DNA of 64,000 nt, from the NCBI RefSeq assembly GCF_020907405.1, contig NZ_JAJJOE010000009.1, forward strand, positions 124,001 through 188,000, in the 5' to 3' direction. The position numbers and the translations under genes are program-made. Source of the stretch: Arthrobacter sp. zg-Y769 (GTDB lineage: Bacteria; Actinomycetota; Actinomycetes; Actinomycetales; Micrococcaceae). The notes beneath the pieces are model-generated. The model did no database searches and was not told where the DNA came from. It was given only the letters and a program-made list of their open reading frames with translations. Of the stretch, positions 1-64,000 are shown piece after piece (position 1 is the first letter of the stretch; each line of letters opens with the position of its first letter).

Positions 1-183
1 CTCGGCATTGCTCAACAGCTTGCCGAATTTGACCGGTTCAATGTCCTGGACCTGGGGGAAGGCTTTGGCGGCCATCTGCTGCAGGTACGCGGCACTTTCG
101 GCATCCAGATTCCGCTTGTTCAGGCCGGAATTCAGGATGTACGCGCCGGTGGTCAGGCGCAGGGGGATATGGCTGAGTTTCAT
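1..183 (-). CDS. Conserved hypothetical protein, N-terminal part only (cut by window edge)
   Basis: An open frame on the minus strand starts at an ATG (183-181) and runs off the left edge, giving 61 codons. It begins MKLSHIPLRLTTGAYILNSG and contains the segment AKAFPQVQDIEPVKFGKLL. The mildly hydrophobic N-terminus is compatible with the first membrane segment of a small DoxX-like or hypothetical actinobacterial membrane protein, but this is only an impression and the rest of the gene is outside the window. It is divergent from the phosphoesterase gene. No function is assigned. Confidence 0.6.
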   Translation of the reverse strand, partial: MKLSHIPLRLTTGAYILNSGLNKRNLDAESAAYLQQMAAKAFPQVQDIEPVKFGKLLSNAE

Positions 184-377
184 GGGAGTCCCTTCAGACG
201 ATGCAGTTTGAGCCTACGGCGGTCTTGGGGCCGGGCGCCAGAGTAGATGCTGGAACCCATGGGCGGGGTGTGCCGGGTAAAAATCCCGAAACGCGCAGGA
301 ACACGTTACTCACCGGTCGCCATGTCTGCTTTCATGAAGGAGTACACCGCAGCAGTTGTCGACACAAGAAGGTTCCG

Positions 378-1274
378 ATGGGATTCCTCCCGGGCGAGTA
401 TCCGCGCCCGCGCCATTTCCTCCTCCATCTAAGTGACACGCACCTGCTCGGGGAGACCAACCCCCTGTACGGCGCAGTGGACAGCCACGCTAATCTCCGG
501 GCGCTTTTCGGCCGCCTTGAGCACAGCGGACAACAGCCCGAGGCCATTGTTTTCACCGGCGACCTGGCGGACCGCGGCGAAGCCCGGGCCTATGCCAGGC
601 TCCGCGAGATTGTCCTCCCGGCCGCCGAAAGGATGGGAGCCCGGGTGATCTGGGCCATGGGCAACCACGACGACCGGGCGGCTTTCCGCCAGGTCCTGCT
701 GGACGAGGCGCCGGAAATGTCACCCGTGGACCGGGTGGACCACCTCCACGGGCTGCGGATCATCACCCTCGACACCACCGTTCCGGACCATCACCACGGC
801 GAACTCAGCGAGGGGCAGCTGGCCTGGCTGCGCCGGGAACTTCAGACGGCGGCTCCGGAGGGAACCGTCCTGGCAATGCACCATCCGCCGGTTCCAAGCG
901 TGCAGGACCTGGCCGTGCTGGTGGAACTGCGGCAGCAGCACCGGCTTGCGGAGGTCCTGGCGGGCAGTGACGTCCGGACCATCATTGCCGGGCACCTGCA
1001 CTATTCGACGTTCAGCACCTTTGCCGGGATTCCCGTATCCGTGGCGTCTGCCACCTGCTACGCCCAGGACCTCGCGACGCCGGGCACACGCGGCCAGGAT
1101 GCAGGCCAGGGGTACAACATGGTCCACCTCTATGAGGATTCGGTGGTGCACTCCGTAGTGCCGCTGGAGACAAGCAGCACAGTGGGGGAGCAGGTGGGGC
1201 CGGAGGAAACCGAGGCCCGGCTGGCCGCGGCCGGTGTCCGGATTCCGAACGCCCGCACCCTCGCGTCGGCCTAG
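378..1274 (+). CDS. cpdA: Metallophosphoesterase, probable 3',5'-cyclic-AMP phosphodiesterase (CpdA/Rv0805-like)
   Basis: A 298-residue calcineurin-type metallophosphoesterase. All dinuclear-metal motifs are visible in order: LHLSDTH, GDLADRG, GNHDD, MHHPP and the final GHLHYSTF. The spacing matches class III cyclic nucleotide phosphodiesterases such as E. coli CpdA and mycobacterial Rv0805, which hydrolyse cAMP in the cytoplasm. I chose the ATG at 378 because AGAAGG stands 6-7 bases upstream and homology begins at once; the frame is open further upstream to 201 but that part looks non-coding. The gene converges on the PPOX gene with a 4-bp overlap of stop codons. Substrate choice (cAMP or another phosphodiester) cannot be settled from sequence. 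Confidence 0.85.
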   Translation: MGFLPGEYPRPRHFLLHLSDTHLLGETNPLYGAVDSHANLRALFGRLEHSGQQPEAIVFTGDLADRGEARAYARLREIVLPAAERMGARVIWAMGNHDDRAAFRQVLLDEAPEMSPVDRVDHLHGLRIITLDTTVPDHHHGELSEGQLAWLRRELQTAAPEGTVLAMHHPPVPSVQDLAVLVELRQQHRLAEVLAGSDVRTIIAGHLHYSTFSTFAGIPVSVASATCYAQDLATPGTRGQDAGQGYNMVHLYEDSVVHSVVPLETSSTVGEQVGPEETEARLAAAGVRIPNARTLASA

Positions 1275-1696
1275 TCCCGTTCCGGCTCCGGACCCAGGTT
1301 GAAGAACCGTCCGGTCACAGATTCAGGCACAATCTCCACGTAGCGGTACTTCTCCGTCCGCACCCACGGCTGCAGGGGAAGAGTGTCCGCCGCTTCGATC
1401 TCGGCGGACGTCTCCAGCAGACGGGTGGTTCCCTTGACGATGACGGACCATGCCTGGTCGCTGTGCACCCCGTCCGCTTCGAACGCGACGTGGGTGTTGA
1501 CCGCCATTTCCGCCAGCTTGGTGCCCGGCGCCGTGCGAAGGAGGAGCACGCCGTCGTGCGCCAAATAGTTGATGGGATAGATGCTGGCGCGGTCCATCAC
1601 ACTGACCGCGAGGCGTCCGTGGTGCGTGTGCTCGAGGTACTTCCAGCTCTGTTCGGGAGTCAGCTCAACCACCGGGGGAAGGTCTTCATTAGTCAT
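1271..1696 (-). CDS. Pyridoxamine 5'-phosphate oxidase-family flavin-binding protein (NimA-like)
   Basis: A 141-residue single-domain split-barrel protein. Features typical of the PPOX/nitroimidazole-resistance group are the N-terminal helix (LTPEQSWKYLEHTHHGRLAV), the strand IYPINYLAHDG, and LLLRTAPGTKLAEMA in the flavin-binding region, followed by WSVIVKGTTRLLE. Such proteins bind FMN, F420 or heme in actinobacteria; the cofactor here is not determinable. An ATG at 1696 is preferred over the GTG at 1702. It is preceded by CACACT and a 6-base spacer, a weak version of the leaderless arrangement seen elsewhere in the window. The gene is divergent from the catalase gene and ends convergently on the phosphoesterase. 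Confidence 0.8.
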   Translation of the reverse strand: MTNEDLPPVVELTPEQSWKYLEHTHHGRLAVSVMDRASIYPINYLAHDGVLLLRTAPGTKLAEMAVNTHVAFEADGVHSDQAWSVIVKGTTRLLETSAEIEAADTLPLQPWVRTEKYRYVEIVPESVTGRFFNLGPEPERD

Positions 1697-1792
1697 GCAC
1701 ACAGTGTGCCAACCGCACCCTCAACCCGCTACCATCAGGTTGCTTATCAACTTGACTCGGTCGCCACCCTTGCAACAGAGTGGAGTAGGTAG

Positions 1793-1810
1793 TATTGCCA
1801 GCCAGCAATA
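1793..1810. promoter_or_regulatory. Perfect inverted repeat upstream of the catalase gene (candidate operator or leader hairpin)
   Basis: TATTGC-CAGCCA-GCAATA is a perfect 6-6-6 inverted repeat that ends 26 bases before the catalase ATG and just ahead of its ribosome binding site. It may be an operator for a peroxide or iron regulator, or a short 5'-UTR hairpin. No regulator is encoded next to it. Confidence 0.35.
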
Positions 1811-1836
1811 GACCTCACCACCGAGGAGCACACGTT

Positions 1837-3510
1837 ATGACAGACGCAGAACAGCAGCATCCCGCTACCGGCCAGAACGACGCCGGAGACCCGAAGACCC
1901 TCACCACACGCCAGGGACACCCGGTCTACGACAACCAGAACACCCGGACGGTGGGAGCCCGTGGCCCGGCCACGCTGGAGAACTACCAGCTCCTCGAGAA
2001 GATCAGCCACTTCGACCGTGAGCGGATCCCCGAGCGCGTAGTCCACGCCCGCGGTTTCGTGGCGTACGGCGAATTCGAAGCGTCCGGCAAGTGGGGCGAC
2101 GAGCCCATTGCCAAGTACACCCGCGCCAAGCTCTTCTCCGAGCCCGGCAAGAAGACCGACGTCGCTATCCGTTTCTCTTCCGTGATCGGCGGACGTGACT
2201 CTTCGGAGGCCGCCCGCGATCCCCGCGGCTTCGCCATCAAGTTCTACACCGAAGACGGCAACTGGGACATGGTCGGCAACAACCTGGGTGTCTTCTTCAT
2301 CCGCGACGCCATCAAGTTCCCCGACGTGATCCACTCCCTGAAGCCGGACCCCGTCACCTTCCGCCAGGAACCGGCCCGCATCTTCGACTTCATGTCGCAG
2401 ACCCCCGAAGCCATGCACATGCTGGTAAACCTCTTCAGCCCGCGCGGCATCCCCGCGGACTACCGCCACATGCAGGGCTTCGGCGTGAACACCTACCGCT
2501 GGGTCAACGCCGCCGGTGAATCCAAGCTGGTCAAGTACCACTGGCTCCCGCAGCAGGGCGTGAAGTCCCTGACCGAGGAAGACGCCGCGAACATCCAGGC
2601 CAACGACCTGGGTCACGCCTCGAAGGACCTTTACGAGGCCATCGAACGCGGCGACTACCCCAAGTGGGACCTGTACGTTCAGCTCATGGATGACCACGAT
2701 CATCCGGAACTCGACTTCGACCCGCTGGATGACACCAAGACGTGGCCGGAGCAGGAGTTCGAGCCCAAGTACGTGGGCACCATGACCCTGAACCGCAACA
2801 TCACGGACCACCACAACGAAAACGAGCAGATCGCTTTCGGTACCGGTGTCCTGGTGGACGGGCTGGACTTCTCCGACGACAAGATGCTCGTTGGCCGTAC
2901 GTTCAGCTACTCCGATACGCAGCGCTACCGCGTCGGCCCGAACTACCTGCAGCTTCCGGTGAACTCCGCGAAGAACGCACGGGTCGCCACCAACCAGCGC
3001 GGCGGCCAGATGTCCTTCGGCACCGATCTCGCGCCGGGCCAGAACCCGCACGTGAACTACGAGCCGAACATCACCGGCGGACTGCAGGAAGCAGCAAAGC
3101 CGGAACAGGCCGAAGTCGGCCCCGAGCTTGAAGGCCGCCTGACCCGCGCCCGCCTGCCCCGCACGAACGACTACATGCAGGCCGGCCAGCGCTACCAGCT
3201 GATGGAGCAGTGGGAGAAGGACGACCTGGTCGCCAACTTCATTGCCAACGTCGGCCAGGCTGCCCGCCCGGTCCAGGAGCGCATGCTCTGGCACTTCTAC
3301 ATGACCGATGACGAGCTGGGTGCACGCGTCGGCGAGGGCCTGGGGATCAGCCTGGACGAGATCAAGGATCTCGGTCCGCTGGCCACCCAGACGCTCAATG
3401 AGGAAGAAACCGAGCGGATGAAGAACCTGGGCCATAACGGTCCCCGGAACGTCGAAGGCCTCACCATGACCCACTGCGTGCCCAACGAGCACGTGGTAGT
3501 CACCCGGTAA
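1837..3510 (+). CDS. katA: Catalase (heme, KatA type)
   Basis: A 557-residue monofunctional heme catalase that converts hydrogen peroxide to water and oxygen in the cytoplasm. Visible landmarks are the distal histidine region [14 protein letters not shown], the distal asparagine region [17 protein letters not shown], and the proximal heme-ligand region [17 protein letters not shown]. The N-terminal tail of about 45 residues is polar. The length is somewhat above the small-subunit clade (about 480-500 residues) because of a C-terminal extension ending NEHVVVTR. The ATG at 1837 has GAGGAG 8 bases upstream. The gene is monocistronic: divergent from the PPOX gene and closed by a strong hairpin terminator. 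Confidence 0.95.
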
Positions 3511-3522
3511 AGCACGACACGT

Positions 3523-3573
3523 AAACAACGACGGCGCGGGCGCACTTCGGTGCGTTCCGCGCCGTCGTTGTTT
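3523..3573. terminator. Strong bidirectional hairpin terminator after catalase
   Basis: A perfect 17-bp stem (3523-3539 paired with 3557-3573) starts AAACAACGACGG and ends CCGTCGTTGTTT. The enclosed bases form a second small hairpin with a TTCG loop. Its A/T-rich ends give a short T run on both strands, so it can serve catalase (+) and the SDR operon (-). It belongs to a family of ACGACGGCG terminators in this window. Confidence 0.85.
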
Positions 3574-3587
3574 AAGGCCGGAGCCGG

Positions 3588-4367
3588 TTATACGGGCGTG
3601 ACGTAGGCACCGGAAATGCCGCCGTCCACGAGGAAGGTGCTGGCGGTGATGAACGAGGAATCATCGCTGGCCAGGAACGCGACGGCGGCGGCGAGCTCCT
3701 CCGGTTCGGCGAAGCGGCCAAGCGGAACGTGGACCAGCCGCCGGGCGGCACGCTCCGGATCAGCGGCGAAGAGTTCCTGAAGCAGGGGAGTGTTGACCGG
3801 ACCCGGGCAAAGGGCGTTGACCCGCACCCCCTGCCGGGCGAATTCGACGCCGAGTTCCCGGCTCATCGCCAGCACTCCGCCCTTGGACGCGCTGTAGGAA
3901 ATCTGTGAGGTGGCGGCGCCCATGACGGCCACAAACGACGCGGTGTTGATGATGGACCCCTTGCCGGCTTCAAGCATGTGCGGCAACGCGTATTTGCAGC
4001 AGTAGTAGACGGACGTGAGGTTCACGTCCTGCACCCGCCGCCAGGCATCCAGACCCGTGCTCAGGATGGACCCGTCCTCCGGCGGGGAAATGCCGGCGTT
4101 GTTGAACGCTATGTCCACGCGTCCAAAGGTTTCGCGGGCAACCTCATAGAGCTGCTTCACCTCTTCCTCGACCGTGACGTCGACGGAGACAAAAAGTCCT
4201 CCCACCTCATCGGCTGCGGCCTTCCCCGCGGCAGGATCAATGTCCGCCACGACCACGTGCGCGCCTTCCGCGGCCAGCCTGCGCGCACTGGCCCGGCCTA
4301 TGCCGCTGCCGGCACCGGTGACGACGGCGGTGCGCCCCTGAAGCCGGTTTGAGACCACTTCGAGCAT
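3588..4367 (-). CDS. Short-chain dehydrogenase/reductase; candidate gamma-glutamylethanolamide (alcohol) dehydrogenase
   Basis: A 259-residue classical SDR. The NAD(P)-binding motif TGAGSGIG lies at residues 17-24, NNAG follows, and the catalytic YSASK motif lies in the middle third. VVADIDP after strand 2 carries an acidic residue, which favours NAD over NADP. The ATG at 4367 has GGAAGGAA upstream. It is the last gene of the five-gene operon, 22 bases after the aldehyde dehydrogenase. From context I infer that it oxidises the hydroxyl of gamma-glutamylethanolamide to the aldehyde taken by the next enzyme. Sequence alone shows only a generic FabG-like dehydrogenase. Confidence 0.75.
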   Translation of the reverse strand: MLEVVSNRLQGRTAVVTGAGSGIGRASARRLAAEGAHVVVADIDPAAGKAAADEVGGLFVSVDVTVEEEVKQLYEVARETFGRVDIAFNNAGISPPEDGSILSTGLDAWRRVQDVNLTSVYYCCKYALPHMLEAGKGSIINTASFVAVMGAATSQISYSASKGGVLAMSRELGVEFARQGVRVNALCPGPVNTPLLQELFAADPERAARRLVHVPLGRFAEPEELAAAVAFLASDDSSFITASTFLVDGGISGAYVTPV

Positions 4368-4389
4368 CGGGTTCCTTCCGTAGCGGCCG

Positions 4390-5745
4390 TCAGCGGCCGG
4401 TGCTGATGAAGACATTCTTGGTTTCGGTGAAGGCATCCAGGGCATCCGGTCCCAGCTCCCGGCCCAGGCCCGATTGCTTGAACCCGCCGAACGGGGTGGC
4501 GTACCGCACCGAGGAGTGCGAATTCACCGAAAGGTTTCCCGCCTCCACACCGCGGGCGACCCGCAGCGCGCGGCCGATGTCCGAGGTCCAAATGGAACCG
4601 GAGAGGCCGTAGGCTGAGTCATTGGCCAGCCGGACCGCATCGGCTTCGTCCCGGAAGGGGACGACGGCGAGGACCGGCCCGAAGATTTCCTCACGGAGTG
4701 CCCGGCTGTCCCGCTGCGGGATGAGGACTGTCGGGGGAAACCAGAAACCCGGCCCGTCCGGAGCCTTGCCGCGGAACGCGACCTCTGTCTCCTGGACGAA
4801 TCCGGCCACCCGGTCCCGCTGGGCGGCGGAAATCAGCGGGCCCATCCGCGTGGACTCCTGCGCCGGGTCCCCGACTTCCAGCGCCGAGATCCCGGGTTCA
4901 AGCAGCTCAAGGAAACGGTCAAAGACAGTGGCCTGCACCAGTACCCGGGACCGAGCACAGCAGTCCTGGCCCGCGTTGTCGAAAGCCCCGGCGGGTGCGG
5001 CTGCCGCAACGGCGGGCAGGTCGACGTCGTCGAAGACAATATTGGCGCTCTTGCCGCCCAGTTCCAGGGTGAGGCGTTTGATCTGCTCCGAGCAGCCCGC
5101 CATGATCTGCCGGCCGACCTCGGTGGACCCGGTGAAAACCACCTTGCGCACGGCCGGATGCGTGACGAAGCGTGCCCCGATCACGGAGCCTTTGCCGGGA
5201 AGGACCTGGAACACCCCCTCGGGGATGCCTGCCTCCAGGGCGAGCTCGCCCAGGCGCAGGGCGGTCAGCGGCGTCAGTTCGGCGGGTTTGAGCACCACGG
5301 TGTTGCCGGCGGCCAGCGCCGGAGCGAAGCCCCAGGCAGCGATCGGCATGGGAAAGTTCCACGGAACTATCACGCCGACCACACCGAGGGGTTCATGGAA
5401 GGTGATGTCGATGCCGCCGGCTACCGGAATCTGGGCTCCGGTATGCCGCTCGGGGGCGCCGGCGAAGTAGGCCAGCACGTCCCGGACGTTGCCGGCCTCC
5501 CAGCGCGCGCTGCTGATGGTGTGCCCGGCGTTGGCGACTTCCAGCGCGGCCAGGTTCTCCGTGTCCGCGTCCACGGCGGCGGCGAAGCGGCGAAGCAGCA
5601 GGGCCCGGTCCGACGCCGCCGTGTTCCGCCAGGACTCGAATGCGGCTGCCGCCGCAGCAATGGCGGCATCCGTTCCGACGCGGGAAACCGGTTCGACTGC
5701 GGTGAGGACTTCCCCGGTTGCCGGGTTCAGGATAGGGGTGTTCAT
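4390..5745 (-). CDS. Aldehyde dehydrogenase (NAD(P)+), amine/ethanolamine catabolic operon
   Basis: A 451-residue aldehyde dehydrogenase. PWNF lies at residues 128-131, the catalytic glutamate is in ELGGK (Glu229), and the nucleophile is the first cysteine of GQDCCARSR (Cys262). EEIFGPV follows toward the C-terminus. It is slightly shorter than the usual 480-500 residues because the N-terminus is trimmed. The start ATG overlaps the stop of the amidotransferase gene (ATGA), so translation is probably coupled. In the proposed pathway it oxidises gamma-glutamyl-aminoacetaldehyde to gamma-glutamylglycine. A PuuC-like role on gamma-glutamyl-aminobutyraldehyde is the alternative. Confidence 0.85.
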   Translation of the reverse strand: MNTPILNPATGEVLTAVEPVSRVGTDAAIAAAAAAFESWRNTAASDRALLLRRFAAAVDADTENLAALEVANAGHTISSARWEAGNVRDVLAYFAGAPERHTGAQIPVAGGIDITFHEPLGVVGVIVPWNFPMPIAAWGFAPALAAGNTVVLKPAELTPLTALRLGELALEAGIPEGVFQVLPGKGSVIGARFVTHPAVRKVVFTGSTEVGRQIMAGCSEQIKRLTLELGGKSANIVFDDVDLPAVAAAAPAGAFDNAGQDCCARSRVLVQATVFDRFLELLEPGISALEVGDPAQESTRMGPLISAAQRDRVAGFVQETEVAFRGKAPDGPGFWFPPTVLIPQRDSRALREEIFGPVLAVVPFRDEADAVRLANDSAYGLSGSIWTSDIGRALRVARGVEAGNLSVNSHSSVRYATPFGGFKQSGLGRELGPDALDAFTETKNVFISTGR

Positions 5746-6515
5746 GGGCGGATTCCTCCAAGGTCTGCCACCGGCGTGCTCCTGCGCGCCCGATAGTCGG
5801 CGGCCGCGGTGATGAAGCCGGCGAAGAGCCGCAGGTCCGCCGGGTCCTGCTCGGGGTGAAACTGCACACCCAGCACCCAGCCCCGCCCCACCTGTTCAAT
5901 GGCTTCCACAGTTCCCTCCGGTGCCACCGCCGTGACGCGGAGCCCGCGGCCCAGATCGGCGATGCCCTGGTGGTGGTAGCAGGGGGCGGTGCCGGCACCG
6001 CCGAGCAGGGACTCCATGATGCTGTCCGGCGCCGTGGTGAAGCTGACCTCGCCGAAGACGCCGGGGGCGGGCCGGTAGTCTGCCTCCGCACGGATATCCG
6101 GAAGGTGCTGGATCAGGGTCCCCCCGAGCGCGACGTTGAGTATCTGCGCACCGCGGCAGATGGCCAGCAGCGGCATGCCGGCCGCCAGGGCCGCCGTGGT
6201 CAGGGCGAGGTCGTGGCTGTCCCGTACGGGCTGGCTGAGTGTCAGCGGATGCGGATCCTGGCCGTAGAGGGAAGGGTCCACGTCGGTGCCGCCTGCGGTC
6301 ACCAAACCGTCGAGTCCGTCCAGCACCCGCACGTCCGTTCCGACCGGGGGAAGCAGCACGGGCACTCCGCCGGCAGCGGTAATCGCTGCCAGATAGCTGC
6401 CGGGGATGAGCGCGGCGTCGCCCTCCCACACGCCCCACGCCGCCGGCTGGTAATAGGTCGTGAGCCCGATCAGCGGACGGGGCGTCCCGCCAACGTCAGA
6501 GCCGCTCAAAACCAC
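5742..6515 (-). CDS. Class I glutamine amidotransferase-like gamma-glutamyl hydrolase (PuuD family)
   Basis: A 257-residue GATase1 protein of the peptidase C26 group that contains E. coli PuuD. The nucleophile motif is LLAICRGAQILNVALGG and the catalytic His-Glu pair is in VQFHPEQDP. PuuD cleaves gamma-glutamyl amides to glutamate plus the free amine or amino acid. Here the inferred substrate is gamma-glutamylglycine. I prefer the GTG at 6515, with GGGAG seven bases upstream; a TTG at 6548 is possible. Either start overlaps the end of the synthetase gene, and the gene's own stop overlaps the aldehyde dehydrogenase start. This is tight translational coupling within the operon. Confidence 0.82.
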   Translation of the reverse strand: MVLSGSDVGGTPRPLIGLTTYYQPAAWGVWEGDAALIPGSYLAAITAAGGVPVLLPPVGTDVRVLDGLDGLVTAGGTDVDPSLYGQDPHPLTLSQPVRDSHDLALTTAALAAGMPLLAICRGAQILNVALGGTLIQHLPDIRAEADYRPAPGVFGEVSFTTAPDSIMESLLGGAGTAPCYHHQGIADLGRGLRVTAVAPEGTVEAIEQVGRGWVLGVQFHPEQDPADLRLFAGFITAAADYRARRSTPVADLGGIRP

Positions 6516-7863
6516 GCTTGCGCTCCCAGTCGGTGACGGCCGATTCAAAGGCGGCCAGTTCGACGTCGGCCGCGTGGACGTAGTGCGCCACCACTTCGTC
6601 GCCGAAAGCCTTGCGGGCTATTTCGCTGCCCGCCAGGAGGTCGCGGGAGGCCCGCAGCGTGGTGGGCAGCCGGTCCGCGCCGCCGGTGTAGGCATTGCCG
6701 ACGGTGACCGGTTCCAGGGGCAGCCGGTTTTCAATGCCGTGGATCGCCGCAGCTATCAGGGCAGCGGTGGCCAGATAGGGGTTGAGGTCTCCGCCGCCCA
6801 CCCGGTTCTCGGTGCGCAGACCGTTGCCGTGGCCCACCACACGCAGGGCACAGCTGCGGTTGTCCAGCCCCCAGGCAATCGCGGTCGGTGCGAAACTGCC
6901 CTCGACGAAGCGCTTGTAGGAGTTCACGTTCGGTGCCAGGAAGTAGGTCAGCTCCTTCAACGCCGAGAGCTGGCCGGCGATGAAGTGTTCCATGAGCGGG
7001 CTGAAGCCGTGTTCGCCGTCGCCGGAGAGGACGGATTCGCCGTCGAGGCCCCGCAGGCTGAAATGGATGTGGCAGGAATTGCCTTCGCGTTCATTGAACT
7101 TGGCCATAAAGGTCAGGCTCTTGCCCTGCTGGTCGGCGATTTCCTTGGCACCCGTCTTGTAGAAAGAGTGGTTGTCGCAGGTGCGCAGGGCCTCGTCAAA
7201 ACGGAAAGTCACTTCCTGCTGGCCGAGGTTGCACTCACCCTTGGATGATTCCACCACCAGCCCGGCACCTTCCATCCCGGTACGGATGGCGCGGATCACC
7301 GGTTCCAGGCGGGAGGTGGCCAGCAGCGAGTAGTCCACGTTGTACCTGCTGGCCGCGTGCATGCCGGTGTATTCGCGTTCCCACGCGGAGGTGTAGCTGT
7401 CATCAAAGAGGATGAACTCCAGTTCGGTGCCGATGTGGGCCCGGTAGCCGAGGGATTCCAGGCGGTCGATCTGGTGCCGGAGGATCTGGCGGGGGGACGG
7501 ACCCAGCGGGGTGCCGTCGGTCCGCAGGACATCGCACTGCACCATTGCGGTTCCGGGCAGCCATGGAACTCGGCGCAGGGTGGACGGATCCGGGCGCATC
7601 ACCAGGTCCCCGTAGCCGTTTTCCCAGGACGAGGACTCGTAGCCGTCGATGGTGTTCATCTCCACGTCCACGGCCAGCAGGTAGTTGCAGCCCTCGGCGC
7701 CGTGCGGGAAAACGTCCTCCAGGAAGGACCGCGCTCCGCAGCGCTTGCCCTGCAGCCGGCCCAGGTGATCGGTGATCGCCACCACCACGGTGTCGATGCT
7801 CCCGGCAGCAGTGAGCTTCCGAAGTTCCTCGATGGTCAGTCCGTTGGGGGATTGCTCGCTCAT
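6496..7863 (-). CDS. Glutamine synthetase-family gamma-glutamyl-amine ligase (GlnA4/PuuA-like)
   Basis: A 455-residue glutamine synthetase-fold protein. Visible are the N-terminal beta-grasp region (VVVAITDHLGRLQGKR), the glutamate/metal motif around ELEFILFD, NSCHIHFSL in the ATP site, the KRFVEGSFAPTA region and LRVVGHGNGLRTENR. It lacks the adenylylation loop signature of true GlnA. Family members join glutamate to amines: PuuA uses putrescine and Streptomyces GlnA4 uses ethanolamine. The neighbouring ethanolamine-type permease and lack of a putrescine transporter favour ethanolamine here (inference). The ATG at 7863 has GGAGAG upstream. It lies 49 bases downstream of the permease gene. 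Confidence 0.85.
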   Translation of the reverse strand: MSEQSPNGLTIEELRKLTAAGSIDTVVVAITDHLGRLQGKRCGARSFLEDVFPHGAEGCNYLLAVDVEMNTIDGYESSSWENGYGDLVMRPDPSTLRRVPWLPGTAMVQCDVLRTDGTPLGPSPRQILRHQIDRLESLGYRAHIGTELEFILFDDSYTSAWEREYTGMHAASRYNVDYSLLATSRLEPVIRAIRTGMEGAGLVVESSKGECNLGQQEVTFRFDEALRTCDNHSFYKTGAKEIADQQGKSLTFMAKFNEREGNSCHIHFSLRGLDGESVLSGDGEHGFSPLMEHFIAGQLSALKELTYFLAPNVNSYKRFVEGSFAPTAIAWGLDNRSCALRVVGHGNGLRTENRVGGGDLNPYLATAALIAAAIHGIENRLPLEPVTVGNAYTGGADRLPTTLRASRDLLAGSEIARKAFGDEVVAHYVHAADVELAAFESAVTDWERKRGFERL

Positions 7864-7912
7864 GCTCTCTCCACTTCCGAAGGTAGGTGCTGCACTGTCC
7901 CGCTAGGGCGGG

Positions 7913-9346
7913 TCATCTGATTTCGGTTTCGGCCTGGCTGATCTGGGCGAACTCCTCTTCCGGCGCGCTCGCGACCAGCCGGTGGCGGCTGTAGAACCAG
8001 AAGTACGCCAGGGCCGCCAGGAAGATCCCCGCGGTGATCGAGGCGGCCAGGACGTCCACCACGAAGGTCGCCACCACGGCGACCACGGCCAGGACCAGTG
8101 CGATGCCGGTGGTGGCCACACCTCCCGGAGTGCGGTAGCCGCGCGACAGCTGGGGTTCGCGGCGGCGCAGCACGATGTGTGAAAGGTTGAGCAGGACGTA
8201 GGACACGGTGGCGCCAAAGACGGCAATGTTGATCAGCAGCCCGCCGTCGCGGGTGAAGGCCGCCAGGAGGAAGCCGATGGTTCCGGGGACGATCAGCGCC
8301 ATGTACGGGGTGCGCCATCTGGTGGTCAGTGACATCCAGCGCGGCAGGTAGCCGGCCCGGGAGAGGGCGAAAAGCTGGCGGGAGTAGGCGTAGACAATCG
8401 AGAAGAAGCTTGCCACCAGTCCCGCCAGTCCGGCGTAGTTCACGAAGTCGGCAAGCAGGGTGTTGCCGCCGTAGGCAATCCGCAGCGCTTCGGGCAACGG
8501 ATTGTCGGAGGTGCTCATCGCTTCCGCTCCGGCGGCACCCGGCACCAGGACCAGCATCAGGGCCCCGAAGACGAGCAGGATGCCCATGGCGGCGATGATT
8601 CCGCGGGGCATGTCCTTTTTCGGATCCGACGTCTCCTCGGCGGCCAGCGGCACGCCTTCGATCGCGAGGAAAAACCAGATGCCGTACACCAGGGCTGCCA
8701 CGGCACCGGAGAGGCCCATCGGCAGGAAATCGCTGGCGCCGGAGGTGGCAGAGGGAACGATGTCAAAGAGGTTTGCTGCGTTGAACTTGGGCACCAGCCC
8801 CACCACCGTAGCGACGAGGGCGAGAACGGCGATGGCCGTGATAACGAACATCAGCTTCAAGGCCTCACCCACTCCGCGGATATGGATTCCGATGAAAACG
8901 GCGTAGGTCCCGAGATAGACCGGCCAGGAATTGGTCAGCCCGAAGAGGCCCAGTGCTTCGATGTAGCCGCCGATGAACGTGGCAATCGCTGCCGGTGCCA
9001 CTGCATATTCAATAAGCACCGCCATCCCGGTGGCAAAGCCGCCGAGCGGGCCGAGTGCCCGGCGTGCGAATCCGTAGCCGGCTCCCGCCGTCGGAAGTGT
9101 GGAGGACAGCTCGGCCAGGCCGAAGACCATGCAGGTATACATGATGCCCATCAGGACAAAGGCGATAAGCAGTCCGCCCCAGCCGCCCTCCGCCAGCCCC
9201 AGGTTCCACCCCGAGAAGTCTCCGGAGATGACGTAAGCGACGCCTAGGCCGGCCAGCAGGACCCAGCCCGCCGCTCCGTGCTTGAGTTGCCGGTGGCTCA
9301 TGTAGTTCTCGTCGACGTTGGTGTAGTCGACCCGGGATTTAGCCAT
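7913..9346 (-). CDS. APC-superfamily permease, ethanolamine permease type
   Basis: A 477-residue amino acid-polyamine-organocation transporter with about 12 hydrophobic segments. The N-terminal part (RQLKHGAAGWVLLAGLGVAY, then VISGDFSGWN) and AELSSTLPTAGAGYGFARRA match what I know of the ethanolamine permease (eat) family. AAEETSDPKKDMPRG after the seventh segment is characteristic of APC transporters. The ATG at 9346 has AAGGA upstream; the frame is open further but has no better start. It is the first gene of the operon and divergent from the FadR-type regulator. Predicted role: proton-coupled uptake of ethanolamine or a similar small amine. Confidence 0.8.
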   Translation of the reverse strand: MAKSRVDYTNVDENYMSHRQLKHGAAGWVLLAGLGVAYVISGDFSGWNLGLAEGGWGGLLIAFVLMGIMYTCMVFGLAELSSTLPTAGAGYGFARRALGPLGGFATGMAVLIEYAVAPAAIATFIGGYIEALGLFGLTNSWPVYLGTYAVFIGIHIRGVGEALKLMFVITAIAVLALVATVVGLVPKFNAANLFDIVPSATSGASDFLPMGLSGAVAALVYGIWFFLAIEGVPLAAEETSDPKKDMPRGIIAAMGILLVFGALMLVLVPGAAGAEAMSTSDNPLPEALRIAYGGNTLLADFVNYAGLAGLVASFFSIVYAYSRQLFALSRAGYLPRWMSLTTRWRTPYMALIVPGTIGFLLAAFTRDGGLLINIAVFGATVSYVLLNLSHIVLRRREPQLSRGYRTPGGVATTGIALVLAVVAVVATFVVDVLAASITAGIFLAALAYFWFYSRHRLVASAPEEEFAQISQAETEIR

Positions 9347-9449
9347 GTCGGGGTCCTTCTCGAAGCGGAGCGGGGGCGGAGAGGAGATGGGCAGCAAGCG
9401 GGTCCGGCGCGCCCAATGGCCTGATTTCAGTCCATACGAGGTGGGGTTC

Positions 9450-9478
9450 AGTTTCAGCGGTGGGTGATGATCCGTCAA
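9450..9478 (-). promoter_or_regulatory. Candidate promoter of the permease-ligase-amidotransferase-dehydrogenase operon
   Basis: On the minus strand TTGACG (9473-9478) is followed after exactly 17 bases by GAAACT (9450-9455). The -35 is good and the -10 is imperfect. It lies about 104 bases upstream of the permease ATG, leaving room for an operator of the divergent FadR-type regulator. Confidence 0.4.
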
Positions 9479-9527
9479 GGGTGGTGTCCAGGGAATCCCG
9501 GGCGGCGGGTTGGTCCCGGCGGCGGGC

Positions 9528-9533
9528 TAGACT
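9528..9533 (+). promoter_or_regulatory. -10 hexamer of a leaderless transcript (FadR/GntR regulator)
   Basis: TAGACT is followed by six bases and then the ATG at 9540. The expected transcription start falls on the start codon and no Shine-Dalgarno sequence is present. No convincing -35 is visible. Confidence 0.5.
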
Positions 9534-9539
9534 GCCGGG

Positions 9540-10256
9540 ATGGAACAGCAGCCCTTCGGACACGGAGCATTGACGCCCCGCCCGGTCCGCCGGGGCAATG
9601 CCTTCGAGGAGACCGTGGAGCGGCTGCTGCAGGGATTGAAGCTCGGCATTTACGCTGCGGGGGAGAAACTGCCGGCGGAACGCGAACTGGCAGAACAGCT
9701 GGGAGTATCCCGGGCTACTCTGCGGGATGCCCTTGCCGAGCTGCAGAAGGCGGGCTATCTCCAGTCCAGGAGGGGGCGGTACGGCGGAACATTTGCAGTT
9801 GACGTCCTCCCGGAGCCGGCCGCGTTGCCGGGCGCGTTGGATCCCCTGGAGGTTGAGGACGTGCTGCTGTTCCGGTCCGTAGTGGAACCGGCCGCGGCAC
9901 GGCTCGCGGCGCAGGCGTCCCTGACCGGCTCGGCGAGGTTGCATCTGCTCGGGGCGCTCGCCGAAGTGGATGAGGCAGGCAAAGACACTTTCCGGCCCAA
10001 GGATTCCCGGTTCCACATCGCCGTCGCGGAGTTGGCCGGTTCCCCCAGCCTGGTTGCCGCGGTTGCTGACGTCCGGTCCCGGGTCAGCGACCTGCTGGAT
10101 CTCATCCCGCTGTTACAGACGAACCTGGACCACTCCCAGGCACAGCACCGCGGACTCGCTGAGGCAATCCTGCGTGGCGATGCCGGCGGTGCGGAGGCCG
10201 CCGCCGTCGCTCATGTGGAGGGCACCGCCCGGCTGCTGCGGGGCTTCCTTATCTAG
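9540..10256 (+). CDS. FadR-subfamily GntR transcriptional regulator
   Basis: A 238-residue regulator. The N-terminal winged helix (residues about 15-80) contains KLGIYAAGEKLPAERELAEQ and GVSRATLRDALAELQKAGYL. The C-terminal all-helical FCD effector domain contains VVEPAAARLAAQAS, DSRFHIAVAELAGS and HRGLAEAILRGD, with the metal-binding D-H...H pattern of that family. It is divergent from the five-gene amine operon and is the obvious candidate for its effector-sensing regulator, probably a repressor released by the amine or a gamma-glutamyl intermediate (inference). It is probably translated from a leaderless mRNA. Confidence 0.85.
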   Translation: MEQQPFGHGALTPRPVRRGNAFEETVERLLQGLKLGIYAAGEKLPAERELAEQLGVSRATLRDALAELQKAGYLQSRRGRYGGTFAVDVLPEPAALPGALDPLEVEDVLLFRSVVEPAAARLAAQASLTGSARLHLLGALAEVDEAGKDTFRPKDSRFHIAVAELAGSPSLVAAVADVRSRVSDLLDLIPLLQTNLDHSQAQHRGLAEAILRGDAGGAEAAAVAHVEGTARLLRGFLI

Positions 10257-10262
10257 AGCCCC

Positions 10263-11858
10263 CTACTTTTCCCAGGGCGCCCGGATCGGAAAGTACTTCT
10301 CGAGGAAATCCGTCACCCGTTCGGCCCGTTCGCCTGCGGGGACCTCCGGGAAGCTTCCGTCATTGAGGCAGAACATGTCCTTGTGGCGTTTGGCGAGCAG
10401 CCGGTCCATCGCCTTCAACCCTGCGTAGCTGGTGGTGTCAATGTAGCGAACCTTCGCCGTCTCCTGGGTGACCGCCCGGCCGGTGAGCAGCGCGTAGTAG
10501 TGGTAGAGGGAGTTGGTCACGGAGATGTTGTCCTTGGCCCGGAAGGTACTCGCGGCCGTGGCGGCGAACTCCCCGGGGAATTCCTCCTCCATTTCCAGCA
10601 AGACGCTGCGGCGCAGGGGAGCCGCGGTGTGTTCCAGATGGCGGGTGGTGACCCGGCCGAAACGCTCCCAGAGCAGCCGCCGGTTCACCCTGGCAGCGTT
10701 TTCGAAACCGCTGCGCTCGGGGTCATTGGCGCCCAGTCCGATCCGGGTGCTGGCCTCGATGAACTTGGTGATTCCTCCGGGGGAGAAGAACATGTCGGGG
10801 GCCACCGGACGGCCAAAGAACATGTCGTCATTGGAGTACAGGAAGTGCTCAGCGAGTCCCGGGATGTGCTGCAGCTGGGCCTCGACCGCCTGGGAGTTGT
10901 GCGTGGGCAGCACGGACGGGTCCTTGAAATGCTCCGCTGCCGGCACGAAGGTCACGGACGGGTGCTCGGCCAGCCAGTCCGGCCGCGGGGAATCCGAGGC
11001 AATGAAGATGCGGCGGATCCAGGGCGCAAACATGTGCACCGAGCGGAGGGCGTATTTCAGCTCGTTGATCTGCCGGAAGCGGGCCTCGTGGTCATCGCCT
11101 TCGCCCACCACGGCGCCGCTCATCCGGGCGGCGCGGGCGGCCTGGAACTCCGGGGAGCTGCCGTCCACCCAGGAGAACACCAGATCGATGTCGAACCGGA
11201 TGTCCGTGGCGTGGTCGGCAAACATGTTCTCGATGGTCGGCCAGAGCAGCCCGTGCTTTTCCACGGTGCCGCGGACCACCTCGGCCGCCGGCAGTGTTCG
11301 GCGGGTCAGGGAGTTCTCCACGGGCAGGGTGATGTTCTCGCCTGCCAGGTCCCAAAGCTCAATCTGCACCCCGGCCGAGCCGGAGATCAGCAGATTGGTG
11401 CCGGTGAATGCCCTCGGACGGTACACACGGATGATCCGCGCCTTCTCGCTGGAGGAGAGGCTGCCGTCGGCAATCAGCAGGATCCGGTTCTTCTTGGTAT
11501 CGACGGTGCGGGAGTAGAAGGGCTCGTCCCGGCAGGCCTCAACCATGGCCTTGCGCAGCTGCTCGCGCATCCGGAGGTCGACGGCGATGACCGGACGCTG
11601 GTCATTGCCGCGGACCAGAAGGTAGGTCACACCGGCGTCGTCAAGGACCCGGCGGACAAAGAGGAGGTCCTCGACCATGGCCTCGTGCGGTGTGAGCCCG
11701 GTGTCCATAAGGGCCAGGCGGCCCTTGACCAGGGCTACATTCGGCCGCTGCTCCACCCGGTGGAGCACCGCAGGGGAAGCGGCCTGCAGGGTCTCCGGTT
11801 CCGGATCCGGTTCCGGGGCTCCGAAGTAAACATCATGTTCGGCAGCTGTATCGGTAAT
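10263..11858 (-). CDS. Stealth-family sugar-phosphotransferase (capsule-type), possible ATT start
   Basis: A Stealth protein of 531 residues from the ATT at 11858, or 501 from the GTG at 11768. The family order is visible: IDLVFSWVDGS (CR1), RFRQINELKYALRSVHMFAPWIRRIF with ASDSPRPDWL (CR2), HNSQAVEAQLQHIPGL and YSNDDMFF (CR3), and DNISVTNSLYHYYALLTG (CR4). Such enzymes transfer sugar-1-phosphate in capsular or teichoic-like polymers, like the GlcNAc-1-phosphotransferase catalytic region. The only ribosome binding site is AGGAGG at 11864-11869, 5 bases from an in-frame ATT; an in-frame stop lies just before it. The GTG has none. The extra 30 residues read as an acidic, proline-rich stretch. 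No capsule locus is adjacent. Confidence 0.85.
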   Translation of the reverse strand: MTDTAAEHDVYFGAPEPDPEPETLQAASPAVLHRVEQRPNVALVKGRLALMDTGLTPHEAMVEDLLFVRRVLDDAGVTYLLVRGNDQRPVIAVDLRMREQLRKAMVEACRDEPFYSRTVDTKKNRILLIADGSLSSSEKARIIRVYRPRAFTGTNLLISGSAGVQIELWDLAGENITLPVENSLTRRTLPAAEVVRGTVEKHGLLWPTIENMFADHATDIRFDIDLVFSWVDGSSPEFQAARAARMSGAVVGEGDDHEARFRQINELKYALRSVHMFAPWIRRIFIASDSPRPDWLAEHPSVTFVPAAEHFKDPSVLPTHNSQAVEAQLQHIPGLAEHFLYSNDDMFFGRPVAPDMFFSPGGITKFIEASTRIGLGANDPERSGFENAARVNRRLLWERFGRVTTRHLEHTAAPLRRSVLLEMEEEFPGEFAATAASTFRAKDNISVTNSLYHYYALLTGRAVTQETAKVRYIDTTSYAGLKAMDRLLAKRHKDMFCLNDGSFPEVPAGERAERVTDFLEKYFPIRAPWEK

Positions 11859-11863
11859 TGGAA

Positions 11864-11869
11864 CCTCCT
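11864..11869 (-). promoter_or_regulatory. Consensus ribosome binding site pointing to an ATT start codon
   Basis: AGGAGG on the minus strand is separated by 5 bases (TTCCA) from ATT at 11858-11856, in frame with the Stealth gene. No ATG, GTG or TTG in that frame lies between here and the GTG at 11768, 90 bases away. A TAG in frame overlaps this site on its upstream side. Confidence 0.5.
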
Positions 11870-12050
11870 AGGACGGGTAAGCGCCCGCATTGCAGGCGCT
11901 GCTTGCGTGCGGCGCTGCACGGGAACTGCTGCCGGGAGTCCGGCGGGTCCTTCGGGATGCGCCGTGGATGCTTCGGACGCTCTGTGCTCATTTGCGGGCC
12001 GCCAGTAGCATTGTCTGCACACGGACATTCCGGGGGGCCGATGTGGAATA

Positions 12051-12100
12051 CCGTAACACCGCCCGTAACAGTACCGCCCGAAAAGCCATGGACCGTAACA
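12051..12100 (+). repeat. Three copies of CCGTAACA around the start of the lipoprotein gene
   Basis: CCGTAACA occurs at 12051-12058, 12063-12070 and 12093-12100. The second and third copies extend to an imperfect repeat (CGTAACAGT, three or four variable bases, then GCCCG). The third copy lies inside the coding sequence. It may be a regulator-binding array or chance; no function is known. Confidence 0.35.
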
Positions 12101-12738
12101 GTTTTGCCCGGTTTGGCGGCCTGCTCGCGGCGGTAGTGTTCCTTACCAGTATCTCATCCTGCGCTGCACCGCCCCGTCAGGCTCCGACGTCGCCGGACCC
12201 TCAATGGTCCAGCTATACGACGACGGACGGCAGCTTGGCCTTCGAGCATCCGCCGGGCTGGGAAGTGCTGGAGCTGCCGGCACGAGCCAACGACCCTGCG
12301 GGCGGGGTGTCCCTGGAAGTACTCGACGGCGGCGGCCGCGTGTTGGCGCAGCTGGATACCGGCATCATCACGGACCTGAGCTGCACCAAACCCGCCCAGC
12401 CGCCGGCCTATGTGGAGTATGAGAGTGTCCCGATGCCGGAGCTGGACTCGCAACAGGGCTCCGAGCAGCGTTTCGTCTACCGTTCCCTGGCGCCATCCGG
12501 ATCCCGGAACGCGCAGGCAACGTATGCCGTGGTGAGCGGGCAGCAGCAGGGCGGGCAGTGCGGGTTGTTCGATTTCTTCACGCTGACCGAGTCGAGTGGC
12601 GGGCGGTTCGCGGGGGAGTATGCGCCCGGTTCGGACGCGTCGCGGGAGGACTATCTCGAGGGAGCCGCCCGGTACCGGGACACACAGGAATACCGGGACC
12701 TTCGTCGAATGCTGACGTCACTGCGCAACGCGGAATAG
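12088..12738 (+). CDS. Predicted lipoprotein of unknown function
   Basis: A 216-residue protein with an N-terminal basic-hydrophobic segment followed by a lipobox-like ISSC near residue 27, so it is probably anchored in the membrane as a lipoprotein. The mature part starts AAPPRQAPTSPDP, a Pro/Ser-rich linker. It continues with a beta-rich domain containing SLAFEHPPGWEV, typical of exported PsbP/LpqN-like folds, which I offer only as a structural hint. Two further cysteines (TDLSC, QCGLF) could pair. The ATG at 12088 lacks a clear ribosome binding site. It is divergent from the Stealth gene and upstream of two other exported proteins. Confidence 0.65.
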   Translation: MDRNSFARFGGLLAAVVFLTSISSCAAPPRQAPTSPDPQWSSYTTTDGSLAFEHPPGWEVLELPARANDPAGGVSLEVLDGGGRVLAQLDTGIITDLSCTKPAQPPAYVEYESVPMPELDSQQGSEQRFVYRSLAPSGSRNAQATYAVVSGQQQGGQCGLFDFFTLTESSGGRFAGEYAPGSDASREDYLEGAARYRDTQEYRDLRRMLTSLRNAE

Positions 12739-12931
12739 TTGATGCACCTGCCGCTTTGGCGGGGCCGGTGCCTGCAGTCCGTGAAGCGGGGCCATTGCTT
12801 GTGCGTATGACTTGGCATCACTCTGGTGCCCTGTGGATAACCGGTTAGGCTCTGCCGCGGTCTGTCTACTATGGCCGGACCGACTGCTTGACCCTTTGTC
12901 TCGCGTCCTACCCGGCCCTGGGGGTTATCCA

Positions 12932-13603
12932 ATGCGTAGAAGTGATGTGCTCCGTCCAACCGTGCGGTTGAAGCTCCTGGCCGCTGCTGCGGTTCCGTTG
13001 CTGTTCCTGACTGCGTGTTCGGGTGCCTCCGGCGATTCGGGTGATTCCGGTGCGGGGGAGTCGCCCTCCAGCCAGGCGTCCTCTGCGGCTCCCTCGGCGA
13101 CCCCGACGCCGACTCCCACACCCAGTGCGAAGTACAAGCCCGCGTCTGCTGAGGGGCCTGCGGAGAACGTCCCGCTGCCGGTGATGCCGGAGGAAGCGAA
13201 GGTTCAGTCGAAAGAGGGGCTGGAGGCGTTCGCCCGGCATTGGTACATGGCTGCGAACTACGGATACGAGACCGGCGACGTCGGACCGGTACAGACGATC
13301 AGCAGTCCGGACTGCATAACTTGCTTGAACTACTACGAGGTGGTTGACAACGGTTACCGGGACAACGACTGGATAGCCAACGCGACAATCGACGTCCGAG
13401 ACGCGCACTCCGACTACGTGCTTACTCCCGAGGGGCGCTATCAGGCGTTAGCACAATTCACACAGGACGCAATGGAGTACTACGGTCCCGAAGGGCTGCA
13501 AGGGAGTGAAGACGCCGACGTGGCACCCTCTGTGCAGCTCTTCGAAGCAACCTGGGACGGGGACGAATGGGTTGCTGTGAATATCGTGACCATAAAGGGG
13601 TGA
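12932..13603 (+). CDS. DUF6318-family lipoprotein
   Basis: A 223-residue predicted lipoprotein. The signal region LLAAAAVPLLFLTAC carries a good lipobox (LTAC). A low-complexity Ser/Ala/Pro/Thr linker follows (ATPTPTPTPSAKYKP), of the kind that spans the cell wall. The folded domain, about residues 85-223, contains EGLEAFARHWYMAANYGYET, SSPDCITC and the invariant-looking WDGDEWVAVN. This matches DUF6318, an uncharacterised family common in Micrococcales. The ATG at 12932 has only a weak G-rich ribosome binding site. It is followed after 7 bases by another secreted-protein gene and is likely co-transcribed with it. Confidence 0.8.
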   Translation: MRRSDVLRPTVRLKLLAAAAVPLLFLTACSGASGDSGDSGAGESPSSQASSAAPSATPTPTPTPSAKYKPASAEGPAENVPLPVMPEEAKVQSKEGLEAFARHWYMAANYGYETGDVGPVQTISSPDCITCLNYYEVVDNGYRDNDWIANATIDVRDAHSDYVLTPEGRYQALAQFTQDAMEYYGPEGLQGSEDADVAPSVQLFEATWDGDEWVAVNIVTIKG

Positions 13604-13610
13604 GAAGAAG

Positions 13611-14510
13611 ATGCCGCCGTGGATCTCTCGATCGTTTTCTGTCATCGCCATAACAGGGTTTCTGTTGATGATGCTGTCGGATCACGCAGCCGGAGTCGGG
13701 GGAGGCAGCGGAAAAATTGAGGGTAGTGGGAATGTTGTTGGTTCCGTATTCCAGCAGGATCCCAGCTCAGGCCTGTGGACCCAAATGCCCGTAGGCATCC
13801 CTGATAACCCTTCTGGTTATCGTTTCGAGCCGGTGTGTTTCGATGACCTCGCTGGCGACGTCGATTGTCTAGCCGCAAACCAAGCAGCTTGTACAGCAGG
13901 GGAGGACGGCAGGCTCGTTTACTGGTTTTCCGGGTTGAAGACAACCGACCCCGCGTTGTGGGAAAAGATGAGCGACACGCCCTCATGCATCTACTCGGAA
14001 GAGCCGGTCGATGTTGGTGAGCAGATCCAGCAGCAAATCCTCACGGCGTTTCAGGAGCGGCCGATAGCGGCCGGGCGCCTGGTCCTGCAGCCCAGCCCGC
14101 ACACCCTGGTCGGGATGGAAACCAACGTCTACGTCGAGGCAGCAGAGCAGGTCTTTGACATGGTGCTGCTCGACCAGACAGTGAGGATCGTTGCCACACC
14201 CACCGAGTTTGAACTGAACTACGGGGACGGCACGGTTTACGGGCCCACGAGCATCCCGGGAGCCCCGCTCGCCCAGGACCGGTGGGGTGAGCAGACCTCG
14301 ACCAGTCACAAGTACGCGTCCAGCGGAGACGTCCAGGTGGGAGCGACAGTGCATTTCTCCGGAACCTACTCCGTGAACGGCGGACCGGTGATTCCCATTG
14401 ACGGGCGGGCAGCGGTGTCCTCCGAGTCCCAGACCCTGCGGGTCTGGCGGGCCGAAACCCGCAGCGTCGCGGACAACTGCCTGGTGAACCCGAGCGGTGT
14501 CGGATGCTAG
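13611..14510 (+). CDS. Secreted protein of unknown function with PKD-like C-terminal domain
   Basis: A 299-residue protein with an N-terminal signal segment (SVIAITGFLLMMLSDHAAG). The N-terminal half has many cysteines (EPVCFDDL, DVDCLAA, AACTAGE, PSCIYS). The C-terminal half is a beta-rich region with FELNYGDGT, STSHKYASSGD and GATVHFSGTY, a PKD/Ig-like pattern, and the protein ends NPSGVGC. The first 300 bases use A/T-ending codons more than the neighbours do. It starts 7 bases after the DUF6318 gene behind a purine-rich GAGAAGAAG, so the two may form an exported pair. No known function. Confidence 0.75.
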   Translation: MPPWISRSFSVIAITGFLLMMLSDHAAGVGGGSGKIEGSGNVVGSVFQQDPSSGLWTQMPVGIPDNPSGYRFEPVCFDDLAGDVDCLAANQAACTAGEDGRLVYWFSGLKTTDPALWEKMSDTPSCIYSEEPVDVGEQIQQQILTAFQERPIAAGRLVLQPSPHTLVGMETNVYVEAAEQVFDMVLLDQTVRIVATPTEFELNYGDGTVYGPTSIPGAPLAQDRWGEQTSTSHKYASSGDVQVGATVHFSGTYSVNGGPVIPIDGRAAVSSESQTLRVWRAETRSVADNCLVNPSGVGC

Positions 14511-14545
14511 CCCGCCACAGGTTTCCGAAGACCGTGAACATTGTG

Positions 14546-14574
14546 ACCATGCAAACGCCCGGCATCTGCATGGT
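14546..14574. terminator. Hairpin between convergent genes (possible terminator)
   Basis: ACCATGCA (14546-14553) and TGCATGGT (14567-14574) form a perfect 8-bp stem around a 13-base loop in the 85-bp gap between convergent genes. There is no T run, so termination is only a guess. Confidence 0.35.
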
Positions 14575-14595
14575 GGACCCAACAGGTGACAGTTG

Positions 14596-15390
14596 CTAGA
14601 CCGATCCCGGCCGTGGCACCGCAAACAGCGTCCGGGGATCCTGGAGAACCGCAGGGTAGGCGAACGCTGACCGGGAAATCTCCCCGCTCAGTTTCACCTG
14701 TCGAACCGCCGTATCGTTCGTTAGTTCCACTGGCCCGGCATGGCCAAGCAGCAGGCGGGTCCGGTCAGCCGGAGAAAGAACAGCCACCGTATCGCCGTCG
14801 TCCATGTCCTCCAGCAGCCGCACCAACTGCCGGCCCTTCTTTCCCGTGATGGGCGTGCCCTTCACGGAAAGCATCGGCAGGACAATCTCGGCAGCATCGC
14901 CGTCGGGCATCGCACGCGCCACCCACAACCCTTCGCCCGGAGCAGGATCCACCGGATCGGGAACGTCGGCGGGGGAGGGCCAGACATACGGCAGGCCGCC
15001 GTCGGTATCCGGGAACAGGGGCCCATAGACCTCCGGAGACTTCTCGATGAGGTTGGACCGGTGGCTGCGGTGCAGCTCCTCGTCGCCTATCCAGGAGGGA
15101 AGGTCGACGTCGGCCTCCGCAGCCTCCGGGGCAAACTCCAGGATCTGTTCCCGGACGGTATCGGCATGCCCGCGGGCAATCCATTCATCCGTCATCGCCA
15201 GCCCGTAGGCGGTGAGCGCCGGCACGAAGCCCTTCCACATGAGCAGGGCGGGGTGGCGCTGCCAGCCGTAATCGGGAACCACCAGCCCGCGCAATAACTG
15301 CAGGGTCTCCACCCGCTGCTTGCCAAGCCGCGCCTGGTCCAGGACGGCGGCGCTGCGGGCGAAGCTCGGATACGGAAGGAAGGTCTGCAC
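14596..15390 (-). CDS. MSMEG_6728-family protein (pyrimidine-dimer glycosylase-like N-terminus)
   Basis: A 264-residue protein. Its N-terminal region (MQTFLPYPSFARSAAVLDQA, then RLGKQRVETLQLLRG) matches the MSMEG_6728 family. That family resembles phage T4 endonuclease V, whose N-terminal residues are catalytic for pyrimidine-dimer cleavage. Conserved-looking DYGWQRHPALLMWKGF and IGDEELHRSHRSNLIEKSPE follow. The C-terminal third (KKGRQLVRLLEDMDDGD) is more variable. A role in DNA repair is suggested by the family resemblance only. It is convergent with the exported-protein gene and 71 bases downstream of the DUF1684 gene's stop. Confidence 0.75.
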   Translation of the reverse strand: MQTFLPYPSFARSAAVLDQARLGKQRVETLQLLRGLVVPDYGWQRHPALLMWKGFVPALTAYGLAMTDEWIARGHADTVREQILEFAPEAAEADVDLPSWIGDEELHRSHRSNLIEKSPEVYGPLFPDTDGGLPYVWPSPADVPDPVDPAPGEGLWVARAMPDGDAAEIVLPMLSVKGTPITGKKGRQLVRLLEDMDDGDTVAVLSPADRTRLLLGHAGPVELTNDTAVRQVKLSGEISRSAFAYPAVLQDPRTLFAVPRPGSV

Positions 15391-15461
15391 GGGCCTAGTC
15401 TGTCACTGCCCGCCGGCGTCCAGCTGCCGGACCATGACCCGGTCCCGGAAAGTTTCCTGAA

Positions 15462-16097
15462 TCAGTACCGTGCGTACAGTTCACCTACGTGCAGGGCGGC
15501 GTCCACGGTGTTGTCAGGTCCCGGCAGCGGGCAGGCCCAGGACTCGTTATAGGCGCAGGACGGGTTGTAGAGGAAGTTGAAATCGAGCACCAGGCTGTTC
15601 GGCAGATTGCCCGGTCCGAGGTTCGCACCCTTGATTGTGTCCAAGAGGTACCGACCGCCGCCGTAGCTGCCGCCGTCGACGCCGGAAGTGGCGTCCCGGA
15701 CGGGGATGAAGATCCCGCCGCCGTAGGAGTCGAGGTGCCAGACCGCCAGGCTGCCTACGCCGTCAGCGTGCACCGTACCGAGCCGGGTGAACGGAACCAC
15801 GCCGTCGGTCCCGGTGGCGACCTCCATGTTCTGGCCGGCTCCGGCGTCGTCGATTACTGCCTCGAACCGGAACGCCGGGTCATAGCGGGCCGTCCGCAGT
15901 CCGCGGAAGCGGCGGCGCACGTCTTCGGGAAGGGGCGACGCCGGGTGGGTGCCGAAGAGCCGGTCCCGCCCGGTGGCCCACAGTGCATGGGAGTGCGACG
16001 CCGAGAATCCCTCGGCGGATCGCCTGGCCTGCTCGTAGAGGGCGAACATATTACGACGCCAATCGGCGGTGGCAAGGGCTGTGACGGGAGATACCAT
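15462..16097 (-). CDS. DUF1684 domain-containing protein
   Basis: A 211-residue protein with the DUF1684 signature. The N-terminal part includes LPEDVRRRFRGLRTARYDPA. The core strand pattern includes SYGGGIFIPVRDATSG and the YGGGRYLLDTIKG region. The near-invariant C-terminal motif is DFNFLYNPSCAYNESWACPL, followed by NTVDAALHVGE. The function of DUF1684 is unknown. The start ATG at 16097 follows a TACGCT hexamer by six bases, so the mRNA is probably leaderless. It is divergent from the TauE/SafE gene with only 22 bp between start codons. Confidence 0.85.
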   Translation of the reverse strand: MVSPVTALATADWRRNMFALYEQARRSAEGFSASHSHALWATGRDRLFGTHPASPLPEDVRRRFRGLRTARYDPAFRFEAVIDDAGAGQNMEVATGTDGVVPFTRLGTVHADGVGSLAVWHLDSYGGGIFIPVRDATSGVDGGSYGGGRYLLDTIKGANLGPGNLPNSLVLDFNFLYNPSCAYNESWACPLPGPDNTVDAALHVGELYARY

Positions 16098-16103
16098 TTG
16101 TCC

Positions 16104-16113
16104 AGCGTAGTGT
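16104..16113. promoter_or_regulatory. Overlapping divergent -10 hexamers of two leaderless genes
   Basis: Minus-strand TACGCT (16104-16109) serves the DUF1684 gene and plus-strand TAGTGT (16108-16113) serves the TauE/SafE gene. They share two base pairs and each ends exactly 6 bases from its start codon. The -35 positions fall inside the opposite coding sequences and match the consensus poorly. Confidence 0.55.
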
Positions 16114-16119
16114 GTTCGA

Positions 16120-16866
16120 GTGACTACCGGACTCCTCATAGTGGTGCTCGTCGCCATCTTCATCGGTGCGATCGCCCAGCGGATTGCCGGCCTGGGCTTT
16201 GCGCTCCTGATTTCCCCGTTCCTCGTGATCATCCTCGGCTCCCACGGGGGAGTGCTGATGGTGAACATCTGCGGAATGGTTTCTTCGCTGCTGATTATGT
16301 TCCGCGTGTGGCGGGACGTGGACTGGTCCATGTACCGGTGGTTAGCCGTCCCGGCGGTCATTGCCAGCGTGCCGGCCTCGGCGGCAGCGGTCTACCTGCC
16401 CGCAGCACCGCTGGCCGTCACCGTGGGCGCCGTCGTCCTCGTGGCGCTGACCATCTCGCTGCTCCTGCAGCGGACTTCGATAGTGCTGACCGGCAACGTA
16501 TCCAAGGCAGTGGCAGGCTTCGCCTCCGGGATCACCAATGCCATGGCCGGTGTCGGCGGCCCGGCCGTTAGCGCGTACGCCTTGCTTTCCCGGTGGCCGC
16601 AGCGGCCGTTCGCCGCCACCCTGCAGCCGTTCTTCGTTACCATCGCCACCGTCACCCTGACCTCCAAGCTACTGCTGGACCCGGCACAAATGCCCCCGTT
16701 CCAAGCCTGGGCATGGGCCTTGATCGGGCTCATGATTGTGGGCGGGATCTTCGTCGGCGAGAAACTGCAGCGCTACATCCGCGATGACCAGGCGCGGTTT
16801 GCCGTCATCGTTATTGCGTTCATCGGCGCGGCCACGGCACTTGTGAAGGGCCTGATCGACCTCTGA
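16120..16866 (+). CDS. TauE/SafE-family membrane transporter
   Basis: A 248-residue membrane protein with about eight hydrophobic segments. It has the two-repeat architecture of TauE/SafE (DUF81) proteins, with the family-type signatures IGAIAQRIAGLGFALL in the first half and GFASGITNAMAGVGGPAVSAY in the second. Members export sulfite, sulfoacetate or related organic anions, but the substrate cannot be predicted. Translation starts at a GTG immediately behind a -10 hexamer (6-base spacer), consistent with a leaderless mRNA. It has no operon partner. Confidence 0.88.
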   Translation: MTTGLLIVVLVAIFIGAIAQRIAGLGFALLISPFLVIILGSHGGVLMVNICGMVSSLLIMFRVWRDVDWSMYRWLAVPAVIASVPASAAAVYLPAAPLAVTVGAVVLVALTISLLLQRTSIVLTGNVSKAVAGFASGITNAMAGVGGPAVSAYALLSRWPQRPFAATLQPFFVTIATVTLTSKLLLDPAQMPPFQAWAWALIGLMIVGGIFVGEKLQRYIRDDQARFAVIVIAFIGAATALVKGLIDL

Positions 16867-16942
16867 CGCCGGCGGCCGGAGTTACCCGACTCACGCCGGC
16901 GCTTCAACGGGCTGCGCGGGACCGGATGGCACGATAGAAGCG

Positions 16943-18235
16943 ATGAAAATTTTATTGCGGCCGAAGAAGCCGGGTCTGCCGCCCATGCCGCTCTGGCTGC
17001 AGGGGACCTTCGAACTGGGACAGGCCGCGTTGCTTTCCGCACTGCTGGTCCTCCTGCCGCTCGTGGGTGTGTGGTTTGCCAATGGGTTCACCGATCTGGA
17101 TTTCCCCTCCCTGGCGCGCCTCGGCGGCCAGGCGTGGCTGCTGATCCACGGCGTGCCGCTTTCGCTGGTTTTCCCCGCGGGTGAGCTGGGTGACGCCCCC
17201 GCCACCGGGCTGCTCTCCTTCTTCCCGCTGGGACTGACGCTGATTCCGTTTTTCCTCTCCTGGCGGGCCGGCCGACGGCTGGCCAGGGCCTCCTACACGG
17301 ACCAGCTCTGGCAGGCGCTGCTGGGCGCACTGGGAACATATGCGCTGATCGGCGCCGCGGCAGCGTACGTCTGCAGTACTGAAGGCGTGCGGATTTCGGT
17401 GGCAGCGGGTGCACTGGTGCCCGTGATCGCTGCCGGTGCGGGGCTCATTGTGGGCTCCCGCATAGAGGCCGGATCCTGGGTGCGGCTGATCGGCATGGAC
17501 CTGACGGACTGGATTGCCCGCACCAGCCAGCATTCACGCTGGGCCGGCTCCTATGTGTGGGCCGCCCTGCGCGCCGGCGCGCTGGGCACCCTCGCCGCGC
17601 TGGGTCTCTCCTCCGTGCTGCTGGTGGCGGCGCTGGCGATGAACTGGGCCGAGATGGCGTCCGTTTACGAACGGCTCGACGCCGGTGCGGTTGGCGGAGC
17701 GGTACTCACCGTGGTGGAACTGGGATTGATGCCCAACTTCGTGGTCTGGACGCTGGGCTGGGCCTCCGGCGCAGGATTCTCCCTGGGCACGGGCAGCATG
17801 ATCAGTCCGCTGGAAACCGTTGTTGGTCCGCTGCCCGCGCTGCCGGTGCTGGCCGCACTGCCGGTCGGCAACATGGAATACGGCTACATGGCGCTGCTGA
17901 TCCCGGTGATGGCCGGGGTCCTGGCCGGCTGGTGGTTCCTCCGGGAAGGGGAAAACCACTTTGACGAGTGGCTCTCCATCAAGATCCGTGCCCGCTGGTT
18001 CACTGCCCCCGTATCCACGCTTGTACTCGGTGTCATTGTGGGACTGGTGTCCGGGCTGCTGGCCGCGGGCGCTGCCTGGCTGGCCCTTGGCTCCCTCGGC
18101 ATTGGACGCTTTGTCGGCCTTGGACCGGACCCGTTGTGGCTCGGACTGTGGGTGGCCGCTGAAGTCGGGATCGGCGTCGTCATCGGTTATGCCGTCGGCC
18201 CGTGGCTCGAGCGTGAACCCAAGCTGGACGCCTAG
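16943..18235 (+). CDS. perM: DUF6350 integral membrane protein, PerM-like (Rv0955 family)
   Basis: A 430-residue protein with about nine to ten hydrophobic segments. It sits directly before purN and purH, as Rv0955 (PerM) does before Rv0956-Rv0957 in Mycobacterium tuberculosis. Typical stretches are WLLIHGVPLSLVFPAG near residue 70, FFPLGLTLIPFFLSWRAGRR, NFVVWTLGWASGAGFSLGTG and ALPVGNMEYGYMALLIPV. PerM stabilises the divisome protein FtsB in mycobacteria; whether that holds here is unknown. The gene ends with a 4-bp convergent overlap with the next minus-strand gene. Confidence 0.8.
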   Translation: MKILLRPKKPGLPPMPLWLQGTFELGQAALLSALLVLLPLVGVWFANGFTDLDFPSLARLGGQAWLLIHGVPLSLVFPAGELGDAPATGLLSFFPLGLTLIPFFLSWRAGRRLARASYTDQLWQALLGALGTYALIGAAAAYVCSTEGVRISVAAGALVPVIAAGAGLIVGSRIEAGSWVRLIGMDLTDWIARTSQHSRWAGSYVWAALRAGALGTLAALGLSSVLLVAALAMNWAEMASVYERLDAGAVGGAVLTVVELGLMPNFVVWTLGWASGAGFSLGTGSMISPLETVVGPLPALPVLAALPVGNMEYGYMALLIPVMAGVLAGWWFLREGENHFDEWLSIKIRARWFTAPVSTLVLGVIVGLVSGLLAAGAAWLALGSLGIGRFVGLGPDPLWLGLWVAAEVGIGVVIGYAVGPWLEREPKLDA

Positions 18236-18660
18236 CGGACCTGCTGGAAGGGCAGGTATTCCGCCTCGCAGGCTTCCACGCCGTCAAGGGTGAGGGCGGA
18301 GCGCATGCAGGATTCGTAGGTCATGGTTTCGTCCCAAAGCACGGCCATCCCGGCCAGTCCCACAGTGGTGAGGGCGGTGACGACCAGGCCCAGGGACACC
18401 AGCACCGGCAGCAGCGGACCCATCCGGCGCTTCGCCAGCTTGACGAGCGCGATGATGCCCACCACCAGGGCCCCGATCCCCAGCGCAAGCGGGATCAGCT
18501 TCCACGGCAGGACCATGCTGCTGCTCAGCATCGAGGCGATCATCAGGAGCCAGAACACGCGAACATACTGAATCGCGTTGCGCTTCTGCCCGTCCGTTGG
18601 TGCGGGGCGGCTGTCGGGTGCGGGCAGGGTGGAGGTCTGGTGCTGGGTGCCGTCATTCAT
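18232..18660 (-). CDS. Small predicted membrane protein, unknown function
   Basis: A 142-residue protein with a polar Ser/Pro/Thr-rich N-terminus of about 28 residues. Three hydrophobic segments follow (around VFWLLMIASMLS, LIPLALGIGALVVGIIALV and LLPVLVSLGLVVTALTTVG). The C-terminal tail contains two cysteines (YESCMRS, VEACEAEYLP). I do not recognise the family. Its ATG at 18660 follows TACGCT by seven bases (leaderless) and it is divergent from purN across a 40-bp gap. The location within perM-purN is specific to this lineage as far as I can judge. Confidence 0.7.
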   Translation of the reverse strand: MNDGTQHQTSTLPAPDSRPAPTDGQKRNAIQYVRVFWLLMIASMLSSSMVLPWKLIPLALGIGALVVGIIALVKLAKRRMGPLLPVLVSLGLVVTALTTVGLAGMAVLWDETMTYESCMRSALTLDGVEACEAEYLPFQQVR

Positions 18661-18667
18661 GGGATTA

Positions 18668-18694
18668 AGCGTAGGGGACGCTGCCGCCTATGGT
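18668..18694. promoter_or_regulatory. Divergent leaderless promoters: membrane protein (-) and purN (+)
   Basis: TACGCT on the minus strand (18668-18673) is 7 bases from the ATG at 18660. TATGGT on the plus strand (18689-18694) is 6 bases from the purN ATG at 18701. Neither gene has a ribosome binding site. Confidence 0.5.
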
Positions 18695-18700
18695 TGACGC

Positions 18701-19279
18701 ATGCGCATCGTAGTCCTCGTGTCCGGCACCGGATCCAACCTTCAGGCAGTGCTGGACGCCGTTCGTGACGGCACGCTCGACGTCGAGATTGCCGCCGTCG
18801 GCTCGGACCGGCCCGGAACCTTCGGGGTCCAGCGCGCCGCCGACGCCGGCTACCCGACCTTCGTGGTCCCCTTCCGGGACTACCCGGTGCGGGCGGACTG
18901 GAACCTGGCCCTCACGGAGAAGGTTGCCTCGTATGAGCCGGATCTGGTTCTGTCCTCCGGCTTCATGCGGATAGTGGACGAGCATTTCATCGACACCTTC
19001 GAGGGACGCTACCTCAACACGCACCCGGCCCTGCTGCCGTCCTTCCCCGGGGCGCACGGCGTCCGTGACGCACTTGCGTACGGTGTGAAGGTCACCGGCT
19101 GCACGGTTCACCTGGCCGACGCCGGCGTCGACACCGGGCCGATCCTGGCCCAGACCGCCGTTGAGGTGCTCGACGGCGACACGGAGGAAACCCTGCACGA
19201 ACGCATCAAGGTGCAGGAACGCCGGCTGCTGATTGAAACCCTGGACCGGATCAGCCGCGACGGCCTGCCCGAACTGTAG
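18701..19279 (+). CDS. purN: Phosphoribosylglycinamide formyltransferase
   Basis: A 192-residue formyltransferase for the third step of purine synthesis: GAR plus 10-formyl-THF gives FGAR. Visible are the phosphate-binding start IVVLVSGTGSNLQAVLD and the formyl-THF/active-site region RYLNTHPALLPSFPGAHGV with the conserved Asn-His pair. CTVHLADAGVDTGPILAQTA follows, with the catalytic Asp. Length matches the family. It is transcribed without a leader from TATGGT. The downstream neighbour converges (8-bp gap), so purN is not in an operon with purH here although the order perM-purN-purH is kept. Confidence 0.95.
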   Translation: MRIVVLVSGTGSNLQAVLDAVRDGTLDVEIAAVGSDRPGTFGVQRAADAGYPTFVVPFRDYPVRADWNLALTEKVASYEPDLVLSSGFMRIVDEHFIDTFEGRYLNTHPALLPSFPGAHGVRDALAYGVKVTGCTVHLADAGVDTGPILAQTAVEVLDGDTEETLHERIKVQERRLLIETLDRISRDGLPEL

Positions 19280-19286
19280 CCACCGG

Positions 19287-20639
19287 TTAGTCCAGCGCCG
19301 CGCCCTTGGTCTCGGGCGCGAACCGGGCCATCCACAGGACGGCCAGCAGGACCAGGACCCCGGCCAGGGCGAAGGACAGCGGCAACCCGAGGTAGGGCCA
19401 GAGCACCGACACGAAGATCAGCGGACCGAACCCGGCGCCGATCCGGGAAATGGTGGACGCCCAGCCGAAACCGCTGCCGCGCAGATTGGTGGGGTAAAGC
19501 TCCGAGACGTAGGCGTAGAGCACGGGGATGGCCACCTGCACCACGAACCCGTACACCAGCAGCAGGATCGTGGCCGCTAGGGGGACATCCACCACGAGGG
19601 CCACCACCACCAGGATGGCAGCCGACAGCGGACCGGTGATCGCCAGGATCCATTTCCGGCCGACTTTTTCCACCAGCAGCGCCGCCACGATCACTCCCAG
19701 CAGCCCGACGGCGGCCATCCCCGAGGTGGTCAGGAACGCGCGGTGTTCGGCGAACCCGGCATCCACGAGGATTTTCGGCATCCACTGCAGGGCCAGGTAA
19801 TAAACCAGCAGGATGGTCAGGAACAGGGACCAGGCGGCAATGGTGGTCTTGGCGCTGAACCGCCAGAGGTCCGTCAGCTGGGTGCCCATGGTGCGCAGGG
19901 ACAGCTTTTCGGGGGCCTGCGTTTCGGGCAGGTGCCACTCGGTCTGCGTCCCGCCGGTCCGCCGGACCAGGTCGTCGATGACCGCGGATGCTTCCAGTGT
20001 GCGGCCCTTACGGACCAGATAGAGCGGAGACTCCGGGACCGAGCGCCGTACCCAGAAGACCAGGAACGCGGGGATCACCATGATCAGCATGGTGTAGCGC
20101 CAATCCGCGAAGGTGGCCATGATGGCCGCCGAGGTGACACCGCACAGTGCCGCACCCACGGGCCACCAGCCGTCCATCCCGGTCAGCACTCGCCCGCGCT
20201 GTTTCTTGGGGGTGAACTCGCCCACCAGGGCATAGTCCACCGGAACGCAGCCGCCCAATCCGAAGCCGGCCATAAAGCGGAAGATGCAGAACCAGACAAT
20301 GTCGGGGGAGAAGGCGCCCAGCACCGTAAAGATCGAGAACACCAGCAGGGTGGCCGAAAAGGCCCGCTTCCGGCCGATCGCGTCAGCAATGGAACCCCAG
20401 ACAAAGGCACCAATCGCCATGCCGAGCAGGTTCGCCGTTCCAATCCAGGCCGCCTGTGCAGGCTCCAGCGCCCATTCCTTCGAGAGCAGCGGGATCAGGA
20501 CGCCGTTCAGCGTCACGTCCCAGGCATCGAACATGAATCCAAGGCCGCCGATGAGGAAGATTTTGCCCTGGACTTTCCAGCGCCAGGGCAGGTTCTGCAC
20601 CACCTGGTCTCCGGTGGGCAGCACATTAGTGACGGACAT
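19287..20639 (-). CDS. MFS transporter, SLC22/aromatic-acid:H+ symporter-like
   Basis: A 450-residue major facilitator with 12 predicted membrane segments. Landmarks are FLIGGLGFMFDAWDVTLNGV in the first segment, the loop 2-3 motif GSIADAIGRKRAF, RFMAGFGLGGCVPVDYALVG in the fourth, and a large central loop with RRSVPESPLYLVRKGR. The C-terminal half contains LYAYVSELYPTNLRGSGFGW. This is typical of the sugar-porter/SLC22-like group that imports small organic acids. The substrate is unknown. The purine-rich GAAAGG is about 11 bases upstream of the ATG, which makes the exact start slightly uncertain. The insertion point is between purN and purH. Confidence 0.8.
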   Translation of the reverse strand: MSVTNVLPTGDQVVQNLPWRWKVQGKIFLIGGLGFMFDAWDVTLNGVLIPLLSKEWALEPAQAAWIGTANLLGMAIGAFVWGSIADAIGRKRAFSATLLVFSIFTVLGAFSPDIVWFCIFRFMAGFGLGGCVPVDYALVGEFTPKKQRGRVLTGMDGWWPVGAALCGVTSAAIMATFADWRYTMLIMVIPAFLVFWVRRSVPESPLYLVRKGRTLEASAVIDDLVRRTGGTQTEWHLPETQAPEKLSLRTMGTQLTDLWRFSAKTTIAAWSLFLTILLVYYLALQWMPKILVDAGFAEHRAFLTTSGMAAVGLLGVIVAALLVEKVGRKWILAITGPLSAAILVVVALVVDVPLAATILLLVYGFVVQVAIPVLYAYVSELYPTNLRGSGFGWASTISRIGAGFGPLIFVSVLWPYLGLPLSFALAGVLVLLAVLWMARFAPETKGAALD

Positions 20640-20716
20640 GTGGTTCGTGGCCTTTCGGAGGGGAGGTGCGCGGGTTCGGGGAAACGATACCTGCTTGACG
20701 CCCTGACCTGTGGATA

Positions 20717-21475
20717 GTGCGCCAATCGCTTTTGGTGTCCGCGAGGATGGGGCCATGGCTGCCGCGCGGCCTGGAGCCAGGTCCGCTGCACTTGACCCGC
20801 CCGCTGCGCTACAGCCAGCCGCGGCGAAACGGCGTGGTAGGCCACAACGCCGCGCTGCAGCAGGCGGACGTGATTCGATCGAAGGGCTTACTGGTGACGT
20901 CGCCGGCTTTCACCTGGACTGACCTGGCTTCCGTCCTGTCACTGGATGACCTGGTCATTGCGGGTGATTCCCTTCTTCGGCGCCAGGACGCACCACAACG
21001 CGGCGGATGCTTTCCAATGCCGGATCCGTTGTGCCAGCTATCGGAAGTGAGGGAAATGGTTGCAAGGCGGACAGGCATTCGCGGAAGGTCCGCGGCTGTT
21101 GCTGCGCTGGACCTGCTGAGGGCGGGGGTGGATTCCGCTCCGGAGTCCCGCCTTCGGCTCCTCATCCACCATGCCGGACTGCCGGGGCCGGAAATAAATC
21201 AGTGGATTACCGGGTCGGACGGCAGGGCAATCTCCTGCCCGGACCTGCAGTACCGGCGGCTGCGAATTGCGCTGGAATACGAAGGGGAACACCACCTGCT
21301 GGATCCTGCACAGTGGCATCGGGACATCGAGCGGGACGAACGCCTTCGCCAATTGGGGTGGGTGGTGCTGCGGTTCACCAAACAGCACCTTCGGCCGGAA
21401 AACCGTGCGGGTACAGCTGAGAAGGTCCGGTTTGCCCTCTCGGCCCGCGGCTGGCAGCCCGGATGGCCGGCCTGA
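20717..21475 (+). CDS. DUF559-type endonuclease-like protein, N-terminally truncated (possible pseudogene)
   Basis: The frame encodes the C-terminal two-thirds of the AbiEi-antitoxin-like/DUF559 proteins common in actinobacteria. Homology starts abruptly at LPRGLEPGPLHLTRPLRYSQ and continues through VTSPAFTWTDLAS and DDLVIAGDSLLR. It ends with a very-short-patch-repair-like nuclease core: PESRLRLLIHHAGLP, IALEYEGEHH, RDIERDERLRQLGWVVLRF. The usual N-terminal winged helix of about 60-80 residues is missing. The sequence in front reads as poor protein, and possible starts (GTG 20717, ATG 20747) have no ribosome binding site. The nuclease residues are intact, so it is either a recent remnant or a shortened protein. 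Confidence 0.6.
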   Translation: MRQSLLVSARMGPWLPRGLEPGPLHLTRPLRYSQPRRNGVVGHNAALQQADVIRSKGLLVTSPAFTWTDLASVLSLDDLVIAGDSLLRRQDAPQRGGCFPMPDPLCQLSEVREMVARRTGIRGRSAAVAALDLLRAGVDSAPESRLRLLIHHAGLPGPEINQWITGSDGRAISCPDLQYRRLRIALEYEGEHHLLDPAQWHRDIERDERLRQLGWVVLRFTKQHLRPENRAGTAEKVRFALSARGWQPGWPA

Positions 21476-21491
21476 AAATCGATTCCGCAGA

Positions 21492-21566
21492 ATTTACCGA
21501 TTTCCGCCGGGAAAACAGTAAATCGTGCAGACTCGATCGGGAAACGGTAAATCGTGCAGACTCGAT
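21492..21566. repeat. Tandem 30/29-bp repeat with an inverted half-copy
   Basis: Two tandem units lie at 21508-21537 and 21538-21566. Each starts CGGGAAA and shares the 19-base core GTAAATCGTGCAGACTCGAT up to its end, with a single indel and one substitution between units. An inverted fragment, ATTTACCG with flanking AGAATTTACCGATTTC (21490-21505), faces them. The array sits directly after the truncated endonuclease and before the purH leader. It is not a hairpin with a T run, so it is not an obvious terminator. Confidence 0.65.
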
Positions 21567-21701
21567 CCGCCGAAGCGCACGGAAATGGCGCCCGCGGCAC
21601 GTTGTTACGAGCCGGCCCGGAGCGGGCGGGAGGCGAAGGCATAAACTTCTCGTGGGCCGCACGGCCTGCACGCCGATCATCGACCACTTGGAGTGTCAGC
21701 T

Positions 21702-23315
21702 GTGAGCAATCCCGTCCTCGACCGTGTTCCCATCCGCCGGGCCCTGATCTCGGTCTACAACAAAACCGGCCTGACGGAACTCGCGCAGGGCCTCGCCGCC
21801 GCCGGCGTCAGCATTGTCTCCACCGGCTCGACCGCCAAACAGATCGCCGCCGCCGGTATCGCCGTCACCGAGGTCTCCGAAGTCACCGGCTTCTCCGAAT
21901 GCCTGGACGGGCGCGTCAAGACGCTGCACCCGCGGATCCACGCCGGAATCCTCGCCGACCGCCGCCGGGAAGAACACGTGGCCCAGCTGGAGGAAATGGA
22001 GATTGAACCCTTCGACCTCGTGGTGGTGAACCTCTACCCCTTCGTCGAGACCGTCCGCTCCGGAGCCGGGCAGGATGACGTGGTGGAGCAGATCGACATC
22101 GGCGGCCCGTCCATGGTCCGCGCCGCCGCGAAGAACCACCCCTCGGTGGCAGTGGTGGTGGATCCCGGCAAGTACTCCGACGTGGTCACGGCGGCGGCCG
22201 AAGGCGGGTTCGGCCTCGCGGAACGGCGCCGGCTGGCGGCCGAGGCGTTCGCGCACACGGCCGCCTATGACACCGCCGTCGCCACCTGGACGGCCGAACA
22301 GTTCGGAGACGGAACCGAAGAGGGCACCAAATGGCCGGCCTACACCGGGCTGGCCCTGGAACGCGCAGAGGTGCTTCGTTACGGGGAAAACCCGCACCAG
22401 GACGCAGCGCTCTACGTGGACAGGAACGGCAGCCCCGGCGTCGCCCAGGCCGATCAGCTGCACGGTAAAGCCATGTCCTACAACAACTACGTGGACGCCG
22501 ACGCCGCCCTGCGCGCCGCCTTCGATTTCACGGAACCCGCCGTCGCCGTCGTCAAGCACGCCAATCCCTGCGGTATCGCCGTGGCCTCGCCCGGTGCTGC
22601 GGACCCCATCGCGGACGCACACGCCAAGGCCCATGCCTGCGATCCCGTCTCGGCCTTCGGCGGGGTCATTGCCGCCAACCGCACCGTCACCGCCGGCATG
22701 GCGCAGACGGTGAAGGACATCTTCACGGAAGTTGTGATCGCCCCCGACTTCGAACCGGAAGCCGTGGAGATCCTGTCGGCGAAAAAGAACATCCGCCTGC
22801 TGACGCTGCCGGACGGCTACGGACGCAGCGACACCGAATTCCGGCAGGTCTCCGGCGGCGTCCTGCTGCAGAAGGCAGACCGGCTGCAGGCCGAGGGCGA
22901 CGACCCTGCGAACTGGACCCTTGCGGCAGGCGAGGCCGCGGACGAGCAGACGCTGGCGGATCTGGCCTTCGCCTGGTCCGCCGTGCGGGCGGCCAAGTCC
23001 AACGCCATCCTGCTGGCCAGGGACGGCGCCTCCGTGGGCGTGGGGATGGGCCAGGTGAACCGGGTGGATTCCTGCCGGCTCGCCGTCGAACGCGCCAATA
23101 CCCTGGGCGGGGACGGCGAGGAACGTGCCCGCGGCGCGGTGGCCGCCTCCGATGCCTTCTTCCCCTTCGCGGACGGGCTGCAGATCCTGGTCGACGCCGG
23201 TGTCCGTGCGGTTGTGCAGCCCGGCGGATCCATCCGCGACAACGAAGTAATCGACGCCGCGTCCGCAGCGGGCGTAACGATGTACTTCACCGGGTCGCGC
23301 CACTTCTTCCACTAG
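21702..23315 (+). CDS. purH: Bifunctional AICAR formyltransferase/IMP cyclohydrolase
   Basis: A 537-residue enzyme for the last two steps of IMP synthesis. The N-terminal IMP cyclohydrolase (MGS-like) domain is about residues 1-195, with [23 protein letters not shown] and [13 protein letters not shown]. The AICAR transformylase domain contains [14 protein letters not shown], the catalytic [13 protein letters not shown] and, near the end, [15 protein letters not shown] and FTGSRHFFH. The GTG at 21702 is preferred because GGAG lies 8 bases upstream; GTG 21693 overlaps that site. It uses 10-formyl-THF made by FolD and GlyA, which are encoded later in the window. Confidence 0.96.
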
Positions 23316-23332
23316 GAATGACCGGCCGGGCG

Positions 23333-23363
23333 GCAGGCGGTGCAGGTAGTGCACCGCCCCTGC
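23333..23363 (+). terminator. Hairpin terminator after purH
   Basis: GCAGG-CGGTGCA (23333-23344) pairs with TGCACCG-CCCCTGC (23350-23363) with a small bulge, followed by TGTTTAG. A plausible intrinsic terminator between purH and icd. Confidence 0.5.
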
Positions 23364-23479
23364 TGTTTAGGGCGCGGATAGTGGGCTGTGGCATAGTTGG
23401 ACACAAATAAAAGCCAAAAAGACGGGTTCCGTCATGCCACAAGACATGCTCCGGTCCCACCAACACACAAGGAGATCGT

Positions 23480-24715
23480 GTGGCTGAGAAAATTAAGGTT
23501 GTGGGCTCTGTAGTAGAGCTCGACGGCGACGAGATGACCCGCATCATCTGGCAGTTCATCAAGGATCGCCTGATCAACCCGTACCTGGACGTTGATCTGA
23601 AGTACTACGACCTCTCCATCCAGAACCGCGACGCGACCGACGACCAGGTCACCATTGACGCCGCCAACGCCATCAAGGAACACGGCGTAGGCGTCAAGTG
23701 CGCAACGATCACCCCCGACGAAGCACGCGTCGAGGAATTCGGCTTGAAGAAGATGTGGGTTTCCCCGAACGGAACCATCCGCAACATCCTGGGCGGCGTG
23801 GTCTTCCGCGAGCCCATCATCATCTCCAACATCCCGCGCCTGGTCCCGGGTTGGAACAAGCCGATCATCATCGGCCGCCACGCCCACGGCGACCAGTACA
23901 AGGCCACGAACTTCAAGGTTCCCGGTGCCGGCACCCTGACGCTGACCTACACGCCTGCCGACGGCAGCGAAGAAATCAAGCAGCAGGTTGTTACGTACAA
24001 CGAAGATGGCGGCGTCGCCATGGGTATGTACAACTTCAACGATTCCATCAAGGATTTCGCCCGCGCTTCCTTCGCCTACGGCCTGCAGCGCAACTACCCG
24101 GTGTACCTCTCCACCAAGAACACGATCCTGAAGGCCTACGACGGCCAGTTCAAGGACCTGTTCCAGGAAGTCTTCGACGCCGAGTTCAAGGACCAGTTCG
24201 AAGCAGCCGGCCTCACCTACGAGCACCGCCTGATCGACGACATGGTTGCCTCCGCGATGAAGTGGGAAGGCGGCTACGTCTGGGCCTGCAAGAACTACGA
24301 CGGCGACGTCCAGTCCGACACCGTGGCACAGGGCTTCGGCTCGCTGGGCCTGATGACCTCGGTTCTGATGACCCCGGACGGCAAGACCGTCGAGGCTGAA
24401 GCCGCACACGGTACGGTTACCCGCCACTACCGCCAGCACCAGCAGGGCAAGCCCACCTCCACGAACCCGATCGCCTCGATCTTCGCGTGGACGCGTGGCC
24501 TGATGCACCGCGGCAAGCTGGACAACACCCCCGAGGTCATCCGCTTCGCCGAGACCCTTGAAGACGTAGTCATCAAGACGGTCGAGTCCGGAAAGATGAC
24601 CAAGGACCTGGCACTGCTGGTCGGACCGGACCAGCCGTACCTGACCACCGAAGATTTCCTCGCCGCACTGGACGAGAACCTCAAGGCCCGCCTGGGCTCC
24701 GAGGTTGCCGCCTAA
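23480..24715 (+). CDS. icd: NADP-dependent isocitrate dehydrogenase (homodimeric, eukaryote-like type)
   Basis: A 411-residue TCA-cycle enzyme: isocitrate to 2-oxoglutarate with NADP. It belongs to the eukaryote-like homodimeric subfamily rather than the E. coli type or the large monomeric type. Evidence is the N-terminal [18 protein letters not shown], the substrate motif [28 protein letters not shown], the metal-binding [11 protein letters not shown] and [14 protein letters not shown], and the NADP region [16 protein letters not shown]. The GTG at 23480 has AAGGAG 5 bases upstream. Flanking terminators mark it as monocistronic. Confidence 0.96.
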
Positions 24716-24732
24716 GCGGTAGTTTCTTCACC

Positions 24733-24780
24733 ACGACGACGGCGCGCTGCCCCCTTTCCGGGGCGGCGCGCCGTCGTCGT
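24733..24780. terminator. Long hairpin terminator after icd
   Basis: A 15-bp outer stem ACGACGACGGCGCGC / GCGCGCCGTCGTCGT (24733-24747 with 24766-24780) continues into an inner CCCC/GGGG stem. A short TT follows. It shares the ACGACGGCG arm with the catalase terminator. Confidence 0.8.
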
Positions 24781-24858
24781 TTCCCGGGTCCTTCAGCGCC
24801 GTGTTAAGCGGACGCGTAACAAGTAGCGCCGCCGGGATGCCGGTGCCACCATGTGGGG

Positions 24859-25821
24859 ATGTCGAACTCCACCACGGCGCAGCCCGCCGCCAAGAGCGCC
24901 GAAGAACGAAGCGCCCGCATAGCGGTGACGGTATTCCCGCTGCTGATTGTTGCCGGGGGAGCAGTGGCCCTGTTCTTCCCGCAGTCCTTCACCGGCCTGT
25001 CCGGCTACATCAACCCCGGGCTGATGCTCATTATGTTCGGGATGGGCCTGACCCTGACCCTGCCGGATTTTGCGCTGGTGATCCGGCAGCCGCTGCCCGT
25101 CCTGCTGGGCGTGGTGGCGCAGTACGTCATTATGCCGCTGCTGGGCTTCGGGATCGCCTGGGCGCTTCAGCTCAGCCCGGAACTGGCCGCCGGCGTGATC
25201 CTGGTGGGCTGCGCGCCCGGCGGCACGGCGTCGAACGTGGTCACCTACCTGGCCCGCGGCAATGTGGCACTGTCCGTGGCAATGACGTCGGTTTCCACGC
25301 TCCTGGCACCCCTGCTGACACCGCTGCTCGCGCTGTGGCTCGCCGGCAGGTACATGGCGGTCGACGCCGGATCCATGGCCTGGTCCATTGTGCAGATTGT
25401 CCTGATTCCGGTGGTGCTGGGGTTGGCCGTCCGGTATCTGCTGCCACGGCTGGTGGACCGGGTCCTGCCCGTCCTGCCCTGGATCTCAGTCCTTGCCATC
25501 ACTTTCGTGGTCATAGCCGTGGTCTCCGGCAGCGCCGAAGCCATCTTCACCGCGGGCTGGCTGATCCTGCTGGCGGTGGTGCTGCACAACGGACTGGGCC
25601 TGGCGCTGGGCTACGGTGCCGCCAAACTGTTCCGCCAGCCCGTCCCGTCACGGCGGACCATGGCCATTGAGGTGGGGATGCAGAACTCCGGGCTCGCGGC
25701 GGGACTGGCCAAGCAGTACTTCGCTCCGGAGGCGGCCCTGCCCGCGGCCGTCTTCTCTGTCTGGCACAACGTCTCCGGCGCGCTGATGGCGGCCATCTGG
25801 CAGCGGCGGCCTTCCGCCTGA
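24859..25821 (+). CDS. Bile acid:sodium symporter-family transporter (BASS)
   Basis: A 320-residue membrane protein with about ten hydrophobic segments. Family hallmarks are INPGLMLIMFGMGLTLTLPDF in the second segment, LGVVAQYVIMPLLGFGIAW, and the crossover motif ILVGCAPGGTASNVVTYLARGN in the fourth segment. AIEVGMQNSGLAAGLAKQYF lies in the ninth segment, the second sodium-binding crossover. The family moves organic anions such as pantothenate, pyruvate or keto acids with sodium; the substrate here is unknown. The ATG at 24859 is preceded by CACCAT and six bases, a weak leaderless-type arrangement; GTG 24853 is the alternative. Confidence 0.85.
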   Translation: MSNSTTAQPAAKSAEERSARIAVTVFPLLIVAGGAVALFFPQSFTGLSGYINPGLMLIMFGMGLTLTLPDFALVIRQPLPVLLGVVAQYVIMPLLGFGIAWALQLSPELAAGVILVGCAPGGTASNVVTYLARGNVALSVAMTSVSTLLAPLLTPLLALWLAGRYMAVDAGSMAWSIVQIVLIPVVLGLAVRYLLPRLVDRVLPVLPWISVLAITFVVIAVVSGSAEAIFTAGWLILLAVVLHNGLGLALGYGAAKLFRQPVPSRRTMAIEVGMQNSGLAAGLAKQYFAPEAALPAAVFSVWHNVSGALMAAIWQRRPSA

Positions 25822-25850
25822 CCGCGTGGGACGGACAGCGCCCCAGGGAA

Positions 25851-25894
25851 ACACACCGCAGGCCCCGGATTTTTATCCGGGGCCTGCGGTGTGT
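25851..25894. terminator. Perfect 20-bp bidirectional terminator
   Basis: ACACACCGCAGGCCCCGGAT (25851-25870) pairs perfectly with 25875-25894 around a TTTT loop. It lies between the convergent BASS transporter and hsp20 genes and can serve both. Confidence 0.8.
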
Positions 25895-25922
25895 AGATCA
25901 GTCAGCTCAATTCAGCGCAGTG

Positions 25923-26510
25923 CTAGATGCCCGCGCCCTTGTCTCCGGAGGAGGACGGTCCGCTGGATCCGCCCGAGCCGCTCGGTGACCCGGACGACCC
26001 GGACGAACCGGACGAGCCCGAGAATCCCGAACCCGAACCGCCGCCGCTGGAGGACACTGAAGCCGGCTCAGACGTGGACTGGCCGGAAACGGTGTGGCCG
26101 TCCTTGTATGTGGCAGCCACCTCGATCTTGCGCGGCTTCGAGCGTTCGCTCACCGGAATGAAGACGCTCAGCACACCGTTCTCGTACTTCGCGGAGATCG
26201 ACTCGATATCAATGCCCTGGCCAAGATTCAGCTGACGCAGGAAGGTTCCGCTTTCCCGCTCGCGGGTCAACCAGGTAACCCCTTCGGTGGTGTGGATGGT
26301 CCGCTCGGCCCTGATGGTCAGCAGCTGGCCGTCAACGTCCACGTCCACTGAACCGGGGTCGATTCCCGGCAGATCCGCGTTGAGGATGTAGTGGTCGCCC
26401 TCGCGGTAGAGGTCGATCGGCATCAGCCGCAGCCGCTGCCGGGGATCGAGAAGTGCGCCCGCCATCCGGTCCAGCTCGCGGAAAGGATCAAACTTCATCG
26501 CCATTGTCAT
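25923..26510 (-). CDS. hsp20: Small heat-shock protein (Hsp20/alpha-crystallin) with Gly/Ser-rich tail
   Basis: A 195-residue (193 from the third-codon ATG at 26504) small heat-shock protein. The N-terminal FDPFRELDRM segment is followed by an alpha-crystallin domain (about residues 40-135) with DLYREGDHYILNADLPGID, the WLTRERESGTFLRQLNL strand and NGVLSVFIPVSERSKPRKIE. The latter includes the usual signature but no classical C-terminal IXI tail. Instead the last 45 residues are almost only Gly and Ser with some Pro and end DKGAGI. AGGAG lies 3 bases from the first and 9 from the second ATG. Upstream are a HAIR and a CIRCE element, so heat induction under HspR and HrcA is expected. Confidence 0.92.
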   Translation of the reverse strand: MTMAMKFDPFRELDRMAGALLDPRQRLRLMPIDLYREGDHYILNADLPGIDPGSVDVDVDGQLLTIRAERTIHTTEGVTWLTRERESGTFLRQLNLGQGIDIESISAKYENGVLSVFIPVSERSKPRKIEVAATYKDGHTVSGQSTSEPASVSSSGGGSGSGFSGSSGSSGSSGSPSGSGGSSGPSSSGDKGAGI

Positions 26511-26583
26511 CAACTCCTGTTGCCCCGGTGCCCCGCCGGGCACCGGTGGTTGGAATGCCGTTGTTGGAAAAGGGTCGATAAAG

Positions 26584-26604
26584 GTTGAGTCGTCTCGACT
26601 CAAC
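26584..26604. promoter_or_regulatory. HAIR element (HspR operator)
   Basis: GTTGAGT-N7-ACTCAAC is a perfect inverted repeat. It matches the HAIR consensus CTTGAGT-N7-ACTCAAG at 6 of 7 positions in each arm with the outer pair swapped symmetrically. It lies 74 bases upstream of the hsp20 ATG. Confidence 0.8.
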
Positions 26605-26617
26605 GATGGAATTCAGG

Positions 26618-26644
26618 CTAGCACTCGCCGTATTTGAGTGCTAG
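26618..26644. promoter_or_regulatory. CIRCE element (HrcA operator)
   Basis: CTAGCACTC-N9-GAGTGCTAG is a perfect inverted repeat with the exact CIRCE spacing. It differs from the consensus TTAGCACTC-N9-GAGTGCTAA only at the outermost pair. It is 13 bases from the HAIR element. Confidence 0.9.
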
Positions 26645-26689
26645 GACACAGACCCGAATTTTGCCGGCAGGCCCCGGAATTCTGCCCGC

Positions 26690-28159
26690 TCAGCCGATCG
26701 GCCAGGAATGGACGGCCGCATTGGTGTGCATGTTCTCCCAGTAGAGCCGCGAGAGCTCGCCCAGGGCCGCCGGCCGCGCCATCCCGGCACCCTCAAGGCG
26801 GCGCAGGGTGGCGATCTGCCAGGCCGCGCCGTTCTGTTCGGTACGGGCACGTTCGGAGACCACGTTGAGGTAGCGGTCGATCAGGGAGGCATCCACCTTC
26901 AATTCCCTCAGGCCTTCGGCGGCCTGCGGAATCAGGTGGCGCACAATCAGTTCGGCCACCGGAATCTCGCCGATGCCCGGCCAGTAGACGTGCGCTTCCA
27001 GTCCGTGCCGGGCACAGGCCAGGAAGTTGTCCGACGCCGTCTTGAAGGCAATGCGGCTCCAGAGCGGCCGGTCTGCGGTGCGGAGATACTCCACGAGTCC
27101 GTAGTAGAACGCCGCATTTGCCACCACGTCCAGGACGGTCGGACCGGCCGGCAGAACCCGGTTCTCCAGGCGCAGGTTGGGCGTCCCGCTGCCCGGGTCG
27201 TAGATCGGACGGTTCCAGCGGTAAACCGTGCCGTTGTGGAGGCGCAGCTCAGGCAGCAGCGGTGCGCCGAACGGGGTGGTTTCCGAGCCGTCGCCGGAAA
27301 GCTCCGGAAGCAGCGAGGGAAAGTACCGCACGTTCTCCTCGAAGAGATCGAAAATCGAGGTAATCCACCTCTCCCCGAACCAGACGCGCGGGCGCACGCC
27401 CTGGTTGCGCATTTCCGGGGGGCGGGTGTCGATGGACTGCTTGAAGAGTTCAATCCGGGTTTCGTGCCAGAGCCGATGTTCCATGAAGATCGGCGAATTG
27501 GCGGCAAGGGCAACCTGCGGGCCGGCGATCATCTGCGCCGCATTCCAGGCCGGCGCAAACTGATCGGGTGAGACTTCCAGATGCAGCTGGACCGAGGTGC
27601 ACGCCGCCTCCGGCGCGATGTTCTGCGCGTAGAAGGACAGGGGCTCCGGGCCGGACAGGTCCAGGTGGACGTCTTCCCCCCGGGCCTGGAGGACCGAGGT
27701 ATTCAGGGCGGCGTAGCGCTGCCCGCTGCTGAGCCAGTCCCATCCGTCCATGAAGCGGGGAGTCAGGGTGGGCAGGATGCCCACCATCATGATGTCCGCG
27801 GCCTCCTGGGCGGCTTTCTCGTCCGCACGGTTCAGCTGCATCCGCAGGCTGTCCTCGAGCTCCTTCAATCCGAACCCGCCCACCGACATCGCGGGGTGGT
27901 TCATCTCGATGTTGAAGGCGCCGATCTCGGTCTGGAAGGCCGGATCGGCGATTCGCTCAAGGACAGCCTTGTTGCGGAGGGCGGGGGAGAAGTCCCGGTT
28001 GGTCAGGTTCAGCTCCAGTTCCAGGCCAATGCTGGCCGTATCCGCGAACTGCGCAGTGGAAAGGAAATGGGCGAACTGGTCCAGGTTTTCCAGCAGGCGC
28101 TGCCGGTATGCGGTGCGCTGCGCCCGGCTGAAAGTCCTGCTTGTTACTTCGGCACCCAT
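26690..28159 (-). CDS. GCS2-family glutamate-cysteine ligase-like protein
   Basis: A 489-residue carboxylate-amine ligase of the glutamate-cysteine ligase 2 type. Visible are the glutamate/Mg-binding IGLELELNLTNRD near residue 45, EIGAFNIEMNHPAMSVGG, TSVQLHLEVSPDQFAPAWNA, and LRLENRVLPAGPTVLDVVAN with the ATP/Mg residues near position 330. This branch includes proteins annotated as glutamate-cysteine ligase in actinobacteria, with roles in mycothiol-independent thiol or ergothioneine chemistry (EgtA). The acceptor amine is not determinable. It follows the small membrane protein gene by 5 bases, so the two form an operon. An imperfect AAGGG ribosome binding site precedes the ATG at 28159. Confidence 0.8.
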   Translation of the reverse strand: MGAEVTSRTFSRAQRTAYRQRLLENLDQFAHFLSTAQFADTASIGLELELNLTNRDFSPALRNKAVLERIADPAFQTEIGAFNIEMNHPAMSVGGFGLKELEDSLRMQLNRADEKAAQEAADIMMVGILPTLTPRFMDGWDWLSSGQRYAALNTSVLQARGEDVHLDLSGPEPLSFYAQNIAPEAACTSVQLHLEVSPDQFAPAWNAAQMIAGPQVALAANSPIFMEHRLWHETRIELFKQSIDTRPPEMRNQGVRPRVWFGERWITSIFDLFEENVRYFPSLLPELSGDGSETTPFGAPLLPELRLHNGTVYRWNRPIYDPGSGTPNLRLENRVLPAGPTVLDVVANAAFYYGLVEYLRTADRPLWSRIAFKTASDNFLACARHGLEAHVYWPGIGEIPVAELIVRHLIPQAAEGLRELKVDASLIDRYLNVVSERARTEQNGAAWQIATLRRLEGAGMARPAALGELSRLYWENMHTNAAVHSWPIG

Positions 28160-28164
28160 GGCCC

Positions 28165-28704
28165 TTACTTCTTTTTCAGGCCCTTGAGGACGTGGGCGGG
28201 CCGTTGCATTTCACCGTGTTGTGCGCCCATCACGATCACTGCCCCCGAGAGGGCCGGGATGCTCCACTGCAGGATCTTCAGCTGGCGCTGGGCCGACTTC
28301 AGCTCCTTGGATGCACCCTCGTGGGGCTCCGTAGCCCCTTGGCTGCCCTGTTCCGAGAGTGCTCCGACCTTTCCGCCGAGGATCCCGGAATAGAGCGTGA
28401 CCACGGCTGCCAGGGCCGTAACCGCCGTCTTGTATACGGTGAGGGAGCCAACACCCTCCTGCTTGGTTACACGTGTTTTGTTGTCGCCGATGAGCGCCAG
28501 TCCGGCGAGGAAGTGCAGGCCGATTGCTGCTGCCTGTACGGGGGCCCACTTTTTCCAGCCAAGGGCGGATAGCCGGGTTCTTTCGGTGGGGTCCTTCGCT
28601 GCCGCCGCTGCACCGTTGAGTCCGACGGCACCCATCAGGGAACCACCGAACCATGCCGCAGCCGTGAGGTCATGGACAGAGCGTGCTATCAGGTTTGCCG
28701 CCAA
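28165..28704 (-). CDS. Small predicted membrane protein, unknown function
   Basis: A 179-residue protein beginning MAANLIARSVHDLTAAAWFG. It has four hydrophobic segments (around GGSLMGAVGLNGAAA, VQAAAIGLHFLAGLALIG, YKTAVTALAAVVTLYSGIL and ILQWSIPALSGAVIVMGA) and a basic C-terminus. I do not recognise a named domain. The start is a TTG at 28704 chosen because AGGAG stands 7 bases upstream; the frame is open further upstream but reads as arginine-rich non-coding sequence. It is the first gene of an operon with the GCS2 ligase. Confidence 0.7.
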   Translation of the reverse strand: MAANLIARSVHDLTAAAWFGGSLMGAVGLNGAAAAAKDPTERTRLSALGWKKWAPVQAAAIGLHFLAGLALIGDNKTRVTKQEGVGSLTVYKTAVTALAAVVTLYSGILGGKVGALSEQGSQGATEPHEGASKELKSAQRQLKILQWSIPALSGAVIVMGAQHGEMQRPAHVLKGLKKK

Positions 28705-28888
28705 TGTGATGCTCCTGTGCGTTGTGGGCCGGCGGCGTACCCGGCGCCTGACAATCCGGCAGGGAACGGGTCCGCGGGCTCTTTTGATCGGTGCAAAAAG
28801 AAAACCACGCGCGCATTCCAATAGCAAGGGCACTTACAATCCTAACACGCTACACATTCGTAACTAAGTGTGCTTATTATCGAGGTAC

Positions 28889-28914
28889 GGAACATCCGAT
28901 CTTGATCAGCAGTT
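28889..28914 (+). promoter_or_regulatory. Candidate ECF sigma (SigH/SigR-type) promoter of the stress-like operon
   Basis: GGAAC (28889-28893), 18 bases, then GTT (28912-28914) matches the oxidative-stress sigma consensus GGAAT/C-N17/18-GTT. It ends about 20 bases before the first ATG of the following four-gene operon. Confidence 0.4.
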
Positions 28915-28933
28915 GCAATGACGAAAGAGAGCG

Positions 28934-29704
28934 ATGATGACAGACAATTTCACTCCGCGCGAAGGAAGCCACGCAGCCTCGCCGGCCGGAAGCGCCGACG
29001 ATTCAACGGCCGCTGCCAAGGCCGATGCAGCCAAGCAGCAGGCAGGTGACCTTGCCCAGCAGGCCAAGGGTAATGCCGCTCAGGTAGCGGAGACCGCCAA
29101 GTCTGAAGCAGCAGGCGTTGCCTCCGAAGTTAAGACCAACGCCAAGGACCTGTTTACCCAGGCACGCTCCGACCTCACCGAGCAGGCAGGCGCCCAGCAG
29201 CAGAAGGTGGCCGAAGGCCTCCGTTCCATGGCCGACGAACTGCACTCCATGGCGCAGTCCGGCCAGTCCGGTGTAGCCACGGACCTCGTGGGTGAAGCAG
29301 CCAGCCGTGCGTCCTCCGTCGCCACCTGGCTTGACGGCCGCGACCCGGGATCCCTGCTGGACGAGGTCAAGGGCTTTGCCCGCCAGCGTCCCGTCGCCTT
29401 CCTTGCCATTGCAGCCGGCGCCGGTTTCCTCGCCGGCCGACTGAACAAGGGCCTGAGCGCCGGTCTCCCGAACCAGGGCACCGCCGGATCCAAGGGCCAG
29501 CATGTAGGACCGCCCGTGCCGCCCGTTACGCCCGTGCCGCAGGCACCGGTAGCGCAGCCCACGGTCGGCACCACGGGTAATGATCCGTTCGGCACCGAGC
29601 CGGTTCGCCCGGCAGGCACCGGTCCCGCGTCCGCCCAGAATCTTCCGCCCACTCCCTCCACCGGTGTTCCGGCAGCTGATCCCTACAGCGGTGGTCGGCA
29701 CTGA
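28934..29704 (+). CDS. Alanine-rich coiled-coil membrane-associated protein (unknown function)
   Basis: A 256-residue protein. Residues 20-140 are strongly Ala/Lys/Gln-rich with heptad-like repeats (AKQQAGDLAQQAKGNAAQ, AETAKSEAAGVASEVK), resembling apolipoprotein- or LEA-like amphipathic helices. A single hydrophobic segment with small residues follows (RPVAFLAIAAGAGFLAGRLN), then a Pro/Gly/Val-rich low-complexity tail. That helix plus glycine-zipper pattern is seen in ElaB/YqjD-type membrane anchors. Two consecutive ATGs (28934, 28937) follow AAGAGAG. It overlaps the next gene by one base and is the first of four co-transcribed genes. Confidence 0.75.
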   Translation: MMTDNFTPREGSHAASPAGSADDSTAAAKADAAKQQAGDLAQQAKGNAAQVAETAKSEAAGVASEVKTNAKDLFTQARSDLTEQAGAQQQKVAEGLRSMADELHSMAQSGQSGVATDLVGEAASRASSVATWLDGRDPGSLLDEVKGFARQRPVAFLAIAAGAGFLAGRLNKGLSAGLPNQGTAGSKGQHVGPPVPPVTPVPQAPVAQPTVGTTGNDPFGTEPVRPAGTGPASAQNLPPTPSTGVPAADPYSGGRH

Positions 29705-30129
29705 TGAGTACCGAACTCCCTCCCACCCCCGCGCAGGCTAAGGCGGAATCCACGTCGCTGGGCGATCTGCTCGGCCAGGTGACGCAGGACATGTCCACCC
29801 TCATGCGTCAGGAAGTGGAGCTGGCGAAGGTCGAGCTCAAGCAGTCCGCGACCCGTGCGGGCAAGGGCGGCGGAATGTTCGCCGGAGCCGCCGTCGCAGG
29901 GTACTTCGTACTCCTCTTCCTGTCAGTGGCCCTGTGGTACGCACTGGGTACGACGGCGATCGGCTTCGGCTGGTCCGCCGTGATCGTGGCAGTTATCTGG
30001 GCCATCGTCGCCGCTGTCCTGGCGTCCCGCGGACGCAAGGAAATGAAGAAGATCAAGGGCATGCCGCAGACGTCCGAGACGCTGCAGGAGATCCCCCAGA
30101 CCATGAAACCAAGCGAGGAAACACGATGA
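29704..30129 (+). CDS. Phage holin family / DUF1469-type membrane protein (Actinobacterial Holin-X-like)
   Basis: A 141-residue protein with an N-terminal amphipathic helix (LGDLLGQVTQDMSTLMRQEV, then ELAKVELKQSA). Two adjacent membrane segments follow (GGMFAGAAVAGYFVLLFLSVA and WSAVIVAVIWAIVAAVLASR) and a charged tail KEMKKIKGMPQTSE. This matches the Holin-X/DUF1469 family, which is widespread in chromosomes and not a sign of a prophage. It starts on the last base of the upstream gene's stop (TGATG) and overlaps the next start (ATGA), so translation is coupled. Function is unknown; stress and envelope association is inferred from context. Confidence 0.85.
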   Translation: MSTELPPTPAQAKAESTSLGDLLGQVTQDMSTLMRQEVELAKVELKQSATRAGKGGGMFAGAAVAGYFVLLFLSVALWYALGTTAIGFGWSAVIVAVIWAIVAAVLASRGRKEMKKIKGMPQTSETLQEIPQTMKPSEETR

Positions 30130-30755
30130 GTGAAAACCCGGACGAGATCCGCGCCGACATCGAAGCAACCCGCCGGCGCCTAGGCACCAACGTCGACGCC
30201 GTGGCGGACAAGGTAACTCCCTCCCACATCGTCCAGCGTCAGACGGACAAGATGAAGGACAAGGTATTCGGAGTAAAGGACAAGGTGATGGGTGTGGCCG
30301 ATTCAATGGGTAACAGCGCAAGCAATACCGGCAGCAACATCAGCGGCAGCGTCTCGGACATGGGCGGCAGCGTCTCTGACGGCATGTCGGCCGCCGGCTC
30401 CGCCGTCCAGGGTGCCCCGGCGAAGCTCGCCGGCCAGGCCCAGGGCAACCCGGTCGCCGCAGGCCTGATTGCGTTTGGCGCAGGCCTGCTGGCAGCCACC
30501 CTGATCCCCGCCAGCGACAAGGAACGCGTCGCTGCGGACAACCTCAAGACCGCCGCGCAGCCGATGACCGACGAGCTGGCCGGTGCCGCGAAGGAAATGG
30601 CCGAGGGGCTCAGGGAGCCGGCACAGGAAGCGGTCGAGAACATCAAGACCACCGCCACCGACGCCGCGCAGAACGTGAAGTCCGAAGGCCAGGCTGCGGC
30701 CTCCGACGTCAAGGACTCCGCTTCGGAAGCTCCGCAGAACGTGAAGAACGCATAA
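30126..30755 (+). CDS. DUF3618 domain-containing membrane protein
   Basis: A 209-residue protein. The N-terminal 40 residues (MSENPDEIRADIEATRRRLG, then TNVDAVADKVTP) are the DUF3618 signature. A Ser/Gly/Asn-rich stretch follows, one hydrophobic segment (NPVAAGLIAFGAGLLAATLIP) and an alanine-rich amphipathic C-terminal region with repeats of the type NIKTTATDAAQNVKSEGQAA. It overlaps the preceding holin-like gene by 4 bases. DUF3618, Holin-X and similar helical proteins are often encoded together in actinobacteria. No biochemical role is established to my knowledge. Confidence 0.85.
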   Translation: MSENPDEIRADIEATRRRLGTNVDAVADKVTPSHIVQRQTDKMKDKVFGVKDKVMGVADSMGNSASNTGSNISGSVSDMGGSVSDGMSAAGSAVQGAPAKLAGQAQGNPVAAGLIAFGAGLLAATLIPASDKERVAADNLKTAAQPMTDELAGAAKEMAEGLREPAQEAVENIKTTATDAAQNVKSEGQAAASDVKDSASEAPQNVKNA

Positions 30756-30800
30756 CCCAGCAGCACACCGCAGCGCAGCCTTTCAGCAAAGGAGTACCTG

Positions 30801-31010
30801 ATGCAGATCGACAAGCAGCAGATTATCGAATTTCTGAAGAACCGCGGCGACAGCTCCAAGGCAGGCCAGGCCGAGTCCGACCTGCCGGAGAAGGTGGATA
30901 CCGAGCGCGACTCGGGTCTGCTGGACAAACTGGGCGTGAACCCCAAGGACCTGCTCGGGAAGCTTCCGGGCGGTCTTGGCGGGAAACTTCCGGGCGGTCT
31001 GGGCGGTTAG
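30801..31010 (+). CDS. Small acidic/glycine-tailed protein (69 aa), unknown function
   Basis: A 69-residue protein starting MQIDKQQIIEFLKNRGD, with AAGGAG seven bases upstream. The middle is charged (DLPEKVDTERDSGLLDKLG) and the C-terminus ends in two copies of GKLPGGLG. That repeat is also visible at DNA level as two 24-bp units. Similar short proteins with a DLPEKVDT-like core occur in actinobacterial stress operons, which fits the fourth position in this one. It lies 45 bases after the DUF3618 gene and is followed by the G/C-run terminator. Confidence 0.8.
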   Translation: MQIDKQQIIEFLKNRGDSSKAGQAESDLPEKVDTERDSGLLDKLGVNPKDLLGKLPGGLGGKLPGGLGG

Positions 31011-31023
31011 CCCCCGGGCCTGG

Positions 31024-31160
31024 AACGACGGCGGGGGGGGGCCCGGGGGGGGGGGGGGGGCCCCGGGCGAGGGTTGTGGTGTGGCGGGGGTGCTCCCCCC
31101 CGGGGCCTGTGCGGGGGGGGGCCCCCCCCCGCGCTGGGGCGCCCACCGCCGTCGTTTTTT
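31024..31160 (+). terminator. Terminator with 11-bp arms and T6, enclosing an abnormal G/C-run loop
   Basis: AACGACGGCGG (31024-31034) pairs with CCGCCGTCGTT (31146-31156) and TTTTTT ends at 31160. This is the same arm family as the catalase and icd terminators. The loop is 111 bases of poly-G and poly-C runs, far longer than in the other two. Confidence 0.6.
31033..31130. repeat. Low-complexity poly-G/poly-C tract
   Basis: The stretch contains uninterrupted runs of 9 and 16 G, then GGGGGGGGGCCCCCCCCC, an 18-base self-complementary block (about 31112-31130), and other C runs. Nothing like it occurs elsewhere in the window. It may be genuine G-quadruplex-capable DNA or a base-calling or assembly artefact inside the terminator hairpin. 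Confidence 0.7.
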
Positions 31161-31190
31161 ACGCATCAGGCCGCTCGCTGCGGTCACCCG

Positions 31191-32279
31191 TCAGCGGGGA
31201 ACGGAGGCTTTGTCATTGGTGTAGAGCACGCCGATCTGCGCGCGCACGGCGTCGAAGATCCGCATGGTTCGAAGCGAGTCCGCCCACGTCATGGTGGGGC
31301 TTTCCACCAGGCCCGCCTGGATGCAGCGGGTCACCTCGCGCAGTTCGTAGGCGTAGCCGTTGCCGACCTGCGGGAAGCGTTCCACCCGGGCCTCCCCGGC
31401 CTGGGGCACGATGGTCAGCTCCACCGGGTTATGCAGGGGAGAGCCGGTGCGCAGCCAGCCCTTGGTGCCGGAAATGACGGCGGTCCGCGGGCAGGAGGAG
31501 ACCAGTGAGGAAGTCAGCTGTGCCAGGGCACCGGAAGCGTAGCCCAGCGTCAACGCGTTCTGCGTGTCCACGCCGTCGGCGTTGATGCTGCCCACCGCGT
31601 GGACCGTCTCCGGGTAGCCAAGTGCCCCCAGGGCAAACGTCAGCGGATAGACGGTCAGGTCCAGCAGTGCTCCGCCGCCCGCCGCCGGGTCCCAGAGCCG
31701 GCTGGCCGGGTCGTAGGGGGCCGGGAAGCCGAGATCGGCCTGCACCCAGTTGATGTCGCCAAGTTCGCCTGAGGCAATCAGTTCCCAGATGCGGTTGATG
31801 CACGGCAGGAAGCGGGTCCAGACCGCCTCCATGAGAAACAGGTCGCGGGACCGGGCCAGTTCGATCAGGTCTTCGGTTTCGCGGGCATTGATGGTCAGGG
31901 ACTTTTCACACAGCACGTGCTTGCCGGCTTCCAGCGCACGCCGGGCAATCCGGTAGTGCTGGGCATGCGGCGAGGCTATGTAGACCACATCAACGTCGGG
32001 GTCGGCAAAAAGCCTGTCATAGCCGGCGACGTCGTCCGCATCGTAGTAGCTGCTGGCGAAGCCGAAACGGGCGGCGAAGTCCTCGGCAGTGGCCTGCCGC
32101 CGTGAGCTGACGGCCTGCAGGACCGCGTCTTCCAGCCGGGCGATGTCCTCAGTGACGCGCTCGGCAATGTTTCCGGTGGCGACTACGCCCCAGCGCAGGG
32201 TCCGGCCCGTGGACTGCACGGGACTTGGAGCTCCCGGCTGGACACAGGGCGGGGTGGGAATATGTTGAACGGCAGTCAT
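31191..32279 (-). CDS. Gfo/Idh/MocA-family oxidoreductase
   Basis: A 362-residue NAD(P)-dependent oxidoreductase. The Rossmann domain begins RWGVVATGNIAERVTED (about residues 28-45) and continues DVDVVYIASPHAQHYRIARRA. The diagnostic AGKHVLCEKSLTINARE carries the catalytic lysine of the E-K motif. The C-terminal domain contains FLMEAVWTRFLPCINRIWEL and GGGALLDLTVYPL, as in dimeric dihydrodiol/xylose dehydrogenase-like members. The substrate is probably a sugar or cyclitol, supported by the neighbouring monosaccharide transporter (inference). A hairpin separates it from the transporter operon, so expression may be independent. Confidence 0.85.
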   Translation of the reverse strand: MTAVQHIPTPPCVQPGAPSPVQSTGRTLRWGVVATGNIAERVTEDIARLEDAVLQAVSSRRQATAEDFAARFGFASSYYDADDVAGYDRLFADPDVDVVYIASPHAQHYRIARRALEAGKHVLCEKSLTINARETEDLIELARSRDLFLMEAVWTRFLPCINRIWELIASGELGDINWVQADLGFPAPYDPASRLWDPAAGGGALLDLTVYPLTFALGALGYPETVHAVGSINADGVDTQNALTLGYASGALAQLTSSLVSSCPRTAVISGTKGWLRTGSPLHNPVELTIVPQAGEARVERFPQVGNGYAYELREVTRCIQAGLVESPTMTWADSLRTMRIFDAVRAQIGVLYTNDKASVPR

Positions 32280-32404
32280 GGTCCTCGTCTTCCGCGTCGT
32301 TGCAGGGAATATCCCTACTCTATGGTTGCCGCAGGCAGTGGCCTAGGGGTGGCCCGGGACTACTTGCGGCACAAAGCCGCCGCAGGCCCGGTCCGCCAGA
32401 TGGA

Positions 32405-32440
32405 ACAGCCCGGGTTTCCGCTTGGGGAAACCCGGGCTGT
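32405..32440. terminator. 15-bp hairpin terminator between the ABC transporter operon and the oxidoreductase gene
   Basis: ACAGCCCGGGTTTCC (32405-32419) pairs perfectly with 32426-32440 around a 6-base loop, 32 bases after the chvE stop. It has no long T run, as is common in high-GC genomes. Confidence 0.7.
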
Positions 32441-32471
32441 GCCGCCCCGAGGGGGCAGTCGATGCGCTGGC

Positions 32472-33554
32472 TTACTTGGTCAGCTTGGAGAGCGTCGGGT
32501 CATTGGCGTAGGCCTCGGCGGCGTTGGCCTTGGTGACGATGACCGGCTCCAGCAGGAAGGCGTCGACAACCTTCTTGCCGTTGTCGTAGCTCTCGTCGTC
32601 GTTGATCTCGACCTCTTCGCCTGCGGCCAGGGCCTTGACCATGTCAATGCTCTGGTTCACCAGGTTGCGGGTGTCCTTGTTAATGGTGGAGTACTGCTTG
32701 CCTTCCATGATCAGCTTCACGGATTCCACCTCGGAGTCCTGGCCGGTGATGACGGGCAGCGGCTTGCCGGCGCTGGTGACCGAGGTCAGCACGGCGCGGG
32801 CCAGGGTGTCGTTGGGGGAGAGGACACCGTCGAGCTCTTCGGTGGCGTAGCTGCCCGAAAGCAGGTTATCCGCGCGCTTCTGGGCTTCCTCGGCTTTCCA
32901 GCCCTTGGTGGTCGCCTGGGCGAATTCGGTCTGGCCCGAGACAACCTTGAGGTTCCCGGCTTCGATTTCCGGCGTCAGCACGCTCATGGCACCGTCGAAG
33001 AACACCTGGGCGTTGGCGTCGTCGGAGGATCCGGCGAACAGCTCGATGTTGTACGGGCCTTCGGGCTTCTTTTCCTTGAGGCCGTCCAGCAGGGCCTGGC
33101 CCTGCAGCTCGCCGACCTTGAAGTTGTCATACGCCACGTAGTAGTCGACGTTTTCGGTGTTGGTCAGCAGGCGGTCATACGCGATGACGGTAATTCCGGC
33201 ATCCTTGGCTTCCTGCAGCTGCGAGCCCAGCTGGCTGCCGTCGATGGCACCCACGATCAGCACCTCGACACCGTTGGTGATCATGGAGCTGATCTGGTTC
33301 TGCTGCTCGGACACGCCGCCGTTGGCGAACTGGACCTGGCCGTCATAGCCGGCTTCCTTCAGGCCGTCCTTGAACAGGGTCTCGGCCAGCACCCAGTTCT
33401 CGGAGGTCTTCTGCGGGAGGGCGACGCCGATGGATGCTCCCTCGTCGAAGCCTTCTTCGGTTCCGGAACCGGATTCTTCTGCACGGCCGCAGGCGGACAG
33501 CGACAGTGCTGCCACAGTTGCCGCGACGGCGAAGGACTTTGCGAATTTACGCAT
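32472..33554 (-). CDS. chvE: Monosaccharide ABC transporter substrate-binding lipoprotein (ChvE type)
   Basis: A 360-residue periplasmic-binding-protein-like lipoprotein with lipobox SLSACG near residue 22. The type I sugar-binding fold is recognisable from IGVALPQKTSENWVLAETLF, the GVEVLIVGAIDGSQLGSQLQ segment, VIAYDRLLTNTENVDYYVAYDN with the hinge, and VITGQDSEVESVKLIMEGKQ. The length and these motifs match ChvE, the component of the GguAB/MmsAB multiple-monosaccharide importer (glucose, galactose, xylose, arabinose). It is the third gene of the mmsA-mmsB-chvE operon, 55 bases after the permease stop, with its own AGAGAA ribosome binding site. Confidence 0.9.
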   Translation of the reverse strand: MRKFAKSFAVAATVAALSLSACGRAEESGSGTEEGFDEGASIGVALPQKTSENWVLAETLFKDGLKEAGYDGQVQFANGGVSEQQNQISSMITNGVEVLIVGAIDGSQLGSQLQEAKDAGITVIAYDRLLTNTENVDYYVAYDNFKVGELQGQALLDGLKEKKPEGPYNIELFAGSSDDANAQVFFDGAMSVLTPEIEAGNLKVVSGQTEFAQATTKGWKAEEAQKRADNLLSGSYATEELDGVLSPNDTLARAVLTSVTSAGKPLPVITGQDSEVESVKLIMEGKQYSTINKDTRNLVNQSIDMVKALAAGEEVEINDDESYDNGKKVVDAFLLEPVIVTKANAAEAYANDPTLSKLTK

Positions 33555-33609
33555 GGTGTTCTCTTTCTTGATTGCGGTGGAGGAAATAAAGCTGAATCAG
33601 TGGAACGGT

Positions 33610-34902
33610 CTAGGCGTCAGTGGAGATGACGGTTTTGGTGCCCGTGGGCATTTCCGGGGTGGCGTCGACGGCGGCAGGGGCCGGCTTCGGCTTGTTGCCG
33701 CCGAAGTTGCGCATCAGGAGGCCGGTGATGGAAGGCTTGCCCTGCGTCTTGTTGTAGACGTCCAGGGCCACGGCCAGCAGCAGGACCAGTCCCTTGATCA
33801 TGGAGGTCAGGTCGGCCCCGACGCCCAGCAGCTGCAGGCCGTTGTTCAGGACGGCCATAACGAGGCCGCCCACGATCGAGCCGACCACGGTGCCGACGCC
33901 GCCGGAAACCGCTGCCCCGCCGATGAAGACTGCCGCAATGGCATCCAGTTCCCAGTTGGTCCCGTCAAACGGTCCGGAGGCAGTGGAACGGCCCACGAAG
34001 ATCATGCCGGCCAGCGCGGCCAGGATGGACATGTTCATCATGACCAGGAAGTTCACCTTCTTGCCCTGCACGCCGGAAAGCTCAGCTGCGTGCCGGTTGC
34101 CGCCCACGGCGTAGACATGGCGGCCGAAGATGGTCTTGTTGGAGACGAAACCGTAGAAGAGGACCAGCGCGCCGAGGATGATGCCCGAGACGGGGAAGGA
34201 CGTGCCCGGCCGGCCGGTGGCGAACAGGTACGTCGCGTAGAGGATTACGGCGCAGAGCAGGCCGATCTTGACGACCGGAACCCATGCAGGCGGGTTGGCG
34301 CTGCCGAGCTTGGCGTTGCGGGCGCGCTTGCGCATTTCGCCGTAGATCACAGCAGCGCACAGGATGAGGCCCAGCAGCAGTGTCAGGTTGTTGTAGCCCG
34401 GGATCGGGCCGCCCTCGGGCAGGTAGCCGGCGCCGATGAACTGGAATTCTGACGGGACAGGCACGGTGTTGGACTTGCCCACCCACTGGTTGGCACCGCG
34501 GAAGATCAGCATGCCGGCCAGCGTCACGATAAACGCGGGTATGCCGATGTAGGCGACCCAGAAGCCCTGCCAGGCGCCGATGGCGGCTCCCACGACCAGG
34601 CCCAGCACGATGCCCATGTACCAGGGCAGGCCCCAGTCACGCATGGCCATGGCGACGACGATGCCCGCGAACGCGGCGACGGAGCCCACGGAGAGGTCGA
34701 TGTGTCCGGCGATGATCACGAAGACCATGCCCACGGCCAGGATCAGGATGTAGGAGTTGCCGTTGAACAGGTTGATCATGTTCGTTGACGTCAGGGTCTT
34801 GCCCCCGGTGAGGACCTGGAACAGGCCAACCAGGATGGCCAGGGCGAAGATCATCCCGAACTGGCGGCCGTTGCCGCCCAGGAGTTGCTTGATGGCGTTC
34901 AT
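33610..34902 (-). CDS. mmsB: Monosaccharide ABC transporter permease (MmsB/GguB type)
   Basis: A 430-residue permease of the branched-chain/ribose (BPD-2) family with about ten membrane segments. Landmarks are [20 protein letters not shown], the following DLSVGSVAA motif, [22 protein letters not shown] and [21 protein letters not shown] near the C-terminus. A cytoplasmic loop of about 45 residues with [10 protein letters not shown] between segments is typical of the MmsB branch and makes it longer than RbsC (about 320). The ATG at 34902 overlaps the mmsA stop (ATGA). The C-terminal tail is hydrophilic and ends KTVISTDA. Confidence 0.92.
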
Positions 34903-36470
34903 GAAAGTGTTCCTTGAGTGGCGTAGTCGGCGGGCTTCCGGGCGGGGGAGGTCATGAGCCTCATGAGGGTCTCCTGGTTGGCTTCCGCCTTGGAAACCTC
35001 GCCGGTGACCGCCCCTTCGAAGATGGTGTAGATGCGGTCCGAGAGGCCCAGGAGCTCGGGGAGCTCCGAAGAGATCACGATGACTCCCTTGCCCTGGTTC
35101 GCGAGCTGCTGGATGATTCCGTAGATCTCGTACTTGGCGCCCACATCGATGCCGCGGGTGGGTTCGTCCAGGATCAGCAGGTCCGGGTCGGTGAACATCC
35201 ACTTGGCCAGGACAACCTTCTGCTGGTTGCCGCCGGAGAGCTTGGAGACGCCTTCGTCAACGGTGGGTGCCTTGGTGCGCAGGCTCCTGCGGTATTCCTC
35301 CGCATGGCGGAACTCGGCGTCCTTGTCGACAACCAGGCCGTTGGTGATCTTCTTCAGGTCCGCCGAGACCGTGGTGGCCTTGATGTCATCCAGGAGATTC
35401 AGGCCCAAGGTCTTTCGGTCCTCCGTGACGTAGGCCAGGCCGTGGCGAATCGCGGAGTGCACCGTCTTGAGGGTGATCTCCTCGCCGTCCTTGATGATCT
35501 GGCCGGAAATGAAGTTTCCGTAGGAGCGGCCGAAGATTGAACGGGCCAGCTCGGTGCGTCCGGCTCCCATAAGGCCGGCGAATCCGACGATTTCCCCGCG
35601 GCGGACGTGGAAGTCGGATCCCTTGCAGACCAGGCGGTCCGCGACGGTCGGATGGCCTACGGTCCAGCCCCGGACCTCGAAGAACGTTTCGCCGATCTGC
35701 GGGGTGTGGTCCGGGAACCGGGACTCAAGGGAACGTCCCACCATGCCGCGGATGATGCGGTCTTCGTCGGCGCCCTCGGCGGCGACGTCGATGGTTTCGA
35801 CGGAGCGGCCGTCACGGATGATGGTGATGGAGTCCGCAATCTGCTCGATTTCGTTGAGCTTGTGCGAAATCATGATGCAGGAGATGCCCTTGTCCCTCAG
35901 CCCGGACATCAAATCCAGCAGGTGCTGGGAATCGGTCTCGTTGAGGGCCGCAGTGGGCTCGTCGAGGATCAGCAGCTGCACGCTTTTGTTCAGCGCCTTT
36001 GCGATTTCCACCAGCTGCTGCTTGCCCACGCCCAGGTCCTTGATGGGGGTGGTGGGGTCTTCCTTGAGTCCCACCCGCTCCATCAGGTCCAGGGTGTCGA
36101 AGTTGACCTTGTCCCAGTTGATGACGCCGAACCGGGTGGGCTCATTGCCGAGGAAGATGTTTTCGGCAATGGACAGCTCCGGAATCAGCGCCAGTTCCTG
36201 GTGGATGATGACGATTCCCGCGGCTTCGCTGGACCGGATATCCCGGAACTGTACGGGGTTGCCCCGGAAGATGATTTCGCCGGTGTAGGTGCCGTGGGGA
36301 TACACCCCGGAAAGGACCTTCATGAGGGTGGATTTTCCGGCACCGTTCTCGCCGCAGATGGCGTGGATTTCGCCGGCCCGAACGTTCAGTGCGACGTCCG
36401 CAAGTGCCTTGACTCCCGGGAATTCCTTGGTGATGGAGTGCATTTCGAGAATGTTGGGACTAGCCGACAT
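34899..36470 (-). CDS. mmsA: Monosaccharide ABC transporter ATP-binding protein (MmsA/GguA, two NBDs)
   Basis: A 523-residue tandem ATPase. The first domain has Walker [10 protein letters not shown] (about residue 40), [17 protein letters not shown], a [15 protein letters not shown] signature and Walker [12 protein letters not shown]. The second has [12 protein letters not shown] in place of Walker A (degenerate, as usual in RbsA/MmsA), [14 protein letters not shown] and [14 protein letters not shown]. The ATG at 36470 is preferred since AGGG lies 9 bases upstream; ATG 36476 is only 3 bases from it. It is the first gene of the importer operon and divergent in function but co-oriented with the upstream ROK regulator gene. 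Confidence 0.93.
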
Positions 36471-36479
36471 GCGCATTGT

Positions 36480-36498
36480 CCCTGCCGTCGTGGCAGGG
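36480..36498 (-). promoter_or_regulatory. Hairpin overlapping the mmsA ribosome binding site
   Basis: CCCTGCC and GGCAGGG (36480-36486 with 36492-36498) form a perfect 7-bp stem with a 5-base loop. On the transcript the GGCAGGG arm is the ribosome binding site of mmsA, so pairing would hide it. Confidence 0.35.
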
Positions 36499-36602
36499 TG
36501 CGCGCCGCGCGCCTACTGCCGGAGCTGCTATTGCTGCTCGCATGAGTGCCTCCGTGTGACCTCTTTGTCGTGATATGGCCCACAAGGTGAGCCGATAACG
36601 AA

Positions 36603-36631
36603 GTTAACAGGGTCACATGCGCTGCCGTCAA
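36603..36631 (-). promoter_or_regulatory. Promoter of the mmsA-mmsB-chvE operon
   Basis: On the minus strand TTGACG (36626-36631), 17 bases, then GTTAAC (36603-36608). The -10 is itself a palindrome. An inverted repeat TCAAG-A-CTTGA overlaps the -35, a plausible contact site for the ROK regulator encoded next door. Confidence 0.5.
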
Positions 36632-36695
36632 GTCTTGAACGCATGAGCCCGGATTTGTGGGAAGTTTTCGTCGCCCGGGTGGGCCGGGCCGGAGG

Positions 36696-37910
36696 CTAGG
36701 CCGCTGCGGCGCCCTGTTCCTGGAGAACCAATGCTGCGGCACCCAGGGCCTCGGCCCGGTCCCCGAGGGAGGACATCAGCACGGTGGAGGTTTCGCCCAC
36801 GAGGGGGACGGCGTGCCGGAGCAGGCCGCGGCGGATCGGGTCCAGGAAGGTGTCGCCGAGATCGGTGAGCGATCCGCCGATAATGATGAGTTCGGGGTTC
36901 AGTGTGTTCGCGAGATTGGCGGCCGCCCGCCCTACCGCAGCCCCGGCGTCGTCAATGACGCGCAGGGTGGCCGGATCCTTCGCGGCGGCCCGCGAAAGAA
37001 TGTCCGCGGTGCTGACGGTGCTGCCGGAGGCTCGGCTGAGCAGTTCGATCATGATCGACGTCGAGGCAATGGTTTCCAGGCAGCCCCGGTTCCCGCAGCG
37101 GCAGATCAGTCCCTGGTCGAAGATGGTGGCGTGGCCGATTTCCCCGGTGATGCCGACATTTCCGTAATAGAGCGAACCGTTGATGACCAGCCCCGCGCCA
37201 ATGCCGGAGGCGACCTTGATGAAGATCAGGTTCTCGCTGCAGCCGTGCGGTCCCCAGGTCACTTCGGCCAGCGCACCGAGGTTGGCGTCATTGTCGATGT
37301 ACACGGGGACGCCCAGCCGTTCGGCGAGGTCTTCGCGCATGTTGATTCCCACCCACTCCGGCAGGATTGCCCCCTGGACCACCGTGCCGGTGCGCCGGTC
37401 AATGGGCCCGGGGATGCCGACGCCGGCCCCCAGGACCGCACTGCGGTCCACCCCCTGCCGGCGGAGCAGTTTAGCCAGCAGGGACGCGGCGGCATCCATC
37501 CCTTCCGCGGCGGAGTGGCCCAGCGGCAGCAGCACGGACTCCTCCTGCAGGATCCGGTGGCCGAGCGAGGCCAGGACCACCCTGACATGCCGGCGTCCGA
37601 TGTCGATGCCCGCGGCCACGGCTCCGGATTCGTTGAGCTGCACGGAAAGTGCCCGGCGCCCGGAGCTGGTGGTGGGCTCGGTGACCACCAGTCGGCTCTC
37701 ATGCATAACCCGCACGATATTGGAGACGGTGGCCCGGGACAGGCCCGTCTGGCGGGAAAGTTCCGCCTGCGTCAGTGGTCCGGAGGCCAGCAGGGCCTCG
37801 GTGATCCGCTGCCTGTTGCGTTCGCGGAGGGCGCTCTGGGAGCCCGGCTTGGGGGTGGCGGTTCCCGGTGAGCGGGCTGTCCTCAACATCGAGGAAGGAT
37901 CGGCTGGCAT
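36696..37910 (-). CDS. ROK-family transcriptional regulator of sugar uptake
   Basis: A 404-residue NagC/XylR-type repressor. The N-terminal winged helix (residues about 35-95) contains ITEALLASGPLTQAELSRQT and GLSRATVSNIVRVMHES. The ROK sugar-binding/kinase-like domain has GIDIGRRHVRVVLA, GVGIPGPIDRRTG, IDNDANLGALAEVTWGP and the zinc motif CRCGNRGCLE, then IIIGGSLTDLGD. It lies directly upstream of mmsA, so control of the monosaccharide importer is the natural reading. Its promoter has -35 TTGACT, 17 bases, -10 CACTCT and the ATG 6 bases later. A perfect inverted repeat sits on the -35, suggesting autorepression. Confidence 0.88.
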   Translation of the reverse strand: MPADPSSMLRTARSPGTATPKPGSQSALRERNRQRITEALLASGPLTQAELSRQTGLSRATVSNIVRVMHESRLVVTEPTTSSGRRALSVQLNESGAVAAGIDIGRRHVRVVLASLGHRILQEESVLLPLGHSAAEGMDAAASLLAKLLRRQGVDRSAVLGAGVGIPGPIDRRTGTVVQGAILPEWVGINMREDLAERLGVPVYIDNDANLGALAEVTWGPHGCSENLIFIKVASGIGAGLVINGSLYYGNVGITGEIGHATIFDQGLICRCGNRGCLETIASTSIMIELLSRASGSTVSTADILSRAAAKDPATLRVIDDAGAAVGRAAANLANTLNPELIIIGGSLTDLGDTFLDPIRRGLLRHAVPLVGETSTVLMSSLGDRAEALGAAALVLQEQGAAAA

Positions 37911-37916
37911 TAGTTC

Positions 37917-37952
37917 AGAGTGCTACATGTCACTTCTGCAGTCAAGAAGTGA
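37917..37952 (-). promoter_or_regulatory. Promoter and palindromic operator of the ROK regulator gene
   Basis: -35 TTGACT (37940-37945), 17-base spacer, -10 CACTCT (37917-37922), then 6 bases to the ATG. The palindrome TCACTTCT-N7-AGAAGTGA (37930-37952) covers the -35 and part of the spacer, the usual position for a repressor site. Confidence 0.6.
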
Positions 37953-37960
37953 ACACAAGG

Positions 37961-38488
37961 CTAGGACTGCGCCGCAACGGCCGATCGGTGGTCAGCAGCC
38001 GTCCGGCGGTAGTTTTCCGCGTTTGCCCGTACCCCGGCGAACTCCTCATCGGTGAGGGTCCGCCGGACCTTGGCGGGCATGCCGGCCACCAGCGAGCGGG
38101 GCGGCACCACCGTACCTTCAAGGACGAGGGCGCCGGCGGCCACCAGGGAACCGGCCCCTATGACGGCACCGTTCATAATTGTGGCGCTCATGCCGATCAG
38201 GCAGTCGTCTTCTACGGTGCAGCCGTGGACTACGGCGTTGTGGCCCACGCTTACCCGTTCGCCCACAGACGTCGGGAAACCGGGATCCGCGTGCAGGACC
38301 ACATTGTCCTGGAGGTTGGTTCCGGCGCCGACGCGGATGCTGTTGGAATCGCCGCGCACGCAGACGCCGTAAAAGGCGCTGGAATCCGCTGCCATCGTGA
38401 CGTCGCCGATCAGTGATGCCGTGGGTGCAAGGAAAACGCTGGGGTCAACGGCCGGAGTCTTGCCCCGGAGTTCAATGATGTGTGCCAT
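37961..38488 (-). CDS. Gamma-class carbonic anhydrase-family protein
   Basis: A 175-residue left-handed beta-helix (hexapeptide-repeat) protein. The repeats run through DSSAFYGVCVRGDSNSIRVG, LQDNVVLHADPG, VSVGHNAVVHGCTVEDDCLIG and AGSLVAAGALVLEGTVVPP. The three histidine positions of the zinc site (HAD, GHNAVVHG) are kept. It ends with AGMPAKVRRTLTDEE, typical of the YrdA/PaaY/CaiE group. Members hydrate CO2 or act on CoA thioesters; activity is not predictable. The ATG at 38488 follows TACGCT by 7 bases and lacks a ribosome binding site, so it is probably leaderless. Confidence 0.88.
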   Translation of the reverse strand: MAHIIELRGKTPAVDPSVFLAPTASLIGDVTMAADSSAFYGVCVRGDSNSIRVGAGTNLQDNVVLHADPGFPTSVGERVSVGHNAVVHGCTVEDDCLIGMSATIMNGAVIGAGSLVAAGALVLEGTVVPPRSLVAGMPAKVRRTLTDEEFAGVRANAENYRRTAADHRSAVAAQS

Positions 38489-38495
38489 GCCACCC

Positions 38496-38501
38496 AGCGT
38501 A
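38496..38501 (-). promoter_or_regulatory. -10 hexamer of a leaderless transcript (gamma-carbonic anhydrase)
   Basis: TACGCT followed by GGGTGGC and the ATG at 38488. The same hexamer is used at two other leaderless minus-strand genes in the window. Confidence 0.5.
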
Positions 38502-38547
38502 GCGCCGCGGGGCCGGCGGTCAGCGGAAGACCGTTGGGGACACCGGC

Positions 38548-39423
38548 CTAGTTGAAGACGATGGTCCGCCGGCCGTCCAGCAGCACGCGGTGTTCGGCAT
38601 GCCACTGCACCGCCTTGGACAGTGCCCGGCCCTCGACGTCGCTGCCCAGTGCCGCCAACTGTGCGGCCGACCGGGCGTGGTCCACCCGGATGACTTCCTG
38701 CTCGATGATGGGACCCTCGTCAAGATCCGACGTCACGTAATGCGCCGTGGCCCCGATCAGCTTCACACCGCGGGCATGCGCCTGGTGGTACGGCCTGGCT
38801 CCCTTGAAGGACGGCAGGAAGGAATGGTGGATGTTGATCGCCCGTCCGGACAGGTCGCGGCAGAGGTCGTTGCTCAGGATCTGCATGTAGCGGGCAAGGA
38901 CCACCAGTTCGATGTCCAGCTCGGCCATCAGGGCACGCAGCCGGTCCTCGGCCTGGTGCTTCGTGTCCGGGGTGACGGGAACATGGTGGAACGGCACGCC
39001 GTAGAAGTCCGCGAGGGACTCCAGCTCACGGTGGTTGGAAACGATGGCCGGGATCTCGATCGGCAGCGTTCCGGCACGCTGCTGGAAGAGCAGGTCATTG
39101 AGGCAGTGGCCGGACTTCGACGCCATGATCAGGGTGCGGGTCCGCCGGCCGGCGCGGTGCAGCTCCCAGACCATGCCGAACGCGTCCGCCGTTGCAGTGA
39201 GTTCCGCGTGGACCTGCTCGTAGGAACGCGGGGAAGTGAAGTCCACGCGCATAAAGAAGGAGCCGGTCTCCCGGCTGCCGAACTGTGCCGACTCGGTAAT
39301 GTTGCCTTCGGCCGCCACCAGGGAAGCGCTGACGGCATGGACAATGCCGGGGCGGTCCGGGCAGGACAGTGTCAGGGTGAAGGCATCGCCGGCGGCGGGG
39401 GTGGCGGGAGTCGAAAAGGTCAC
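38548..39423 (-). CDS. purU: Formyltetrahydrofolate deformylase
   Basis: A 291-residue enzyme that hydrolyses 10-formyl-THF to formate and THF, balancing the one-carbon pool. The N-terminal ACT domain (about residues 15-90) starts FTLTLSCPDRPGIVHAVSAS. The catalytic domain is PurN-like: LIMASKSGHCLNDLLFQ, NHRELESLADFYGVPFHHV, VVLARYMQILSNDLC, and the active-site INIHHSFLPSFKGARPYHQA followed by IGATAHYVTSDLDEGPIIEQ with the catalytic Asp. The GTG start at 39423 is 6 bases from TAACCT. A GGAGG abuts the GTG too closely to act normally, so leaderless translation is likely. Confidence 0.95.
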   Translation of the reverse strand: MTFSTPATPAAGDAFTLTLSCPDRPGIVHAVSASLVAAEGNITESAQFGSRETGSFFMRVDFTSPRSYEQVHAELTATADAFGMVWELHRAGRRTRTLIMASKSGHCLNDLLFQQRAGTLPIEIPAIVSNHRELESLADFYGVPFHHVPVTPDTKHQAEDRLRALMAELDIELVVLARYMQILSNDLCRDLSGRAINIHHSFLPSFKGARPYHQAHARGVKLIGATAHYVTSDLDEGPIIEQEVIRVDHARSAAQLAALGSDVEGRALSKAVQWHAEHRVLLDGRRTIVFN

Positions 39424-39429
39424 CCTCCT

Positions 39430-39461
39430 AGGTTACCGGTTTCACTGCCCTGACCTAGGGT
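39430..39461. promoter_or_regulatory. Divergent leaderless promoters: purU (-) and GNAT gene (+)
   Basis: TAACCT on the minus strand (39430-39435) and TAGGGT on the plus strand (39456-39461) each lie 6 bases from their start codons (39423, 39468). The whole intergenic space is 44 bp, so each -35 region falls on the other gene's -10. Confidence 0.5.
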
Positions 39462-39467
39462 GGGCAC

Positions 39468-40004
39468 ATGGATGTGATGTTCCTGCCTTTTTCCGACAAG
39501 GACGAAGGTGAGCTCGTACGTTTCCTCACCACCAACAGCTTTCCGTACCACCGGATCAAGGCACCGTCCGAGGGCCTGGTGCGGCGCCTCCTGATCGAGG
39601 GGCGGTTCGACGGCGACGGCGTGAGTACCTTCTGGGTGTTCGGCGACAACCAGCGCATGGGCCTGGTCATCCTGGAGGAACTGGGCAGCCGCACTCCGGT
39701 GCTGGACCTGCGCCTGGTGGAGAAGTTCCGCGGCCGGGGCAACGGAGTGCCGGTGCTGAAATCGCTGACCGGCAAGGTCTTCGGCGAATACCCCGAGGCG
39801 CACCGCTTCGCCGGCCGTACCCGCGCGGACAACATTGCCATGCGCAAGACCCTGCTGCGTTCGGGCTTCCTGAAGGAGGCGCACTTCCGGGAGGACTGGC
39901 CGCTGGATGACGGGCGCCGGGTGGCCACGGTGGTTTATGCCATCCTGCGCCGCGACTGGGAGCAGGGAACGGTTACTGCCGTCGAGTGCGAAGATCTCCG
40001 GTAG
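39468..40004 (+). CDS. GNAT-family N-acetyltransferase
   Basis: A 178-residue GCN5-type acetyltransferase. The central acetyl-CoA-binding region is recognisable: VFGDNQRMGLVILEELG, then LDLRLVEKFRGRGNGVPVLKSL with the R/Q-G-x-G-N-type loop, and GRTRADNIAMRKTLLRSGFLKEA near the end. This is the RimJ/RimL-like layout. The acceptor is unknown. The start ATG is directly behind a -10 hexamer. The 3' end overlaps the convergent FAD oxidoreductase gene by 32 bases, which is unusual but both reading frames are well supported. Confidence 0.85.
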   Translation: MDVMFLPFSDKDEGELVRFLTTNSFPYHRIKAPSEGLVRRLLIEGRFDGDGVSTFWVFGDNQRMGLVILEELGSRTPVLDLRLVEKFRGRGNGVPVLKSLTGKVFGEYPEAHRFAGRTRADNIAMRKTLLRSGFLKEAHFREDWPLDDGRRVATVVYAILRRDWEQGTVTAVECEDLR

Positions 40005-41049
40005 CCAACAGCTGCACTGCAGCGAGCGCTGCCGACCGGCCGGCGCGGGTGGCCCCCAGTGTCGAGGACGACTCGCCGTAGCCCACCAGCAGCAGCCGGG
40101 GTTCGCGCACCACCCGCACGCCGTCCATCCGGATGCCGCCGCCGGGCTCGCGCAGGTGCAGCGGTGCCAGGTGGTCCAGGGCGGCGCGGAAGCCGGTGGC
40201 CCAAAGGACGGTGTCCACCGCCTCTTCGGACCCGTCTGCGAAAACGATGCCGGCCTCGGTGAGGTGGTCGATGGGGCCGCGGGAAACCAGAACCCCGTCC
40301 TCAATGCCCCGGCGGTATTCCTCGGTAAGCGGCAGCCCGGTGGCCGAAACGACGCTTAGCGGCGGCAGGCCGGCACGCGTCCGGGCGCTGACCTTCGCTT
40401 CCACCGCACGTCCCCACTCGGTGTCGAACGGGCGCAGCGTGAATTCCGGCGGCCGGCGGGTGGACCAGAGGGTTCCAACGCCGGCGCGGTTCAGCTGCAG
40501 CAGGAACTGTACGGCCGAGGTGCCCCCGCCGACCACCAGGACCTTCTGCCCGGCAAAGTCCGCCACGCTGCGGAAGTCCCGGGTGTGCAGCTGCCGGCCC
40601 CTGAAGGATTCCCGCCCGGGATAGTAGGGCCAGTAGGGCCGGTCCCATGTGCCGGTGGCATTGATGACCGTCCGGGCCTGCCACCCGCGGCCGTCCGCCG
40701 CACGGACGGCCAGCCTGCCGCCGTCGCCCTCCGCCACGGCGGACACGGCGACCGGGCGGACGACGTCGAGCCCGAACCCGCGCTCATAGCGTCCGTAATA
40801 CCGGGTAACGACGGCGGAGGCGGGCTCGGCGGGGTCGGGTGAGCCCAGCGGCATGCCGGGGAGGTCATGCAGGGCGTGTGCGGCACCGAAGGTCAGCGAA
40901 TCCCAGCGGTGCCGCCAGGCCCCGCCCGGGCCCGGGTTTGCATCCAGCACGGTGAATCCGGTGCCGGGCTCCAGTCCGCGGCGGCGCAGGTGGTAGGCGG
41001 CGCTGAGCCCGGCCTGGCCGGCTCCGATCACCAGTACGTCCGTTTCCAC
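39973..41049 (-). CDS. FAD-dependent NAD(P)-binding oxidoreductase (flavin monooxygenase-like)
   Basis: A 358-residue flavoprotein. The FAD-binding GxGxxG is at the N-terminus (DVLVIGAGQAGLSAAYHLRR). HRWDSLTFGAAHALHDLPG resembles the substrate-side region of YczJ/CzcO-type proteins. TVINATGTWDRPYWPYYPG is the linker, and the second nucleotide-binding motif GQKVLVVGGGTSAVQFLLQL binds NAD(P)H. VDTVLWATGFRAALDHLAPL matches the ATG signature of flavin-containing monooxygenase relatives. The substrate is unknown. The GTG start at 41049 has GGGAGG six bases upstream. Its 3' end overlaps the convergent GNAT gene. Confidence 0.87.
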   Translation of the reverse strand: METDVLVIGAGQAGLSAAYHLRRRGLEPGTGFTVLDANPGPGGAWRHRWDSLTFGAAHALHDLPGMPLGSPDPAEPASAVVTRYYGRYERGFGLDVVRPVAVSAVAEGDGGRLAVRAADGRGWQARTVINATGTWDRPYWPYYPGRESFRGRQLHTRDFRSVADFAGQKVLVVGGGTSAVQFLLQLNRAGVGTLWSTRRPPEFTLRPFDTEWGRAVEAKVSARTRAGLPPLSVVSATGLPLTEEYRRGIEDGVLVSRGPIDHLTEAGIVFADGSEEAVDTVLWATGFRAALDHLAPLHLREPGGGIRMDGVRVVREPRLLLVGYGESSSTLGATRAGRSAALAAVQLLATGDLRTRRQ

Positions 41050-41145
41050 GCCTTACCTCCCTTGTCCGAAATCCTAACCGTCCCGGCTCTGCGGCTATTC
41101 CGGGCAGGCCCTGCTGCCGGGGGAGACGGGACGCTAGGATGGAAA

Positions 41146-41244
41146 GTGCCGCGACTGGCGTTAGGTGGATTACCACCAGGAAGCGGCACGGCACTCCCCG
41201 CAGGAGTGCCCTTTCGACCACGGATCGCACGCCTGGGCCGCGGG
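41146..41244 (+). promoter_or_regulatory. ZTP riboswitch controlling glyA-folD
   Basis: The pfl/ZTP fold is clear. P1 is GTGCCGC (41146-41152) paired with GCGGCAC (41183-41189). The conserved GACTGGCG follows P1's 5' strand, and P2 is GGTGG-ATTA-CCACC. AGGAAGCG lies before P1's 3' strand, then comes an 8-bp linker hairpin GGCACTCC/GGAGTGCC, and the conserved 3' domain is CGCACGCCTGGGCCGCG. A TAGGAT hexamer at 41135-41140 would start transcription right at P1. High ZTP/ZMP, which signals shortage of 10-formyl-THF, should turn on glyA and folD. Confidence 0.92.
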
Positions 41245-41340
41245 GGAACTGTTGTGCGCCCGGACTGTTCAGCTGACCGGCCCGGTCCACGCCTCGACAG
41301 GTAGCCTGACCCATAGAGAACCCCTTCCCAGGAGATCCCC

Positions 41341-42624
41341 GTGAGAGTATCCACCCAGCCCGTCACCAACGCGCCGCTAATCGATGTTGATCCCGAAATA
41401 GCGGCCGTCCTGAATGCTGAGCTGTCCCGCCAGCGCAGCACCCTCGAGATGATCGCCTCCGAGAACTTCGCCCCGCGCGCCGTCCTGGAAACCTCCGGTT
41501 CCGTCCTCACCAACAAGTACGCCGAGGGATATCCCGGGCGCCGCTACTACGGCGGCTGTGAACATGTGGACGTGGCGGAGAACCTTGCCATCGAGCGGGT
41601 GAAGACCCTGTTCGGTGCCGAGTTCGCCAATGTCCAGCCGCATTCCGGTGCGCAGGCCAACGCGGCGGTGCTCGCGGCCCTAATGAAGCCCGGTGAGAAA
41701 CTGATGGGCCTGAATCTGGCCCACGGCGGGCACCTGACCCACGGCATGAAACTGAACTTTTCCGGCAAGCTGTACGAGGTCGCGGCCTACGGCGTGGACG
41801 AGCAGACCTACCGGGTGGACATGGACCGGGTCCGCGAGCAGGCGCTGGCCGAGCGCCCGCAGGTGATTGTCGCCGGCTGGTCCGCCTACCCGCGGCAGCT
41901 GGACTTCGAGGCGTTCCGCTCCATCGCCGATGAAGCCGGTGCCTACCTCTGGACGGATATGGCGCACTTCGCCGGGCTGGTGGCCGCGGGACTGCATCCG
42001 AACCCGGTGCCGGTTTCCGACGTCGTCACCTCCACCGTGCACAAGACCCTCGCCGGGCCGCGTTCAGGCATGATCCTGGCGAAGGAGGAATACGCGAAGA
42101 AGCTGAACTCCGCCGTCTTCCCCGGCCAGCAGGGCGGTCCGCTCATGCATGTGATTGCCGCGAAGGCCGTGGCCTTTAAGATTGCCGGCACCGGGGAATT
42201 CCGGGAACGGCAGGAACGCGTGCTCGAGGGGGCGCGGATTATTGCCGAACGGCTGAATGCGCCGGACGTCGCCGAACACGGAGTATCGGTCCTCACCGGC
42301 GGCACCGACGTGCACCTGATCCTGGTGGACCTGCGGCGCTCCGCCCTGGACGGCAGGCAGGCCGAAGACCTGCTTGATTCCGTGGGCATCACGGTGAACC
42401 GCAACGCCGTGCCGTTCGATCCGCGGCCGCCCATGGTCACCTCCGGCCTGCGGATCGGGACCCCGGCGCTCGCAACCCGCGGATTCGGCGCCCCGGAATT
42501 CACCGAGGTCGCCGAGATCATCGCCGCCGCGCTGAAGCCTGCCCCCGACGTCGAGGCCCTGCGTGCCCGCGTGCGGGTGCTCACAGATAATTTCCCGCTT
42601 TACCCCGGACAGGAGGAATGGTAA
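41341..42624 (+). CDS. glyA: Serine hydroxymethyltransferase
   Basis: A 427-residue PLP enzyme that interconverts serine and glycine while making 5,10-methylene-THF. Motifs include [36 protein letters not shown], the folate/PLP residues [38 protein letters not shown], and the PLP lysine in [18 protein letters not shown] start at 41341 with AGGAG upstream. It sits under a ZTP riboswitch and overlaps or abuts folD, so the two one-carbon enzymes are co-expressed. Product glycine and methylene-THF feed PurN and PurH, encoded earlier in the window. Confidence 0.97.
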
Positions 42625-42644
42625 CCGTGGAGAAAGGAACCAAT

Positions 42645-43619
42645 ATGGAGGGTCCCGCGACCGATGAGGCCACCAGCGTCAACCTTGGCTGGGAGGTTAA
42701 GGAGAAAACTGACTACGGCACTCCGGTCGCGGCGAAGATCCTGGACGGCCGTGCCGCCGCCCGGGAGATCAAGGACGACCTGGCCGAACGGGTGCGGGTG
42801 CTGAAGGAAGAGCACGGCATCACCCCGGGGCTGGGAACCGTACTGGTGGGCGATGATCCCGCCAGCCACTCCTATGTGGGCGGCAAGCACAAGGACTGCA
42901 AACAGGTGGGGATTAACTCCATCCGCAGGGACCTTCCCGGTGACATCAGCCAGGAAGACCTGGAAAAGGTCATTGACGAGCTGAACGAGGATCCGGCCAC
43001 CACCGGCTACATTGTGCAGCTGCCGCTGCCGGCCCATATCGATGCCAATGCCATCCTGGAACGGATCGACCCGGCAAAGGACGCGGACGGGCTGCACCCG
43101 GTCAATCTGGGGCGCCTGGTCCTCAACGTGAGCGAACCGATGACGTCCCCGCTGCCCTGCACGCCGCACGGCATTGTGCAGCTGCTGGTCCGCAACGGCA
43201 TTTCGCTGAACGGCAAGAAGGTCCTGGTGGTCGGACGCGGCGTCACCGTCGGGCGGCCGCTCGGCCTGCTCCTGACCCGCCGTCCGATCAACGCCACGGT
43301 CACCCTGGCGCACACCGGAACGGCTGACCTGTTCGAGCACCTGCAGGCAGCCGACGTGGTGGTGGCGGCAGCCGGCTTCCCGGAAATGATCCGTGCCGAG
43401 GAGCTCAAGCCCGGCGCCATCGTGCTGGACGTCGGCGTCACCCGGGTCACCGATCCGGAAACCGGGGAAACCACGCTGACCGGCGACGTCGAGCCGGCAG
43501 CGGCCGACGTCGCCTCCTGGATCTCGCCCAACCCCGGCGGGGTGGGCCCGATGACCCGGGCCATGCTGCTGGCTAACGTGGTGGAAGCCGCCGAACGGCA
43601 GGCCGGAATCCTGGGTTAA
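42645..43619 (+). CDS. folD: Bifunctional methylene-THF dehydrogenase/cyclohydrolase
   Basis: A 324-residue FolD that turns 5,10-methylene-THF into 10-formyl-THF. Visible are the catalytic [15 protein letters not shown] (Tyr/Lys), [23 protein letters not shown], the Rossmann segment [19 protein letters not shown] and the C-terminal [13 protein letters not shown]. The conserved part begins at about AAKILDGRA, leaving an unusual hydrophilic N-terminal extension of about 30 residues ([18 protein letters not shown]). I chose ATG 42645, with AAAGGA in front; ATG 42618 and GTG 42627 would overlap or touch glyA's end. It is the second gene of the glyA operon, followed by a strong terminator. Confidence 0.93.
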
Positions 43620-43637
43620 GGCCGTTTTCGGCACCCA

Positions 43638-43677
43638 CGGGATGGACCGGCGCGGCTTGGTGCTCCGGTCCATCCCG
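43638..43677 (+). terminator. 13-bp hairpin terminator after folD
   Basis: CGGGATGGACCGG (43638-43650) pairs perfectly with 43665-43677 around a 14-base loop. No strong T run. It sits in the gap before the ABC transporter promoter. Confidence 0.7.
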
Positions 43678-43684
43678 CATCCAC

Positions 43685-43690
43685 TATGCT
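43685..43690 (+). promoter_or_regulatory. -10 hexamer of a leaderless transcript (ABC-2 exporter operon)
   Basis: TATGCT followed by 7 bases and the GTG at 43698. The ATG inside the hexamer (43686) is in frame but would lie upstream of the expected transcript start. Confidence 0.5.
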
Positions 43691-43697
43691 GTCGCAA

Positions 43698-44663
43698 GTG
43701 TCGCAAATCACATCAAGCAGAACCGTCCCCGAAACCCGCTCCGATTTCGTCATTTCCGCACGGAACCTGACCAAGTCCTACGGCGATTTCACCGCTGTGA
43801 ACGGCATTTCCTTTGACGTGCCGCCGGGGGAGTCCTTCGGGCTCCTCGGGCCCAACGGCGCGGGCAAATCCACCACCATGAAGATGATCGGCGCTGTTTC
43901 GCAGCGCAGCGGCGGCGAGCTCAGCATCATGGGGCTGGATCCGAACAGGTACGGCCCTGAAGTCCGCGCCCACCTGGGCGTTGTGCCCCAGCAGGACAAC
44001 CTGGACGAGGACCTGCGCGTGCGGGACAACCTCATTGCCTACGGACGCTACTTCGGCCTGCCCAAGAGCTACCTGCAGCCGAAGGCCGATGAGCTGCTGG
44101 AATTTGCGCAGCTTACCGACAAGGCCAAGGGCCGCGTGGAGTCCCTCTCCGGGGGGATGAAGCGGCGCCTGACCATTGCCCGTTCCCTGATCAATGACCC
44201 GAAGATCCTGCTGCTGGATGAACCCACCACCGGCTTGGATCCGCAGGCCCGGCACATCCTCTGGGACCGGCTGTTCCGGCTCAAGGAAGCCGGGGTCACT
44301 CTGATCCTCACCACCCATTACATGGACGAAGCCGAGCAGCTGTGCGACCGGCTGATCGTGGTGGACAAGGGTGCGATCATGGCCGAAGGTTCCCCGGCCG
44401 GCCTGATCCGTGAGTACTCCACCCGCGAGGTGGTGGAGCTGCGGTTCGGATCTGAGCGGAACACCACTGTTGCAGCGGAGCTGGAAGGCATCGGTGACCG
44501 GTTGGAGACCCTCCCGGACCGGGTACTGATCTACGCCGACGACGGCGAAGCCGCCCTGGAGGCAGTGACCGGCCGGGGGCTGCGGCCCATCACGTCGCTG
44601 GTGCGCCGCTCCTCGCTGGAAGATGTATTCCTGCGCCTGACCGGTAGGAGCCTCGTTGACTAA
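43698..44663 (+). CDS. ABC exporter ATP-binding protein (ABC-2, NodI/DrrA type)
   Basis: A 321-residue single-NBD ATPase. Walker A LGPNGAGKSTT, a Q-loop VVPQQDNLDEDLRVRDNL, signature LSGGMKRRLTIARSL, Walker B ILLLDEPTTGLD and the H-loop ILTTHYMDEAEQL are all intact. The C-terminal extension of about 90 residues with RRSSLEDVFLRLTGRSL is typical of NodI/DrrA-like exporters of lipids, polysaccharides or drugs. GTG 43698 is preferred as a leaderless start. It overlaps the first permease gene by 8 bases, and the three genes form one export system with an unknown substrate. Confidence 0.9.
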   Translation: MSQITSSRTVPETRSDFVISARNLTKSYGDFTAVNGISFDVPPGESFGLLGPNGAGKSTTMKMIGAVSQRSGGELSIMGLDPNRYGPEVRAHLGVVPQQDNLDEDLRVRDNLIAYGRYFGLPKSYLQPKADELLEFAQLTDKAKGRVESLSGGMKRRLTIARSLINDPKILLLDEPTTGLDPQARHILWDRLFRLKEAGVTLILTTHYMDEAEQLCDRLIVVDKGAIMAEGSPAGLIREYSTREVVELRFGSERNTTVAAELEGIGDRLETLPDRVLIYADDGEAALEAVTGRGLRPITSLVRRSSLEDVFLRLTGRSLVD

Positions 44664-45540
44664 GCTCGCCGCTGAAGAATCCCGGCACCCCGTACTCGGT
44701 CTGCGGTCGCCGCTGACCCCGCGCCAAACCGCGGCCAGGGCGCGGCGCTTCGGCAGCCTTTACTACGCCGAGCACTGGATCCGGCGGATGCGCGGCTATC
44801 AGGGAACCGTGCTGATGACCGCCGTGGGCACTCCACTGGTCTACCTGCTGGGCATGGGCATGGGTCTGGCCGTGCTGATCGACGGGAACTCGAATGCGGG
44901 TTTCCCGGGCGCCGACGGCTCGACAGTGTCCTACCTGATGTTCCTGGGACCGGCCCTCGTGGCAACCGCCGCCCTGATGGTCTCCAGCGAGGAAAACACC
45001 TACTACGTCATGAGCGGGTTCAAATGGGGCCGGACCTACTACGGCCCCAATGCTTCTCCGCTCTCCAGCGCACAGATTGCCCTCGGACACGTTCTGGGGC
45101 TCACCGTCCGCCTGCTGCTGACCACCGGTATCTATTACCTGTTCCTGGTGCTCTTCGGCGCCGTGGTGCACCCCGCTACCGGCTGGCTGATGATCTTCAC
45201 GGCACTGCTGGGAGGGCTGGCCTTCGGTATGCCGCTGCTGGCCTTCAGCGCCACGCTGAAGGAAGACAAGGGCCAGTTCGCGATGGTCCAGCGCTTCGTT
45301 GTGATGCCGTTGTTCCTGTTCTCCGGTACGTTCTTTCCGCTGGATTCCCTGCCGCTGGCCGTCCGCTGGATCGGCTGGATTTCACCGCTCTGGCATTCCA
45401 CTGAACTGGGCCGCGTGCTTAGCTACGGGCACCCCGAACCGGCAGCCATGACCGCTGTCCACGTGGTGTACCTGTTGGTCCTCACCGCCGGCGGGCTGGT
45501 CCTGGCCCGGCGGAACTTCACTAGGAGGCTCGCCGGATGA
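44656..45540 (+). CDS. ABC-2-type permease, exporter subunit 1
   Basis: A 294-residue ABC-2 membrane protein with six hydrophobic segments. The first membrane segment contains TVLMTAVGTPLVYLLGMGMG. The N-terminal amphipathic part (ARARRFGSLYYAEHWIRRMR) matches NodJ/DrrB-type permeases, as does FVVMPLFLFSGTFFPLDSLP in the fifth segment. It starts with TTG at 44656, five bases after AGGAG, inside the end of the ATPase gene. A second permease of the same family overlaps its stop by 4 bases, so the exporter probably has a heterodimeric membrane part. Confidence 0.87.
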   Translation: MTKLAAEESRHPVLGLRSPLTPRQTAARARRFGSLYYAEHWIRRMRGYQGTVLMTAVGTPLVYLLGMGMGLAVLIDGNSNAGFPGADGSTVSYLMFLGPALVATAALMVSSEENTYYVMSGFKWGRTYYGPNASPLSSAQIALGHVLGLTVRLLLTTGIYYLFLVLFGAVVHPATGWLMIFTALLGGLAFGMPLLAFSATLKEDKGQFAMVQRFVVMPLFLFSGTFFPLDSLPLAVRWIGWISPLWHSTELGRVLSYGHPEPAAMTAVHVVYLLVLTAGGLVLARRNFTRRLAG

Positions 45541-46370
45541 ACGTCGAAAACCGCACGGCGCCGACAGCGCTTGTGCCGCAGGACCGTTTCCTCGGGTCCC
45601 TGTACGGACGGAATATCCGTGCCGTGATTGCCCGCGGGCTCAAGGCGACGTGGGGAACCAACTGGAGCATCATGATCAGCGGGTTTGTCGAACCGGTGCT
45701 GTATCTGGTGGCCATGGGAATAGGCCTGGGTGCCTTGGTGGGGACGGTTTCCGGCCCCGGCGGGCAGGAGATGAACTATGCCAACTTCATCGCGCCGGCG
45801 CTGCTGGCAGTGTCGGCGATGAACGGCGCAGTGTACGACTCCACCATGAATGTGTTTTTCAAGCTCAACCACGCACGGCTCTACGAGGGCATGCTTTCCA
45901 CGACCCTGGGTCCCTTTGACGTGGCCATGGGAGAGATCTTCCTGGCCCTCCTGCGCGGCGCCATGTACGCCACGGGCTTCACCGCCGTGATGGGCGCGAT
46001 GGGCCTGATTACCTCGCCCTGGGCACTGCTGATGATCCCGGCGGCCGTGGTGATCGCGTTCGGCTTCGCCTCCTTCGGGATGGCAGTGACCAGTTACATG
46101 AAGACCTTCCAGCAAATGGACTGGATCCAAATGCTCATGCTGCCCATGTTCCTGTTCTCCGCCACCTTCTACCCGCTGAGCGTGTACCCCGAGGCGGTGC
46201 AGTCCGTGATCCAGGTGCTGCCGCTGTGGCACGGCGTGGAACTGCTTCGGCAGATCAGCGTAGGCATTTTCAGCTGGGGGACGGCAGGACATCTGCTGTA
46301 CTTCGTGGTGATGATTGTGCTGGGCCTGGCCCTGACCACTAACCGGCTCCGGGCGCTGTTCCTGAAGTAA
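45537..46370 (+). CDS. ABC-2-type permease, exporter subunit 2
   Basis: A 277-residue ABC-2 permease with six predicted membrane segments, paralogous to the preceding gene product. It shows NWSIMISGFVEPVLYLVAMG with IGLGALVG in the first segment, FIAPALLAVSAMNGAVYDST, LYEGMLSTTLGPFDVAMGEI in the conserved cytoplasmic loop and MLPMFLFSATFYPLSVYPEA near the end. The ATG overlaps the upstream stop (ATGA). Two distinct ABC-2 subunits with one ATPase resemble heterodimeric exporters of lipid-linked or antibiotic-like substrates. No biosynthetic genes are adjacent. Confidence 0.87.
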   Translation: MNVENRTAPTALVPQDRFLGSLYGRNIRAVIARGLKATWGTNWSIMISGFVEPVLYLVAMGIGLGALVGTVSGPGGQEMNYANFIAPALLAVSAMNGAVYDSTMNVFFKLNHARLYEGMLSTTLGPFDVAMGEIFLALLRGAMYATGFTAVMGAMGLITSPWALLMIPAAVVIAFGFASFGMAVTSYMKTFQQMDWIQMLMLPMFLFSATFYPLSVYPEAVQSVIQVLPLWHGVELLRQISVGIFSWGTAGHLLYFVVMIVLGLALTTNRLRALFLK

Positions 46371-46392
46371 GTCCGGTGATGGCGGATTCAGC

Positions 46393-46914
46393 TCAGCCGG
46401 CCAGCTGCTTGTATTTCCGGGTGAAGATCCCGGCGAGGCGGTCATTGAACAGCACGAACTCCGCGAGCTTCAACGTTCCCGGGGTGTGGTCCAGCACCTC
46501 CTGGAGCCCGATCCCGGCCACGGTCTCCGGGTCCCAGCCGTAAATCCCGGCACTTACGGCGGGAAAGGAAATGCTTTCGGCACCAAGCTCCTCGGCCGCG
46601 GCCAGTGCGGTGCGGAAACAGGACCGCAGCAGTTCCGGGTCCGTTTCCCCTGCCCCGGCATTGGGCCCAACCGTGTGGACCACCCACCGGGCGGGCAGGT
46701 CATACGCCTCGGTAGCCACCGACAGGCCGGTCGGGAGCCCCTGCGGCAGGGACGTCCTGCGCAGTTCCCGGCAGGCCGCCAGCAGCTTTGGGCCGGCCGC
46801 GCGGTGGATGGCGCCGTCAACCCCGCCGCCGCCCAGCAGCGATGAGTTGGCGGCATTGACGACGACGTCGGTATCCCGCTGAGTGATGTCGCCGGTGGCG
46901 ATCGTGATCTGCAT
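46393..46914 (-). CDS. Macrodomain (ADP-ribose-binding) protein
   Basis: A 173-residue single macrodomain. Diagnostic segments are ITIATGDITQRDTDVVVNAA (adenine pocket and start of the domain), NSSLLGGGGVDGAIHRAAG (ribose-binding glycine loop), ARWVVHTVGPNAG and SFPAVSAGIYGWDPE (phosphate loop). This is the MacroD-type arrangement found in enzymes that deacetylate O-acetyl-ADP-ribose or remove mono-ADP-ribose. No toxin partner (for example DarT) is next to it. The ATG at 46914 is 6 bases from a CAGACT hexamer, and TGGAAA lies 17 bases further on, so it is probably leaderless. It converges on the ABC exporter. Confidence 0.93.
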   Translation of the reverse strand: MQITIATGDITQRDTDVVVNAANSSLLGGGGVDGAIHRAAGPKLLAACRELRRTSLPQGLPTGLSVATEAYDLPARWVVHTVGPNAGAGETDPELLRSCFRTALAAAEELGAESISFPAVSAGIYGWDPETVAGIGLQEVLDHTPGTLKLAEFVLFNDRLAGIFTRKYKQLAG

Positions 46915-46920
46915 CGAGCC

Positions 46921-46949
46921 AGTCTGCCACTGCGCCGGCCCGGTTTCCA
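46921..46949 (-). promoter_or_regulatory. Candidate promoter of the macrodomain gene
   Basis: -35-like TGGAAA (46944-46949), 17 bases, -10-like CAGACT (46921-46926), then 6 bases to the ATG. Confidence 0.35.
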
Positions 46950-47025
46950 CTGCGTGATCAGGCAGGTACGGCGCGCAGAGCGAACGCGGCACGGGGCACG
47001 TGTCCAAGTTTGAGAGAATAAAACC

Positions 47026-47529
47026 ATGCAGTCGATCCGAAACGGCAAGACGCCGTCGTCCTCGTCCACGCCCGGCCGCGGCATCAGCCGCCGGATGGGC
47101 AATACGGGCATCGTCGTGATGCTCATTGTCTTCCTGGTGGCAGTCGTTTTCGCCGCCAACCAAAATGACGTTATCGGCTGGCTCGTGGTCATTGTGTCCC
47201 TGGGCTGGCTGTTCCTTGCTACGTTCGTGGTCTTCTCCGTTCGGAGCGCCACACGCAAGGCCACCGCAAAGCTCGCCGGTGCCGCCGCTGACCTTGCGCC
47301 CCGGGGCGGGGTGCAGGTTGTCGACGAAAGCACCACCGTCCGCGATAAGAAGCTGGACCACAGCTTCAAGATCATCCAGGTCCAGGCGAAGGTCATCGCC
47401 CAGAACCTGGACGCGGACCGGGAGATGGTGGACCGCGCCCTGGAAACCATCGAAATCACCGCGCACAACGGCCGTGGCATGATCAAGAAGGACGACGGCG
47501 GTTCCGTTGAAGGCACCGTAGTCGACTAG
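47026..47529 (+). CDS. Predicted two-segment membrane protein, unknown function
   Basis: A 167-residue protein. A basic Ser/Thr-rich N-terminus of about 28 residues precedes two adjacent membrane segments (GIVVMLIVFLVAVVFAAN and VIGWLVVIVSLGWLFLATFV), then a helical cytoplasmic domain of about 90 residues (SATRKATAKLAGAAAD, FKIIQVQAKVIAQNLDADRE). I recognise no named family. The ATG at 47026 is preceded by GAGAAT and six bases, a weak leaderless-type arrangement, and there is no ribosome binding site. It is divergent from the macrodomain gene. Confidence 0.75.
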   Translation: MQSIRNGKTPSSSSTPGRGISRRMGNTGIVVMLIVFLVAVVFAANQNDVIGWLVVIVSLGWLFLATFVVFSVRSATRKATAKLAGAAADLAPRGGVQVVDESTTVRDKKLDHSFKIIQVQAKVIAQNLDADREMVDRALETIEITAHNGRGMIKKDDGGSVEGTVVD

Positions 47530-47600
47530 TTCCCGTTCGCCGCCCGGGACCGGCATAAGGTGTTCCGGGCCCGGTTTCGGGATGAACAGCTACTGAGGAG

Positions 47601-47606
47601 TATGCT
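47601..47606 (+). promoter_or_regulatory. -10 hexamer of a leaderless transcript (xthA)
   Basis: TATGCT followed by 7 bases and the GTG at 47614, the same layout as at 43685. GAGGAG just upstream is 13 bases from the GTG and 1 base from an in-frame ATG (47602), so neither spacing suits normal initiation. Confidence 0.45.
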
Positions 47607-47613
47607 TATTCGC

Positions 47614-48465
47614 GTGAGTTCGGCATCAACAGCGACTATGGACAGTTCCGGGAAACCACTGCGCATTGCGTCCGTGAACGTCAACGGCATCCGTGCCGCC
47701 TACAAGCGGGGCATGGCCGATTGGCTTGAAGCACGCGATGTGGACATCCTGTGCCTGCAGGAGGTCCGCGCGCCCGACGCCATCCTGAAGGACCTGCTCG
47801 GCGATACCTGGCATGTCCAGCATGCCGAAAGCCTCGAGGCCAAGGGCCGTGCCGGCGTCGCCATCGCCTCCCGCACCGAACCGGTGGCCGTCCGCGAACA
47901 CATTGGCGACGAATACTTCGCGCGCTCCGGCCGCTGGGTGGAAGCCGACTTCAAGGTTTCCGTGGCGGGCGAGGAAAAGATCCTCACCGTCGTCAGCGCC
48001 TACGTCCACTCCGGTGAGGTGGATACGCCCAAGCAGGTGGACAAGTACCGCTTCCTCGACACCATGGCCGCCCGGCTGCCCGCGCTGGCCCAGACGAGCG
48101 ACTTCGTGCTGGTGGTGGGGGACCTGAACGTGGGCCACACGCCCCTGGACATCAAGAACTGGAAGGGCAACGTCAAGCGGGCAGGCTTCCTGCCCGAGGA
48201 ACGCGCCTACTTTGACCGCTTCTTCGGCGAGGAAATCGGCTACACCGATGTCCACCGCTCGCTGGCGGGCGAAGTCAACGGTCCGTACACCTGGTGGTCC
48301 TGGCGCGGACAGGCGTTCGACAACGACTCCGGCTGGCGGATCGATTACCACATGGCCACCCCGGAGCTGGCGGCACGGGCCGTCAACGCCGTCGTCGACC
48401 GTGCCCCCACGTACGACTCCCGCTTCTCAGACCACGCTCCAGTAGTGATCGACTACCAGTTCTAA
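47614..48465 (+). CDS. xthA: Exodeoxyribonuclease III (AP endonuclease)
   Basis: A 283-residue EEP-superfamily nuclease for base-excision repair. The catalytic motifs are all present: LRIASVNVNGIRAA (Asn), CLQEVRAPD (Glu), VVSAYVHSGEVDTPKQVDKY (Tyr), VLVVGDLNVGHTPLDIKNW (Asp-Asn), PYTWWSWRGQAFDNDSGWRI and the terminal SDHAPVVIDY (Asp-His). RIDYHMATPEL is typical of the XthA branch. About 25 residues precede the conserved core. The GTG at 47614 is favoured by the -10 position; GTP-like alternatives upstream lack support. trpS follows 12 bases after the stop. Confidence 0.93.
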   Translation: MSSASTATMDSSGKPLRIASVNVNGIRAAYKRGMADWLEARDVDILCLQEVRAPDAILKDLLGDTWHVQHAESLEAKGRAGVAIASRTEPVAVREHIGDEYFARSGRWVEADFKVSVAGEEKILTVVSAYVHSGEVDTPKQVDKYRFLDTMAARLPALAQTSDFVLVVGDLNVGHTPLDIKNWKGNVKRAGFLPEERAYFDRFFGEEIGYTDVHRSLAGEVNGPYTWWSWRGQAFDNDSGWRIDYHMATPELAARAVNAVVDRAPTYDSRFSDHAPVVIDYQF

Positions 48466-49512
<1,047 letters not shown>

Positions 49513-49516
49513 GCCC

Positions 49517-50110
49517 ATGAGAATCTCCGAATCCCTCGACCAGCCCATGGCCGGCGCACTGAACGGCAGCCACTCTCCCCAATGCACTGCGCGGTGCGTG
49601 GGTATAGTCATTGCGGTTCCGGAGCCCATGGCAAGCGAGCTGAAGGACGCACGTGCGTCCTTCGGCGATCCCATGGCGGCGTTGGTTCCGGCCCACATCA
49701 CCTTGGTGACCACCACGGAGACCGACGACTGGGACGCCACGCTCCGCCACGTGCGCAGGGTCGCCGCGGCCCAGGAGCCGTTCCGGGTGACGCTGGAGGG
49801 AACCGCATCCTTCCGCCCGGTTTCGCCCGTGGTCTACCTGAACGTGGACGAAGGCTTTGATGAGTGCACGGCGCTGCACAAGGAACTCCAGAGCGGCCCG
49901 CTGGCCCGGGACCTGGCCTTCCCGTTCCACCCGCACGTCACCGTGGCACACGACGTCAGCGAGCAGAGCATGGACGAAGCAGTCAGCCGGCTCTGCAGCT
50001 ATTCCGCCGGTTTTACGGTCGACTGTGTGGGTCTTTACGAACACGACGCCACCGGGCTGTGGAAACTGCATGAGCACGTCCGGCTCGGCGCCGGGAAGCA
50101 GCCGTCTTAG
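49517..50110 (+). CDS. 2'-5' RNA ligase-family (2H phosphoesterase) protein
   Basis: A 197-residue protein with the two 2H signature tetrapeptides: PAHITLVTT near residue 60 and HPHVTVAHD near residue 140. A beta-rich fold lies between them (FRVTLEGTASFRPVSPVVYL). The N-terminal 25 residues (MRISESLDQPMAGALNGSHS) are not conserved. The family cleaves or ligates 2',3'-cyclic phosphates in RNA or nucleotides; the substrate is not known. The ATG at 49517 follows the trpS stop by 5 bases. The gene converges on the alpha/beta hydrolase with a 9-base gap. Confidence 0.87.
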   Translation: MRISESLDQPMAGALNGSHSPQCTARCVGIVIAVPEPMASELKDARASFGDPMAALVPAHITLVTTTETDDWDATLRHVRRVAAAQEPFRVTLEGTASFRPVSPVVYLNVDEGFDECTALHKELQSGPLARDLAFPFHPHVTVAHDVSEQSMDEAVSRLCSYSAGFTVDCVGLYEHDATGLWKLHEHVRLGAGKQPS

Positions 50111-50119
50111 GAGTCTTCA

Positions 50120-50896
50120 TTAGGAGTCTTCGTCCAGGTCCAGGTAGGTACCGGCCCACGCCGCGATGATCGCCGCTGCCCTGGAGGTCTGAGCCCGTTC
50201 GACCATCAGGTGGTCGCTGCCCTCCAGCGAGATGAAATTCCGCGGATGCCGTGCGGTCCGGAAAATTTCGCTCGCGTTGTCGATTCCCACTGTGTTGTCG
50301 GTGGGGGAATGCATCACCAAAAGGGGCAGGTGCAGCCCCCTGATGCTGTCCGTGAGGTCATGGCTGTTCAGGTCCTCGATGAGGTGCCGCCGGATCTCGA
50401 GTTCGCCGCCGCCAAGATCCACAGAGGCTGAGCCCTGTTCGGCGATGCGGTCCAGCTCCGATTCGAAGAGGTGCACCACATGGGAGGGGCGGAAGGGCGC
50501 GGCGATGGTCACCACTGCGTCCAGCCCGGGAACCCGGGAAGCCGCAGCCAGGACGGCGGCGCCGCCGAGCGAGTGGCCGATCAGCAGGGAGACGGGGCGG
50601 TGGGTATCCGCCATGAAACCGCACGCGCTGAGGACGTCGGCCACTTTGGTGCTGAAACTGCCGTCCTCCCACTTGCCGGTCGAACCGCCCAGCCCCGCTG
50701 CGTCATAGCGCAGCACACCAATGCCATGGCTGGCCAGCGCCTTGGAAATCCGGGACGCGGCGGCACTGTTCTTCCCCAGGGTGAAGCCGTGGCAAAAGAC
50801 GGCCCAGGCCCGGGCTCCGCCGTCGGGAACATCAACGGTTCCCGCGAGGGTGGTCCCGTTGACCCCGGGAAATGACACAGATTCAAACGAAGGCAT
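50120..50896 (-). CDS. Alpha/beta hydrolase (serine esterase-like)
   Basis: A 258-residue alpha/beta hydrolase. The nucleophile elbow is SLLIGHSLGGAAVLAAAS (Ser). The oxyanion region is VFCHGFTLGKNSAAASRISK. The acid and histidine are plausibly in LLVMHSPTDNTVGIDNASE (Asp) and LEGSDHLMVERA (His). The sequence type matches the hydrolase half of bifunctional hydrolase/OsmC proteins, but the OsmC domain is absent. The substrate is unknown. The ATG at 50896 is 6 bases from TAGAGT with no ribosome binding site (leaderless). It is divergent from nothing and lies just after the sdh operon terminator. Confidence 0.88.
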   Translation of the reverse strand: MPSFESVSFPGVNGTTLAGTVDVPDGGARAWAVFCHGFTLGKNSAAASRISKALASHGIGVLRYDAAGLGGSTGKWEDGSFSTKVADVLSACGFMADTHRPVSLLIGHSLGGAAVLAAASRVPGLDAVVTIAAPFRPSHVVHLFESELDRIAEQGSASVDLGGGELEIRRHLIEDLNSHDLTDSIRGLHLPLLVMHSPTDNTVGIDNASEIFRTARHPRNFISLEGSDHLMVERAQTSRAAAIIAAWAGTYLDLDEDS

Positions 50897-50902
50897 AACG
50901 CA

Positions 50903-50908
50903 ACTCTA
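50903..50908 (-). promoter_or_regulatory. -10 hexamer of a leaderless transcript (alpha/beta hydrolase)
   Basis: TAGAGT, six bases (TGCGTT), then the ATG at 50896. It lies 12 bases behind the sdh terminator hairpin. Confidence 0.5.
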
Positions 50909-50920
50909 TCGGGAACGCAA

Positions 50921-50959
50921 AAGGCGCCCGCCGGCGGTGGAAACCGCGGCGGGCGCCTT
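50921..50959 (-). terminator. Terminator of the sdhCDAB operon
   Basis: AAGGCGCCCGCC (50921-50932) pairs with GGCGGGCGCCTT (50948-50959), with an inner GCGGT/ACCGC stem closing on a GGAA loop. On the minus strand it ends in TTTTG. It follows the sdhB stop by 19 bases. Confidence 0.85.
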
Positions 50960-50978
50960 AGGTCGTGCGGGGGGACTG

Positions 50979-51755
50979 CTAGAGGGAGCGGGCCAGGATG
51001 GCCTGCTTGACCTCTGAAATGGCCTTGGTGACCTGGATGCCGCGGGGGCATGCTTCCGAGCAGTTGAAGGTGGTGCGGCAGCGCCACACGCCTTCCTTGT
51101 CGTTCAGGATCTCCAGGCGCATGTCACCGGCATCGTCACGTGAATCAAAGATGAAACGGTGCGCGTTGACGATTGCCGCCGGGCCGAAGTACTGGCCGTC
51201 GGTCCAGAACACCGGGCACGAGGACGTGCATGCGGCGCACAGGATGCACTTGGTGGTGTCGTCGAAACGCTCACGGTCCTCGGCGGACTGCAGGCGTTCC
51301 TTCGTGGGTTCGTGGCCCTTGGTGACCAGGAACGGCATGATTTCACGGTAGGACTGGAAGAACGGCTCCATGTCCACGATCAGGTCCTTTTCCACCGGCA
51401 GGCCCTTGATGGGCTCGACGAGGATGGGCTTGGACGTGTCCAGGTCCTTCAGCAGGGTCTTGCAGGCCAGGCGGTTACGGCCGTTGATGCGCATGGCATC
51501 GGAGCCGCAGACACCGTGGGCGCAGGACCGGCGGAACGAAACCGAGCCGTCGTGCTCCCACTTGACCTTGTGCAGGGCGTCCAGCACGCGGTCGGTGCCG
51601 TACATGGTCAGCTTCCACTCGTCCCAGTAGGCTTCGTCGGAAACCTCGGGGTTGTAGCGGCGGACCTTCAGAGTGATCTCGAACGAGGGGATTTCTCCGC
51701 CGATTGATTCGGGGAGGTCAACCTTCGAGGCCGGCTCGGCGATTTCGGTTGTCAT
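50979..51755 (-). CDS. sdhB: Succinate dehydrogenase iron-sulfur subunit
   Basis: A 258-residue subunit carrying the three iron-sulfur clusters that pass electrons from SdhA's flavin to menaquinone. The [2Fe-2S] ligands are in RRSCAHGVCGSDAMRINGRN and ACKTL. The [4Fe-4S] and [3Fe-4S] ligands are in CILCAACTSSCPVFW and CRTTFNCSEACPRGIQVTKA. Its ATG overlaps the sdhA stop by one base, so the last two genes of the operon are tightly coupled. A strong terminator follows. Confidence 0.97.
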   Translation of the reverse strand: MTTEIAEPASKVDLPESIGGEIPSFEITLKVRRYNPEVSDEAYWDEWKLTMYGTDRVLDALHKVKWEHDGSVSFRRSCAHGVCGSDAMRINGRNRLACKTLLKDLDTSKPILVEPIKGLPVEKDLIVDMEPFFQSYREIMPFLVTKGHEPTKERLQSAEDRERFDDTTKCILCAACTSSCPVFWTDGQYFGPAAIVNAHRFIFDSRDDAGDMRLEILNDKEGVWRCRTTFNCSEACPRGIQVTKAISEVKQAILARSL

Positions 51756-53521
51756 TAGTACTTCCTCACCATCGGCTCGTAGCGCGTGAAAATGACCGGC
51801 TTGGTGTCCAGCCGAATGCCGGCGGTGTGCTCGGTATTCTCGGCTTCGTCGACCTTGTAGGCCATCGAGTGCTTCATGAAGTTTTCGTCATCGCGCTCCG
51901 GGAAGTCCTCGCGGAAGTGTCCGCCGCGGGATTCGGTGCGGTGAAGGGCGGCAACGCTCATGACTTTTGCCAGTTCCAGGAGGAAGCCAAGCTCCACGGC
52001 CTCAAGGAGGTCGAGGTTGAACCGCTTGCCCTTATCCTGGACGCTGATTTTCTGGTACCGCTCCTCGAAGGAAGCGATGTCCGCCAGGACCTGCTGGATG
52101 GTGTCCGCGGTGCGGAACACCTGCATGTTCAGGTCCATGGTGTTCTGCAGGTCCCGGCGGATTTCGGAAACCCGCTCGGTGCCTTCGGAATTGCGGACGT
52201 GGTCCAGCAGGTTGACCGTGTCCAGCTCGGCGTTCTCCGGCAGGTCCACGAAGTCCGCGGTCAGGGCGTACTCGGCGGCGTAGATGCCGGCCCGCTTGCC
52301 GAAGACGTTGATGTCCAGCAGGGAGTTGGTGCCCAGCCGGTTGGAGCCGTGTACGGATACGCAGGCTACTTCGCCGGCCGCGTACAGTCCGGGGATCACC
52401 GTGTCGTTGTCCTGGAGTACCTCGGCCTTGATGTTGGTCGGGATCCCGCCCATCACGTAGTGGGCCGTCGGGAACACCGGCACCGGCTCGGTGTAGGGCT
52501 CCACGCCGAGGTAGGTACGGGCGAACTCGGTGATGTCCGGAAGCTTCGCATCGATGTGCGCCGGTTCCAGGTGCGTCAGGTCCAGCAGGACGTAGTCCTT
52601 GTTCGGGCCGCAGCCGCGTCCCTCGCGTACCTCGTTGGCCATGGAACGGGCCACAATGTCACGCGGCGCCAGGTCCTTGATGGTGGGGGCATAGCGCTCC
52701 ATGAAGCGTTCGCCCTCCGAGTTGCGGAGGATGGCACCTTCGCCGCGGGCGGCCTCCGACAGGAGGATGCCCAGCCCGGCCAGGCCGGTCGGGTGGAACT
52801 GGATGAACTCCATGTCCTCCAGGGGAATCCCCCGGCGGAAGGCGATGCCCATGCCGTCGCCGGTCAGGGTGTGTGCGTTGGACGTGGTCTTGTAGACCTT
52901 GCCGGCACCGCCGGAGGCGAACACCACGGACTTGGCCTGGAAGATGTGCAGTTCGCCGGTGGCCAGGTCATAGGAAATGACACCCGCAACCCGCTTCTGG
53001 CCGTCGAGGTCGACAACGGTGATGAGGTCCAGCACGTAGTACTCGTTGTAGAACTCGACGTTGTGCTTGACGCAGTTTTGGTACAGCGTCTGCAGGATCA
53101 TGTGGCCGGTGCGGTCCGCGGCGTAGCAGGCGCGGCGAACCGGGGCCTTGCCGTGGTCACGGGTGTGCCCACCGAAACGGCGCTGGTCGATGCGGCCTTC
53201 AGGCGTCCGGTTGAACGGCAGGCCCATCTTCTCCAGGTCCAGCACGGCGTCGATGGCTTCCTTGGCCATAACCTCGGCTGCGTCCTGGTCCACGAGGTAG
53301 TCACCGCCCTTGACGGTGTCGAAGGTGTGCCATTCCCAGTTGTCTTCTTCGACGTTGGCCAGTGCTGCGCACATGCCGCCCTGCGCAGCACCCGTGTGGG
53401 AGCGGGTGGGGTACAGCTTGGTCAGTACCGCCGTACGCGCGCGCTGACCTGATTCGATGGCGGCACGCATACCGGCGCCGCCGGCGCCGACGATGACGAC
53501 GTCGTACTTATGGACCTGCAT
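51755..53521 (-). CDS. sdhA: Succinate dehydrogenase flavoprotein subunit
   Basis: A 588-residue flavoprotein that oxidises succinate to fumarate. The FAD-binding start is [20 protein letters not shown]. The histidine for covalent FAD is in [17 protein letters not shown]. The substrate site includes [20 protein letters not shown] with REGRGCGP and YVMGGIPTN. The C-terminal [20 protein letters not shown] ends in the usual helical domain. It follows sdhD by 68 bases, and with sdhC, sdhD and sdhB forms complex II of the TCA cycle and respiratory chain. Confidence 0.97.
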
Positions 53522-53589
53522 AGCAGATGCTCTTTCTGTTGAAACTACTAGAAATTCGCGGGCGTACCCGTGGTTGTCCTGCGGCTGCC

Positions 53590-54066
53590 TTAGCTGCAGA
53601 ACTCCTGGAGTGTTTGCCCCGCCGCGTCCGGAAGGCAGGGGTCAAAGGTGAAGATCACCAGGGTGCCGAGCACGATGATTACGAAGGTCGCGACGTAGAG
53701 GACGGTCTTGAGCCACATACGCGTGGCCTTCTTGTCTCCGTAGTCGTTAATGATGGTGCGGACGCCGTTGGTGCCGTGAAGCATGGCCAGCCACAGCATA
53801 ACGAGGTCCCAGACCTGCCACAGGGGGCTGGCCCACTTGCCGGCAACAAAGCCGAAGTCGACTGCGTGGATGCCGTCGCCCAGAACCAGGTTCATAAACA
53901 GGTGGGTGAAGATCAGGACAACCAGGATCACGCCGGAGACGCGCATAAACAGCCAGGCGAGCATCTCAAAGTTGCCGCGGCCGGAGGAGTTGCGCGTGTA
54001 CCGCGGGGCGATGCGTCCGGAACGGGGTGCTTCGAGGGCATGCGCTTCGTTAGTGGATGTGCTCAT
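53590..54066 (-). CDS. sdhD: Succinate dehydrogenase membrane anchor subunit D
   Basis: A 158-residue membrane anchor with three hydrophobic segments: [41 protein letters not shown] and [20 protein letters not shown]. The segment with HLFMNLV and the HGTNGVR motif include histidine and arginine positions used for heme and quinone binding in Sdh membrane anchors. A polar N-terminus of about 30 residues precedes. It starts 6 bases after the sdhC stop and the two together form the quinone site of complex II. Confidence 0.92.
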
Positions 54067-54072
54067 TGGTTA

Positions 54073-54450
54073 TTAACCCCCGAAGACGTTGGGCAGGTGG
54101 CGAATGGAGAAGCCGATAACCGTAACGGCCCACAGGGCAACAACGCCCCAGAGCATCTGGCGCTGGTACTTGGGCCCCTTCTTCCAGAAGTCGATCAGGA
54201 CTACACGCAGGCCGTTGAAGGCGTGGAACACAATCGCCGCAACGAGACCAAGCTCGCCGAGGCCCATAATCGGGTTCTTGTAGGATTCGATCACCACGTT
54301 GTAGGCCTCAGGCGAAACTCGCACCAATGAGGTATCCAGAACATGGACCAAAAGGAAGAAGAAGATCGCCACGCCGGTGATGCGGTGCACAACCCACGAC
54401 CATTGGCCCTCACGGCCACGGTAGAGAGTGCCTGCTGGTAACTTCGACAC
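54073..54450 (-). CDS. sdhC: Succinate dehydrogenase cytochrome b556 subunit
   Basis: A 125-residue membrane anchor. It starts at the GTG at 54450, which has GGAGG 8 bases upstream (MSKLPAGTLYRGREGQ). The signature YRGREGQWSWVVHRITGVAI carries the heme/quinone-site histidine and arginine, and VFHAFNGLRVVLIDFW is the second conserved helix. Three membrane segments. It is the first gene of sdhCDAB. Its promoter (TTGAAA-17-TAGATT) and a CRP-like site are visible upstream. Confidence 0.93.
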   Translation of the reverse strand: MSKLPAGTLYRGREGQWSWVVHRITGVAIFFFLLVHVLDTSLVRVSPEAYNVVIESYKNPIMGLGELGLVAAIVFHAFNGLRVVLIDFWKKGPKYQRQMLWGVVALWAVTVIGFSIRHLPNVFGG

Positions 54451-54537
54451 TGAATTTTCCTCCCTGCATCGCAGCGGCGTTAGCGCGTGTTCCACGCAGT
54501 GATGACGCCGGTGCGACAGCGATATAAGCTCTACCAT

Positions 54538-54566
54538 AATCTAGGCCGACGTGACCCGGCTTTCAA
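54538..54566 (-). promoter_or_regulatory. Promoter of the sdhCDAB operon
   Basis: On the minus strand TTGAAA (54561-54566), exactly 17 bases, then TAGATT (54538-54543). Both hexamers are close to the housekeeping consensus. The leader to the sdhC GTG is about 80 bases. Confidence 0.65.
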
Positions 54567-54583
54567 TTTAGGTTGCCCTATGG

Positions 54584-54599
54584 TGTGACGCTGATTACA
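54584..54599. promoter_or_regulatory. CRP/GlxR-like operator between sdhC and manC
   Basis: TGTGA-N6-TTACA differs from the CRP-family consensus TGTGA-N6-TCACA at one base. Its centre is about 60 bases upstream of the predicted sdh transcription start, the classic class I activation position. Confidence 0.5.
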
Positions 54600-54662
54600 T
54601 TGAACCGGCGTCGAAAAGCGTGTAGCGGCGGGTACCTCCTGAAGTACGGCCTGCGACTGGGC

Positions 54663-54668
54663 TAATCT
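54663..54668 (+). promoter_or_regulatory. -10 hexamer just upstream of manC (leaderless or near-leaderless)
   Basis: TAATCT is followed by 8 bases and the ATG at 54677, or 5 bases and an in-frame GTG at 54674. There is no ribosome binding site. Confidence 0.45.
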
Positions 54669-54676
54669 TGGCTGTG

Positions 54677-55816
54677 ATGAGTATTGAAAAGCCACAAGCC
54701 GCCACTGAGTCCGCTGTTCTTGACCGTTTTTACGGGGTCATCCCGGCGGGCGGTGTCGGCACGCGTCTTTGGCCCCTCTCCCGTGCGGCTGCACCCAAAT
54801 TCCTCCACGACCTGACCGGTTCGGGTTCCACCCTGATCCGTGCCACCTACGAGCGCCTGAGTCCGCTCAGCGGGGACCGCGTCATGGTGGTTACCGGCGC
54901 CGTGCACCGGCAGGCGGTGCGGCAGCAGCTGCCCGAGATCTCCAACAAGAACCTGGTCCTGGAACTCGAGCCGAAGGATTCGGCCGCAGCGATCGGCCTT
55001 GCCGCGGCGATCCTCTATAAGCGGGATCCGCGGATCATCATGGGGTCCTTCGCAGCGGACCAGGTGATTGCACCGGTCGAGGTTTTCCAGGCAGCCGTCC
55101 GGGAAGCCGTCCACACTGCGGCGCAGGGCTACGTCGTCACCATCGGGATCGAGCCCACCCATCCCTCCACCGGTTTCGGCTACATCCGCGCCGGCGATCA
55201 GCTCCGGGTTGCCGGCGCTCCGAGCGCCCGCTCCGTGGTCGAGTTCGTGGAGAAGCCCTCTGCCGAGGTTGCGCAGACATACCTGGACAGCGGCAGCTAC
55301 AGCTGGAACGCCGGCATGTTCGTGGCGCCGGTGGATTTGATGCTCAAGCACCTGGAAGCCAATGAGCCGGTGCTCTACTCCGGGCTGATGGAAATCGCCG
55401 ATGCCTGGGACACCACGAGGCGCCGGGAAGTGGTGCGGAGGATCTGGCCCACCCTGCCCAAGATCGCCATTGACTATGCGGTGGCGGAACCGGCAGCGGC
55501 GGCGGGCGACGTCGCAATGATCCCCGGTGCCTTCAGCTGGGACGACGTAGGGGACTTTGCCGCGATCGGCCGCCTCAACCCGGCGGCCGAAAACAGCGAC
55601 CTGACGGTGATGGGCGAAGGGGCACGCGTTTACTCGGAGAACGCGAGCGGAATCGTCGTTTCCGATACCAAGCGCGTCATCGCGCTGATCGGCATCGAGG
55701 ACGTCGTCATCGTGGATACCCCGGACGCCCTGCTTGTGACCACGAAGGAACATGCGCAGGAAGTGAAGAAGGCCGTTGAACACCTGAAGGCCAGCGGCGA
55801 CACGGACGTCCTCTAG
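54677..55816 (+). CDS. manC: Mannose-1-phosphate guanylyltransferase
   Basis: A 379-residue nucleotidyltransferase that makes GDP-mannose for cell-envelope mannans, lipomannans and glycolipids. The NTP-binding signature VIPAGGVGTRLWPLSRAAAPKF is at residues about 22-43. Further landmarks are VLELEPKDSAAAIGLAAAIL, FAADQVIAP, TGFGYIRAG, VEFVEKPSAEVA, SWNAGMFVAPVDLML and AFSWDDVGDFAAIG. There is no C-terminal phosphomannose isomerase domain, so it is monofunctional. It is divergent from sdhC. Starts at GTG 54674 or TTG 54668 are possible in the same frame. Confidence 0.92.
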   Translation: MSIEKPQAATESAVLDRFYGVIPAGGVGTRLWPLSRAAAPKFLHDLTGSGSTLIRATYERLSPLSGDRVMVVTGAVHRQAVRQQLPEISNKNLVLELEPKDSAAAIGLAAAILYKRDPRIIMGSFAADQVIAPVEVFQAAVREAVHTAAQGYVVTIGIEPTHPSTGFGYIRAGDQLRVAGAPSARSVVEFVEKPSAEVAQTYLDSGSYSWNAGMFVAPVDLMLKHLEANEPVLYSGLMEIADAWDTTRRREVVRRIWPTLPKIAIDYAVAEPAAAAGDVAMIPGAFSWDDVGDFAAIGRLNPAAENSDLTVMGEGARVYSENASGIVVSDTKRVIALIGIEDVVIVDTPDALLVTTKEHAQEVKKAVEHLKASGDTDVL

Positions 55817-55888
55817 CCCGGCCGCAAAGACCCGTCACGGGGCGTCGTTTCCGGCGGTGCACATTCCCGCATTAGCCGCGGAATTGGC

Positions 55889-55894
55889 TAACCT
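55889..55894 (+). promoter_or_regulatory. -10 hexamer of a leaderless transcript (amidohydrolase)
   Basis: TAACCT followed by 7 bases and the GTG at 55902. Confidence 0.5.
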
Positions 55895-55901
55895 TGAGGT
55901 T

Positions 55902-57107
55902 GTGCAGACTATCCCATTGAGCAATTCTCCGATCCCTTCCCTACGGGGGAGCGTGGCGCCGCTTCTGGGTGGGCTGATTGAGTTCCGGCGGGACCTGCAC
56001 GCCCATCCCGAGCTCTCGCATAAGGAATTCCGCACTACCGACCGCATTGTCGAAGCTTTGGAGCATGCGGGCCTGGCCCCCAAGCGCCTGGAGAACACCG
56101 GTGCCGTGGTGGATATCGGCGACGGGCCCATCCGACTCGCCGTCCGCGCTGACATCGATGCCCTTCCGGTGCTTGAGGAGACCGGGCTGCCGTACGCCTC
56201 GGAGCACACCGGCATAGCCCATGCCTGCGGCCACGACATCCACACCACGGTGATGCTGGGCGTGGCCAGGGTGCTTGCCGGGTTCGACGCCGCCGGCGAG
56301 CTGGGCGGCCGGGTGCGCGTGATCTTCCAGCCGGCCGAGGAAGTAATGCCCGGCGGTGCGCTCTCGGTGATCGAGCAGGGCGCGCTGGACGGCGTCCCGC
56401 GCATCCTGGCCCTGCACTGCGACCCCCGGGTGGACGTGGGGCAGGTGGGCACCCGCATCGGCGCCATCACCTCGGCGTCGGACACCATCCGGATTGAACT
56501 CACCGGGCGCGGCGGGCACACCTCCCGGCCGCACCTCACCGAGGACCTGGTCTTCGCGCTGGCCGAGATTGCCGTCAGCGTCCCGGCAGTGCTCTCCCGC
56601 CGGATCGACGTGCGCAGCGGCGTCTCAGTGGTGTGGGGGCAGATGCACGCGGGCTCCGCACCCAATGCCATTCCCGGACACGGGTTCATGGCCGGGACCA
56701 TGCGATGCCTCGACGCGGAGGCCTGGCATGCCGCCGGCGAGCTGCTGGACAAGGTGGTCCGCGAAATCGCGGCGCCGTTCGGCGTCGACGTCCACCTGGA
56801 ACACACGCGCGGCGTTCCGCCGGTAATTAACGCCGACGCCGAGATCAGCCTGATCGAGGCAGCGGCCCGCGCGGAACTGGGCGAAGACGCCGTCGTACTG
56901 GCCCCGCAGTCGATGGGCGGGGAAGACTTCGCCTGGATGACGCAGGCGGTTCCGGGAGCCCTGATGCGGCTGGGCACCCGCTCCCCGGGCGGCGAGACCT
57001 TCGACCTGCACCGCGGGGACTACAACCCCGACGAGCGGGCCATCAGCTGCGGCGTCAGCGTGATGGCCGCGGCTGCCCTGCGGGCTGCACGGGGCCTGCG
57101 GCACTAA
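55902..57107 (+). CDS. M20-family amidohydrolase (N-acyl-amino acid amidohydrolase-like)
   Basis: A 401-residue metallopeptidase-like hydrolase of the AmhX/AmiA branch of M20D. Landmarks are EFRRDLHAHPELSHKEFRTT, the metal motif HACGHDIHTTVMLGVARVLA, VIFQPAEEVMPGGALSVIEQ, GRGGHTSRPHLTEDL in the dimerisation domain, and MGGEDFAWMTQAVPGALMRL. Such enzymes remove acyl groups from amino acids or auxin-like conjugates. The GTG at 55902 is chosen because it is 7 bases behind TAACCT; the frame extends 15 codons further upstream. It stands between manC and the nucleoside transporter operon. Confidence 0.88.
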   Translation: MQTIPLSNSPIPSLRGSVAPLLGGLIEFRRDLHAHPELSHKEFRTTDRIVEALEHAGLAPKRLENTGAVVDIGDGPIRLAVRADIDALPVLEETGLPYASEHTGIAHACGHDIHTTVMLGVARVLAGFDAAGELGGRVRVIFQPAEEVMPGGALSVIEQGALDGVPRILALHCDPRVDVGQVGTRIGAITSASDTIRIELTGRGGHTSRPHLTEDLVFALAEIAVSVPAVLSRRIDVRSGVSVVWGQMHAGSAPNAIPGHGFMAGTMRCLDAEAWHAAGELLDKVVREIAAPFGVDVHLEHTRGVPPVINADAEISLIEAAARAELGEDAVVLAPQSMGGEDFAWMTQAVPGALMRLGTRSPGGETFDLHRGDYNPDERAISCGVSVMAAAALRAARGLRH

Positions 57108-57235
57108 AGCTGCGAGCCCCCGTTTCCGCCCGCCGGGCAGCGTAACCTGACGACACAATAGGGGCATCCGGTGCACCCGGAATCGTGACCGGACCATAGC
57201 AGTCCGCACCCTGTCCGAGGTGTCCCTTTGATAAC

Positions 57236-57300
57236 AACATGTAAACAATGTTCCACCAGCACCGAATTTGGATTTGGTGTTGCCTTCGACACACTATGGT
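57236..57300 (+). promoter_or_regulatory. Possible operator and promoter of the BMP transporter operon
   Basis: AACAT-N7-ATGTT (57236-57252) is a small inverted repeat in an A/T-rich patch. TATGGT (57295-57300) is a good -10 that would give a leader of about 90 bases before the TTG at 57398. No strong -35 is seen. The remaining gap (57108-57397) holds nothing else recognisable. Confidence 0.35.
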
Positions 57301-57397
57301 TATGTTGCTGCGGTCCAACGACGGACGGAGCGCTGCGCCGAGCGCTGCACCTTAGAGGGCACCGTACGGCGAATCCCATTTCTTTTCTGGAGGAACA

Positions 57398-58483
57398 TTG
57401 AAGAATTACCCGCGCAGCTTTAAGCGCAATGCAGGCGTCTCCGCCGCCATGCTCGGCGTATCTGCTCTCCTGCTTTCCGGCTGCGGTGCTGCACCGGAAG
57501 AGGAAGAAGGCGGCGACGCAGCAGCGACTGACTTCACCGGTTGCATCGTCTCCGACGCCGGCGGCTGGGATGACCGCTCCTTCAACCAGTCCAGCTACGA
57601 GGGCCTGATGGCTGCCAAGGATGCGCTGGGCATTGAGACCCGCGATGCTGAGTCCCAGGCTCCCACTGACTTCACCAACAACGTTGACAGCATGGTCCAG
57701 GCCGGCTGCGACCTGACGGTTACGGTGGGCTTCCTGCTCTCCGACGCCACGAAGGCCGCCGCTGCGGCAAACCCCGACGTGAACTTCGCCATCGTCGATG
57801 ACAACGCCATCGAGGCCGACAACGTCAAGCCGATCATCTACGACACGGCCCAGGCCGCGTTCCTTGCCGGCTACGTCGCCGCAGGTTCCTCCGAGACCGG
57901 CACCGTTGCCACCTACGGCGGCATGAACCTCCCCACCGTCACCATCTTCATGGACGGCTTCGCCCAGGGTGTTGAGCACTTCAACAAGGAGAACGGCGCC
58001 GACGTCAAGGTCCTCGGCACAGACTCCTTCGTCGACAGCTTCGACAACCGCGCAGCAGGCAAGACGCTGACCCAGAACTTCATCAACGAAGGCGCCGACG
58101 TCATCATGCCGGTTGCCGGTCCGGTGGGCCTGGGCACCATGGAGGCCGTGGTCGAGGCCAACGAGGGCGGCAAGAACGTCCGCGCCGTCTGGGTTGACTC
58201 CGACGGCTACGAAACCGCCGGCATCGGCGAGGAGTTCATCCTGACCTCCGTCATGAAGCTGATGGGCGACGCGGTGGAAGAGGTTGTCACCGAGTCCGCC
58301 GACGGCAACTTCAGCGCAGAACCGTACGTGGGCACCCTGGAGAACGGCGGCGTTGACCTGGCGCCGTTCCACGACCAGGAGGCCAACGTCCCGGACGAGG
58401 TCAAGACCGCGGTCGAGGACCTCAAGAAAAAGATCATCTCCGGTGAGATCACGATCGAATCCGAGTCCAGCCCGAAGCAGTAG
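57398..58483 (+). CDS. bmpA: BMP-family nucleoside ABC transporter substrate-binding lipoprotein
   Basis: A 361-residue lipoprotein (lipobox LLLSGCG near residue 28) of the basic membrane protein/PnrA family that binds purine nucleosides. Landmarks are DAGGWDDRSFNQSSYEGLMA, GCDLTVTVGFLLSDATKAAA, AFLAGYVAAGSSETGTVATY, VIMPVAGPVGLGTMEAV and WVDSDGYETAG. The TTG start at 57398 is supported by GGAGG four bases upstream. It is the first gene of an operon with one ATPase and two permeases, followed by cdd and deoA, which fits nucleoside import. A long hairpin separates it from the ATPase gene. Confidence 0.92.
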   Translation: MKNYPRSFKRNAGVSAAMLGVSALLLSGCGAAPEEEEGGDAAATDFTGCIVSDAGGWDDRSFNQSSYEGLMAAKDALGIETRDAESQAPTDFTNNVDSMVQAGCDLTVTVGFLLSDATKAAAAANPDVNFAIVDDNAIEADNVKPIIYDTAQAAFLAGYVAAGSSETGTVATYGGMNLPTVTIFMDGFAQGVEHFNKENGADVKVLGTDSFVDSFDNRAAGKTLTQNFINEGADVIMPVAGPVGLGTMEAVVEANEGGKNVRAVWVDSDGYETAGIGEEFILTSVMKLMGDAVEEVVTESADGNFSAEPYVGTLENGGVDLAPFHDQEANVPDEVKTAVEDLKKKIISGEITIESESSPKQ

Positions 58484-58502
58484 CAGCGGGCCTAACTGCC
58501 CC

Positions 58503-58555
58503 CAGACAACCGCCATGTCCCGCAGTTGCGACTGCGGAACATGGCGGTTTGTCTG
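58503..58555 (+). terminator. Long hairpin between the binding-protein and ATPase genes (attenuator)
   Basis: CAGACA...CGCAGT (58503-58526) pairs with ACTGCGG...GTCTG (58531-58555), about 24 bp with one bulge and one mismatch around a TGCG loop. There is no T run. It probably stops part of the transcripts or protects the upstream mRNA, so that the binding protein is made in excess. Confidence 0.6.
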
Positions 58556-58612
58556 TGCCGGACAGCCCTACCTCCCACACAGCACTTTCAAGAACAGATT
58601 GGTTGGGGTTTT

Positions 58613-60172
58613 GTGAAACTCGAGCTTCAAGGCATCACCAAGCGATTCGGTTCGCTGGTGGCCAACGACCACATCGACCTGGTGGTCGAGCCGGGGCAGG
58701 TACATAGCCTGCTCGGCGAGAACGGCGCCGGTAAATCGACGCTGATGAATGTCCTCTACGGCCTCTATGAGCCGACCGAGGGAACGATCCTGATTGACGG
58801 ACGGCCGGTAACCTTCAGCGGCCCCTCGGATGCCATGGCCGCCGGCATCGGCATGGTCCACCAGCACTTCATGCTGGTGCCGGTCTTTACCGTGGCCGAG
58901 AACGTGGCCCTGGGCAATGAGAAAACCAGGTTCGCAGGCATGCTGAACCTGGACGACACCCGCCGCCGGATCCGGGAGATCTCGGACCAGTACGGGTTCG
59001 ACGTTGACCCCGATGCCCTCGTGGAAGACCTGCCCGTTGGCGTCCAGCAGCGAGTGGAAATCATCAAGGCTTTGATCCGGGACGCCGAGGTCCTGATTCT
59101 CGACGAACCGACAGCGGTGCTGACCCCGCGCGAAACAGACGAGCTGCTGGGCATCATGCGTCAGCTCACCAGTGACGGCAAAGGCATTGTCTTCATCTCG
59201 CACAAGCTGCGCGAGGTCAAGGCCGTTTCCGATGTCATCACGGTCATCCGCCGCGGCAAGGTAGTGGGCTCCGCCGAGCCCAGCGCCGGCACCACCGAAC
59301 TGGCGGCCCTGATGGTGGGCCGTTCGGTCAGCCTGAGCCTGAACAAGGCTCCCGCCGTCCCGGCCGAGGAGACCTTCCGGGTGGAGAACCTGACGGTTGT
59401 CTCCGGCAGCGGCCAGCCGGTGGTTAACGGCCTGAGCTTCGGCATTGCCAAGGGCGAGATCCTGGCCGTCGCCGGTGTCCAGGGCAACGGCCAGACCGAG
59501 CTCACCGAAGCCGTCATGGGCCTGCAGGAACACGTAACCGGCTCCGTCATGCTCGACGGCAGGGAACTGGTGGGCCTGAAGACCCACAAGATCATCGACG
59601 CCGGCGTCGGCTTCGTGCCCGAGGACCGCAACGTGGACGGACTGGTCGGTACCTTCTCGGTGGCCGAAAACCTGGTCCTCAACCGCTATGACGAGCCGCC
59701 GTTTGCGCGCGGCCTGTCGATGAAACCGGCCATGGTCGGTGCCAACGCCGAGGAAAAGATCGCCGAGTTCGATATCCGCACGCAGACTGCGGCCACCCCG
59801 GCCGGCACCTTGTCCGGCGGTAACCAGCAGAAGGTGGTTATGGCCCGGGAACTGTCCCGGCCGCTCTCGCTGTTCATCGCCAGCCAGCCCACCCGCGGCG
59901 TGGACGTCGGCTCAATCGAATTCCTGCACCGGCGCATCATCGCCGAACGGGACGCCGGCACGCCGGTCATGATCGTGTCCACCGAACTGGACGAGGTCCT
60001 GGAACTTGGAGACCGCATTGCCGTGCTCTACGGCGGCCGCCTGATGGGCATCGTGCCCGGCGGCACATCGCGGAATGTGCTGGGCCTGATGATGGCCGGC
60101 ATGACCGCAGACGAGGCGCTGGCCCGCGAGGCCGCGCCCGAGGAAATCCAACTTGAGGGAGGGGCGCAGTGA
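58613..60172 (+). CDS. BMP-family nucleoside ABC transporter ATP-binding protein (two NBDs)
   Basis: A 519-residue tandem ATPase of the NupO/YufO type. NBD1 has Walker [43 protein letters not shown] and Walker [15 protein letters not shown]2 is degenerate: [10 protein letters not shown] in place of Walker A and [14 protein letters not shown] in place of Walker B, which is usual in this family. The [10 protein letters not shown] motif is specific for the BMP/simple sugar-nucleoside group. The GTG at 58613 follows a G-rich TTGGGG. It overlaps the first permease by 4 bases. Confidence 0.92.
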
Positions 60173-61518
60173 GCCCGGAAAAGTCCACCGCTGGTGGGCC
60201 AGCACCAGACCGCAAGACTTCGGCTGCCGATGAGGCACGCCTCGAAGTAGCTGCGGAAACCGCCGGAGGGCAGCTGGCACCGCCCGCTGCCGCCGTCGGC
60301 AGCACCGTAACGCCTGACCCGGGCAGCCACCGTGGCATCCTCGAACGGATCGTTACCGGAAACGGCCTGGTATCGGTTCTCGCCGTACTGATGGCCCTCG
60401 TTGTCGGCGGGGTGCTGATTGCCCTGACCAACGAGGAAGCCACCGAAGCGGCAGGGTACCTGTTCAACCGGCCCGGCGATTTCTTCGCCGCAGCCTGGAA
60501 CGCCGCAGCCGGAGCGTACTACTCGCTCTTCCAGGGCTCGATCATTAACCTGGAGGCCGAGTCCTTCACCCGCGCGGTCTACCCCCTCACCCAGACACTG
60601 ACCACCGCCACACCGCTGATCTGCGCCGGCCTCGGCGTGGCACTGGCGTTCCGTGCCGGCCTGTTCAACATCGGTGCGCAGGGCCAGATCATCATGGGTG
60701 CCACGCTCGCGGCCTGGGTCGGCTTCACCTGGCAGCTGCCCGCAGCGCTTCATATCCTCCTGGTAATCATTGCCGGCCTGCTCGGCGGAGCCATCTGGGG
60801 CGGTATTGCCGGCCTGCTGAAGGCCCGCACGGGCGCCCATGAGGTGATCGTGACGATCATGCTCAACTATGTGGCCATCCAGCTGGTGGCCTTCATGCTG
60901 ACCACACCCGGTTTCCAGCGTGAAGGCAACAACAACCCGATCAGTCCGCTGCTGGCCGAAAGCGCAATGTTCCCCAAGCTGCTGGGCGACGGCTTCCGCC
61001 TGCACTGGGGCTTCATCCTGGCGATCGTTGCCACGGTGTTCGTCTGGTGGCTGCTCAACCGCTCCACCGTCGGCTTCGAACTGCGTGCCGTGGGCGCGAA
61101 CCCCGACGCCGCCCGGAACGCCGGCATCAGCACCACGAAGGGCTACGTGGTGGTTATGCTCATCGCCGGCGCCCTGTCCGGACTCGCGGGCGTGTCCCAG
61201 GTTTCCGGGACCGAGCGCGTGCTGACCACCGACGTGGCTGCCAGCTTCGGCTTTGACGCCATCACGGTGGCACTGCTGGGCCGTTCGACTCCGTGGGGAA
61301 CCTTCGCTGCCGGCCTGCTCTTCGGCGCCTTCCGCGCCGGAAGCGTCGCCATGCAGACCAACACCGGGACCAGCATCGACATTGTCCTGGTGGTCCAGTC
61401 CCTGATCGTGCTGTTCATCGCGGCGCCGCCGCTGGTGCGTTCGCTGTTCAGGATCCCGCCGCCCGGAGCCTTCCGCTCCGCCCGCAAGCCCGCCGCAGCC
61501 GCCGGAGGAGCAGCATGA
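60169..61518 (+). CDS. BMP-family nucleoside ABC transporter permease 1
   Basis: A 449-residue permease of the BPD-2 family with about ten membrane segments and a hydrophilic N-terminal extension of about 60 residues. Landmarks are [20 protein letters not shown], followed by [68 protein letters not shown] and a C-terminal [20 protein letters not shown]. This is the NupP-type half of the channel. The start GTG overlaps the ATPase stop (GTGA), and its stop overlaps the second permease's ATG. Confidence 0.9.
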
Positions 61519-62804
61519 GCACCGCAACCACCACCGCCCCCGCGCTGACCCCGGCGCCCGCCGCCCTTGTGCGCAGCTGGAAGACCCCCATACTGCTGGG
61601 CGTGCTCGCCCTGCTGTCACTGGTGTTCTTCGCCCTCGGGGCTCCGGCCACCGAGGTCACCTTCCGCCTGACCGATCCCGAGGCGGCCATTACGCTGCCG
61701 GACCTGGTCTTCTCCGCCAAGGCCTTCGGCTGGGCCGGTGCCATTGTGCTCGTCCTGGCTGCTGCCTGGGCTTTTGTCCTGGTCCGTTCGGGGCGGCGCG
61801 TGCCGCTCTGGCTCCCGGTGATTTTCGGCGTCGTATTCGTGGCGGCGTTCCTTTCGTGGTCGGTCGGCAGCGCCGGCACGCCCAACATTGCCCTCTACGG
61901 CCTGCTGGCCGGCAGCATCACCCTGGCCGTTCCGCTGATCTTCGGTTCGCTCTCGGGCGTCCTGTGTGAACGCGTCGGTGTGGTCAACATCGCCATCGAG
62001 GGCCAGCTCCTCTTCGGCGCCTTTGCCGCAGCCGTGGCCGGCACCGTATCCGGCAGTGCCTTTGTCGGTTTGCTGGCAGCAGCCGTTGCCGGTGTACTCG
62101 TCTCCCTGGTGCTGGCTATCTTCAGCATCAAGTACGTGGTCAACCAGGTCATTGTGGGCGTTGTGCTGAACGTGCTGGTGTCCGGCCTCACCGGTTTCCT
62201 CTTCTCCACCGTGCTCAGCGCGAACCCGTCCGAATTGAACTCGGCGCCGCGCCTGCCGAACATCCGGATCCCGTTCCTGGCGGACATCCCGATCATCGGG
62301 CCGATCCTGTTTGACCAGTCGCTGATCGGCTACCTGATGTACTTCGCTGTTGCCGCCGTCTACTTCGGGCTGTTCCACACCCGTTGGGGCCTGCGGACCC
62401 GTGCGGTGGGAGAACACCCCAAGGCGGCCGACACCCTGGGCGTCAACGTCAACCGGACCCGGTTCACCAACGTGCTGCTCGCCGGTGCAGTGGCCGGCGT
62501 CGGCGGCTCGTTCTTCACCCTCGTATCGGTCTCCAGCTTCGGCCAGGACATGACCGGCGGCCAGGGCTACATTGCCCTCGCGGCCCTCATCCTGGGCCGC
62601 TGGAACCCGCTCGGCGCCGCAGCGGCGGCACTGCTGTTCGGCCTGGCCACGAACCTGCAGTACGTGCTGGGCCTGCTGGGCACCCCCGTGCCCAGCCAGT
62701 TCCTGTCGATGCTGCCCTACGTGGTGACGATCTTCGCGGTGGCCGGAGTGGTGGGCAAGTCCCGCGGCCCGGCAGCCAGCGGCGTGCCGTACATCAAGGG
62801 ATAG
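61515..62804 (+). CDS. BMP-family nucleoside ABC transporter permease 2
   Basis: A 429-residue permease homologous to the preceding one, of the NupQ type. Two additional N-terminal membrane segments precede the core (VLALLSLVFFALG, AGAIVLVLAAAWAFVLVRSG). The core shows LLAGSITLAVPLIFGSLSGV, RVGVVNIAIEGQLLFGAF, VNQVIVGVVLNVLVSGLTGF, GVNVNRTRFTNVLLAGAVAG and YIALAALILGRWNPLGAAAA. ATG 61515 has GGAGGAG upstream and overlaps the previous stop. With permease 1 it forms the heterodimeric channel. Confidence 0.9.
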   Translation: MSTATTTAPALTPAPAALVRSWKTPILLGVLALLSLVFFALGAPATEVTFRLTDPEAAITLPDLVFSAKAFGWAGAIVLVLAAAWAFVLVRSGRRVPLWLPVIFGVVFVAAFLSWSVGSAGTPNIALYGLLAGSITLAVPLIFGSLSGVLCERVGVVNIAIEGQLLFGAFAAAVAGTVSGSAFVGLLAAAVAGVLVSLVLAIFSIKYVVNQVIVGVVLNVLVSGLTGFLFSTVLSANPSELNSAPRLPNIRIPFLADIPIIGPILFDQSLIGYLMYFAVAAVYFGLFHTRWGLRTRAVGEHPKAADTLGVNVNRTRFTNVLLAGAVAGVGGSFFTLVSVSSFGQDMTGGQGYIALAALILGRWNPLGAAAAALLFGLATNLQYVLGLLGTPVPSQFLSMLPYVVTIFAVAGVVGKSRGPAASGVPYIKG

Positions 62805-62812
62805 CTCTCAGG

Positions 62813-62846
62813 GGGACCTGCTGCCGGGAAACCGGCGGCAGGTCCC
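62813..62846 (+). terminator. Hairpin with GAAA tetraloop between permease 2 and cdd
   Basis: GGGACCTGCTGCCGG (62813-62827) pairs with CCGGCGGCAGGTCCC (62832-62846) with one G-T pair and a GAAA loop. No T run. It may be a partial terminator or an mRNA-stability element, since cdd follows only 49 bases later in the same direction. Confidence 0.55.
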
Positions 62847-62895
62847 TCGTGGTTTCCGGTCCGACCGGACCGGGCACCGGAATTGGAAGGAAGAC

Positions 62896-63315
62896 ATGAC
62901 ACAGACGACCCCCGGCCAGGTGGACTGGGACCAGCTCCTGGACACCGCCCGCGCGGCCCTGGCCCACGCCTACGTGCCCTACTCGAAGTATCCGGTAGGC
63001 GCCGCCGCACTGACCGACGACGGCCGGATAGTTTCCGGCTGCAACATCGAAAACGCCTCCTACGGGCTGACCCTGTGCGCCGAGTGCTCCATGATCAGCC
63101 AGCTGCGCATGACCGGAGGCGGCCGCCTGGCCGCCTTCGCCTGCGTGGACGGATCCGGGAACGTGCTGATGCCGTGCGGCCGCTGCCGCCAGCTGCTGTA
63201 CGAATTCCGGGCACCCGGGATGCAGTTGATGACCGTAAGCGGCATCCGGAGCATGGACGAAGTCCTGCCCGATGCCTTTGGACCGCAGCACCTTGAAGGA
63301 CAGGACAACCAATGA
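62896..63315 (+). CDS. cdd: Cytidine deaminase
   Basis: A 139-residue tetrameric-type cytidine deaminase: cytidine or deoxycytidine to uridine or deoxyuridine. Substrate and zinc motifs are clear: AYVPYSKYPVGAA, SGCNIENASYGLTLCAECSM (Cys-Ala-Glu) and MPCGRCRQLLYEF (second and third zinc cysteines). The ATG at 62896 has GGAAGGA upstream and the stop overlaps the deoA start. It acts directly on nucleosides brought in by the upstream transporter. Confidence 0.96.
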   Translation: MTQTTPGQVDWDQLLDTARAALAHAYVPYSKYPVGAAALTDDGRIVSGCNIENASYGLTLCAECSMISQLRMTGGGRLAAFACVDGSGNVLMPCGRCRQLLYEFRAPGMQLMTVSGIRSMDEVLPDAFGPQHLEGQDNQ

Positions 63316-64000
63316 GCGCTGAAAAGTTCGACGCCGTAGACATCATCGGCATCAAGCGGGACCGGGGCACCTTGACCCCGGAACAGATTGACTGGACCAT
63401 CGACGCCTACACCCGCGGAGCAATCGCGGACGAGCAGATGGCCGCGCTGAACATGGCCATCCTGCTCAACGGGATGAGCCGGGCGGAAATCTCCCGCTGG
63501 ACCCACGCCATGATCAATTCGGGGGAGCGGATGGACTTCTCCTCCCTTGGCAAGCCGACCTCGGACAAGCACTCCACCGGGGGCGTGGGAGACAAGATCA
63601 CCCTCCCGCTGGCACCCCTGGTAGCCGTCTTCGGCGTCGCTGTCCCGCAGCTCTCCGGCCGGGGACTGGGCCACACCGGCGGAACGCTGGACAAGCTCGA
63701 AGCCATTCCCGGCTGGCAGGCGGCACTGACCAACGACGCGCTGATGGCCCAGCTGCGCGACGTCGGCGCCGTCATCTGTGCCGCCGGTGCAGGCCTGGCC
63801 CCGGCGGACAAGAAGCTGTACTCGCTGCGCGACGTCACGGGAACTGTGGAAGCCATTCCGCTGATCGCCTCCTCGATCATGAGCAAGAAGATCGCCGAAG
63901 GCACCGGCTCGCTGGTGCTGGACGTCAAGGTCGGAAGCGGCGCGTTCATGAAGGACGAGGCCCGTGCCCGCGAACTGGCGGAAACCATGGTGGCCCTGGG
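63312..64000 (+). CDS. deoA: Thymidine/pyrimidine-nucleoside phosphorylase, N-terminal part (cut by window edge)
   Basis: An open frame starts with an ATG overlapping the cdd stop (ATGA) and runs off the right edge, giving 229 codons. It shows DIIGIKRDRGTLTPEQIDW, AIADEQMAALNMAILLNGMS and the phosphate-binding DKHSTGGVGDKITLPLAPLV, plus LSGRGLGHTGGTLDKLEAIP and the catalytic region SLRDVTGTVEAIPLIASSIM, then KKIAEG. This is the glycosyltransferase family 3 phosphorylase of pyrimidine salvage, yielding base plus (deoxy)ribose-1-phosphate. The final domain is outside the window. Confidence 0.95.
   Translation, partial: MSAEKFDAVDIIGIKRDRGTLTPEQIDWTIDAYTRGAIADEQMAALNMAILLNGMSRAEISRWTHAMINSGERMDFSSLGKPTSDKHSTGGVGDKITLPLAPLVAVFGVAVPQLSGRGLGHTGGTLDKLEAIPGWQAALTNDALMAQLRDVGAVICAAGAGLAPADKKLYSLRDVTGTVEAIPLIASSIMSKKIAEGTGSLVLDVKVGSGAFMKDEARARELAETMVAL

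Follow-up and report, generated by a model that had tools for sequence, protein, structure and literature searches.

Gene content and layout of the locus

Six open reading frames, verified at their coordinates and strands by an ORF check of the window (the whole stretch of 64,000 nucleotides analysed here, from Arthrobacter sp. zg-Y769), make up the locus in Table 1. Five of them form an operon on the minus strand at positions 3588-9478, with genes for a transporter, a ligase resembling glutamine synthetase (GS), a PuuD-like hydrolase, an aldehyde dehydrogenase (ALDH) and a short-chain dehydrogenase (SDR), and the sixth is a regulator gene, so that all six functions are found together. Gene identities were assigned with Pfam and NCBIfam profile models, using the curated NCBIfam cut-offs, and these models agree with the gene content of the preliminary description. 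The divergent FadR-type regulator given there was also recovered, as a gene with GntR and FCD domains on the opposite strand to the operon. The source organism is a soil actinobacterium.

Table 1. Genes and candidate control elements of the locus, in window positions.
Feature	Position	Strand	Details
SDR-family dehydrogenase, candidate gamma-glutamylethanolamide dehydrogenase	3588..4445	-	probable true start ~4367 (259 aa)
Aldehyde dehydrogenase, candidate gamma-glutamylacetaldehyde dehydrogenase	4390..5745	-	PF00171 3.4e-155
PuuD-like class-I amidotransferase hydrolase, candidate gamma-glutamylglycine hydrolase	5742..6548	-	PF07722 9.1e-55
GlnA4-type gamma-glutamylethanolamide synthetase, predicted	6496..7863	-	PF00120 3.6e-94
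APC-family transporter, ethanolamine permease model TIGR00908	7913..9478	-	probable true start ~9346
Candidate FCD-regulator operator	9416..9435	.	ATGGCCTGATTTCAGTCCAT on + strand; core 18 bp, 9417-9434
Candidate operon promoter	9449..9478	-	-35-like TTGACG (9478-9473), spacer 18, -10-like AAACTG (9454-9449)
GntR-family regulator with FCD domain, probable operon repressor	9540..10256	+	PF00392 4.2e-18, PF07729 1e-16

The genes had been described as overlapping, which holds for the hydrolase and ALDH genes, whose frames share 4 bp at 5742-5745. The overlap of the ligase and hydrolase genes depends on the start codon chosen, and the listed overlap of the SDR and ALDH genes is probably an artefact of an SDR start placed too early. 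The internal Met27 may be the real SDR start, since the family model begins at residue 31 and at least 35 of the 80 named loci (the best matches to the ligase, at 61-89% identity) align only from about there. The listed permease start, a TTG at 9478, is probably also too early, and the later start (MAKSRV...) suits the family model.

The ligase and the enzymes encoded beside it

The six metal-binding residues of the ligase (E147, E149, E210, E217, H265 and E352) match E156, E158, E219, E226, H274 and E359 of Streptomyces coelicolor GlnA4, with a constant offset of +9 that becomes +7 for the last residue. In the substrate pocket, E260/G261 correspond to GlnA4 E269/G270 (the N264/G265 site) and F324 corresponds to GlnA4 F331 (the E327 flap site). 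The residues of GlnA4 (SCO1613) were taken from the text of Krysenko et al. 2019 (mBio, PMC6529630) and not from an alignment with SCO1613, and those named in the available part of that text are all present in the window ligase. The metal ligands together with E260, G261 and F324 are invariant in 80/80 named loci, an invariance that partly reflects the choice of these loci as the best ligase matches.

The closest PDB chains to the ligase are 11zs and 5dm3, the latter presumably the C. salexigens ligase. Both carry the phenylalanine of F324 and both have alanine at the E260 position, so F324 is necessary but not diagnostic of a GlnA4-type enzyme. The residue set also differs from those of E. 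coli GlnA and PuuA, the latter having A277/Y340 in place of E260/F324. On these residues the ligase is predicted to be a GlnA4-type gamma-glutamylethanolamide synthetase.

The SDR matches adh_short_C2 (PF13561, 6.2e-68) and passes NCBIfam PRK06057 with 497.7 bits against a cut-off of 404. Its residues S170, Y184 and K188 are found in 78/80 named loci and N115 and D68 in 79/80, the positions lying outside the match in the remainder. We take D68, which follows beta-2, to favour NAD over NADP. The ALDH residues N130, E228, C262 and C263 occur in 78/80 named loci, the other two having no ALDH match, and the protein scores under the NCBIfam cut-offs for aminobutyraldehyde dehydrogenase (452.7/615), BADH (417.8/668.6) and PuuC (339.8/850). 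The hydrolase (Peptidase_C26) has C131, H231 and E233 in 80/80 named loci and counts PuuD (6vtv, 6.9e-23) among its PDB relatives, while falling short of the PuuD equivalog cut-off (92.2/266).

A hydrolase of the PuuD-type family next to a GS-like ligase might point to a polyamine (putrescine) pathway of the PuuA/PuuC/PuuD kind, a reading we consider very improbable as the ligase misses the gamma-glutamylputrescine synthetase cut-off (185.4/650), the PuuC and PuuD cut-offs are missed as well, and the pocket is not that of PuuA. In addition, the operon encodes no PuuB-type amine oxidase, and an SDR suits an alcohol, not an amine. It is hardly credible that the ligase, for all its GS catalytic domain, is a plain glutamine synthetase acting on ammonia or a methylamine ligase with chance neighbours. 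Phenylalanine at the E327 position and glutamate at the N264 position in all 80 named loci argue against this, as do the missed cut-offs of type I glutamine synthetase TIGR00653 (224.9/429.15) and type III glutamate-ammonia ligase TIGR03105 (219.6/469.6), the conserved neighbourhood and the presence of two further GS genes elsewhere in the same genome. Family cut-offs and the pocket residues were the grounds for setting both readings aside.

Distribution, permease linkage and candidate operator

The grouping of the genes is more than chance, because the ligase, hydrolase, ALDH and SDR genes are clustered (within 6 kb of the ligase) in 77/80 named loci and all six genes share one locus in 59/80. 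A regulator match at no more than this distance from the ligase is present in 70/80. The genus shows a patchy distribution of the ligase, which is intact in 6/28 and broken in 1/28. Ligase matches were found in 319 plasmid records, and four among the best 40 of these 319 were inspected. In the plasmid copy of Arthrobacter sp. U41, an amidase gene and an inositol-monophosphatase-family gene occupy the permease position. A Paenarthrobacter plasmid ligase (51.7% identity) was set aside as part of a different system, with aminotransferase, ALDH and 5-oxoprolinase genes as its neighbours.

The window permease scores 510.9 bits with TIGR00908, above the curated cut-off of 381.75. The permease searches scored the best 10 candidates per genome in a family sample and the best 5 in a phylum sample, and the permease counts are therefore lower bounds. 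In the family sample, the permease (E <= 1e-100) was found in at least 26 of 149 genomes and the ligase (E <= 1e-120) in 32 of 149; 26/26 permease genomes carry the ligase on the same contig with the matched stretches 72-214 bp apart (hypergeometric 1.2e-23, relatedness ignored). EutB was found in none of the 149 family genomes and had no match in the whole genome of the window, with a positive E. coli control. The earlier statement that EutBC is missing thus stands for EutB, which is what the search covered.

In the phylum sample, at least 43 of 296 genomes have the permease, at least 32 of them above the curated cut-off. At least 27 genomes have it no more than 3 kb from the ligase and at least two have it that close to EutB (G402 and G465, both above the cut-off), and for 16/46 permease matches neither gene is nearby. 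The ligase occurs in 55 genomes of this sample, EutB in 14 and both in none (P = 0.05), which is weak evidence of mutual exclusion.

The permease is not universal. A permease match within 6 kb is missing at 16 of the 80 named loci; identity is 36-41% at 42 others and 24-25% at two more. Two of these 42 permeases were scanned and, at 334.3 and 331.7, lie under the TIGR00908 cut-off, and the permease of a Streptomyces locus (L100) passes it. For the loci with no permease match, frames upstream of the ligase were chosen by length and GC3; the scans, in two batches, covered twenty proteins in all. Five permeases from such loci have TIGR00907 as their best model, also under its cut-off. An APC permease domain was found upstream of the ligase in L052 and a secretory lipase in L048; the frame scanned in L050 yielded no transporter, and no upstream frame was chosen by length and GC3 in L041. 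As the transporter varies in this way, the substrate could differ between lineages. In the part of PMC6529630 available to us, the permeases of Streptomyces are said not to resemble characterised Eat or EutH, and the name 'ethanolamine permease' therefore rests on TIGR00908 and one growth experiment.

These transporter differences bear on the reading that the same chemistry serves mainly a different small amine or amino alcohol (alaninol, 1-amino-2-propanol, 3-aminopropanol or methylethanolamine), with ethanolamine as a side substrate. Any primary amino alcohol could be handled by an alcohol dehydrogenase paired with an aldehyde dehydrogenase, and the two genes in the permease position on the U41 plasmid suggest that feeder compounds can differ. 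We regard this reading as unlikely, given that the window permease passes TIGR00908 and that the permease always adjoins the ligase in the family sample. Moreover, the Fig. 8 legend of PMC6529630 describes GlnA4 as ethanolamine-specific within the set of amines tested. No oxygenase for substrates of the isopropylamine or ethylamine type, such as would accompany the isopropylamine ligase IpuC, is encoded in the operon.

Between the regulator and the operon, the core at 9417-9434 is an 11/12 match to the palindrome TGGWCT-N6-AGWCCA. The TTGAC and A.ACT columns of the candidate promoter are invariant in 7/7 aligned intergenic regions, and a stricter sigma-70 scan of 3400-10400 returned no promoters. 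The pattern was first derived as TGGACT-N6-AGTCCA from the seven aligned regions, six of them from named loci. In 17 other loci with a divergent regulator this form reached at least 11/12 in four and at least 10/12 in eight, against 2/400 and 9/400 random windows of 380 bases. Two positions were then widened to A/T post hoc, on the same loci, many of which are close relatives; in this form at least 11/12 was reached in 16/23 divergent loci (10/17 of the other loci) against 13/2000 random windows and 3/2300 shuffles. L047 and three Streptomyces loci in which the regulator adjoins the ligase (L100, L101 and L106) score just 8, and within 280 bases upstream of the ligase no score of 11 or more was found in 48 loci with the regulator elsewhere or in nine with no regulator match. 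For these reasons the palindrome is put forward as a candidate operator for part of the group only.

The proposed pathway and its relation to known systems

Permease-ligase linkage, the GlnA4 signature residues and the absence of EutB give good if indirect support to ethanolamine as the best reading, and the locus is very probably a GlnA4-type operon for cobalamin-independent ethanolamine utilisation by glutamylation, in line with the glutamylation, two oxidations and hydrolysis proposed earlier. Ethanolamine would be imported by the permease and coupled to L-glutamate by the ligase with ATP, giving gamma-glutamylethanolamide. Two oxidations, probably NAD-dependent, would follow, the first by the SDR from the alcohol to gamma-glutamylacetaldehyde and the second by the ALDH to gamma-glutamylglycine. 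Cleavage by the PuuD-like hydrolase would then release glutamate, which is recycled, and glycine, which would supply carbon and nitrogen. The FCD regulator may repress the operon through the palindrome just downstream of the -10 element, with repression lifted by an effector such as ethanolamine or a glutamyl intermediate.

EutBC ethanolamine ammonia-lyase uses B12 chemistry to convert ethanolamine to acetaldehyde and ammonia. It shares the substrate of the present operon, and a TIGR00908 permease adjoins EutB in two genomes of the phylum sample, whereas EutB is absent here. The E. coli Puu pathway has the same gamma-glutamylation logic and a PuuD-like hydrolase and differs in its amine oxidase PuuB, its diamine substrate and the cut-offs that the window genes miss.

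The closest known system is the Streptomyces glnA4 (SCO1613) cluster SCO1610-SCO1615, which has the same gene set and predicted reactions. The Fig. 2 legend of PMC6529630 names a short-chain dehydrogenase, an aldehyde dehydrogenase, GlnA4, a regulator, a putative transporter and a glutamine amidotransferase, and its Discussion predicts each step through to glutamate and glycine. In the parts of that paper available to us, ligase activity of S. coelicolor GlnA4 was shown in vitro and its knockout had a phenotype, the effect of the repressor was shown with a knockout and, more weakly, a permease was tested by heterologous growth. The SDR, ALDH and hydrolase steps are predictions in that source, as they are for the present operon. 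The six genes of L100, L101 and L106 follow the order of the published legend. The comparison with the Streptomyces locus called for in the preliminary description thus gave the same gene set with another strand layout; in the window the five operon genes share one strand, reading away from the regulator-permease gap, whereas in these three loci the regulator, permease and hydrolase genes lie opposite to the ligase-ALDH-SDR strand.

A pathway with the same intermediates, comprising a ligase, a gamma-glutamylethanolamide dehydrogenase, an aldehyde dehydrogenase and a gamma-glutamylglycine hydrolase, is described for Phaeobacter sp. MED193 in the available part of PMC10132767 and, in work cited there and in PMC6529630, for Chromohalobacter salexigens, with a TRAP transporter and an RpiR regulator in contrast to the APC permease and FCD regulator here. 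A Paracoccus plasmid cluster (L118) of the TRAP/RpiR layout encodes an alcohol dehydrogenase of the iron-containing type together with an N-formylglutamate amidohydrolase, in contrast to the SDR and PuuD-like hydrolase here. These two enzymes recur in a Ruegeria plasmid cluster (L119), and the part of that cluster examined contains neither a TRAP nor an RpiR gene.

The suggestion that the operon would complete a pathway only partly described finds no support, as the gene set and steps are already given in PMC6529630; the operon belongs, with good support, to a kind of system already known. What is new here is the occurrence of the SDR and PuuD-like hydrolase where the two proteobacterial clusters have other enzymes, the lineage-variable transporters and the candidate palindromic operator in part of the group. 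Taken jointly, these may describe an exchangeable module in which the actinobacterial SDR and PuuD-like hydrolase are non-orthologous replacements of the proteobacterial iron-containing alcohol dehydrogenase and N-formylglutamate amidohydrolase, the TIGR00908 family serves either an EutBC or a GlnA4 module, and an FCD repressor at TGGWCT-N6-AGWCCA controls the lineages with divergent layout. We give this proposal about an even chance, a moderate strength set by the post hoc widening of the pattern and by the statement on Eat in PMC6529630.

As a discovery claim the result is modest. It carries a pathway studied experimentally in Streptomyces coelicolor over to a broad set of actinobacteria, and linkage supplies independent evidence for the substrate. 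The SDR, ALDH and hydrolase steps become testable from one compact operon, together with a concrete operator to test.

Gene order and conservation of the operon

All six genes of the preliminary description were found as open reading frames where it had placed them, and its family assignments were upheld. The gene overlaps that it reported hold for the hydrolase and aldehyde dehydrogenase (ALDH), whose frames share 4 bp, whereas the overlap between the short-chain dehydrogenase (SDR) and the ALDH is doubtful because the listed SDR start is probably too early. A start at about 4367 suits the SDR family model better, and the listed permease start is probably also too early, with about 9346 being a better fit. 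Stealth-family proteins, one of which is encoded beside the regulator, typically transfer sugar phosphates to surface polymers.

Genes of the operon and neighbouring features in the window
Feature	Position	Strand	Remark
Permease	7913-9478	-	nearest the regulator, first inward
Ligase	6496-7863	-	second inward from the regulator
Hydrolase	5742-6548	-	third inward from the regulator
ALDH	4390-5745	-	fourth inward from the regulator
SDR	3588-4445	-	fifth inward from the regulator
GntR/FCD regulator	9540-10256		divergent from the operon
Catalase gene	1795-3510	+	convergent with the operon 3' end
Stealth-family protein	10263-11768	-	conserved regions CR1-CR4; ends 7 bases from the regulator stop
264-aa protein	14596-15390	-	pyrimidine-dimer DNA glycosylase domain (PF03013) on first 77 residues only

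With the ligase as query against genome_contigs, at least 592 stretches matched the pattern and at least 577 of them encode a relative. Among the best 80 of these relatives (61-89% identical to the ligase), the ligase, hydrolase, ALDH and SDR occur together in 77 loci and the complete six-gene set in 59. Within 6 kb of the ligase, matches were missing for the ALDH in two of the 80 loci, for the SDR in one (L094, whose contig ends there), for the regulator in ten and for the permease in sixteen. The checked active-site residues of the hydrolase, ALDH and SDR are retained wherever the match covers them. Within the genus sample, the ligase is intact in 6 of 28 relatives and broken in one, and is therefore an accessory trait. 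In the same-genus relative G013 (C1:3200158-3201505) the ligase matches as three fragments, of which one contains an internal TGA; this is apparently a decayed copy.

Ligase residues and linkage of the permease

The metal residues of the ligase (E147, E149, E210, E217, H265 and E352) match those of GlnA4 at constant offsets. Its pocket likewise has the residues that PMC6529630 gives for GlnA4, with E260 and G261 standing for N264 and G265, and F324 for E327 of the flap. In alignment with the ligase, position 264 is N in E. coli GlnA and A in E. coli PuuA; at position 327 the two enzymes have E and Y, respectively. These metal and pocket residues are invariant in all of the best 80 of at least 577 loci; D73, the alignment counterpart of D50, is kept in 57 of the 80. 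F324 also occurs in 11zs and 5dm3, the closest chains of known structure, and E260 is absent from both. The genome contains two further glutamine synthetase genes.

With 510.9 bits, the permease exceeds the curated cut-off of the ethanolamine-permease model TIGR00908 (381.75). It was found in 26 of 149 family genomes, with the ligase alongside in all 26 and the matched stretches 72-214 bp apart, and in six more genomes only the ligase was found (hypergeometric 1.2e-23 for co-occurrence, a value that ignores relatedness). EutB had no match in any of the 149 genomes or in the window's own genome (estimated completeness 100). Among 296 phylum genomes, the permease (E <= 1e-100) occurs in 43, of which 32 exceed the curated cut-off; it lies within 3 kb of the ligase in 27 genomes and of EutB in two (G402 and G465), so that one permease family is associated with either type of ethanolamine breakdown. 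Neither gene is close by for 16 of the 46 permease matches. The ligase (55 genomes) and EutB (14) were never found in the same phylum genome (P = 0.05).

Transporter variation and related clusters

The transporter differs among loci, which counts against a uniform substrate reading. Permease identity in the 80 loci is at least 55% in 20, 36-41% in 42 and 24-25% in two. The TIGR00908 cut-off was not reached by either of the two permeases scanned from the group of 42. For five permeases of loci lacking a match, TIGR00907 was the best-scoring model, and its cut-off was not reached either. The permease of the Streptomyces locus L100 passes TIGR00908 (477.9 bits); PMC6529630 describes the Streptomyces permeases as without similarity to Eat or EutH. 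A copy on the conjugative plasmid of Arthrobacter sp. U41 (L116 1042-6312) has the ligase, hydrolase, ALDH and SDR, with an amidase and an inositol-monophosphatase-family gene at the permease position and a choline-kinase-family gene nearby. The former two may encode enzymes that free ethanolamine from its acylated or phosphorylated derivatives, or the substrate there may be different.

A proteobacterial version with a TRAP transporter is described for Phaeobacter (PMC10132767, in excerpt). A Paracoccus plasmid cluster has this layout (N-formylglutamate amidohydrolase, TRAP genes, ligase, ALDH and iron-containing alcohol dehydrogenase), and a Ruegeria plasmid cluster encodes the same enzymes, with TRAP genes absent from the stretch shown. 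Compared with these two clusters, the SDR and PuuD-like hydrolase fill the equivalent places in the actinobacterial version, an apparent non-orthologous replacement. The Paenarthrobacter plasmid pYJN5-2 (L117 3912-16658) carries two copies of an ALDH/class-III aminotransferase/GS-like ligase set (ligase 51.7% identical) beside three copies of the 5-oxoprolinase gene PxpA; this is a gamma-glutamyl-type set distinct from the GlnA4 operon.

Candidate operator and the proposed Streptomyces pathway

Seven regulator-operon intergenic regions share TTGAC and A.ACT (spacer 18-19) with a palindrome just downstream, first read as TGGACT-N6-AGTCCA. Of the 17 divergent-layout loci that had no part in finding this pattern, 8 scored at least 10 of 12, against 9 of 400 random windows. 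A wider pattern, in which two positions were changed to A or T after these results were known, reached at least 11 in 16 of 23 divergent loci (10 of the 17 unused); the corresponding counts were 13 in 2000 random windows and 3 in 2300 shuffles. Many of the loci with such a score are closely related. It scored 8 in L047 and in three Streptomyces loci where the regulator adjoins the ligase, and among 48 loci that carry the regulator in another position, no region upstream of the ligase reached 11. A repressor role for the regulator agrees with EpuRI of S. coelicolor, whose deletion permitted glnA4 expression with ammonium (PMC6529630); the word GntR is absent from that paper.

For Streptomyces, the Figure 2 legend of PMC6529630 lists a short-chain dehydrogenase, an aldehyde dehydrogenase, GlnA4, a regulator, a putative ethanolamine transporter and a glutamine amidotransferase, and its Discussion gives a complete route ending in glycine and glutamate, restated in the excerpt of PMC9397018. 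In the excerpted text the ligase was assayed in vitro and by knockout and the later steps are predictions; the hydrolase is named inconsistently, as a formylglutamate-amidohydrolase member in the Discussion and a glutamine amidotransferase in the legend. The window hydrolase belongs to Peptidase_C26 and is matched at 43-47% in the Streptomyces loci L100, L101 and L106. The window operon is genuine and conserved and very probably works as a GlnA4-type ethanolamine operon, of which the gene set and predicted pathway are already in print for Streptomyces (PMC6529630).
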